From positions 1-41,723 of the forward strand of contig CAINVO010000037.1 of NCBI GenBank assembly GCA_903854195.1: DNA of 41,723 nt, given 5' to 3'. The notes below the pieces were generated by a model that searched no databases, was not told the DNA's origin, and was given only the letters and a program-made list of their open reading frames with translations. Source of the DNA: an uncultured bacterium (GTDB lineage: Bacteria; Patescibacteriota; Minisyncoccia; Phycocordibacterales; CAINVO01). Positions 1 through 41,723 of the stretch are shown here, piece by piece (position 1 is the stretch's first letter; each line of letters opens with the position of its first letter). A program made the position numbers and the translations under genes.

Positions 1-63
1 AATTTTTTGACAATACTGAAAATTGTATTTTTCCATATTTTCATATTATCACAAAAAAATAAT

Positions 64-191
64 GCGGGGAGTGTGGGGAAAGGGATTCGCTCCTTACAGG
101 AGCAGTATCCTGATTGGATTTTTCTGTTCGCAAGCTCCAGAAAAATGCTAAATCAGGCTTCTAATCCCACACCGCATAGCACTTTGGTGCT
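64..191 (-). ncRNA. Structured element trailing tRNA-Ser (three-way-junction-like fold plus hairpin, followed by a T-run); unknown function or terminator
   Basis: Closing stem GTGTGGGATT/AATCCC..CCACAC, long hairpin CCTGATT..ATTTTTCTG/CAGAAAAAT..AATCAGG, hairpin GCTCC/GGAGC, hairpin AGCAC-CAAA-GTGCT, then T7 on the minus strand. Confidence 0.4.
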
Positions 192-201
192 TTGCTCTTG
201 C

Positions 202-289
202 GGAGAGTGTGGGATTCGAACCCACGAGGGTGTTTAAAGACCCTACCTCGTTAGCAGTGAGGCGCTTTCGACCACTCAGCCAACTCTCC
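202..289 (-). tRNA. tRNA-Ser (anticodon GCT)
   Basis: Reverse complement GGAGAGTTGGCTGAGTGGTCGAAAGCGCCTCACTGCTAACGAGGTAGGGTCTTTAAACACCCTCGTGGGTTCGAATCCCACACTCTCC: acceptor stem pairs, class II long variable arm, T-loop GTTCGAATC, anticodon loop with GCT. Confidence 0.95.
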
Positions 290-372
290 AACTATTTTAT
301 TTTCTATTTTGCCGTTTAAAATCAAACTCAAAATTGATAGTGAGAACACTTTATCACAAAAACTTCCAAAAC

Positions 373-400
373 AAAAACACCCCCTTTCGGGGGTGTTTTT
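373..400 (-). terminator. Intrinsic terminator after the surface protein gene
   Basis: AAAAACACCCCCTTTCGGGGGTGTTTTT GC-rich hairpin with T-run on both strands. Confidence 0.85.
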
Positions 401-450
401 GTTTTCAATCTAGACTCTAAAGTTTAGAAAGATTAGACCGACAAGTTACA

Positions 451-2229
451 TTACTTAATGTAGTTAAGTGCTGTAGATGTCTTGTAATCTTCTAGACCCC
501 ATGTCTGGTTGATCTGAACACCATTTGTTGTCCACTTGATACCATTGATAGATACAGTGTACAAACCTGACTGAGGCAATGATGATACTGGAACTGTAAC
601 AGTTACAGCAGCTGTTGCTCCGTCAGCAATGTTGTTGTTAGGAATTGTCGTAGCACTTGCTCCTGTCAATACAATTGATCCTGTTGATGTTGAAGCGATG
701 ATTGAGAACTCAGGACCTGTGAACTGCGCTGTTGTAGCACCAACTGAAGTCACGTTGAATGTGAATGAAGCTGTTGCTGAAGTTGTAGAACCATTCTGGT
801 TTGATACAACTGTGAACGCAGGTGAACCTGAAATCGCGAACTTAGGATTAGCATTGAAGAAGTACTGGTACTGTCCAACTACTGCAGTTGATACTGTTGA
901 CTGACTTCCGTCAGCTGACTGGTATAGAACTGAAGCAACAGTTGAACTAGCAGCAGAACCATTAACAGCGCCTGATGTAACATCGGCTTTGATTGTCAAA
1001 GTCTTTGTTGTTCCAGCAGGAATTGTCAAAGTTAGGTTTGTGAAAGCGTTAACTGTTGATGTTGAAGCAGATACTGAGTTCAACAATGTTGAACCATCAT
1101 ACAACTTCAAGATTGAAGGTGCTGTACCTGAAGCGGCTAGGTTTACATTAACTGTCTTAAGCAATGCATCAGCATTGTCTGCCTTTACGTTGAAAGTTAA
1201 GAGAGTTGCATCTGTAACACCGTTTGTAGGATCCAATCGGTAGTTCTGAGCGCGCTGTAGGTAAGGATCAGCTGACAATGTGAATGTTACTAGTCCTGGT
1301 TTCTTGAATGTATCTTGTCTTGAGAAACCTGAGATGTCGTAATAGTTGTTCAAACCATTACCATCGATAGCTCTAAGACCTGTACCTCCGAAACCTGAAA
1401 CTGTAACCTGTCTTGAAGCGTCAATACCTGGGTTTGTACTTAGACTGATAACCAATGTCTTTTCAACTTCCTGAGGAACTACAAAGTTGAAACCAGTCAA
1501 GATGACATGGTAAGCGTTTGTATTTGAATCCTGGATGAATGAAGTTAGGTTAACAGGAATTGTTGCTAGAACAGAGTTTGTTGAAGCATCCCAAATCTTG
1601 ATTGTGTTGATGAAGTTACCTGGGTTCTCGATTGAGTTTGAAGTTAGGTTTTTAACACTAACAGCAATGTCAGCTCGCTGAACTGTAACTTGTGAACCGT
1701 GAGCTTTCACAGTAACACCCCATACTGGTACATCTGTACTTGTCTGGATGTTTCCGTTACTTGCAGGTGCAGCTGAGATCTTAACATCAAGTGTACCTTC
1801 ACCACCTGTAGCTACTGTACCAGTTGATGTTGAGATTGTACCTGTTGTTGCTGTACATGTGTATCCTGCTGGGCAAGATGCAGATGTAGCAGGACCTGTT
1901 GCTGTACCTGAAGTTAGGTTGATTTTAGCTCGAGTGATCGCGCCAAAGTAACCAACTGCGGGTGTGATTCCTTCTGATGTCTGATAAGCAGCAAGAGCAG
2001 CTTTTGTAGCGTTACCGAAGTAACCTGTTGGAGCTGAAACGGCTGTTAACAAACCTTTACTGATAAGAATTGTCTGAAGAGCTGATACATCAGCGCCTCG
2101 GCTACCTACTGTAAGGTTTGTATTAAAAGTTGTTGAAGACAATGTGTCTGCAGATACAACTGTTGCACTAAGCACAAGTGCTAGAGCAAGAAGAGTTGTA
2201 ACAACCTTTGTTGTTTTTGTTTTTAACAT
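451..2229 (-). CDS. Secreted surface protein with N-terminal signal peptide, peptidoglycan-binding (PGB-1-like) domain and Ig-like/adhesin repeats
   Basis: Hydrophobic N-terminus ending ...SADTLS; LTVGSRGADVSALQTILISKGLL..GYFGNATKAALAAYQ PGB motif; Thr/Ser/Val-rich beta repeats. Confidence 0.85.
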   Translation of the reverse strand: MLKTKTTKVVTTLLALALVLSATVVSADTLSSTTFNTNLTVGSRGADVSALQTILISKGLLTAVSAPTGYFGNATKAALAAYQTSEGITPAVGYFGAITRAKINLTSGTATGPATSASCPAGYTCTATTGTISTSTGTVATGGEGTLDVKISAAPASNGNIQTSTDVPVWGVTVKAHGSQVTVQRADIAVSVKNLTSNSIENPGNFINTIKIWDASTNSVLATIPVNLTSFIQDSNTNAYHVILTGFNFVVPQEVEKTLVISLSTNPGIDASRQVTVSGFGGTGLRAIDGNGLNNYYDISGFSRQDTFKKPGLVTFTLSADPYLQRAQNYRLDPTNGVTDATLLTFNVKADNADALLKTVNVNLAASGTAPSILKLYDGSTLLNSVSASTSTVNAFTNLTLTIPAGTTKTLTIKADVTSGAVNGSAASSTVASVLYQSADGSQSTVSTAVVGQYQYFFNANPKFAISGSPAFTVVSNQNGSTTSATASFTFNVTSVGATTAQFTGPEFSIIASTSTGSIVLTGASATTIPNNNIADGATAAVTVTVPVSSLPQSGLYTVSINGIKWTTNGVQINQTWGLEDYKTSTALNYIK

Positions 2230-2645
2230 GTTTTGTTTATTAATTTAGTGATTGAATCCGTTAATTAGCTAATAATGTAATAATACGGAACCAATCAATT
2301 TTTATACTAACTACTACCACTGGCTAATTACCAACACTGCGAACCCGCAGTAATGCTGAAATATTGTTTTAATTTTTCGAGGATTAAAAAATTTTCAGAG
2401 CTACTACGGGCCCGCGTTTAATGTATAGAATGTTTCGGTTTTAAAATGAAACTTTCTATACCACTATTCCCGTCTCATATTTCATTACGTTAGTAATGAA
2501 TCGACACAAGACGAGAAGAGTTTGTAAATTGAGACTGAGTTGCAGATGGTCAGAATGATGGGAAAAATCAGTTTTTCAGAAATAATGATTTGTAATCAAA
2601 TAATGATTACAAACTATCAATTTTATGTAACTTTCCTTATATAAA

Positions 2646-2900
2646 TTGTCAACGATCGCTCATTCTGCGTATTTGCTTTGGGGCCCAAAAAATGGCTTAA
2701 AATGCGCATCTACCTGGAATGGAGGTAATTATATAGATAAGCGCTTTTTTCCGCAAATAATAACAATGTGGATAACTGCCAATGATGACGTTATCCATGG
2801 CCGTATATTACATGATTTAGGTCGAAAAGTCAATTTAGAGCCTTATTTTGGAGAAAGGTCAATACACAAGTATTTTCAAATAAAAAATGTCCTTAAATAA
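2646..2900 (+). CDS. Possible small hypothetical protein (TTG start), uncertain
   Basis: ORF track only; no recognisable family; TTG start; no SD. Confidence 0.2.
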   Translation: MSTIAHSAYLLWGPKNGLKCASTWNGGNYIDKRFFPQIITMWITANDDVIHGRILHDLGRKVNLEPYFGERSIHKYFQIKNVLK

Positions 2901-2935
2901 ACAAAAAAGGACAAATTGCCTAGCTGTTTATCAGA

Positions 2936-3886
2936 CTAGATTAAAGAGTATCTACTCCAACGTCTTTCCCCTTCTTTCTTTAAGACACCTGAAGAAACCA
3001 AAGCAAGTAATTCCCTCTGAATAGTTTTCTCACTGCAATCATTAATAGTATCTGAAATGTCTTTAATGGAAAGATCACCCTTTTTTCTTAGGATAGAAAT
3101 TATACTTTCCTTACGGCTACTCTTGCCTTCATTCTTAAGGACATTGTTGATATCTTTATGTTTAAAGGACATGTCCTTTTGAGCACCCTTTATTTGCGGA
3201 CCTTCCTGATAAAAATGTGAACTACTGGCAGTTTGCAATCTCGGCTTATTTTGCTGTGAATGTAAAATTGGTGAACTTATAGATGAAGACTGGAATGACT
3301 TAACGATAGAAGATGAGTGGGTTTGATTTGAACCTAAAATAGAACTAGGTGAAGAGTCTGAGGCCGATGGAGATGTTGGAGTGGAAAAATTACTCTCCAA
3401 ATCATCCTGAAAATCACCACCCAAAAAACTCTCAGCAATAGATAAGTTACGGCCTAGTTTGGCAGGTAATTCTCTAGACTCAATTATAGAAATAAGCTTC
3501 TCCAACTCCCCCTTAATAATCAAATAATTCATCTCAGAGATGATGCCTGAAAAATATCCAATCTCTAAAAAAGAAACCAGGGAGACCGCCGACTGAATAA
3601 TAGTGTCCAATAGAATTTTTCTATTAGGAGAAGATGTAACACTCAAAGACATATTTGAATCCAAAAGACTAATGGATTTATTTCTGATAGACCACTTGAT
3701 AGGCTCACTGTCTGAGAAGAAATCAGTAATCATATAAAGGGCCGTTGCAATCTTTTGACTCTTCTTAAAGACAAAAACGAAATATGGGTCCGATTGAAAA
3801 ATAGAAACTTTGTCCATTAAGAAAGACATACTCTTTGTGTCCTTTTCGACCTGTTGATCTAGTGTCTTTTTGTCTTGATCGTTCAT
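2936..3886 (-). CDS. Putative transcriptional regulator, C-terminal winged-helix (DeoR/MarR-like) domain
   Basis: C-terminus RKESIISILRKKGDLSIKDISDTINDCSEKTIQRELLALVSSGVLKKEGERRWSRYSL is a wHTH pattern; conserved-looking N-terminal domain; Ser-rich linker. Confidence 0.7.
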   Translation of the reverse strand: MNDQDKKTLDQQVEKDTKSMSFLMDKVSIFQSDPYFVFVFKKSQKIATALYMITDFFSDSEPIKWSIRNKSISLLDSNMSLSVTSSPNRKILLDTIIQSAVSLVSFLEIGYFSGIISEMNYLIIKGELEKLISIIESRELPAKLGRNLSIAESFLGGDFQDDLESNFSTPTSPSASDSSPSSILGSNQTHSSSIVKSFQSSSISSPILHSQQNKPRLQTASSSHFYQEGPQIKGAQKDMSFKHKDINNVLKNEGKSSRKESIISILRKKGDLSIKDISDTINDCSEKTIQRELLALVSSGVLKKEGERRWSRYSLI

Positions 3887-4008
3887 GTCTTTTTATATGT
3901 CTTTAATTTGTCTTTTAGTAATTTTTATCCTCTGATGAGGACATTATATATAAGACAAAAATAAATGCAATGAAAAAAAATTTCATCCTGTCCTAAAACA
4001 AAGGACAG
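3838..4008. promoter_or_regulatory. Putative operator array (TGTCCTT/TGTCTTT direct repeats and the CTGTCCT-N7-AGGACAG inverted repeat)
   Basis: TGTCCTT at 3838; TGTCTT(T/G) at 3863, 3871, 3886, 3899, 3909; AGGACA 3938; AAGACA 3952; inverted repeat 3988-4008. Confidence 0.45.
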
Positions 4009-4095
4009 TATAAATCTCTTTTATATGGGCCGTATTTTTTCATTGTCTTTTTAAAAAATATTTATATCTATATTTATTTTTTGTTGGTTGCACTG

Positions 4096-4111
4096 TTGTA
4101 ACATGTTACAA
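4096..4111. promoter_or_regulatory. Perfect 16-bp palindrome TTGTAACATGTTACAA directly upstream of ftsK
   Basis: Read directly; overlaps a possible -10 hexamer TACAAT. Confidence 0.5.
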
Positions 4112-4112
4112 T

Positions 4113-6563
4113 ATGCTCAATATGGCTAAAAAAGAAAGTAAGAAAAATGCCCACAGAGCTAAGGAAGAGCCTGTCGCTGAAACAAAATCATTTTCGTTTT
4201 CACATGACCTAAAGGAAGATACCATGCATAGTGTTTTTGCCATTCTTCTTTTTGTTATTTCAGTATTCCTATTAATGGCTCCGTTTCCAAAAGGTGATGG
4301 TAGTTTAGCTGGCCCAGTTGGTAAATGGCTTTACGATTCCCTACATTATTTACTAGGATTTGGTTACTACTTATTGCCGTCCTTAATGATCCTTTTAGCC
4401 ATCTCTTTGGCAAGGGATCATTCCAGACATTTCCCCCTATCAAAGACTCTGGGGTCATTCTTGTTTTTCTTTTCTGGTTTAGGACTTGTATCAATAGCTC
4501 ATCAGGGTGGAGGAGGAGTTCTTGGTGCACTTGTTTCATATCCATTAATTAAACTTTTCGATACATATATAAGTGTAATATTTTTAATTGCATTTCTTGT
4601 AATCTCCTTGCTAGTTATTTTTGATACAAAACTACAAAAGGACCACATATTATTTTGGAGACTTTTCAAAAGAAACAGAAACGCTGAAAATGACAACTTG
4701 GAAGATGCTACCGATATGGAAAATGAGGACGCGTCAATTGCTCTAAAAAAAGCAAAGGATGAAGAAAGAATAAACCGAGAAAAGGAAGAAGCTCAAAAAA
4801 GAGAAGATGAGAAAAATGCAAAATCTGAAAAAGAGAAAAATGCAACTAAACCAGAAGATGGAGATGAGATTAGTTTCAAGGATAAACTTTTTGGTAAAAA
4901 AAAGGATCCTGGTTTCAACCCTCTTGCAGCGTTCGTTCCTCCCCCACTTTCTCTACTTGAAGTAGATAGAGGTAAGCCTGGAGTTGGAGACATAAAAGCA
5001 AATGCAAACATCATCAAGAGAACTTTGCAAAACTTTGGAATTGATGTTGAGATGGATGAAATATCTATCGGGCCATCAGTTACAAGATATGCATTAAAAC
5101 CTGCTGAAGGTGTAAAACTTTCAAGAATACTTGGACTTCAAAACAACCTAGCGCTTGCTCTTGCTGCACACCCTATTCGTATTGAAGCTCCTATTCCAGG
5201 AAAATCACTTGTAGGTATCGAAATACCAAACAACATAAAAACTACAGTAGGACTTGGAACATTACTTGCACAACCTGAATTTCAAGAATCAGAAAAACCT
5301 CTTCTTATTTCTCTTGGTAAAGGTATATCTGGAAAATCATATTTTGGTAACTTGGCAAAAATGCCACATCTTCTAATTGCGGGGGCAACAGGCTCTGGTA
5401 AGTCAGTTACGATTCACGCAATTATCACATCTCTACTGTATCGAAACTCACCACTTGCCCTAAAATTTATAATGATTGACCCAAAGAGAGTTGAACTCAC
5501 TCTTTACAATAAAATCCCTCATTTACTGACTCCGGTTATCACAGACGCGAAGAAGGCAATTCTTGCACTTAAATGGGCAGCAAAAGAAATGGATCGCCGA
5601 TACGACATACTAGAAAAAAGTAGTGTTCGTGACATTGATTCATATCACAAAAATATTCTTGCTCCTGCGCTAAAGAAGGCTCAGGAATCTGCAGGTTCAA
5701 GCTCAGAAGAAGATGTTACAAGTTCTCTACCAGAATCATTACCTTATATTGTCATAGTCATTGACGAACTTGCAGATATCATGCAGTCGTACCCTAGGGA
5801 GCTTGAGGCAGCTATTGTACGTCTCGCACAAATGAGCCGCGCCGTCGGTATCCACTTAATGCTTTCAACGCAAAGACCTTCTGTTAATGTTATTACCGGT
5901 CTAATTAAGGCCAATGTCCCCTCTCGTATCGCCCTACAGGTTGCTTCCCAGATTGACTCTCGTACTATTTTAGACAGTAGAGGTGCTGAAGAATTGCTTG
6001 GCGCAGGAGATATGCTTTATCAAGGATCAGAAATGTCCACACCTCAACGTATTCAGTCTGCATACATTACAGAAACAGAACTCAAAAATGTTGTTAAATA
6101 TTTAATAAACAACAACGACTCACTCTCAACAAAAATTGAACTCTCCCCTGACTCCAATGGTGGTAGTGCTTTAAATGACCCTGTGTTTGACCAAAATCTT
6201 GGTGGAATAAGTGCAGGTTCCGGATCTGATGACGATGACGACCTGTATGAAGAGGCTCGTGAGATTGTTATACAGGCCGGCAAAGCATCAACATCTTATA
6301 TCCAAAGAAAACTACGAGTTGGATACGCTAGAGCAGCAAGACTCATTGATATGCTTGAGGAGCGAGGAGTTATAGGGCCTGGAGATGGTGCAAAGCCACG
6401 TGAAGTACTTACTAGTAGCAATGCAGCAGCTTCTGCCCCTTCAAACTCATCCTCAAGTGATATTTTGTCTGAAAGAAAAAATGAGCCATCAGGATCAAGT
6501 TTTAGCCAAATAATGCAAAGCGAAACAAAACAAGAAGATGCTGGGGAAGAATCAGATTATTAG
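4113..6563 (+). CDS. ftsK: DNA translocase FtsK/SpoIIIE
   Basis: N-terminal TM segments; Walker A GATGSGKS; VIVIDELADIM; STQRPSVNVITGLIKANVPSRIAL; C-terminal gamma wHTH. Confidence 0.97.
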   Translation: MLNMAKKESKKNAHRAKEEPVAETKSFSFSHDLKEDTMHSVFAILLFVISVFLLMAPFPKGDGSLAGPVGKWLYDSLHYLLGFGYYLLPSLMILLAISLARDHSRHFPLSKTLGSFLFFFSGLGLVSIAHQGGGGVLGALVSYPLIKLFDTYISVIFLIAFLVISLLVIFDTKLQKDHILFWRLFKRNRNAENDNLEDATDMENEDASIALKKAKDEERINREKEEAQKREDEKNAKSEKEKNATKPEDGDEISFKDKLFGKKKDPGFNPLAAFVPPPLSLLEVDRGKPGVGDIKANANIIKRTLQNFGIDVEMDEISIGPSVTRYALKPAEGVKLSRILGLQNNLALALAAHPIRIEAPIPGKSLVGIEIPNNIKTTVGLGTLLAQPEFQESEKPLLISLGKGISGKSYFGNLAKMPHLLIAGATGSGKSVTIHAIITSLLYRNSPLALKFIMIDPKRVELTLYNKIPHLLTPVITDAKKAILALKWAAKEMDRRYDILEKSSVRDIDSYHKNILAPALKKAQESAGSSSEEDVTSSLPESLPYIVIVIDELADIMQSYPRELEAAIVRLAQMSRAVGIHLMLSTQRPSVNVITGLIKANVPSRIALQVASQIDSRTILDSRGAEELLGAGDMLYQGSEMSTPQRIQSAYITETELKNVVKYLINNNDSLSTKIELSPDSNGGSALNDPVFDQNLGGISAGSGSDDDDDLYEEAREIVIQAGKASTSYIQRKLRVGYARAARLIDMLEERGVIGPGDGAKPREVLTSSNAAASAPSNSSSSDILSERKNEPSGSSFSQIMQSETKQEDAGEESDY

Positions 6564-6639
6564 ATCTTTTAGGTTACTTTATTAATTCACAATTTCTTTA
6601 TTTCGTCTTTAAAGAAATTTAAATAACACCTGATAAAAT

Positions 6640-7005
6640 ATGTCTGGAGATACTCGAAAATCATTAATATCCAAAATTATATCCCTTAGTGTTTTTACGT
6701 TGATCTTAGGTTCATACGGTTTGTTCCAAGCACACAAACTTTTATCTGGACCTATCATTGAGTTGGATTCCCCACACACAGGGGTTACTGTTTCTAGCAA
6801 TTTACTAGAAATAAAAGGGACTTCTCTTAATACCTCTTTTATTAGTTTAAATGATAGGCCTATTTATATGGACGAACAGGGTCATTTTACTGAAAAATTG
6901 CCCCTATATCCTGGCTATAATATAATCAACATAAAGGCAAAAGATCGATTTGGCAGCTTAGTTAGTAAAAACATTGAGATTGTTTATAATGAGCAAAAGA
7001 GCTAA
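6640..7005 (+). CDS. Small membrane-anchored protein with Ig-like (glucodextranase B-like) domain
   Basis: N-terminal TM segment; LDSPHTGVTVSSNLLEIKGTSLNTSFISLNDRPIYMDEQGHFTEKLPLYPGYNIINIKAKD pattern. Confidence 0.6.
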   Translation: MSGDTRKSLISKIISLSVFTLILGSYGLFQAHKLLSGPIIELDSPHTGVTVSSNLLEIKGTSLNTSFISLNDRPIYMDEQGHFTEKLPLYPGYNIINIKAKDRFGSLVSKNIEIVYNEQKS

Positions 7006-7033
7006 AAAATAAACCGCTTAAAATAAAAACAAA

Positions 7034-8119
7034 ATGGCAAAATTCAAAAAAGCAACAAAAAAAGAAATTCCAAAAGTTAAGGAGGAAATTGATGGTGATA
7101 TTATTCAAACTGAAGATGGAGATACAAGTGAGAAAACAGACATGCACTCTATAGAGGACACAATTGCACAAATAAAAACAAAATTTGGAGACGATGCAAT
7201 TATGAAGCTTGGCGAAAAACCTAGAGTAGACGTCAATGCAATACCTACAGGTTCTATTGGTCTTGATGCAGCACTAGGAGTAGGAGGACTCCCCCGTGGA
7301 CGTATCGTCGAAATATTTGGACCAGAATCGTCAGGTAAAACAACCCTAACCTTACATGTTATTGCTGAAGCTCAAAAAAGAGCTGGCATATGTGCATTTA
7401 TAGATGCAGAACACGCAATGGATCCAGAATATGCAAAAAGATTAGGAGTAAAAATTGATCAACTTCTTATTTCACAGCCAGATACGGGAGAACAAGCACT
7501 TGAGATTGTTGAGTCCCTAGTACGTTCCGGAAAATTAGATGTCATTGTTATTGACTCTGTAGCAGCACTTACACCTAAAGATGAAATTGAAGGAGATATG
7601 GGTGCCCACCATGTTGGTAAACAAGCACGTCTAATGTCTCAAGCTCTTAGAAAACTAACAGCTATAGTTGCTAGATCAAAAACTATTGTTATTTTTATCA
7701 ACCAAATACGTATGCAGATTGGTGTAATGTTCGGTAACCCAGAAACAACCCCAGGAGGAAAAGCCTTAAAGTTTTACACTTCAGTACGTCTAGATATTCG
7801 TCGTATTGCACAAATCAAAAAAGGTGAAGAGATTATGGGAGGAAGAGTGCGAGTAAAAGTTGTAAAAAACAAGGTAGCTGCCCCATTCAAACAAACAGAA
7901 TTTGATCTTATGTACAACGAAGGTATTTCAAAAGAAGGAGAAATAATTGCCCTTGGTGAAAAAATGAGTCTTGTAAGTAAGTCTGGAAATTCGTATTCAT
8001 ATGGAGAAATCAAACTTGGTCGTGGGTACGATGCCACCCGCCAATTTCTAAAAGAAAACAAAAAAATATCTGATGAAATCCTAAAGGAAATCAGAAAGAA
8101 ACTTAAGGAAAACCTTTAA
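7034..8119 (+). CDS. recA: Recombinase RecA
   Basis: [64 protein letters not shown]. Confidence 0.99.
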
Positions 8120-8155
8120 ATAGGACACAACATCTGAATAAATAAGTACTAATTA

Positions 8156-8180
8156 ATAAGTCTACTCCACCTAGACTTAT
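8156..8180 (+). terminator. Hairpin downstream of recA
   Basis: ATAAGTCTA-CTCCACC-TAGACTTAT followed by TCCCCTTTCT. Confidence 0.5.
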
Positions 8181-8247
8181 TCCCCTTTCTACTATAGAAT
8201 GGCTCTACTACTAAATAATTTGGCGAAATAGGTCGCCCCACAAACCC

Positions 8248-8808
8248 ATGCTTGAATATAATGAAATTACCCTACGAAAATACATCATTTTCGAAAAAGA
8301 GCCCTATGAAGTACTAGCCTCTCATGTTTTTCGAAAGCAACAAAGAAAACCAGTAAATGCGACAAAACTTAAGAACCTCATAAGCGGACGTATTGTGGAG
8401 CACTCCTTCCATGTATCTGATAAAGCAGAGGAGGCAGAAATTGAAACAAAGAAAGTAAAATATCTTTACCTGAACAAATCCGAGTACTGGTTTTGTGATG
8501 AAATTGATCCTGCAAACAGATTTAAACTTGAGGCTTCCCTACTAGGTGATGCTATAAAATATGTTAAAACTGGTTCAGTTGTTGAAGCCTTAATCTTTGA
8601 AGAAAAGATTTTTGGTGTAAAACTTCCAGTAAAAGTTGATCTTAAAGTTACTGAAGCAGCTGATGCTGTACGAGGTGACACCGCAAAAGGTGGAAACAAA
8701 TTAGTCACACTTGAAACTGGTGTTACCTTAACAGTACCCATGTTTGTAAAAGAAGGAGATGTTATTCGACTAAACACAGAAACTGGAGAATATTCCGAAA
8801 GAGTCTAG
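8248..8808 (+). CDS. efp: Elongation factor P
   Basis: Three-domain EF-P; GDTAKGGNKLVTLETGVTLTVPMFVKEGDVIRLNTETGEYSERV. Confidence 0.95.
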   Translation: MLEYNEITLRKYIIFEKEPYEVLASHVFRKQQRKPVNATKLKNLISGRIVEHSFHVSDKAEEAEIETKKVKYLYLNKSEYWFCDEIDPANRFKLEASLLGDAIKYVKTGSVVEALIFEEKIFGVKLPVKVDLKVTEAADAVRGDTAKGGNKLVTLETGVTLTVPMFVKEGDVIRLNTETGEYSERV

Positions 8809-8867
8809 TTTTTCAATTACTGTTATTTGTAATTTAAACTAGATAAAACAAAAGAACGCTTCAAACA

Positions 8868-8953
8868 AAAAACCTACTTTACTCACTCGTCCCACTTCCT
8901 TAAGACTCAAGGTCTTTCTGGATGTAGCGAATGTTTAGTAAAGTAGGTTTTTT
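8868..8953. terminator. Long bidirectional terminator-like hairpin between efp and rpsR
   Basis: AAACCTACTTTACT...AGTAAAGTAGGTTT stem with inner AAGACTCAAGGTCTT hairpin; A-run and T-run flanks. Confidence 0.65.
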
Positions 8954-8989
8954 ATTTAAAACCGGTACTACTCAATTTTTTAATTTTCT

Positions 8990-9199
8990 CTATCGTGAAA
9001 CGAAAGGCAATAGTGCCATAAAACGAGCGCGCTTGATGGCGTTGGCTAGTTTTCTCTGATTCTTTGCAGTAACACCTGTTCGCTTTCTTCCAAGCATACG
9101 TGCATGAGGATTTACAAACTTCTTCAAAAGATCCACATCCTTGTAGTCGATGTGCTCAATGTTGTTTTGAGAGAAGTAACATGATTTCTGGGTTTGCAT
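8990..9199 (-). CDS. rpsR: 30S ribosomal protein S18
   Basis: [51 protein letters not shown]. Confidence 0.97.
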
Positions 9200-9263
9200 A
9201 ATTTTCTATTTATTTTAATAATTTTTATTTTTTAATCGGTCGATTTCTTACTTATTTAATATC

Positions 9264-9755
9264 TTAAAATGGAATATCTTCTGGGTTGATCTCTTCTTCT
9301 GGATACTCAATACTGTCGAGTGCCCCACTTCCCGAAGGACCAGCTGACTGATCATCGAAGGCAGGCTTTCCAGTCCCTGATGATGTGGCGCCCGTGCTTG
9401 GAGCAGCCCCTGGAGCCCCTGCTCCACCCGTTCTTGGACCAAACTGCACTCTATCAGCCACTATTTCAGTACGATAGTTTTTCTTGCCATCTGGACCATC
9501 CCAAGACCGTGTTTGCATTCGTCCTTCTACCAAAACTGATGCACCTTTGCGAAGGTATTGGGCAGCAGTTTCAGCCTGTCGTCCGAACACAACGATGTTG
9601 TGATAATCGGCACTCTCTTGTTTGGCACCATTCTTGTCTTTCCAAACACGGTTAGTGGCCAATGAAAAAGAAGTCACTTGAAAACCAGAAGGGAGAGATT
9701 TAAGTTCTGGATCTCTTGTTAAATTTCCTATAACAAGTGCTTTATTTAGATACAT
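9264..9755 (-). CDS. ssb: Single-stranded DNA-binding protein
   Basis: LNKALVIGNLTRDPELKSLPSG OB-fold; acidic C-terminal tip DIPF. Confidence 0.97.
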   Translation of the reverse strand: MYLNKALVIGNLTRDPELKSLPSGFQVTSFSLATNRVWKDKNGAKQESADYHNIVVFGRQAETAAQYLRKGASVLVEGRMQTRSWDGPDGKKNYRTEIVADRVQFGPRTGGAGAPGAAPSTGATSSGTGKPAFDDQSAGPSGSGALDSIEYPEEEINPEDIPF

Positions 9756-9781
9756 ATTTATATTGCGAGATTAGCTAATAA

Positions 9782-10357
9782 CTAGTTAATAACAAGATCC
9801 TCAATTGTCTTGTCGATCTCGGCTTCTGTCATTGGAGATGTTTCAGGTACTGCATCTACTGTTTCTGTTGTTTCAACTGCTTCGGTAACGACCGCTGCGT
9901 CAGTTGATTCCTCTGAATCAGCATCAGTTTTTGATTTTCGAACAATACCCTTTCCATGACTCTGCACAACCTTGTTTCCGTAAAGAGTATTTTCTTTTAC
10001 TGTCTTAATAATAAGGTATCTTAGAACAATATCACTAAGATCAAGCTGCTTTTTTAGATTTTCAATTGATTCAGCTTCTGCTTCAAATTTTACCCAACCA
10101 AAATAAGCTCGATCATATTCATGATTTACAGTTTTGAGTTTTTTTGTGATTGAGTAGGCCAAAACAATTGACTTTGGAAAATCTTCTGAAATAAATGTTC
10201 CATTTATTTTCTCAATTTGTGACTTTAGATTTGAAAATTCAACAGCCACACTTTCCTCAGGAAGTGTTGGTACGAAATGAAAGCCGAGCTCGTATACTTT
10301 TGAATTTGTATCTTCGCTGCTATTTAACGTGTTTTCTGTTGTTTTTTCTTTAGACAT
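9782..10357 (-). CDS. rpsF: 30S ribosomal protein S6
   Basis: YELGFHFVPTLPEE... family pattern and canonical rpsF-ssb-rpsR order; C-terminal acidic extension. Confidence 0.9.
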   Translation of the reverse strand: MSKEKTTENTLNSSEDTNSKVYELGFHFVPTLPEESVAVEFSNLKSQIEKINGTFISEDFPKSIVLAYSITKKLKTVNHEYDRAYFGWVKFEAEAESIENLKKQLDLSDIVLRYLIIKTVKENTLYGNKVVQSHGKGIVRKSKTDADSEESTDAAVVTEAVETTETVDAVPETSPMTEAEIDKTIEDLVIN

Positions 10358-10495
10358 GTTCTAGAGACTACCATACTAGCCATATTTATGCAAGATTTTA
10401 ATACCTACTAGGTACCAATATGCCGGGAAAACAACCTCCAATGGGACCAAAACTGAAGGTATTGGGTGAAATTTAGGCTCAAATCTACATCTCAA

Positions 10496-11323
10496 CTATA
10501 TCCCGAACAACCTTTTTGAGTTCTTGAGGAGCTGTATTTTGACAGTATCCAGGTCTAAATCCTTTATTTCAGCCATTTTTTTGGCCACTTCTACCACATA
10601 CGAGGGTTCATTGCGCTCGCCTCGATAAGGCACCGGAGTGACAAAAGGGGCATCTGTTTCGATATGTAGAGACTCCAGAGGGACATATTTAATAAGCTCA
10701 TCGTATTGACGGGCAAAAGTGATCACGCCAGTGAAAGACAAGGTGAAGCCGATTTTTAAGAATGCCTTAGCCTCGTCGAGGGTACCCGCGAAGAAGTGAG
10801 CATTCCCCCTCAATTTTGCACCATACATGTTGAAATATTCATCAAGAATTTCTAAAATCTCTCTATAGGCGTCTCTAGCGTGAATCATCAAGGGTTTATT
10901 GTATTTTATCGCCAAATCAATCTGCTTCTTAAAAAGTTCCTTCTGACGTTTCTTTTCATTCTCAAAACCCTCTTGCTCTATTTCATTGTTGGCAAGCTTT
11001 TTTGTAAGTCTAAAAAAATCTAGACCACATTCCCCTATTGCGACAATTTTTGGATGTTGTAGCAATTTTTCATATTCTACTTGATCGAATGATTCCGTAG
11101 CATTGTCTTCCGGGTGTTGACCTATACAGGCATAAAGATTTGAATATTTTTCTGCAAGCTGAACCGCCCTACGAGAGCTTTCTAAATCTGTACCTACGGT
11201 AATAGTGGCCACCTTAGAAATTTCCATACGTTCTAAAAGGTCATTAAAATCTGCCTCATAGTCTGGAAAATTCAAATGTGAGTGTATGTCTATGTATTCA
11301 ATTGGTTTTTTTTCTTGATCCAT
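10496..11323 (-). CDS. tatD: TatD family metal-dependent DNase
   Basis: YIDIHSHLNF, IGECGLDF, MIHARDA, LHIETDAPFVTPVPYRGERNEP. Confidence 0.95.
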   Translation of the reverse strand: MDQEKKPIEYIDIHSHLNFPDYEADFNDLLERMEISKVATITVGTDLESSRRAVQLAEKYSNLYACIGQHPEDNATESFDQVEYEKLLQHPKIVAIGECGLDFFRLTKKLANNEIEQEGFENEKKRQKELFKKQIDLAIKYNKPLMIHARDAYREILEILDEYFNMYGAKLRGNAHFFAGTLDEAKAFLKIGFTLSFTGVITFARQYDELIKYVPLESLHIETDAPFVTPVPYRGERNEPSYVVEVAKKMAEIKDLDLDTVKIQLLKNSKRLFGI

Positions 11324-11445
11324 TTTTTATATTACTTTATAGTTTTTTACCTTACATAGCTATTATAACAAACATTATTGTTGATTTTTTGAAATAATTA
11401 CTGTAGTTTACCCTATAGAGTACAACCAACCAAAAGGAGCTTACA

Positions 11446-12291
11446 TTGAAAAGATCTAGAAGAGGCCAGAGAAGGGACCCGAAAAAGGGACCCCTACCAC
11501 CAGAGGTGGTAAATTTTGCAAGGGGTTTAATAGAAAGTGGGGTTCACCCATCTTTCTTCAACAATTTTGCAAGCGCAGACGTTAGTCCCCACCACTTCAG
11601 AAGTTTTGAACTGGCACTTGCGCTGGCATCGCTCTGCAGAATTGCGGAAAGTGAATTGGACCATAGTTCATCTCACTTTAGACCAATCGCATTAGATTGG
11701 TATTTGGGAAAAGAAGAACCAAAAAATCACCTACTGGATTTCGACAGAAAACAACTTATCGAAATGAAGCAAGATTGTGTAGCAACCTACACAAATCAGC
11801 TTCAACCAAAACTTGATCCGACAAAAGTTTTTGTAATCAATTCAACGTTCCAAGAGGAAGGCATGAAACGCCTGCAGGATCTCTGTCATTACGGATTCAA
11901 GGATAATTATTTTCCTTCGTTTGAAGGAAATGAATATCTTCGAAAAAACCGCATTGGGCTTGGTCTCTCGCATGCATTGGAGGTGGCCAAAGAATTTTCA
12001 TTATGTCCCCTAACAAAGGTCAATGAAATCACACCAATTTGTGGACCCCGAAGTTTTGGACGTTCACTTTTTATCTTGATTGATTACTTGGCGTACACTG
12101 ACAAGCACGACACGGAGGGAACACCAACATTTGGGTGGCTCGAACTTCGCGTGATATCAAAGGAAAATTGTGGCGACAATAGACTTGCCATCAACCTACA
12201 CAACAACCTCAATCGGATTATCCCAAAAGATTCTCTGATTGCCGTTGCAAACATTCAATGGTTTAAAAATCCCAGACCCTCTGAATATTAA
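11446..12291 (+). CDS. Hypothetical protein (TTG start, strong SD AAGGAG)
   Basis: CCAAAAGGAGCTTACATTG; own terminator downstream; no family recognised. Confidence 0.7.
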   Translation: MKRSRRGQRRDPKKGPLPPEVVNFARGLIESGVHPSFFNNFASADVSPHHFRSFELALALASLCRIAESELDHSSSHFRPIALDWYLGKEEPKNHLLDFDRKQLIEMKQDCVATYTNQLQPKLDPTKVFVINSTFQEEGMKRLQDLCHYGFKDNYFPSFEGNEYLRKNRIGLGLSHALEVAKEFSLCPLTKVNEITPICGPRSFGRSLFILIDYLAYTDKHDTEGTPTFGWLELRVISKENCGDNRLAINLHNNLNRIIPKDSLIAVANIQWFKNPRPSEY

Positions 12292-12343
12292 AGGCTAGGA
12301 TCGCCCAAAAGTCAGTCTTAGTCTTACTTTTTAGCAAAAAACC

Positions 12344-12378
12344 AAACCCGCCGTAGCATTAGCTTGTGGCGGGTTTTT
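12344..12378. terminator. Bidirectional terminator
   Basis: AAACCCGCC-GTAGCATTAGCTTGT-GGCGGGTTTTT. Confidence 0.85.
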
Positions 12379-12405
12379 ATTATCTAAAATATTTTAATTT
12401 TATTA

Positions 12406-13893
12406 CTAGTCTTTTCTAACAAAAAGTGGGGTCTCGGGCATTTTATTATCTTTTACGTAACTTAAAATTTTTGCTGAGCTTTCAGGTAGGATTGTGAAAA
12501 GGGCAATTGCAATTGTCTCAAGATAAGCTAGAAGAATCCTAATCTCCCCTTCCCCTTTTTCTTTATCAACCTTTATTGTTTTGAATGGTTGTGTATCTTG
12601 TATAAGTTTGTCTGCCAAAGAGATCACCTCCCAAACTGCGTCTGCGGCAATTTGAATATTAAAATTTTCAAAACCTTTAGTTTGTTTTTCATGAAGGTTT
12701 TTTGCGATATCCGTTTGAGCAAATTTTTCTGAGGTTTCTGCATCTAGGGAAACTCCGTTTGATGTAGACATTCTCATAACACGCGAGACCAGGTTGCCGA
12801 GGCTGTTTGCCAAGTTTGCATTATAAGCTTCTTTCATTTTTTCTTTTGAAAAAGGTGTATCTTCAAAAGGAGCAAGTTCTCGCAAAACAAAATATCTAAG
12901 TGCATCTGTACCATACTCATCAACTATTTCTATAGGATCAATAACATTTCCAAGTGACTTTGACATCTTCACACCACCCTCTGCCGTCACAAATCCGTTC
13001 ACAATAATCCTTCTTGAGTTTGGAAGTCCTGCGCCGAGTAAAATCCCCTGCCAAATAACAGACTGAAATCGAGTGTTATCCTTTCCACAATACTGAGTAG
13101 GATCTCCATTTATCCAAAATTTTTCAAACGTATCAGTGTCTTCTGGCCAACCAAGTGTAGCAATATAACTAGTTAAAGCATCAAACCATACATACATTAC
13201 ATGGTTTGCATCCCCAGGCACCTCTATTCCCCAAGGCATTTTTGTTTTTAAACGAGAAATACTGAAATCCTGCAAACCTCGTGACACAAAAGCTTTCATT
13301 TCATTTAGACGCGAATCTGGAATCACCTGACAAGGACGGGCCTCATCTTCATATAGAGCCATTAATTTTTCTCCAAGCTCGGAAAGTTTAAAGAAATAAT
13401 TTTCTTCATCTATCAACTCAAGCTCTCGGGTTGGGTGAAGTGGGCACTTTCCATCAACAAGTTCTGAGTCGGTTTTTTCTTCCTCGCATCCAACACAATA
13501 TTTTGATTTATAATTTTTTTTATAAATAAAACCATTATCATTACATCTTTTCCATATTTCTTTTGCTGCCTTTATATGCTTTTCATCTGTTGTTCGGATA
13601 AAGTTTATTGGCACAGAACCTTCGCCTTCTGAAATACCAAGTTTTGGAAGCATGGTTTTAAAAAAGGCAGCATTCTCGTCTATATATTGCATCACATCCT
13701 TACCTTCCTTCTCAGCAGCTTCCCAAATCTTCATGCCGTGTTCATCGGTGCCAGTGTTAAAAAACACTTCACATCCTTGGAGTTTTTTGTATCTTGCAAC
13801 AACATCAGCACGCACAAACTCAAGAGCGTGACCCATATGAGGTTTTGCGTTTACGTACGGCAGAGTTGTTGTGATATAAAAAGTTTTACTCAT
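12406..13893 (-). CDS. metG: Methionyl-tRNA synthetase
   Basis: TTTLPYVNAKPHMGHALEFVRADV, CVGCEEEKTDSELVDGKCPLHP, KMSKSLGNVIDP. Confidence 0.98.
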   Translation of the reverse strand: MSKTFYITTTLPYVNAKPHMGHALEFVRADVVARYKKLQGCEVFFNTGTDEHGMKIWEAAEKEGKDVMQYIDENAAFFKTMLPKLGISEGEGSVPINFIRTTDEKHIKAAKEIWKRCNDNGFIYKKNYKSKYCVGCEEEKTDSELVDGKCPLHPTRELELIDEENYFFKLSELGEKLMALYEDEARPCQVIPDSRLNEMKAFVSRGLQDFSISRLKTKMPWGIEVPGDANHVMYVWFDALTSYIATLGWPEDTDTFEKFWINGDPTQYCGKDNTRFQSVIWQGILLGAGLPNSRRIIVNGFVTAEGGVKMSKSLGNVIDPIEIVDEYGTDALRYFVLRELAPFEDTPFSKEKMKEAYNANLANSLGNLVSRVMRMSTSNGVSLDAETSEKFAQTDIAKNLHEKQTKGFENFNIQIAADAVWEVISLADKLIQDTQPFKTIKVDKEKGEGEIRILLAYLETIAIALFTILPESSAKILSYVKDNKMPETPLFVRKD

Positions 13894-13941
13894 GAAAATT
13901 TTGATTTAATATTTAATTTAATATACTTTTATCTGTTCTAT

Positions 13942-15021
13942 TTATTCTCTAGTTTCTGGATCTATAGAAAAACGCTTTCTCTTTTCAACTTCCTCAATAT
14001 ATTCCATAAGAGCAACAGAAATTGGAACAGAAAGAATAACTCCAAGAAAACCCGCAAGCTTCCCTCCGGCAATTAAGGCAATTATCACAACCAGTGGTGG
14101 TACCCCGACAATCTTTTTTACAACCAAAGGATAGATAAGATTTGATTCAAACTGCTGAACAATCACATAAAGTGCTATGACCAAAAGGCCAAGTGTAATT
14201 CCCCCATCAATAAATCCAAGCATAAAAGCTGGAATACCAGCAAGAGTCATTCCAAAAATAGGTATGAGTTCAAAAGTTGCAGCAAGACATGCGAGCAAGA
14301 AAGGATGTTGAACATTCAAAATAACCAATCCAAAATAAATTAAGATACCTATAATTACACCGAGGAGTACCTGCCCTTGCATCCATCTACCAATTTTTAT
14401 TTCTGATTTTTTCCAAATATCAATAACAAATTTTTCATGCTTTAAAGGTGTGATAATTCCCAAAAATTCTGCGACCCCATCTTCCCTTACAGCTAAGTAA
14501 AAAGAAATTACGATTGCTATGACAAAGTTGAAAACCCCGCCAAATATATTTATCAATGTGTTCACAAAATCTCCAGAAAAACCTGACAACCAAACAACCA
14601 CCGAGCTAACTATGTCAGAGACTGACACATTGGCAGGGAGATTTGGAAAAAAACTTTGAATACTTCCATATGCCCCTATTTTTATAGGGCTCACAAGATC
14701 TATAGTTTTTATATACTGAGGCAAATTATTTAAAACACTAACAGTTTCACCAAGGAGTGGTGGTATCACAAAATAAAACAATACGACGAGTACTATGAGG
14801 ATAAAGAGATAGACAGTGACGACGGACAGAAGTCTCGGAAAATGTTTAGTTCTCAACCATTTTGAATAAGGCTCCACTACAGATGCAATAACAACTGCTG
14901 TAACTATAAGCAAAATGAGATCCCTAAGAATATATAAGAGGTAGATTAAAAAACCTACAGCTGCGATTTTGAAGATAGATCCTGCCGAAATCGATATATT
15001 TTCCTTTGTATTATGCTCCAT
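13942..15021 (-). CDS. AI-2E family transporter (PerM-like permease)
   Basis: Multiple TM segments; FELIPIFGMTLAGIPA; IYPLVVKKIVGVPPLVVIIALIAGGKLAGFLGVILSVPISV. Confidence 0.92.
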   Translation of the reverse strand: MEHNTKENISISAGSIFKIAAVGFLIYLLYILRDLILLIVTAVVIASVVEPYSKWLRTKHFPRLLSVVTVYLFILIVLVVLFYFVIPPLLGETVSVLNNLPQYIKTIDLVSPIKIGAYGSIQSFFPNLPANVSVSDIVSSVVVWLSGFSGDFVNTLINIFGGVFNFVIAIVISFYLAVREDGVAEFLGIITPLKHEKFVIDIWKKSEIKIGRWMQGQVLLGVIIGILIYFGLVILNVQHPFLLACLAATFELIPIFGMTLAGIPAFMLGFIDGGITLGLLVIALYVIVQQFESNLIYPLVVKKIVGVPPLVVIIALIAGGKLAGFLGVILSVPISVALMEYIEEVEKRKRFSIDPETRE

Positions 15022-15078
15022 AACACAAGCATATATCAGAAAACCACCATAAGCAACGATATTTTAAAATGGGCAATT

Positions 15079-16356
15079 TTATTTCAATTTAAGTAGTTTT
15101 TCAAACTTTGAATGCGTAGACTTTTTATGTGGACCAACAATACCTAGGTTCATGTTTTTTTCTATAAAAATCTGTCTGGCGAGCGTGCGTATTTCTTCCG
15201 CTGTCACTGCGCGGGTTTTTTCTTCTATATCTTTAGGTGACAATATTTCTTGGTTATATATTTCCTGAAAACCATAAAAATCAGAAAAATCATCCGAAGC
15301 TTCTAGACCAAGGTATAAAGATCCTATACGAAAATCTTTCGCTTTTTGCAGTTCTTCGTCAGAAATTAATTCCTCCTTAACTTTTTCTATTTCTTCCAAA
15401 ATTCCCGAAACTGCCTCACCTACTCTAGAATGTGATACACCTGAGGAAACATAAAATGCGCCAAAATCTTTAGACGAAGAAAAAGAGGCACTGATCGAAT
15501 AACAGATACCAAGATCACTTCTCATTTTTCTAAAAAGTCTTGAACTCATACCGTGACCAAGAACGGTTGCTAAGAGTCTAAGCGCCCATTTTCTTTCGTC
15601 ATATCTATCAAAGGCTCTAAAAATTAAGGCCATGGTTGTCTGGTCTGTTTTCTTTTCATGAACAATCAACTCTGGTTTCTTCTGGTTTTCTTTAGTTTTA
15701 GGTGGTGCTTTGATTTTACCGTCAGGAAGAGTGCTAAACATTTTTTCTATGTTCTTGATTGTTGAAGCCTCATCAAATTTACCCGAAACAACCACGACAG
15801 TATTTGAGGCAAAGTAATTAGCTTTTCGATATTTGAGAATATCTTTTTTTGTGAATTTTTCTATATTTTCTTTTGGACCAAGAACATTTCTTCCTGCAGG
15901 TTGGTCACCGTACATTTTTTTATCAATCGCCTCCCCTAGAAGCCTTCCTGGTTGGTCATTCTTTCTATTGATTTCCTCAAGTATCACACCCTTCTCTTTT
16001 TCAATTTCAGATTCAGGAAGTATTGGATGAAGATATAAATCGCTGACAAGTTCCAATGCATCTGTTAAATGTGAGTAATGTGTTTTTGCATAATAACCGG
16101 TATATTCTTCTGAGGTAAATGCATTATATTCACAACCAATTTTTTCAAAATCAAAACTTATTGCATATGAAGATGGTCGTCTTTCTGTACCCTTAAAACA
16201 CATATGTTCCAAAAAATGAGCTATGCCGTTTGTATCTTTAGTTTCATTAAATGACCCAGCTCCCACAAGGACCATAGCCGTAACCGTCTGATTTTCCTGC
16301 ATAGGTACGGTAATAATACGTAGGCCATTTTTTAAAACTTTTTTATTATATTTCAT
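15079..16356 (-). CDS. M16 family (insulinase/processing peptidase-like) metallopeptidase
   Basis: HFLEHMCFKGTERRPS (HxxEH inverse zinc motif); YTGYYAKTHYSH. Confidence 0.95.
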   Translation of the reverse strand: MKYNKKVLKNGLRIITVPMQENQTVTAMVLVGAGSFNETKDTNGIAHFLEHMCFKGTERRPSSYAISFDFEKIGCEYNAFTSEEYTGYYAKTHYSHLTDALELVSDLYLHPILPESEIEKEKGVILEEINRKNDQPGRLLGEAIDKKMYGDQPAGRNVLGPKENIEKFTKKDILKYRKANYFASNTVVVVSGKFDEASTIKNIEKMFSTLPDGKIKAPPKTKENQKKPELIVHEKKTDQTTMALIFRAFDRYDERKWALRLLATVLGHGMSSRLFRKMRSDLGICYSISASFSSSKDFGAFYVSSGVSHSRVGEAVSGILEEIEKVKEELISDEELQKAKDFRIGSLYLGLEASDDFSDFYGFQEIYNQEILSPKDIEEKTRAVTAEEIRTLARQIFIEKNMNLGIVGPHKKSTHSKFEKLLKLK

Positions 16357-16368
16357 ATTTTTTATTTC

Positions 16369-17580
16369 TTATTGTTTATCCTTTTTAGCGACTTTAGTTT
16401 TGACATCAATTTTTGATTTTTTAAAGGAATTTACGACAGCTCTAGCAACAGCTTTTGCCACCCTTCTATCAAAAGGGCTCGGTATAATATAATCTCTTTT
16501 AAGTTCACTCTTTTTTACAAGTAAAGCTATTGCATTTGCTGCAGAAATTTTCATCTCATTTGTAATTTGCGGTGCGCCAGAATCAAACACTCCACGAAAA
16601 ATACCCGGAAAAACCAAAACATTATTGATTTGATTTGGATAATCGGATCTGCCTGTTCCGAAAACAGCAATTTTAGTCTTCATGGCTTCTTCATAAGATA
16701 TTTCTGGAGCAGGGTTTGCCATCGCAAAGACAATTGGTTTGTCTGCCATCGTACTGACCCATTCTGACTTAAGAATGTTACTAGTTGATACGCCAATAAA
16801 AACATCAGAACCAATTAAAGCCAAATCTAAGCCACCTTGAACTTTAGACTTATTTGTTTTTTCAGCAATACTTTTTTTGTAAAAGTTAGTGTTTAAATCT
16901 TGCCGGCCAGAATGAAGAGTCCCCTTTCTGTCCAACATTATGATTTTTTCTTCTGGAGCACCAGCAATAATCAAAAGCTTTGTAATTGCCATCGCGGCAG
17001 AGCCGGCACCGTTCACAACAATTTTAATATTTTTTATATCCTTTTTAACAACTCTTAATGCATTAATAAGTCCAGCAAGCACCACTATAGCTGTGCCATG
17101 TTGATCATCATGAAAAACTGGAATATCTAATTCCTTCTTTAAACGTTCTTCGATATAAAAACAATTTGGGGCAGAAATATCTTCGAGGTTAATTCCGCCA
17201 AACGTTGGGGCTAATAATTTTACTGTTTCAATTATTTTTTCTGGATCTTGAGTATCGAGACAAATTGGGAAAGCATCCACCCCACCAAATTCTTTAAATA
17301 AAATAGCTTTGCCTTCCATTACAGGCATTGCAGCTTTCGGACCAATATTTCCAAGACCAAGCACAGCGCTACCATCAGTAACAATAGCCACGGTGTTTCC
17401 TCGAAGTGTGTGGGTATTTAATGCTTTTGGATTTTTTTTTATTAAAAGACAAACTTCTGCGACTCCCGGGGTGTAAGCAGTGGATAAGTCCTCCTTTGTT
17501 TTTAGAGGAACTTTAGATTTTACCTCTAATTTTCCTTTATATTTCTTATGTAGTGCTATAGATTTTTTTGAAAAATTCAT
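16369..17580 (-). CDS. NAD(P)-dependent malic enzyme
   Basis: [59 protein letters not shown]. Confidence 0.96.
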
Positions 17581-17609
17581 CTGACAAGTATATCATGAGT
17601 AAATAAAAG

Positions 17610-17636
17610 GCGGCGGGCTCTGAAAGAGCCCGCCGC
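17610..17636 (-). terminator. GC-rich intrinsic terminator
   Basis: GCGGCGGGCTC-TGAAA-GAGCCCGCCGC, T-rich flank on minus strand. Confidence 0.75.
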
Positions 17637-17672
17637 TTTAAATCTGACAGATCCATACAGATCTTCATTTTT

Positions 17673-18290
17673 CTACTGAACCTGACCAGGAATCTTGAAA
17701 TTGATCACCCGATCCCCGACTTGAGAGATGTAAAACCCCACCTTCGTCTCGAACCCAAAGAATTTTGATATTGGACCGGTTTCGTCCTTTACCTTAATTC
17801 TTAAACTTGCTGCGCCCTCGCAATAAAGAGACAATCCCCAGTTTTCAAAATCCAGAGACTTAAGGTTTTTTTCAAAAACAACCTTTCCCAGAGTACAGAG
17901 TTCTGATAGATTTGAACTATCCTCAATACTCAAGGTTAGGCTATTTGGTTTTCCCAAAATCCCTAATCTCCCCTCGGACATGTCGATGATCCTTTCAAGC
18001 TTTCCGGTTTCCCGATTTGCAAAAAAGTATGCAAAGATTTTTTCTTCTTTGAGATTTCCACCGATGATCATGTCGTCACGTTTGAATCCAAGAATATACC
18101 CAGCTGCAAGCAAGGCTTGAGACTTAAGTAAAATACTGAACACTGACGGGACAGAATCATAAAGGTGCGTATCAAGAGTAATCCTGTAGAAATCTGTATT
18201 CCTTAGGAAACTTCTCGGAAGTGAGTTCCGCGTAGGTCCACACCCCGCTCGAACATGAAACGGTAAAGGTCCATCACTAAACATAAACAA
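17673..18290 (-). CDS. Hypothetical protein with SD AGAAGGAG
   Basis: AGAAGGAGAATTTTGTTTATG upstream; no family recognised. Confidence 0.65.
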   Translation of the reverse strand: MFMFSDGPLPFHVRAGCGPTRNSLPRSFLRNTDFYRITLDTHLYDSVPSVFSILLKSQALLAAGYILGFKRDDMIIGGNLKEEKIFAYFFANRETGKLERIIDMSEGRLGILGKPNSLTLSIEDSSNLSELCTLGKVVFEKNLKSLDFENWGLSLYCEGAASLRIKVKDETGPISKFFGFETKVGFYISQVGDRVINFKIPGQVQ

Positions 18291-18315
18291 AATTCTCCTT
18301 CTGATTTATTTTTTC

Positions 18316-19740
18316 TTAGGCAATCAAAGCATCTTTCAAAAGATAGGTCAAGTCATGTAGTGGAATACGCTCTTGTACTCCAGTGTCACGATTGCGAACC
18401 GTTACTGTATCTTTATTTTCAGGATTTTCTCCGAGAGTATCGAAGTCAACTGTGATACAAAATGGTGTACCTATCTCATCTTGTCGGCGATATCTTTTTC
18501 CAATGTTTCCATTATCATCAAAAGCAATTCTTCCAGCGAGAACTGAATCTTTACGAAGACTGTTAAAAACATCGCGTGCCTTTTGAACTAGTTCTGGTTT
18601 ATTTTTTAACAATGGGAAAACTGCGGCCACAGTCGGCGCAACCTTAGGTGCAAATTTTAAATAAACACGAGGTTCTTCCCCTTCTTCTTTTGCAGGCTCC
18701 TCCATATAAGCGTCAGCAATTACTGCCAAAATCGTGCGCCCCACTCCAAACGAAGGCTCTATGCAATGCGGTACGATTCGAGCCCCTGCCTCCTCATCAA
18801 AATACGATAGGTCTACCTTTGACCCAGTGGCATGGCTTTTCAAATCAAAATCTGTTCTATAGGCAAGACCGTATAATTCTTTACGCCCGAAAGGAAAATC
18901 AAATTCAAAATCAATAGTTCTCTTTGAATAATGAGCTCTATCCCCATCCCCCACTTCAAGTTCATGAACTTTTTCAAGGTTGATGCCTAAGTCTTTTATA
19001 TAATTCCACATTTCTTCACGAAGTGATTCAAAATTTTCAGCCCAATTTTCTTCTTTCACAAAATATTCGATTTCCATTTGTTCTAACTCTCTCACGCGGA
19101 AAATAAAATCACGAGGAGCAATTTCATTTCTGAAAGCTTTACCAATCTGTGCCAAACCAAAAGGGAGCTTTGGATGAAAACTATCAACAACATTTTTAAA
19201 ATTAACGAACATACCTTGAGCCGTCTCTGGTCGAAGATACGAAATAGAAGAATCATCTTCAATAGCACCGATATGAGTCTTCAACATTAAATTAAACTGT
19301 CGAGCATCCCCTAGCTGATTACCATCAGGACTTTTAATTTTTTTCTCTTTAAGAAGATTGTCCATATCTTCAAGACTCATCCCCTTTGGATCAACACCAT
19401 TGGCTTCTAGTAAATGATCTACTCTATAACGCTTCTTTGTTTTTAAGTCCTCAACTAGAGGATCAGCAAAACCGGCAACATGTCCGGTAGATTTCCAGAC
19501 TTCTTGATTCATTAGAATGGCTGCACTTATTCCGTACATGTCTTCCCTATCTGTCACAAAACGTTTCCACCAAAGATTCTGGATATTATTTTTTAGTTCA
19601 ACTCCAAGTGGACCGTAATCCCAAGTACCTGCAAGGCCTCCGTAAATTTCTGAACCTTGATATATAAAACCTCGACGTTTACAAAGAGAAATTATTTTTT
19701 CCATTGTGTTATCTTTTGCTGAATTGTTTTTGTTTTCCAT
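18316..19740 (-). CDS. glyS: Glycyl-tRNA synthetase (alpha2 type)
   Basis: KRRGFIYQGSEIYGGLAGTWDYGPLGVELKNNI, RPETAQGMFVNFKN, GVGRTILAV. Confidence 0.97.
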   Translation of the reverse strand: MENKNNSAKDNTMEKIISLCKRRGFIYQGSEIYGGLAGTWDYGPLGVELKNNIQNLWWKRFVTDREDMYGISAAILMNQEVWKSTGHVAGFADPLVEDLKTKKRYRVDHLLEANGVDPKGMSLEDMDNLLKEKKIKSPDGNQLGDARQFNLMLKTHIGAIEDDSSISYLRPETAQGMFVNFKNVVDSFHPKLPFGLAQIGKAFRNEIAPRDFIFRVRELEQMEIEYFVKEENWAENFESLREEMWNYIKDLGINLEKVHELEVGDGDRAHYSKRTIDFEFDFPFGRKELYGLAYRTDFDLKSHATGSKVDLSYFDEEAGARIVPHCIEPSFGVGRTILAVIADAYMEEPAKEEGEEPRVYLKFAPKVAPTVAAVFPLLKNKPELVQKARDVFNSLRKDSVLAGRIAFDDNGNIGKRYRRQDEIGTPFCITVDFDTLGENPENKDTVTVRNRDTGVQERIPLHDLTYLLKDALIA

Positions 19741-19757
19741 TCTGTTTTCTTTATTTA

Positions 19758-21704
19758 TTATTTTGTAACTCTTCCATCTCCATAGTTGTATGCGGGGTCT
19801 GTTGCGAAAGTTGAATCCAAAGCTTGACCAACATTTTGAACTACTGAACTTGTATAGCTATCCGTTCCAGAAAGCGTTGGGGCCCCAAGGATTTCTGGGG
19901 ATGATTCTAGCTGACTTACACTCGGTAAAAATGATACTTGAAAATAAGCTTCTGGGGCTGCACTAGAATACCCTGCCCCTGCAGCCAGAGTCCCAACATT
20001 CCAAATTACTTGGTGTTTTTGTTGATCATATTTTACATCTGCACCAGCAGGACTGACCTTTCCTAGCCATCCAACATAGTTAGGTAGGCTTGCTGAAACT
20101 GTGGCTCCGTTTACTGTATTAAATGAATTGCTTGCTGTCCAGATGATAGTATATGTTGTGTTTTGGTCAACAACAGGAGGAATTGGCCCTGTATTTATAA
20201 AAGGCCCTACAGTATGCACTGCTCGGGAAGTAATGTGTGGGGCCGTTGCAATCCTAATAGTTTTTGAAACTGTAGAATTTATATCTTCTACAACATTTCT
20301 GTCCCCTAAACGTCTACCACTCACACTAGCATCGAGGTTGATTGATGGCTTTCTAAAATAAGCATTATTTTCAACTGATGATTGTAATGACGCAAGGGTG
20401 AATTGTAATTTACCACCAGCGTGTGGGGCAATAGATGCAAGTTCTGGAACGGTCGTTTTGTCCCAAGTCATAGTATTATCACTTGAACTAAAGAATCCTT
20501 GTTCGACCAAGATGTTTTTTGTATCAAGAATTTTTCCTGCAAGCTTTATTTTTATTGACGCGTCAGTAACAGGAACATTTAGATTGTTTTGCCAAGAAAC
20601 CTCCCCTCTCACCGCATCTCCACCCTGAGCTGTAAAAACGGAAGAATTATCATCATTCAACAAAATATCTACCCCGAGAAAAGGCTGCTTGATTGCAAGT
20701 GGTTGTGTAAGGTTGGCAATAATAGCATTTATAGCAGTTGGATTATCCTGATCAGCAAGTCCCAATGAAAAATGGAAATCTCTTTCTTCTCCATCTTGAC
20801 CTGTCATTCTACCCACGACAATAATGTGTCTATCTGTACCTGGTGAAATATCACCAATGTTCCAGGCTGTATTGTCTGGTGAGGCAGGATCTGGATTTGA
20901 ACTTTCAAAAGAAAAACCAAAAGGATACTCAGCTTTTAATAAAACATTCTTAACGATACTGGTTGAATTTGATTTTACATGAACATCAAACTGCACATCT
21001 TGGTTTGAAACTGTTTCTTTGACTGAATCTACTGTTATAGAAATAGGAGCTGTTCCAATAAAAACAGGGTAATCTTTATTCTTAACAAAAATTGATGCTG
21101 ATCCTGGAATGCGATATTCCAAAGATACTTTTATATTTTGCTGGCTATTTTCCTGACCAAAAAGAACTGGGTCTATAGAAACATGACTAGACTTTCCTGT
21201 TGGGAGTGTCCCGACAGGAATACGCTCTGTGATAAGTGGTGTGACCTGATCACTTGCAAGACGGGTGCTTTCTGGATATGTCACAACAAGATCTGAAAGT
21301 AGAAGATCTGTAGGGTTATTGTTTGTTATCTGGATATCAACAGGGAACGCCTCCCCCGCTGGAGTTGAGACAGATCCTTGCATTGTTATATCTATATTGT
21401 TTGGAGAGACTACATTTGTCCCTCTTACAAAAACTGCGATAGCAATACCGGCAGCAACAAGAAAAAAGACAAGGGCAAAAAGTAAAACTTTTTTAAAAAT
21501 AGGAGTGTAAGTTTCTGCTGTATCTTCGTGAAGATCACCTTGATTTTCATTTTGCCAATCGCTTGGAGTATTTATCTTTTGATCATGCAGTACTTTACGC
21601 CGATAACTAGTTGGTTGAAAATTCTTAGAATAAAGTTGGGACTTTAGTTCATCGATATGATCATTACTATCTTGTGAATCCTTAGGATTTGGTGAAAAAC
21701 TCAT
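19758..21704 (-). CDS. Membrane-anchored protein with repeated beta-sandwich (DUF11/Ig-like) domains
   Basis: Single TM segment (VLLFALVFFLVAAGIAIAVFV) then large predicted extracellular beta-rich region. Confidence 0.7.
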   Translation of the reverse strand: MSFSPNPKDSQDSNDHIDELKSQLYSKNFQPTSYRRKVLHDQKINTPSDWQNENQGDLHEDTAETYTPIFKKVLLFALVFFLVAAGIAIAVFVRGTNVVSPNNIDITMQGSVSTPAGEAFPVDIQITNNNPTDLLLSDLVVTYPESTRLASDQVTPLITERIPVGTLPTGKSSHVSIDPVLFGQENSQQNIKVSLEYRIPGSASIFVKNKDYPVFIGTAPISITVDSVKETVSNQDVQFDVHVKSNSTSIVKNVLLKAEYPFGFSFESSNPDPASPDNTAWNIGDISPGTDRHIIVVGRMTGQDGEERDFHFSLGLADQDNPTAINAIIANLTQPLAIKQPFLGVDILLNDDNSSVFTAQGGDAVRGEVSWQNNLNVPVTDASIKIKLAGKILDTKNILVEQGFFSSSDNTMTWDKTTVPELASIAPHAGGKLQFTLASLQSSVENNAYFRKPSINLDASVSGRRLGDRNVVEDINSTVSKTIRIATAPHITSRAVHTVGPFINTGPIPPVVDQNTTYTIIWTASNSFNTVNGATVSASLPNYVGWLGKVSPAGADVKYDQQKHQVIWNVGTLAAGAGYSSAAPEAYFQVSFLPSVSQLESSPEILGAPTLSGTDSYTSSVVQNVGQALDSTFATDPAYNYGDGRVTK

Positions 21705-21746
21705 AGGAAAATTATATCATAAATGACAAGAATGGCCCCAAATTAA

Positions 21747-22369
21747 CTATAACTGACTTTCTTTGAGTGAATTATTAACTGTCTGTATAGCTTCAAGACG
21801 TAAAGGCAAAAAATCATCTAAAAATTTCCTATCCCATTCTTTTGGTTCACAAGAGATAAAACCTGCAAATTTTCCAGTATTTGTAAAATACCCAAGTAAC
21901 AATAAAACTCTCATGACACCTAGAATTTCTATAGATTTTAAATCATCATTGTTAATATCGCCAACATTATTTTCAAAATCACTAGCGTTTGATAGGCTAT
22001 TTTTTTGATAAATAAAATAAAACTCAAAACAAAATCAAAAAGATCCGCATTTTTCTCTTCCCCAGCAAGCAGTCTATCAAGTAAAGAAAATATTCTCGCA
22101 ACAACGCTAAAATTTTCAATTTTAGAAATGTCATCTATTTTCCCAGCGCTTGTAATACGCCAGACTTCTCTACCCCTAACCAAAGAAAGATGAACTAAGG
22201 AAAAGTCCTGCAGAGAATAGCGGAGCTTTGATTTTAACAATCTCACACCTTGTGCGGAGGCCCCTATCAAACCTAAGTCTTTGGTAAAAATGGTGAAAAA
22301 CCTATTTGCATCTTTGGCTTCGCGTCCTTTTAAAATAAAACCATCGGTTTGATATATATGATGTGACAT
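21747..22369 (-). CDS. recO: DNA repair protein RecO, reading frame interrupted by -1 frameshift at A7 (22000-22006)
   Basis: N-terminal part YQTDGFILKGREAKDANRFFTIFTKDLGLIGASAQGVRLLKSKLRYSLQDFSLVHLSLVRGREVWRIT is RecO OB-like; after the A7 run the -1 frame stays open for SLSNASDFENNVGDINNDDLKSIEILGVMRVLLLLGYFTNTGKFAGFISCEPKEWDRKFLDDFLPLRLEAIQTVNNSLKESQL*. Confidence 0.8.
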
Positions 22370-22372
22370 AAA

Positions 22373-25300
22373 CTAAATCTCAACTTTGACTCCCGTCTCT
22401 GTAGAATCCACCACAGTCTCAATATTTTTAACAAGCGTTGGTTTCTTTATAACTAATTCATACTTTTTTATTAGTGAAATATTTTTTTCTGAACTAGTAA
22501 GTTTTAGGGTTAAGACGACATCACTTGGAGTCAAACCCTTTTCTTTTCTAGCGTCTTGAATTGCGCGGATAAGATCTCTAACGTCTCCCTCTTCCTGAAG
22601 TTCTGAAGTGATTTCTGTATTTAAAATAACGTCTTCGCCAAGATTTTCATTCACTGTTATTTTCTTTACATTTACCTCATCTCGAATCAAATCCAAAAAC
22701 TCTGGCTTATCCCCTATTCCCTGCATGTGCGTACGAACTGAAAGTTCAGATAATGGTTGTCTAATTTTTATACCAGAAGAAGATCTTGCTTCAAGGCCTA
22801 ATGTCACTAATTCTCTTGTTGTTCTCATATTTTCCAAAAGTTCTTTTTGTTCACTGCTTAACTCAAAGGAAATTGTGGCGGTTGAATCTTTCTCATTTAC
22901 GGGCCAATCACAAAGGTGCACACTAAGAGGACCTATTTCAAGACTTGGGTTATTTAGAATTTCTGTATCAGAAATTTTTACTTTTTGATAAATATCATCT
23001 GCCAAAAATGGCATGATTGGTGCAATCAATTTTGCAAAGTTTTCCAATACAAATCTAAGAGTCGCAATTGCAAATTTTTTATCAGCTAGGTCGGAAGACG
23101 ATAAATCTGCTTCATTTCCATCAAGAGCAACCTTTAATCTATCTCTAGAACGTCGCAAATACCATGTGGACAAATCATCAATAAAATCAGCAATTGGTCT
23201 AGTTGCCTTATCTATTTCGTAAGCATCAAGAGATTTAGTCATAATCTGACCAACTTCTGACATACGGGCAATAATCCATCTATCTAAAACATGAGGAGAA
23301 TCAGATGAAGACATTGATCCATCCTTATATAAATCGTAGAAAGAAACTACATTATCTAAGCGTTGAATATTTTTCTTAAGAACCTCGTCAGTACCTTTTG
23401 TTGAAAATGAAATATCTTCAGCACGGACCGCTGGAGATGACATGAAAAAATATCGAAGGGCATCTGCACCAAACTTATTAACCGTCTCCATTAAATCTGG
23501 ATAATTTTTTAAGCGTTTTGACATTTTCTGACCATCCTCAGCAAGAACGGTACCGTTCACAACAACATTTTCGTAAGGAGATTTTCCAAACAAAGCAACT
23601 CCTAAAACAAGTAGTGAATAAAACCATCCTCGAGTTTGGTCTTGTCCTTCTGCAATAAAATCAGCTGGAAAAAAACTACTCTCATCTGACAGAAACTCAT
23701 TTTCGGATGACCCCTTCTCTTCAGAAAAAGGATAGTGTGCCTGAGCAAAAGGCATTGAGCCTGAGTCATACCATGTATCAAAAACATCTGGTATTCTTTT
23801 CATTGTTTTACCGGTGGCAGATTTAAAAACAACCTCATCTATAAAGGGTCTGTGAAAATCTAATTCGTAATTTTTGTTATGTGGAATAAAAGCAAAATCC
23901 AAGCCTGACCATGAAGCGGGATGTAAAAACTCGTGTCGCTCATTCCAGTATTTTATAGTTCTTGTTTTTGTTGCCCCGTCTGCAACAGCTAGACATATTT
24001 TTGCTGGACCATCATGAGTAATCACGAGGATGTTTTTACCTTCATATTTTGAATCTATGTCATATAAAAATTCTCCAACACGTTTTCGGATATCCATCAT
24101 GCACTCTCCGTTTGGTAGGCTTACATCCGCATGATTATCAAAAGAATTTCTGAAAAAACTTCTATACTCCTCATATGACTTACCTTCAAGATCTCCGAAA
24201 CCCAACTCTCTTATACGATCATCAATAATAATTTCATCACTATAACCAATAGTATCCGCGACCAATCTTGCAGTCTCTTGAGTACGAATAAGGGGTGATG
24301 CAATAATCAAATCTATATTTCTCTCCTTGAGGTCATTTGCTTTTTCTATTACTGAGGCTTTCCCCTTCTCCGTTAGATGGTAAGGTGCATTCACATCAGA
24401 AATCATAATATTTTTAACATTATGTTCTGCTTCTCCGTGTCTCATTACCACATATCTGTTGCGTCGAGTTTTTTCTTTTATTTCTTCAAGTGAACCTAGA
24501 ACCTCTATTTCTTTTTTGTCTTCTTCATCTACACTGGCAACACTGACAGTTTTTTTATTAAGACCAGTTTCACTTTGCCAAATTGGAAGTGGAGCACCCC
24601 AATATCTACCTCGAGAAATAGACCAATCTCTAGCATTTTCTAACCACTTTCCAAAACGTCCCTCTCCGACATTTTTTGGACTCCAGTTTACGGACTTATT
24701 AGCATCAAGGAGTTTGTCTTTAAAAGTAGACACCGCAACAAACCATGAAGTTGTTGCATAGTTAAGTAGAGGTGTATCGCACCTCCAACAATGTGGGTAA
24801 GAATGGATTATTTTTTCCTTTGCAAAAAGATACCCATTGTGTGCCAACCATTTGATGATTTCAATATCAGCTTTTTGATGATCGTCTTTTGGCTTTACAA
24901 GCCCCCCAGCAAAATCTGTAACTTCCTTCTTAAATCTTCCATCGCCACTGACATGTTGAATAAACGGCAAGTTTTCCTTTTGAGCCAAAAGAAGATCGTC
25001 CTCTCCAAAAGCTGGTGCGATGTGAACAACCCCAGTACCATCTTCAGTTGTAACAAAATCTCCTGCACAAATTTTCCAACCTGCACCATTTTCCAAAGTT
25101 TTACCGGCTGGGTTTTTAAGCTCTCCATCTGATGCTGCTTTTTTGTAATATTCAAAAACAGGCTTATAGTATTTTCCAACTAAGTCCGATCCTTTTATTT
25201 CACCAACAACATCAAAGTCATTTTTTGTACTTGTTTTCAGAGCTTCTAATCTGCTTTTTGCAAAAATATATTTTTCATTTTCTAAACCTTTTACGTTTGT

Positions 25301-26122
25301 TATCAAATATTCAATTTCTGGATTAATTGCTAGCGCAACATTTCCAGGAAGTGTCCACGGGGTCGTAGTCCAAGCTAACATATAAGTTTTTTCAGATTCT
25401 TTTGGATTCCCTACTCCATGATTACCATCTAATTCAAATTTAACAAAAACAGAAATATCTGTGATGTCTTTATAGTTTTGGCTTATTTCAAAATTGGAAA
25501 GAGTCGTCTCACAACGTGGACAAATGTGCATTGATTTAAAACCTTCATAAACCAAGCCTTTGTCATAAAGTTTTTTGAAGGACCAGATTACAGACTCAGT
25601 GAAAGACGGATTCATAGTACGATAATCATTATCCATATCCACAAAGCGCCCAAGGCGAGGGATTATTTTTTTCCACTCGTCTGCATAACGAAGAACGTTC
25701 GCCCGCGCGACATCATTAAACTTTTCAATACCATATTCCTCGATAGCAACTTTACCATTAAGACCGAGTTCCTTTTCAACTAGATTTTCTATAGGTAGAC
25801 CGTGGCAATCCCAACCCCAACGACGTGGAACAAAATATCCGCGCATAGTTTTGTAACGAGGAATAACATCCTTCATAGTTGTTGGAAGAATATGCCCAAA
25901 ATGTGGTAGGCCTGTAGCAAAAGGAGGGCCATCATAAAAAACAAAGGGTTCAGCTGAGGATCGTAGCTCTAATGTTTTTTTGAAAATATCGTTTTCCTCC
26001 CAGAAAGCGAGGATTTTTTCTTCACGCAAAGCAGCTGGACTTTTTACCGATGCTTGTGTGGCATTCTCACTTATTTTTGATATTTCCTTGGCGTTTTCTT
26101 TATTTTCAGTTTTTTGTGACAT
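22373..26122 (-). CDS. ileS: Isoleucyl-tRNA synthetase containing an inserted histidine phosphatase domain
   Basis: PPFATGLPHFGHILPTTMKDVIPRY, WGWDCHGLPIE, GQDQTRGWFYSLLVLG, GQKMSKRLKNYPD; insertion carries VMRHGEAEHN and ITHDGP. Confidence 0.97.
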   Translation of the reverse strand: MSQKTENKENAKEISKISENATQASVKSPAALREEKILAFWEENDIFKKTLELRSSAEPFVFYDGPPFATGLPHFGHILPTTMKDVIPRYKTMRGYFVPRRWGWDCHGLPIENLVEKELGLNGKVAIEEYGIEKFNDVARANVLRYADEWKKIIPRLGRFVDMDNDYRTMNPSFTESVIWSFKKLYDKGLVYEGFKSMHICPRCETTLSNFEISQNYKDITDISVFVKFELDGNHGVGNPKESEKTYMLAWTTTPWTLPGNVALAINPEIEYLITNVKGLENEKYIFAKSRLEALKTSTKNDFDVVGEIKGSDLVGKYYKPVFEYYKKAASDGELKNPAGKTLENGAGWKICAGDFVTTEDGTGVVHIAPAFGEDDLLLAQKENLPFIQHVSGDGRFKKEVTDFAGGLVKPKDDHQKADIEIIKWLAHNGYLFAKEKIIHSYPHCWRCDTPLLNYATTSWFVAVSTFKDKLLDANKSVNWSPKNVGEGRFGKWLENARDWSISRGRYWGAPLPIWQSETGLNKKTVSVASVDEEDKKEIEVLGSLEEIKEKTRRNRYVVMRHGEAEHNVKNIMISDVNAPYHLTEKGKASVIEKANDLKERNIDLIIASPLIRTQETARLVADTIGYSDEIIIDDRIRELGFGDLEGKSYEEYRSFFRNSFDNHADVSLPNGECMMDIRKRVGEFLYDIDSKYEGKNILVITHDGPAKICLAVADGATKTRTIKYWNERHEFLHPASWSGLDFAFIPHNKNYELDFHRPFIDEVVFKSATGKTMKRIPDVFDTWYDSGSMPFAQAHYPFSEEKGSSENEFLSDESSFFPADFIAEGQDQTRGWFYSLLVLGVALFGKSPYENVVVNGTVLAEDGQKMSKRLKNYPDLMETVNKFGADALRYFFMSSPAVRAEDISFSTKGTDEVLKKNIQRLDNVVSFYDLYKDGSMSSSDSPHVLDRWIIARMSEVGQIMTKSLDAYEIDKATRPIADFIDDLSTWYLRRSRDRLKVALDGNEADLSSSDLADKKFAIATLRFVLENFAKLIAPIMPFLADDIYQKVKISDTEILNNPSLEIGPLSVHLCDWPVNEKDSTATISFELSSEQKELLENMRTTRELVTLGLEARSSSGIKIRQPLSELSVRTHMQGIGDKPEFLDLIRDEVNVKKITVNENLGEDVILNTEITSELQEEGDVRDLIRAIQDARKEKGLTPSDVVLTLKLTSSEKNISLIKKYELVIKKPTLVKNIETVVDSTETGVKVEI
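23861..24466 (-). other. Histidine phosphatase (phosphoglycerate mutase-like) domain inserted in IleRS
   Basis: RYVVMRHGEAEHN, IIASPLIRTQETARLVAD, IRELGFGDLEGKSYEEY, LPNGECMMDIRKRV, ILVITHDGPAKI. Confidence 0.92.
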
Positions 26123-26141
26123 GTTGAAAATATACCAAATA

Positions 26142-26205
26142 AAGCCTAAAAATAATAGGCTTGGGCACCTTAAAGGGAAAAAGCCGAGGAATATCTAGAG
26201 GTGCC
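26142..26205 (-). promoter_or_regulatory. Structured leader upstream of ileS
   Basis: Minus strand: GGCACCT..AGGTGCC 7-bp stem followed by AAGCCTA-TTATTTT-TAGGCTT hairpin. Confidence 0.4.
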
Positions 26206-26248
26206 AAATATATTACTTCTTGAGCGGTCAAACATATTATCTAGAGAA

Positions 26249-28087
26249 CTACATCTTGTCAGGAGCAGAGATACCCAGAATCCATAGACCATTTTTCATA
26301 GTAGAGGCGAACGCTCTAACAACATCCAAACGATAATCCTTCAAAGCCCCAGCATTGAGTATGGGAGTTGAAGCATAAAAACTATTAAAGTCAGAAGCTA
26401 TCTCCAAAAGAAACTGCGCCAGAGTGTGTGGAGCTTTGTTTTCACATGACTGCTGAACAATTTCTGAAAAACGGTACAATTTTCTTTCAAGCTTGGATAC
26501 TTTTTCTACAATATCTTTAATAACACTATCCTTCTCTGAATTATCTGATTTATTTTCTTCGTTCTCATCACCGAGACCATCCCCCATCTCTAATTTAGAT
26601 TTTTCTAGAATAGAAACAGCTCTTACATGTGAGTATTGTAGATACGGTCCTGAGTCACCCTCAAATGAAAGTGACTTTTCTTTATCAAAAATAATATCCT
26701 TACCAACAGACTGTTTCAATATAGTGTATTTAATAGCAGCAACCCCAACTTCCGAAGCAATCATATGTTTATCCTCCTCAGAAATACCAGGGCGATCACT
26801 AACTTTTTCTAAAGCAGACTGAATCATGTCAGCCAACAATGACTCCCCAGTAACAACATCTCCAGTACGTGAAGACATTTTTTGAGATTTTTTACCATCG
26901 GAGTTTGGTCCCACAGAAAGACGAAGCATCCCATGAGAAAGATGTTCAGATTTTTTAGCAATTTCTGGAAAAATAAAAGACATGGCTTTAAAGATTACTT
27001 TAAAGTAATCGTTCTGTTCATTTGCAGTAACTGTAATACCCAGGTCATATGGAAAGCTTTCATATTTTATTTTAGCGAGTCCAAGCTCTTTGCCTTCATA
27101 GGTAGTCAGACCCTCACTTGTCAAAAATACACGTGTGTGTAATTCACTTTTAGCTTCTGAAAAAATAACAGCGCCATCACTTTTTTCAAAAAGAGCTGGG
27201 GGTACAGCAGAATTTCCTTTTTCATTTGCGAGATGATCTTCAACTATTTTTTTTCCAACAGGAGAACTCTGACTCTCAAAAAAATAATGGTCAAAATTTG
27301 TACCAAGGACTTTGTATATTTCTTCAAAGTGTTCAAGTGACCATTCCCTACCTTTATCATAAATCTCGTTTAACTCATCATCTGAACGTTCGTATATTTT
27401 TTTATTGATTTCCTTAACCTCTATTTCAGCAGTTGGATCTTCTTTTACTTTTTTAGAACCAAGTGCATATGCAGCCCCAAGATAAGCAGTCTTCTCTGAA
27501 AGAGGTGTATCATCTGATGGAATAGCTTTATCCATAAAACGAAAACCCCAAATAGTTAAAGCAACGTGACGGCCAACATCACCTTGGTAACACAATCTTT
27601 TTACATTTGCACCAGAAAAATCATAAAGGCGAGAAAGAGCCTCTCCAATAATGTTTGTCATCAAATGCCCTATATGAAACTGTTTAAATGGATTCGGGTC
27701 AGTATATTCCACAGCAACCATTTTGCCTTCAAAAATCTTGTTTTTACCTAACGAATCTTTTGAATTATTTTCTATAACCTGTTTTATTGAATTAAAGAAA
27801 AAAGAATCATCAAGATAGAAGTTTATAAAACCTGGACCAGCAACTTCTATTTTTAATATTTCTGATGGTTTGTTTTTTTCAATCTCCCCAACAAGTTCCT
27901 CAGCAAACACTTTTGGGTTTTTATTTAATTTTTTAGAAAGAGATAAAGCGATACTTGTAGAAAAATCACCGTTAGACAGATCAGATGGATGCTCCAAATG
28001 AATTTCCAACAAATCAATATCCGCCTCTATTGCTAGGTTTTTTATTGCTGACTTTATTGTAGATTTTATTGTTTCAGATATATTCAT
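26249..28087 (-). CDS. argS: Arginyl-tRNA synthetase
   Basis: VEYTDPNPFKQFHIGHLMTNIIGEALSRL; SSRTGDVVTGESLLADM; YLQYSHVRAVSIL. Confidence 0.97.
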   Translation of the reverse strand: MNISETIKSTIKSAIKNLAIEADIDLLEIHLEHPSDLSNGDFSTSIALSLSKKLNKNPKVFAEELVGEIEKNKPSEILKIEVAGPGFINFYLDDSFFFNSIKQVIENNSKDSLGKNKIFEGKMVAVEYTDPNPFKQFHIGHLMTNIIGEALSRLYDFSGANVKRLCYQGDVGRHVALTIWGFRFMDKAIPSDDTPLSEKTAYLGAAYALGSKKVKEDPTAEIEVKEINKKIYERSDDELNEIYDKGREWSLEHFEEIYKVLGTNFDHYFFESQSSPVGKKIVEDHLANEKGNSAVPPALFEKSDGAVIFSEAKSELHTRVFLTSEGLTTYEGKELGLAKIKYESFPYDLGITVTANEQNDYFKVIFKAMSFIFPEIAKKSEHLSHGMLRLSVGPNSDGKKSQKMSSRTGDVVTGESLLADMIQSALEKVSDRPGISEEDKHMIASEVGVAAIKYTILKQSVGKDIIFDKEKSLSFEGDSGPYLQYSHVRAVSILEKSKLEMGDGLGDENEENKSDNSEKDSVIKDIVEKVSKLERKLYRFSEIVQQSCENKAPHTLAQFLLEIASDFNSFYASTPILNAGALKDYRLDVVRAFASTMKNGLWILGISAPDKM

Positions 28088-28123
28088 AAGCTATTTATAA
28101 TTGAATTTGAGATTCACTATACA

Positions 28124-28555
28124 TTATTTTCCTGTACTACCAAACCCCCCTTCTCCACGTGAGGTCTCACCGAGGTCGTCCTCATTATTTACTTCAATTA
28201 TTTCAGGTGATTCAACTTTTTGAATAAGCATCTGAGCAACCTTATGCCCAATTTCAAAAGTATAATCAAACTCTCCTAGGTTTATCATTCCTATCATTAT
28301 TTCTCCTCGATATCCTGAATCTATAACACCCCCGACAGTCTTTAATCCTGACTTATGAGAAAGCCCACTTTTATCCCAAATAAGCCCAACATAACCATCT
28401 GGTATCGCCATAGAAATACCAGTTCTCACCTGTGCACGCTCACCTTTTTTTATTAAGACACTTTCAGAAACAAAAAAATCCATACCAGCATCTCCTGGAT
28501 GAGCATACTTTGGTAATATTGCGTTGGGTGTTATTTTTCTTATTTTAATTTCCAT
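28124..28555 (-). CDS. dut: dUTP diphosphatase
   Basis: AHPGDAGMDFF, DKSGLSHKSGLKTVGGVIDSGYRGEI, C-terminal RGEGGFGSTGK. Confidence 0.97.
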   Translation of the reverse strand: MEIKIRKITPNAILPKYAHPGDAGMDFFVSESVLIKKGERAQVRTGISMAIPDGYVGLIWDKSGLSHKSGLKTVGGVIDSGYRGEIMIGMINLGEFDYTFEIGHKVAQMLIQKVESPEIIEVNNEDDLGETSRGEGGFGSTGK

Positions 28556-28565
28556 ATTTAAAAAT

Positions 28566-29864
28566 TTATTTACTTCTCAAAACTTTATCAATTTTTTGAG
28601 CAATCAAAACAAAATCTTTTTCCTTTTTGCCACGGGTTGTTTCCGCGGCAGATCCAAGACGAATTCCTGACGGATCAAAAGCTGAGCGAGTTTCCCCTGG
28701 AATGGTATTTTTATTTACAATAATTCCAGCCTTTTCAAGAAGATCGCTTGCTTCTGATCCAGTAATAGCTCCCGCTCCTTTTTCATTTTTTACTCCAAAC
28801 ATCCAAACATCTACGAGTACGAGGTGGCTATCTGTACCCGCTGACACAACATACCAACCTAGGCGCGCGAGCTCTTTGGCGAGCGCGCTGGCATTTTTCT
28901 TAACTTGGACAGCATATTTTTTAAAAGCGGATGTATCTGCTTCTTTCAAAGCAACAGCAACTGCAGCAATTTGATTCATATGCGGACCACCTTGAAGTCC
29001 TGGAAAAACGGCTTTGTCTATTAAATCTGCAAAACTTTGTTCTTTTCCAGTTTTCTTATCCTTCACAACTTTATCTTTTCTAACAAAAATCAGAGCGCTT
29101 CGTGGACCGCGTAAAGTTTTGTGAACTGTTGTCGTAACGACATCTGCATATTCAAAAGGGCTTGGGTACTGCTTCCCTGCCACAAGACCCGCAAAGTGAG
29201 ACATGTCACACATTAATATTGGATGTGTACCATCCGCCAACACTACAGAGTATGCAATCTCTTTAAATTTTTTAAAATCTACTGTGCGAGGATAGGCAGT
29301 AAAACCACAAACAATAATATTTGGCTTTTCGACAATGGCTAGTTTTTTTATTTCATCATAATTTATCACTTCAGTTTTTGGATCCACTCCGTAAGGAATT
29401 TGTTTCCAAAATTTTCCAGTTGCTGAAACTTTATGTCCATGAGTAAGATGTCCGCCATGAGAAAGCGACATACCCATAATTTTTCCAGTTCCGTCCGACG
29501 GAAGAAGACCAACATAAACTGCTAAGTTTGCTGGAGAACCAGAAAGAGGTTGCACGTTTACATGCCATTTATCTTTTGAAAGGCCAAAAAGTTTCAACGC
29601 TCTTTCCTGCGCAAGAATCTCTATTTTATCCGTATATGTTTGACCTCCATAATATCTTTTTCCTGGATACCCTTCTGCATACTTATTTGTAAATTCTGAA
29701 CCAAGAGCTTCAAGTACATCTTTAGAAACAACGTTCTCTGACGCGATTAAATTAATAACTTTTTTTTGCCTTTCTTTTTCAGCTTTTATAAGCTTTGAGA
29801 TTTGTATGTCTTTCATATTGTTGTGGTTAGTTTTTTTGATTATATCACTCAAAACAAAAAGCAA
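28566..29864 (-). CDS. glyA: Serine hydroxymethyltransferase
   Basis: LIASENVVSKDVLEALGSEFTNKYAEGYPGKRYYGG, LSHGGHLTHG, VTTTVHKTLRGPRSALIFV. Confidence 0.98.
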   Translation of the reverse strand: MLFVLSDIIKKTNHNNMKDIQISKLIKAEKERQKKVINLIASENVVSKDVLEALGSEFTNKYAEGYPGKRYYGGQTYTDKIEILAQERALKLFGLSKDKWHVNVQPLSGSPANLAVYVGLLPSDGTGKIMGMSLSHGGHLTHGHKVSATGKFWKQIPYGVDPKTEVINYDEIKKLAIVEKPNIIVCGFTAYPRTVDFKKFKEIAYSVVLADGTHPILMCDMSHFAGLVAGKQYPSPFEYADVVTTTVHKTLRGPRSALIFVRKDKVVKDKKTGKEQSFADLIDKAVFPGLQGGPHMNQIAAVAVALKEADTSAFKKYAVQVKKNASALAKELARLGWYVVSAGTDSHLVLVDVWMFGVKNEKGAGAITGSEASDLLEKAGIIVNKNTIPGETRSAFDPSGIRLGSAAETTRGKKEKDFVLIAQKIDKVLRSK

Positions 29865-29940
29865 TAAGTAATGAGATTGTGCAATTGACTAATTCTGAGA
29901 TAATACTAGTATTGCAACAGAAAACAGTAACTTTAAAACT

Positions 29941-30894
29941 ATGGAAACACCTATAAACTACAAGCCGTACAACGAGAGATTGCCTGACAGGCAATATCAC
30001 GATCTACTTGAAAAAATAGTTAAAAATGGCCGAAAACTAAGGCCTATACATGCCCGTCTTCCAGAAAATGCAAACACGGAACACAAATATTCACTTGAGT
30101 TAACAGGCCAAGTTCTTCAATATGACATGTCGAACGGCTTTCCGCTTATGAACATTCGTGACCTCAGAAAATCCTTCAAAGGCGCCTTAGGCGAAGTAAT
30201 AGGATTTCTTCGTGGAGCTCAAACTCTAGAGGAACTTAAAGATGCAGGATGTCCAAATATTTTCTGGGAACGTTGGGTTCCAAAAGAAAAATGTGAAATT
30301 TTTGGACTACCAGAACATGATCTTGGTCCAGGGTCATACGGGGCAATTCTCCGAAGAATGCCTTTCCCTGGAGGAAGTTTTGATCAGGTTCAGGCACTCA
30401 CAAAGCAAATGAAAGAAAGGCCTTTTCTTAGAACACACATGATCACGACCTGGTATCCACCATTTGCAATGGGTGACATTACACAAAATGCTCCAAGAAA
30501 AGTTGTTGTGGCACCTTGCCATGGAAATGAAATTCACTTCGTTTTATTTGATGAAGAAAAAGAATTAGAACTCGTCCTTTACCAAAGATCAGCGGATGTC
30601 CCTGTTGGACTAGTGCTCAACATTGCGGAATGGGCAGCCTTCGGAATGATGGCTGCTCACATTTTGGGTTACAAATTTACTAAGTACACCCACATGATGT
30701 CAGAACCTCATATTTATGACATCCAACTGGAAGCAGTGGAGGAACTCCTAAAAAGAGAACCGAGACGCTTGCCAACAATCCACTTGAATCCTGGGAGAAA
30801 AGTGGAGAACTTCTGGGACTTTAAACCTGAAGATTTCCGAATAGACGATGACTACGACCCTCATGAAAACATGCAGATTCCAACTCCTATTTAA
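29941..30894 (+). CDS. thyA: Divergent thymidylate synthase (ThyA-like)
   Basis: LGPGSYGAIL, LRTHMITTWYPPF, VVVAPCHGNEIHF (catalytic Cys), LYQRSADVPVGLVLNIAEWAAF, EPHIYD. Confidence 0.88.
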   Translation: METPINYKPYNERLPDRQYHDLLEKIVKNGRKLRPIHARLPENANTEHKYSLELTGQVLQYDMSNGFPLMNIRDLRKSFKGALGEVIGFLRGAQTLEELKDAGCPNIFWERWVPKEKCEIFGLPEHDLGPGSYGAILRRMPFPGGSFDQVQALTKQMKERPFLRTHMITTWYPPFAMGDITQNAPRKVVVAPCHGNEIHFVLFDEEKELELVLYQRSADVPVGLVLNIAEWAAFGMMAAHILGYKFTKYTHMMSEPHIYDIQLEAVEELLKREPRRLPTIHLNPGRKVENFWDFKPEDFRIDDDYDPHENMQIPTPI

Positions 30895-30917
30895 AAGAAA
30901 ATTGGAAATAAAAAAAC

Positions 30918-30941
30918 GGCCTCGCTTTCAAAAGCGAGGCC
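30918..30941. terminator. Intrinsic terminator
   Basis: GGCCTCGCTT-TCAA-AAGCGAGGCC followed by TCTTTTTT. Confidence 0.9.
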
Positions 30942-30982
30942 TCTTTTTTATTTATAACCCATAGTGATATACTCATGTAAAT

Positions 30983-31435
30983 ATGAGCAAAAAATACGTA
31001 AATATCGACAATTCCACAAGACCAGCAGGAGATGATAAATATAAAAAAATAATTGAACAAATAAGCAAAGACGACGTTTGCCCTTTTTGTGAAGAACACC
31101 TACTTAAATACCACAAAAACCCAATCATAAAATCTGGCACATTCTGGACACTGACAACAAACATGTACCCATACAAAAACTCAAAATATCACTTTTTAAT
31201 AATCCACAAAGGACACATTACAACAACAAAGGATATAAGCAAAGATGCATGGCTAGAGTTATATGAAACGATAAACTGGATTGAGAATGAATACGATATA
31301 TCTGGTGGAACCTTTTTTATGAGATGCGGAGATACCTCAAAAACAGGAGCTAGTGTTACCCATTTACACTCACATCTTGTAACTCCAGACAAGGATAAAC
31401 CTGGTTACGAACCAGTCATTGCAAGAATTGGTTAA
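30983..31435 (+). CDS. HIT-family protein
   Basis: VCPFCEEHLL N-terminal CxxC and histidine triad THLHSHLVTP. Confidence 0.85.
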   Translation: MSKKYVNIDNSTRPAGDDKYKKIIEQISKDDVCPFCEEHLLKYHKNPIIKSGTFWTLTTNMYPYKNSKYHFLIIHKGHITTTKDISKDAWLELYETINWIENEYDISGGTFFMRCGDTSKTGASVTHLHSHLVTPDKDKPGYEPVIARIG

Positions 31436-31442
31436 AAATAAA

Positions 31443-32273
31443 TTATTTAACTAGAATAATCTCTATTCCTTTAGATTTGAAAATATTTTCAGCATCTAAT
31501 AGTGAATAACCTTTTGAGTAGTACACCTTTTTTATACCTGCTTCACTGATTAGTTTTGCACAAACGGGACATGGAAAAACTGTTAAATACAAAGAGGACC
31601 CGTCCAAACTTATTCCCCTTTTTGCAGCCTCAGCAACTAAGGCTGCTTCTCCATGTATTGCAGTAGAAAGCTCAATATTAACTCCCCCATCAAAATTACT
31701 CCTGGGATCACCGTATGTATCTAAATTAAAATCTGAAGGTAAATGCTTATTGTGTCCAACAATTAATATCTGGTCATTTTTTACAATAAGGCTTCCGATC
31801 TGCCTCCACCAGTCTGAACTTTTTTTTGACTCGTCGTAGGCCTTCCCTATTAACTCCTTGTCTCTTTCAAGCTCTGAAATTACCCTACCTTCAGAAATTA
31901 TGTTTTCTGTTGTTGTTATTTGTCTATCCCAACGTAAAAAAATAGATTCAAAATTTATTTTTTTACCAGGTAAGTATTTTTCTGCAATAGCCCGATTGAT
32001 ATTATCATCAGGCATAATTATATTTACATCATTCAAATCAATTTCAGAAATACTTTTTCTATCAACAACCTCAATTTCACTAAAAATATCTAGAGCCTTA
32101 AGCATTTTTTTAAGGTCGCCTTGCTCTGGAGTTCTAAGATCTCTCTCTATATGTGGAAAATCTTGGACAAAATCTGAACCCAAAATATACAAGTCACCAG
32201 AATATTTTTTAAAGAAAGAAATGTATCCAGAGTGAATTGCAGGGATAATACTGATTACTACATTTTTTTTCAT
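31443..32273 (-). CDS. Two-domain protein: N-terminal nucleotidyltransferase-like region plus C-terminal dCMP/CMP deaminase
   Basis: C-terminus IHGEAALVAEAAKRG..LYLTVFPCPVCAKLISEAGIKKVYYS (HxE, PCxxC zinc deaminase); N-terminus VISIIPAIHSGYISFFKKYSGDLYILGSD resembles a degenerate HxGH nucleotidyltransferase. Confidence 0.8.
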   Translation of the reverse strand: MKKNVVISIIPAIHSGYISFFKKYSGDLYILGSDFVQDFPHIERDLRTPEQGDLKKMLKALDIFSEIEVVDRKSISEIDLNDVNIIMPDDNINRAIAEKYLPGKKINFESIFLRWDRQITTTENIISEGRVISELERDKELIGKAYDESKKSSDWWRQIGSLIVKNDQILIVGHNKHLPSDFNLDTYGDPRSNFDGGVNIELSTAIHGEAALVAEAAKRGISLDGSSLYLTVFPCPVCAKLISEAGIKKVYYSKGYSLLDAENIFKSKGIEIILVK

Positions 32274-32279
32274 ATTTTA

Positions 32280-32870
32280 TTAGCCTCTTCTGATTTTTTC
32301 TAGAAAATCTTGAGTTAAATTATTTACTTCTACAGCTAGTTTTTCGACACCCTCCATTGTCAGTTGTCTTATTCTTGCAGTCGTGGATGTTGTTGCTTGA
32401 GGAGGAAACACAACCACTTCATCACACCACTCGCTAGCACTTTTTTTAATTTCATCTGGAATATCTCCAGTTGTCTGAGAAAATACTAAAAAATCGGGTC
32501 TGATCATTTCTTCTAATTTTGTCCTCTTATCATCAACATCTCTAAGAGTGACAACATCAACATGTCTTAGGTGTGTGAGCATGGTAATCCTTTCGTCTTC
32601 TGGAACAATTGGTCGATTAGGTCCTTTTCTTTTTTTTGTCAGAGCATCTGTATCAACTCCAACAATCAAAATATCACCTAAAGCCTTTGCCTTTTGAAGA
32701 TATAGAGCGTGTCCGTGATGGACTAGATCATAAACACCTTGAGTTAGGACCACTTTCTTACCCTTAGATTTACAATACTTTGTAAATTCCAAAAGCTCAT
32801 CGTGGTTTGGTATAAATCTATCGCTGAAATTTACAGTATTTTCTAGAATTTTTTCGTATTTAGAATCCAT
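32280..32870 (-). CDS. Cytidylyltransferase-like nucleotidyltransferase (RfaE/TagD-like)
   Basis: VVLTQGVYDLVHHGHALYLQKAKALGDILIVGVDTD; TTSTTARIRQL. Confidence 0.88.
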   Translation of the reverse strand: MDSKYEKILENTVNFSDRFIPNHDELLEFTKYCKSKGKKVVLTQGVYDLVHHGHALYLQKAKALGDILIVGVDTDALTKKRKGPNRPIVPEDERITMLTHLRHVDVVTLRDVDDKRTKLEEMIRPDFLVFSQTTGDIPDEIKKSASEWCDEVVVFPPQATTSTTARIRQLTMEGVEKLAVEVNNLTQDFLEKIRRG

Positions 32871-32906
32871 AGGTAGAAGTCTATCACAAAAAGATAGTCT
32901 CGAAAA

Positions 32907-33464
32907 TTACAAAAGTTTTGACATTATTTCGTCCAACTGTCTATGTAAAGACTCAAAACCATGATTATTGTCTAACTGATAATCAGCCGAGGCCATAACC
33001 TCAGGTATCTGAACTTCAGTCTCAAGCTTGTGGTCATTCATAAAATCTTCGAATGTCTTTTCGGTATCCCCCACTTTTTCATTTCTTTGAATCATTCTTT
33101 CATATCGGAGATTAGGTTCAGCTGAAATTGCAAAAAGAATAAATTCTGGAAGCTTTTTAAGGTAAGCAATATCTTCAAAACGCCTAACTCCATCAATAAT
33201 GACAAGATCTTTTTCTTCTAAGATTTTTTTAGCATCAGCGGTCACAACTTTTGCAAGCAGATCTTCACCGAAAGTTTGTCTAAGAGCCAAAGAAAGACTT
33301 GATAAATTTTCACGACTAAAAGGTAGACCTAGTCGATTCAAAACATCTCTTAAAATTGCAGAAAATTTTGAGCTCTCTGCCCCGTATTTTTCTATTAAAT
33401 ATTTTTTTGTTACCTCCTTTCCACTCGCAATCTCCCCTGTCAATCCGATTATTATTTTAGCCAT
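32907..33464 (-). CDS. P-loop NMP kinase-like / dephospho-CoA kinase-like protein
   Basis: IIGLTGEIASGKEVTKKYL Walker A; LVIIDGVRRFEDIAYLKKL. Confidence 0.75.
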   Translation of the reverse strand: MAKIIIGLTGEIASGKEVTKKYLIEKYGAESSKFSAILRDVLNRLGLPFSRENLSSLSLALRQTFGEDLLAKVVTADAKKILEEKDLVIIDGVRRFEDIAYLKKLPEFILFAISAEPNLRYERMIQRNEKVGDTEKTFEDFMNDHKLETEVQIPEVMASADYQLDNNHGFESLHRQLDEIMSKLL

Positions 33465-33552
33465 TTTATTTTAGAATTATAATTTAAATCATATAGCATA
33501 TTGGTGTTTTTTAAAACTTAAACAATGCAAATTAAGTGTTATAATATTTTTC

Positions 33553-34062
33553 ATGATAAAAACCTTCATCATAGCTGCAATGACTGCAGACGGATTAATA
33601 GCTCGTGACAAAAAACATAGCGCATTTTGGACCAGTAAGGAGGATAAAATTCGTTTTGTGGAGCTTACTAAGCGGGCGGGGGTTGTTGTAATGGGCTCAT
33701 CCACCTTTGAGACTCTCCCCCGCCCGCTTAGTGAACGATTAAATATTGTTTACTCTCGTACCAAAAATTTTGATGGGGCAGAAACAACTCAAGATGACCC
33801 GACCACACTTATAAAAAAACTTGAGGGGCGAGGATTTAAAGAAGTTGCTATTTGTGGTGGCTCAGAAATATATACACTTTTTATGAAAGCAAAGGTTGTC
33901 GATAAAATATATCTCACAATTGAACCTTTGGTTTTTGGAAAAGGAATTAAACTTTTTAACGATGAAATTACGGCTCAATTAAAATTAGTATCTATCACAA
34001 ATACACAAATCAACACCGTACTTTTAGAATACGATGTTGATTGGGGTGAAACAAAAATTTAA
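33553..34062 (+). CDS. Dihydrofolate reductase family / RibD C-terminal-like reductase
   Basis: IIAAMTADGLIARDKKHSAFWTSKEDKIRF, VVMGSSTFETLPRPLSERLNIVYSR, AICGGSEIYTLFM. Confidence 0.88.
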   Translation: MIKTFIIAAMTADGLIARDKKHSAFWTSKEDKIRFVELTKRAGVVVMGSSTFETLPRPLSERLNIVYSRTKNFDGAETTQDDPTTLIKKLEGRGFKEVAICGGSEIYTLFMKAKVVDKIYLTIEPLVFGKGIKLFNDEITAQLKLVSITNTQINTVLLEYDVDWGETKI

Positions 34063-34128
34063 TTCTTGTAATTAAAATATACTTTTGAGCACATTTGAAT
34101 ACACTTGGGACACAAGGCATCTAGAGCA

Positions 34129-34866
34129 CTACTCCGAAACTTCCGGTAAATCAGCATCTTTAGGTAACGAATGCTTCTTAACGATATCATTACCATCTCT
34201 CAAACCCTTTTTAATAATAACAATTTCCTCAGGTGTTAAAGGTACTTGATCATATAACTTAGAATTTTCTGTATTAGTTAACTCTTCGTATTCCATAGCT
34301 AAGTCTGTGGCCTTACTTCCTCCTATTCCTTGGTTTAAAATAGTTTCAATATCTTCTGGGTGATTCTGAATAATCCAATTACTGAAATCTTTAGACATTC
34401 TTTCTTTCATTATGGTATTTTTGTTTACAGCTTCTTGATCTTGAATTGTAGAGAAAGAAAAAGTTTTAGGTAATTTTTCTTCTAAAGTATCTGCTGGGGA
34501 ATATTCACTAATAGCCCATGTTAAATTTTTTTCGAGTTGCTTTGCTTCGACCTTTCCTTCTGCATCAAGATATCCAAATGGATCTTCCTCTGACCATCGC
34601 TCGGAAGATGTAGATGGTGTTCCGTCGACATCTTGAGTGGCTTCAATTAAAACTGGATCAAAATTATTCACTGCTTCATCTGCTGACTTTTGATGTTGTT
34701 CTCCTCCAAAAAAACCTGCTGTCGCTCCTGCCGCTGCTATAGCAATAGCAGTACCTGTAAGTCTAAGTCTTTTTAAAAAACTCGCTTGTTTTTGTTGTTT
34801 ATTTTCTTCCTCCTGTTTCTGAAATTCAGATGGCTCTGGTATAAAACCTTTTAATCCTTCGTTCAT
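34129..34866 (-). CDS. Hypothetical single-TM protein
   Basis: TM segment LTGTAIAIAAAGATAGFFGG; no family recognised. Confidence 0.6.
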   Translation of the reverse strand: MNEGLKGFIPEPSEFQKQEEENKQQKQASFLKRLRLTGTAIAIAAAGATAGFFGGEQHQKSADEAVNNFDPVLIEATQDVDGTPSTSSERWSEEDPFGYLDAEGKVEAKQLEKNLTWAISEYSPADTLEEKLPKTFSFSTIQDQEAVNKNTIMKERMSKDFSNWIIQNHPEDIETILNQGIGGSKATDLAMEYEELTNTENSKLYDQVPLTPEEIVIIKKGLRDGNDIVKKHSLPKDADLPEVSE

Positions 34867-34923
34867 AAATTTAATTATTTATTTTAATAACGCGTAAATT
34901 GTATCATAAATACCAAAAGAAAA

Positions 34924-34958
34924 GACCCGGTAGTTTAAAACTACGGGGCCTTTTTTTG
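34924..34958 (-). terminator. Intrinsic terminator
   Basis: GCCCCGTAGTTTTAAACTACCGGGTC hairpin on minus strand followed by TTTTCTTTT. Confidence 0.7.
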
Positions 34959-34979
34959 ACCAACTGCATTGAAAAAATG

Positions 34980-35456
34980 CTACATTTCATTGATTCTTGT
35001 CAGCAACTCTTCAACCTGATCATCAAAGGGCCTCCCTGTATCCTGGTGATCATATTCGACGTATTTTGGAAGGTAATGTTGACCGGCTGTGCCAACATAA
35101 TGATCAAGAATATCAGTAGGAATTGGGCCGATTTGGCGATCCTTTTCAACAAAGACAATTACCGGCCTTTTTCTTTCCAAAGCCTGACCAATCTCAAACC
35201 AAGTATAATAACTTGGGTAATCGATAAAAGCCACGATGGCACCCACATTGGTGATTCGGGTAAGAAGACATGTGCAGAGATTTGCCCCAAGGCGCTTATC
35301 CCTACCTCCATTATCCCTTATCGAACATACTTCATTTCCTTGGCCTATAAGTCTTTCAACCAAGGCAGAATGAAGCCTTAAAAAGCGTTCAGGCGCGTTG
35401 CACCCAACATCACACAAGTAAAGCTTTCTACTTGAATTAACAGCTATATTATTCAT
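34980..35456 (-). CDS. Nucleoside 2-deoxyribosyltransferase-like (NDT/TIR-like fold) protein
   Basis: KLYLCDVG..., VGAIVAFIDYPSYYTWFEIGQALERKRPVIVFV resembles the NDT substrate-binding/catalytic region. Confidence 0.5.
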   Translation of the reverse strand: MNNIAVNSSRKLYLCDVGCNAPERFLRLHSALVERLIGQGNEVCSIRDNGGRDKRLGANLCTCLLTRITNVGAIVAFIDYPSYYTWFEIGQALERKRPVIVFVEKDRQIGPIPTDILDHYVGTAGQHYLPKYVEYDHQDTGRPFDDQVEELLTRINEM

Positions 35457-35528
35457 TTTAAAAAATCTGTTTTTACATTAACATCATTTAAAAAACTGTC
35501 AAACAAAACCATTCTAAAACTGAGGTGT

Positions 35529-35573
35529 AGACAAAAAATAAAACACCCCTTTTGGAGTGTTTTATTTTTGTCT
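35529..35573 (-). terminator. Long-stem intrinsic terminator after rplK
   Basis: AGACAAAAAATAAAACACCCC-TTTT-GGAGTGTTTTATTTTTGTCT. Confidence 0.85.
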
Positions 35574-35585
35574 ATATAATTTTAT

Positions 35586-36008
35586 TTATTTAACTTCCAC
35601 TCCCATTGAACGGCATGTACCTTCTATGATTTTCATAGCTGCCTGAATATCATTTGCATTTAGATCTGGAAGCTTTTTCTCAGCAATTTCCTTGATCTGA
35701 GCCTTTGTGATTTTACCAACCTTTTTTGAAACATTAGTTCCCGATCCTTTTTCAACTCCGATAGCTTTCAAGATAAGGGATGATGCTGGAGGTGTCTTTA
35801 GAACAAATACATAAGAACGGTCTTCATATACAGTAATAGCAACTGGAACAATATCCCCCATCATTTTTGCTGTAGCAGCGTTGAACTTTGTAACGAAATC
35901 TCCGATGTTAATACCGGCCTGACCAAGAGCAGGACCTACTGGAGGTGCTGGATTTGCCTTTCCGGCAGGGATCACTAGTTTTAATTGTTTGATTATTTTC
36001 TTTGCCAT
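35586..36008 (-). CDS. rplK: 50S ribosomal protein L11
   Basis: [37 protein letters not shown]. Confidence 0.98.
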
Positions 36009-36081
36009 ATTTTTATTTTATTTTGTGCATTATTTAATGCGAGGCCTAGAAGCTTGGCTCCACAGTGTTTCTGATACTAGC

Positions 36082-36624
36082 TTATATTTTTCGAACTTGC
36101 AAGAAATCAAGTTCTACTGGTGTTTCGCGACCGAACATTGAAACCAGGACTTTAACCTTACCTCTTTCTTCATCAACTTCGCTAACCTTACCTTCCAAAT
36201 CCTTGAATGGGCCATCTGCGATATTAACTGTATCCCCAAGGGCAAGGTCAATTTTATGTTTAACGGTATCCACACTCATTCGTTTAAATAACTCGTCTAC
36301 TTCATTTTTATCTAGAGGCACAGGATAGACACCAGATCCAACGAATCCTGTAACACGCGGAGTGTTACGGACGACGTACCAAGAATCATCTGTCACGATC
36401 ATATCCACTAGAATATAGCCTGGATAGATCTTTTCATCCTCCTCTACTCGTTTATTACCTTTAATTTTGATTTTCTTTTCTGATGGAACAAGTACATTAA
36501 AGATCTTATCTTCCATTCCTAGAGACTCTATACGCTGCTTAAGATTTCGGAGCACTGCATTTTCATATCCAGCATAAGTGTGGATAGCGTACCAGTTTCT
36601 CTGTCCTTCAATTTGTTTACTCAT
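36082..36624 (-). CDS. nusG: Transcription termination/antitermination protein NusG
   Basis: WYAIHTYAGYENAVLRNLKQRIES; PGYILVDMIVTDDSWYVVRNTPRVTGFVG; KOW region. Confidence 0.98.
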   Translation of the reverse strand: MSKQIEGQRNWYAIHTYAGYENAVLRNLKQRIESLGMEDKIFNVLVPSEKKIKIKGNKRVEEDEKIYPGYILVDMIVTDDSWYVVRNTPRVTGFVGSGVYPVPLDKNEVDELFKRMSVDTVKHKIDLALGDTVNIADGPFKDLEGKVSEVDEERGKVKVLVSMFGRETPVELDFLQVRKI

Positions 36625-36665
36625 ATTTCTATATAAAATATTTAATAAGAACTAATAAAATAACC

Positions 36666-36845
36666 TTAGCCGATCAACGCTTTTAGACCATTTGTAAAAA
36701 GTGAATCGAAAGCTCCAAGGAATAGAGAGAGTAGGAGTGAACTTACGACTATAAGAATAGTGAACAAAATAGCCTGATTTGTAGTTGGCCATGTTGTATG
36801 CTTCATTTCAGCATTTGTTTCTTTGATATATTTGATGATTCCCAT
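36666..36845 (-). CDS. secE: Preprotein translocase subunit SecE (59 aa; below the ORF track cutoff)
   Basis: Hand translation: MGIIKYIKETNAEMKHTTWPTTNQAILFTILIVVSSLLLSLFLGAFDSLFTNGLKALIG*; located directly upstream of nusG. Confidence 0.93.
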   Translation of the reverse strand: MGIIKYIKETNAEMKHTTWPTTNQAILFTILIVVSSLLLSLFLGAFDSLFTNGLKALIG

Positions 36846-36885
36846 ATTGTTTTTAATAAATGGCTAAGATAATAGGTTTTCTTAC

Positions 36886-36906
36886 TAAAAAACCCCTCGC
36901 GGGGTG
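36886..36906 (-). terminator. Intrinsic terminator after the SIMPL gene
   Basis: Minus strand CACCCCGCGAGGGGTTTTTT. Confidence 0.8.
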
Positions 36907-36964
36907 ATTTAGCTATATAGTAGTACTCATCAAACAATAAGTCAAGGAAGGCTCTGAGAAGGAT

Positions 36965-37789
36965 TTAGTTGATTTGGTATGTGATGTTTACCTCTGAAGT
37001 CACTTTATTCTCTCCTACAGGCAGAGCAGGGACTGGAGCGGCATCAACAGACTTTGCCATACTTCCATACACAGATGCATATGTTGGCATTGGGCTATAT
37101 GAATCAGAGAAACTTGAAACTTTTCCAAGATGAACACCTAATGTGTTTGCAAGATGAATAGCTTTGACTCTTGCATCGATGATTGCAGCATCACGGGCCT
37201 GTGATTGCAACTCATCCTGATTATCTAAAGAAAGACTAAGATCTCCAATATTTGTTATTCCTAAACCTCCAATACCAGCTATGAGAGCTGACGCTCCATC
37301 AACTTTTCTAACTTTTACTGTAATAGTCTGATTTACTTCAAAACCTGAAGTTTTTGGAACGCTCGGTGGACAAACTTTTGACGTACAAATAATTGGCTGG
37401 GAAATATAATTATTATAATGTGGTCCAGTCTGATATGAATTTGTTTGAATATCTTTATCATCAATACCAGACTGCTTTAGAAAAGCTAAGGCTTTTTGAC
37501 TCTTGTCCGAAGCTTTTGCTTGTGCAGATTGAATTGTTGCTGCATTCTCACTAATAGTAAAAGAAAATGTACCCATATTTGGAATCGCATTAACTTCTCC
37601 CTTACCAGTTACTGAAATAGAACTGTTTACAGTATTATCCTGACCAATAGTTGGATAAGACTTAATAGTATTTACTGTTTTAGCTATTAAAAAGATTGAG
37701 ACGAGGGCTAGAGAAACTATCATAGCGAAAGCTACGCCCTTCCCCATTTCACTGGAATCCATCCAGTGTTTATTGTTTGGTGTTGCCAT
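36965..37789 (-). CDS. SIMPL (DUF541) domain-containing protein
   Basis: ISVTGKGEVNAIPNMGTFSFTISENAATIQSAQAKASDKSQKALAFLKQSGIDDKDIQTNSY. Confidence 0.93.
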   Translation of the reverse strand: MATPNNKHWMDSSEMGKGVAFAMIVSLALVSIFLIAKTVNTIKSYPTIGQDNTVNSSISVTGKGEVNAIPNMGTFSFTISENAATIQSAQAKASDKSQKALAFLKQSGIDDKDIQTNSYQTGPHYNNYISQPIICTSKVCPPSVPKTSGFEVNQTITVKVRKVDGASALIAGIGGLGITNIGDLSLSLDNQDELQSQARDAAIIDARVKAIHLANTLGVHLGKVSSFSDSYSPMPTYASVYGSMAKSVDAAPVPALPVGENKVTSEVNITYQIN

Positions 37790-37860
37790 GCAAATATTAT
37801 ATCACGACAAAATTTATTTTTTTATTTTTTATCCTCAACTTAAAAATATATTTTTAAAAA

Positions 37861-38424
37861 TTATTTTTTAATTGGATGAAATACCACCATCGCAGAAAGA
37901 ACTGAAACCAAACCTGTTACAATTCCTCCAATAATATCAATTGGCCAATGAGCACGTAAATAAATACGACTCAAACCAACTAGTAAAATAATTACGAATG
38001 ATCCAAGACACATAATTTTATGTTCTTTCCATTCATTTCTCCATATTCCTCGAGAAGCCAGCCAAAGAACGACTAGACAACAAAAAATAGTTGTCATTGT
38101 TGTATGCCCACTTGGAAAACTATTTCCAAATACTGAAACCATCGGATTTAGTGGCCTTGCAACAGGAACTAGATTTTTAATAATATAAAAAGAAGTCAAA
38201 CCTATTAGAATCGCGGCGGCACTGACCTTAGCGTATATATAATGTCTTTTTTTTACAAGATAGCCTACAAAAAATATTGAAAAAACTATTAGAGAAAGAG
38301 GATCTGCAAGAGTTGTTATAAAAAACATAACGCTATCCATAAAAGGTATATTGTGTAGAGGTTGAATTAAAGCTATAAAAAAATCATTAAACACTGAAAC
38401 ATCCATATACATACAGAATACCAA
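37861..38424 (-). CDS. PAP2 superfamily phosphatase
   Basis: ARPLNPM...GNSFPSGHTTMTTIF...LSRIYLRAHWPIDIIGG. Confidence 0.95.
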   Translation of the reverse strand: MVFCMYMDVSVFNDFFIALIQPLHNIPFMDSVMFFITTLADPLSLIVFSIFFVGYLVKKRHYIYAKVSAAAILIGLTSFYIIKNLVPVARPLNPMVSVFGNSFPSGHTTMTTIFCCLVVLWLASRGIWRNEWKEHKIMCLGSFVIILLVGLSRIYLRAHWPIDIIGGIVTGLVSVLSAMVVFHPIKK

Positions 38425-38474
38425 ATAAAATTACTTTAAAGAAATATTTAACCCTCTTTACTTTTAACACCTGA

Positions 38475-38888
38475 ATGAACTATCATGGAAATATGAAAAA
38501 GATTCCAACTTTTACCTTCTTAATCCTCTTAGTAGTTTTTGTTTCTTTCTACTTTTTTATTAAGAATGTTTCCGCACAGGAACTATATGCTGCAAATCCA
38601 TCAAATGCGACAAGAGAAACCTGCATATTAAATGCAAAAGAAAATAAAAATATATCTATAAAAGAAATTGTCGATAAACGCTCCAACACCATAAATGCAG
38701 CAAAAATAGAAAGAAAAAATGAGATTGATCAAGATAGTTCCCTTTCAGGAAAAACTCGTAAAGCTGCTGTAAAAAATTCTTGGTCAAAATATTACACAAC
38801 TCAAAACAACGCTTACCAAGATTATTTGTCTGAAAGAAATGCGGTTGTTTCAAAGTTTAATTCTGACATTCTGAATTGTAAAAAATAA
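38475..38888 (+). CDS. Hypothetical secreted protein (start probably at 38493)
   Basis: MKKIPTFTFLILLVVFVSFYFFIKNVSAQ signal-like N-terminus; Lys/Asn-rich helical body. Confidence 0.65.
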   Translation: MNYHGNMKKIPTFTFLILLVVFVSFYFFIKNVSAQELYAANPSNATRETCILNAKENKNISIKEIVDKRSNTINAAKIERKNEIDQDSSLSGKTRKAAVKNSWSKYYTTQNNAYQDYLSERNAVVSKFNSDILNCKK

Positions 38889-38903
38889 AGTACCAATAAA
38901 AAA

Positions 38904-39395
38904 ATGAGACTAAAATCACATATCATAGCTGGACTAGTTGGAGCCGCTGCAACTGCACCATTTTGGCAAAATCCATATCAGGTTGCACTTTTTTTTACAT
39001 CTTCAATATTAATAGACGCTGATCATTATTTGGACTATATATGGCGTAACCGTGGAAAAAATTGGAGTCCTAAAAGAATGTTTAAATACTATGATCACGT
39101 TTCGGAAAACAAATATGACCAGAGAAAACTTGGTTTTAGCATTATGCACACAGTCGAAATCTTCTTACTTATTTATTTACTAATGTTATATGTCAGCTTT
39201 GATTTTTTCTTACCCGTTATAGCGGGTATGGCTTACCATATAATATTTGATGTTGTATCGATGACTTACGACAAAATCCCCTTTGTTAGACCATTCTCAA
39301 TAGCCGAATACCACTTTAGAAAAAAACAAATGCACCTCAAAGGAAAAAGTGTTGATGATTTTTATAAGGATATGTTTGATAAATCTGGCGAATAG
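38904..39395 (+). CDS. Predicted membrane protein (YdjM-like/DUF457-like)
   Basis: LKSHIIAGLVGAAAT, SSILIDADHYLDY, multiple TM segments. Confidence 0.6.
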   Translation: MRLKSHIIAGLVGAAATAPFWQNPYQVALFFTSSILIDADHYLDYIWRNRGKNWSPKRMFKYYDHVSENKYDQRKLGFSIMHTVEIFLLIYLLMLYVSFDFFLPVIAGMAYHIIFDVVSMTYDKIPFVRPFSIAEYHFRKKQMHLKGKSVDDFYKDMFDKSGE

Positions 39396-39404
39396 ATTTT
39401 AAAA

Positions 39405-40196
39405 CTATTTTAATATCCAGAAAAAGTAAGCGAAGAAAGCTAACGAGACAACAACCCTATAAACTCCAAACCAAACCAAGCTGTGTTTTTGTACAAATGA
39501 AATAAGCCATTTAATACTAACCAGAGCAACAATAAAGGCTGAGACAAACCCGAGCATCAAAGGGACCATCTCTCCTGACCCAATACTTATTGGATTTTTA
39601 AAAATATCTAGAGCGGTTGCGGCAACCATTGTAGGTACAGCAAGTATAAAAGAAAACTCAACAATAGTTTTTTTACTTATGCCCGCCAACTGCCCACCAA
39701 TAATTGTTGCAGCTGAACGTGAGACGCCTGGAATAACTGCTACTGACTGAGCCAGACCGACAGCAATTGCTTGGGAATATGAAATATCTGACATTGATTT
39801 TGTAGATTGTTTTTCTCTCTCAGGTTTATCATAAAATAATTCAAAAAGAATAATAACGATACCTCCAATAAGTAATGACCAGAGAACCACCACATCATTC
39901 CCAATTAGATACTGTTTGATAAATTTATATAACACATACCCAACAATAGCTGTTGGAATAAAAGCAGAGATTATTTTTGAAATAGCTTTTTTTTCAATAA
40001 GAAGTTTTTTTGTGTAAAGAACAACAACAGCAAGAATTGCTCCCAGCTGAATAATAATCTCAAAACTTTTTACAAAATCAGTTTGAGCAATTTTGAGTAG
40101 ATCACTAGCTAGAACCATATGTCCTGTGGAAGAAATCGGTAAAAACTCAGTAATTCCTTCAATTATTCCTAGGATTATTGCATGTAAAAATGTCAT
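39405..40196 (-). CDS. uppP: Undecaprenyl-diphosphatase
   Basis: GIIEGITEFLPISSTGHMVLAS; VIPGVSRSAATIIGG. Confidence 0.97.
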   Translation of the reverse strand: MTFLHAIILGIIEGITEFLPISSTGHMVLASDLLKIAQTDFVKSFEIIIQLGAILAVVVLYTKKLLIEKKAISKIISAFIPTAIVGYVLYKFIKQYLIGNDVVVLWSLLIGGIVIILFELFYDKPEREKQSTKSMSDISYSQAIAVGLAQSVAVIPGVSRSAATIIGGQLAGISKKTIVEFSFILAVPTMVAATALDIFKNPISIGSGEMVPLMLGFVSAFIVALVSIKWLISFVQKHSLVWFGVYRVVVSLAFFAYFFWILK

Positions 40197-40237
40197 TTAA
40201 ATTTTATTTAATATTTAGTAATTAGAATTACTCAAAA

Positions 40238-40423
40238 CTAGGCCACGAAGAAGTACATAACAACTACAAGAAACATACCAAGTACAAAGTAATTTATATA
40301 CATATGCACCTCTTGCTGTTCTTCCATAGTTACCTTCAACTCACTGAACATTTTCTTTTGAGATTCGATAAGGTCTTCAGTACCTTTTAAATCATCCCCC
40401 TTATCGATATTTTTTTCTACCAT
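40238..40423 (-). CDS. Small tail-anchored membrane protein, hypothetical
   Basis: 61 aa, C-terminal TM segment INYFVLGMFLVVVMYFFVA. Confidence 0.5.
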   Translation of the reverse strand: MVEKNIDKGDDLKGTEDLIESQKKMFSELKVTMEEQQEVHMYINYFVLGMFLVVVMYFFVA

Positions 40424-40446
40424 GTATTCATTATATCAAACGAACA

Positions 40447-41076
40447 CTAGGCAACAAAGTTAAATAGATCATCATTCGAGAAACGAACTTTTGAACGAGG
40501 TTGTTCATCTGAGGCTCTGTAACCTATTGGCAAAAGAACTACTGGATTTAGATTATCAGTCAAACCTAAGAGAACTTTAAAAGCTGCCCCGTCAAAACCT
40601 TCCATAGGACATGAATCAATAGATAACTCTTCTGCAGCAGCAAGACCAAAACCAAGAGCTATGTATGCCTGCTTTGCTGCCCAGTTTAAAGCCTTGTCAC
40701 CTGGAGCACTTACTAGCTGTCCTGAAAAACCCTTAAGCATAACTTCATATTCCTTAAGTTTTAGTTTTTCTTCTTCAACACCACCTGATGCAACATCAAT
40801 ATATTGACCAACTCTTTGATCAATATCTGTACGTGCAGAAAAAACCAATAAATGTGAAGCTGTTGTGATTTGTGGCTGATTCCAAGCTTTCTCTTGAAGC
40901 TTTTGTCTAAGATCTACATTTGTAATAACTGACACATGAAAAGGTTGGAGCCCAAATGATGTTGGGGCAAGTCTAATTGCTTCTAAAATCTGACTTAGGT
41001 CCCCTTCTGAAACTTTCTTAGCTTCGTCGAATTTCTTTGTTGCATAACGCCAGTTTAGGTTTGAAATGAATGACAT
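40447..41076 (-). CDS. Nitroreductase family protein
   Basis: WRYATKKFDEAKKVSEGDLSQILEAIRLAPTSFGLQPFHVSVI; ALGFGLAAAEELSIDSCPMEGFD. Confidence 0.93.
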   Translation of the reverse strand: MSFISNLNWRYATKKFDEAKKVSEGDLSQILEAIRLAPTSFGLQPFHVSVITNVDLRQKLQEKAWNQPQITTASHLLVFSARTDIDQRVGQYIDVASGGVEEEKLKLKEYEVMLKGFSGQLVSAPGDKALNWAAKQAYIALGFGLAAAEELSIDSCPMEGFDGAAFKVLLGLTDNLNPVVLLPIGYRASDEQPRSKVRFSNDDLFNFVA

Positions 41077-41118
41077 ATTTTTTTAATTATTATTTAGTAA
41101 AGCTTATGCAATAAATTT

Positions 41119-41520
41119 TTACATGAACTTTGTCGTACAATATGCACAACGCTTTGCAACTATTGATATTTCACTCATACACTCTGGGCATTTTTTAGTA
41201 GTTGAATCTAAAGGCGCTTGACTATGAGATCTTTCAATTAGTCTATTCAAAGGTGCAACCACAAAAAAATAGACTGTTCCTGAAACCAATAGGAAAGATA
41301 ATGCTGCATTTATAAACTCACCGTACAAAAACTTACTACCATTTAAGGTGAACATTAAGACTGAAAAATCTGGAGCTTTAACTATAGCCCCAATAAGAGG
41401 AGTGATTAAATCCTTAACTATAGCAGCGACCAGCGTACTAAAAGCTGCTCCGATAACCACACCCACTGCCAAATCCACGACATTTCCACGTAAAACAAAT
41501 TGTTTAAATCCTTTTAACAT
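41119..41520 (-). CDS. mscL: Large-conductance mechanosensitive channel MscL with C-terminal zinc ribbon
   Basis: FKQFVLRGNVVDLAVGVVIGAAFSTLVAAIVKDLITPLIG; C-terminal CPECMSEISIVAKRCAYC. Confidence 0.95.
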   Translation of the reverse strand: MLKGFKQFVLRGNVVDLAVGVVIGAAFSTLVAAIVKDLITPLIGAIVKAPDFSVLMFTLNGSKFLYGEFINAALSFLLVSGTVYFFVVAPLNRLIERSHSQAPLDSTTKKCPECMSEISIVAKRCAYCTTKFM

Positions 41521-41581
41521 TTCATAATAATATCATACCCGCCACAACATAAAAGCTTGGTTTCGTGTTACAATTTTTGGC

Positions 41582-41723
41582 ATGAAATTCCAAACAAAAA
41601 CAATCATTTTTGGCCATCACGCACAGGAAATAGACGAACTGATCCAATCAAAAGGTTTTATTGTTATTGGTAAAAACAAAAATGATGATGACAAGGTACA
41701 TGAAAAACCGGACGTAATCATAA
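41582..41723 (+). CDS. Partial hypothetical protein, truncated by the window end
   Basis: MKFQTKTIIFGHHAQEIDELIQSKGFIVIGKNKNDDDKVHEKPDVII... open to window end. Confidence 0.5.
   Translation, partial: MKFQTKTIIFGHHAQEIDELIQSKGFIVIGKNKNDDDKVHEKPDVII

Follow-up and report, generated by a model that had tools for sequence, protein, structure and literature searches.

Aminoacyl-tRNA synthetases belong to the best-studied enzymes, and to our knowledge the extra domains described in them serve tRNA binding, editing, acetyl transfer or complex formation. The closest solved relatives of the synthetase considered here are type-2 isoleucyl-tRNA synthetases (IleRS), available from S. cerevisiae (8wnd, 7d5c), Priestia megaterium (IleRS2; 8c8u, 8c9d) and T. 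thermophilus (1ile), and an IleRS equipped with an additional enzyme domain is represented by family model NF040702 (ileS_w_GNAT), in which this domain is an N-acetyltransferase and not a phosphatase. Histidine phosphatases (HPs) of branch 1, such as PspA (4ij5), PhoE (1h2e), HFP (9mmh), CobC (6e4b) and Rv2419c (4pz9), are free enzymes of about 190 aa minimal size with an R-H-R-H (plus E) active site. Papers linking IleRS or any aminoacyl-tRNA synthetase with a histidine phosphatase or phosphatase domain did not emerge from a search of the open PMC literature (most subscription journals and bioRxiv lying outside it), and no solved IleRS carrying an HP was found among structure matches. IleRS and HP are both known families; it is their combination, described below, that is new relative to the open literature searched.

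The synthetase and the domain within it

The window (the whole stretch of DNA analysed, 41,723 nucleotides from an uncultured bacterium) encodes on the minus strand a type-2-like IleRS with an embedded HP (ileS, 22373..26122, 1249 aa). The single open frame proposed in a preliminary description of this locus stands: internal stops are absent, the IleRS profile TIGR00392 matches with E=2e-252 and 840 bits at a curated equivalog cut-off of 621.4, and GC content in the window makes no step across the insert. HFGH and the CP1 editing region lie in the part of IleRS before the insert (24476..26032, minus strand; TIGR00392 positions 9-509), KMSKR and the anticodon-binding domain in the part after it (22727..23872, minus strand; TIGR00392 positions 505-852). 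The flanking motifs, earlier presumed intact, were all located (HFGH at aa 74-77, TTPWTL at aa 253, KMSKR at aa 866), and the CP1 editing region also holds GTGVVHIAPAFGEDD, as read in the translation. The exception models for mupirocin-resistant IleRS, MupA and MupB, gave 630.8 and 670.7 versus a cut-off of 1900, a similarity reflecting the type-2 body only, and with 354 bits versus 1999 the protein is not a member of NF040702. Since no second IleRS exceeds the cut-off in the source genome (814 kb, 94% complete), we infer that the enzyme with the HP must supply Ile-tRNA of the cell; a free HP is also encoded there as a separate gene on another contig. The gene before ileS is argS (26249..28087, minus strand). 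Downstream of ileS, recO (window 21700-22369, minus strand) is broken into a 143-aa RecO_N frame and a remainder in another frame by a frameshift or sequencing error.

The embedded HP domain occupies aa 553-754, to which the interval 23861..24466 (minus strand) given in the preliminary description corresponds exactly, and its flanks are RYWGAPLPIW (aa 506) and DFHRPFID (aa 755). The domain scan proposed earlier found Pfam His_Phos_1 (PF00300) inside the IleRS, at aa 558-721, with E=1e-33 and 116.8 bits versus a gathering cut-off of 21.7. All HP signature elements listed before were recovered on the minus strand by motif and conservation: RHG with catalytic Arg and nucleophile His assigned by homology (R561, H562, G563; 24434..24442), the second phosphate-binding Arg R613 of SPLIRT (24284..24286), the presumed general acid E639 of RELGFG within RELGFGDLEG (24206..24208) and the second active-site His H703 of VITHDGP (24014..24016). 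The window insert thus has the branch-1 residues R561, H562, R613, E639 and H703 complete. Among IleRS-embedded domains the equivalents of R561, H562, R613 and H703 are each kept in 97/97, and the position of E639 is occupied by E in 93 and by D in 2 of these 97; for ValRS-embedded domains (n=15) the R, H and second R are found in 15/15 and the second His in 14/15. The sole clear degenerate among the 112 synthetase-embedded domains is that in the ValRS of genome G103 (L055:2026-4992), with the second catalytic His replaced (TSEII). The insert is present in all 30 closest relatives inspected, where it retains RH[GA] as well as the second Arg and His, and mean pairwise identity among 68 aligned fusions comes to 35% despite invariant catalytic R, H, R and H. 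A wide spread with degenerate His, named beforehand as an argument against enzymatic function, is therefore only half of what was seen, the spread being wide and the catalytic residues invariant, which rules out a pseudo-domain. The window domain reaches none of the NCBIfam phosphatase equivalog cut-offs (TIGR03162, 85.1 bits versus 162.9; NF045917, 65.4 versus 350; NF038349, 84.4 versus 225), and CobC alpha-ribazole phosphatase, PspA phosphoserine phosphatase and archaeal dPGM are among the assignments so rejected. A phosphoglycerate mutase proper was likewise discarded, the insert having minimal phosphatase size and scoring below the dPGM cut-off.

AlphaFold models agree with this assignment. 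The insert alone, modelled with 82 relatives, is predicted as an HP fold with mean pLDDT of 93.6 and pTM of 0.90, and the fused protein (aa 29-1215) reaches pLDDT of 89.8 and pTM of 0.87. Foldseek gave 4ij6 as the best match of the insert model (E=2e-14, TM 0.78), and the closest solved structures are Hydrogenobacter phosphoserine phosphatase 1, riboflavin-pathway HFP, PhoE and Rv2419c; the branch-1 enzymes listed above share fold, size and active site with the insert at 21-29% identity in structural alignments, but are free proteins. The fused model resembles type-2 IleRS along its length (yeast 8wnd and 7d5c, Priestia IleRS2 8c9d, Thermus 1ile), and the type-2 structures have the synthetase fold, HIGH/KMSK motifs and CP1 editing region in common with the window protein at 29-33% identity, but only about 10 residues where it has a 202-aa phosphatase. 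Alignment to the yeast enzyme is interrupted between residues 487 and 498 at this site, so that the insertion into a normally short loop, suspected before, was confirmed. In insert-free Patescibacteria IleRS the site reads GSxxEL...DLHRPxID with a cysteine pair on either side (two pairs), which places the HP of the family, as judged by sequence comparison, between the halves of a zinc ribbon. The alternative wording of the earlier proposal, a zinc-binding loop, is accurate for the family and fails for the window protein itself: the ribbon cysteines are kept on both sides of the insert in most relatives and are gone here. A linker of low confidence ahead of the insert (aa 522-532, 24527..24559, minus strand; pLDDT <50 in the model of the fused protein) is particular to the window protein, most relatives being devoid of it. 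An assembly chimera is ruled out by identical junctions recurring in dozens of independent genomes. Taken from sequence and model, it is next to certain that the two-enzyme protein is real and consists of a type-2-like IleRS with a complete, catalytic-residue-intact HP of the CobC/PhoE/PspA size class in a surface loop.

Distribution, insertion sites and descent

Of the 57 same-order genomes in which an IleRS was found, about 53 have the IleRS-HP fusion (count read from search rows), and G022, G029, G054 and G055 lack it. An even draw over the phylum gave 57 fusions in 380 genomes (counted from listed rows), and carriers with established names include Nomurabacteria, Zambryskibacteria, Taylorbacteria, Wolfebacteria, Yanofskybacteria, Jorgensenbacteria, Peregrinibacteria and Peribacteria. 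IleRS of Microbacterium, Balneola and Brevibacillus from the same match set have no insert. One fusion belongs to a genome labelled Spirochaetia (L123, QYPD01000003.1), which probably is a mis-binned or mis-named Patescibacteria contig.

HPs also reside in 14 ValRS proteins of the set, most identified as ValRS by NCBIfam, and in the two enzymes taken together HPs sit at about five sites: in the ribbon loop of IleRS, in the second knuckle of the ribbon, in the homologous hairpin that follows IPVWY in ValRS, behind WFESG (IleRS) or DTWFSSG (ValRS), and between KMSKS and NELDRWIL. Peregrinibacteria-type IleRS of about 1450-1550 aa carry two HP domains in tandem, and a 1569-aa IleRS with three HP domains at three different positions was observed in G299:C4 (L048:1676-6382). 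When 69 evenly drawn genomes were searched with PF00300, all HPs in frames longer than 900 aa proved to lie within IleRS or ValRS, which gives no support to the idea of a mobile HP entering large genes of any kind. In the remaining long HP proteins HP is joined end to end with MFS, 2-hydroxyacid dehydrogenase, hydrolase-like and DedA-like partners, all but MFS being named by reading the sequence. Examples are a 614-aa MFS transporter with C-terminal HP in G383 (L080:2185-4026, minus strand), a 459-aa DedA-like membrane protein fused to HP in G331 (L201:1770-3149, minus strand), with similar lengths in G235 and G283, and a 552-aa 2-hydroxyacid dehydrogenase joined with HP in G126 (L200:1685-3343, minus strand), possibly a serine-pathway fusion.

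Genomes with unfused IleRS provide a further arrangement. The best free HP homologue adjoins ileS upstream in four of them; in G386, the fifth, it is found upstream at a distance of about 1 kb. The spacing is about 14 nt in G403, about 4 nt in G329 and 5 nt in Staskawiczbacteria (JAHFKV010000001.1), where HP overlaps the end of argS, and the two genes overlap by 4 nt in UBA4067 (DFZB01000055.1). The gene before the free HP is argS in G403, G329, G386 and Staskawiczbacteria, giving the order argS-HP-ileS, whose counterpart in the window is argS preceding the fused ileS. These free HPs are close homologues of the insert in the same neighbourhood, but as separate proteins accompanying an IleRS that has no HP and is about 935-965 aa long. 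They end near a GEVREL-like segment, where inserts also end, so the insert corresponds to a whole HP gene. Adjacency is not a phylum-wide rule: 35 genomes elsewhere in the phylum with insert-free IleRS have no HP abutting ileS, the nearest being that of G126, about 1 kb upstream. No HP beside ileS was found for the insert-free IleRS of same-order genomes G022, G029, G054, G055 and G313 either.

The descent of the domain was traced with a quick tree of 92 HP domains with many open forks. The main IleRS inserts group together with four of the five free HPs that neighbour ileS and with some further free ones (95*), and L026, L031, L071, L073, L140 and L142 form another group (98*); the first (97*) and second (95*) tandem domains are placed apart, eight ValRS inserts fall together (96*), and so do two inserts after KMSKS (99*). 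Such a topology points to several independent captures, and given the open forks no exact number is claimed. On the tree of IleRS bodies 12 changes between fused and unfused states are needed, at least 8 of them forced by starred branches. The HP of L026 appears to be a replacement in place: the bodies of L026 and L025 are 65% identical and the HPs 25% identical. Since distances of body and HP correlate over 68 fusions (r=0.47; 0/2000 permutations), inheritance of the domain is vertical in part. The HP of the window and that of the same-genus L005 make the closest pair (0.59), the body of L005 is nearer to L028 (0.65) than to the window (0.56), and the switch occurs at the HP, as expected if HP and IleRS body have recombined separately. 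As reconstructed from these comparisons, HP has become associated with IleRS, and separately with ValRS, several times in Patescibacteria, the domain being either inserted into the synthetase or encoded immediately upstream of ileS.

A probable phosphatase beside isoleucine and valine activation

The domain is very probably an active phosphatase (phosphomonoesterase), and a tie of its function to Ile/Val-tRNA synthesis is likely. We propose that, held close to Ile/Val activation, it would dephosphorylate a small soluble molecule which the activating enzymes either produce or are disturbed by; candidates are AMP or another nucleotide set free in activation and editing, phospho-amino acids and nucleotide-type inhibitors. 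The domain would act by proximity or stoichiometry, kept near by fusion or co-expression, and probably without passing the end of a tRNA along a set route; because HP positions vary and a free HP exists, a small diffusible ligand is favoured over such a route. That the substrate is a small molecule rather than tRNA or protein has in our estimate an even chance, and the same evenly balanced expectation applies to the proposal as a whole. Given the frequent promiscuity of HPs, the sequence does not tell which substrate is used. Removal of plain AMP is not fully satisfying, because hosts are confined to IleRS and ValRS, yet AMP is made by every aminoacyl-tRNA synthetase; something special to branched-chain activation (heavy editing traffic, phospho-amino acid, inhibitor, nutrient signal) fits better. 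A counterpoint to tight coupling comes from those same-order genomes in which IleRS is insert-free and no HP is adjacent, so that coupling must be dispensable.

Other functions were weighed against the same observations. tRNA is bound by IleRS and ValRS alike, and the loop that holds the insert, which comes after the CP1 region, is present in IleRS structures with bound tRNA, so the synthetase could present tRNA-Ile or tRNA-Val to a phosphatase removing a 3'-, 2'- or cyclic phosphate in the course of repair, maturation or modification, the more so as HPs can act on phosphorylated oligonucleotides, found as substrates of YOR283w and Det1 (PMC2737285). We consider it unlikely, since positions scattered over the synthetase, together with the existence of a free HP, offer no common path from the tRNA end, and HP is found in no synthetase other than IleRS and ValRS. 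The latter restriction to branched-chain synthetases would suit a regulatory device, in which HP would sense or remove a signal (an alarmone, for instance pGpp/ppGpp, or a phosphate carried by the synthetase or by a partner protein) and thereby link Ile/Val charging with the nutrient state in host-dependent cells. A precedent within the superfamily is the protein phosphohistidine phosphatase SixA (PMC7948535), but the minimal HP of the window class is typical of small-molecule phosphatases, and regulation of this kind is improbable to a similar degree.

Alternatively, loops of IleRS and ValRS may simply tolerate the arrival of an HP gene, mobile or duplicated, whose product does an ordinary, unrelated metabolic job. 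Streamlined genomes, separate exchange of HP and body, repeated gain and loss on the IleRS tree and the few end-to-end joins to MFS, 2-hydroxyacid dehydrogenase and DedA-like proteins would be in line with such hitch-hiking, but arbitrary hosts predict HPs in many large enzymes, contrary to the even draw, and tolerance of loops leaves the free gene of argS-HP-ileS unexplained; we regard this as no likelier than the tRNA-end and regulatory functions. It is very improbable that the domain stands in for the zinc ribbon loop as a dimerisation or stabilising module whose catalysis is a relic: the loss of ribbon cysteines in the window protein and the dimers that HPs of its class often form are compatible with a structural role, but catalytic residues stay invariant as the remaining domain diverges, and most relatives keep both the cysteines and the HP.

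Returning to the phosphatase acting on a small compound near Ile/Val activation, we note that exactly two synthetases have captured a catalytic-residue-intact HP, that they did so several times and at several positions, and that HP is in other cases encoded beside ileS; this implies selection for a phosphatase reaction next to Ile/Val activation. Patescibacteria may accordingly run an additional, hitherto undescribed enzymatic step tied to Ile and Val tRNA charging, with HP removing a phosphorylated by-product, a mischarging-related compound, an inhibitor or a signal, a prospect that we hold at slightly less than even. The association concerns a large bacterial radiation, the ultra-small and mostly uncultured Patescibacteria, and the presence of HP inside or beside their essential Ile and Val synthetases suggests that a reaction coupled to protein synthesis has gone unrecognised.
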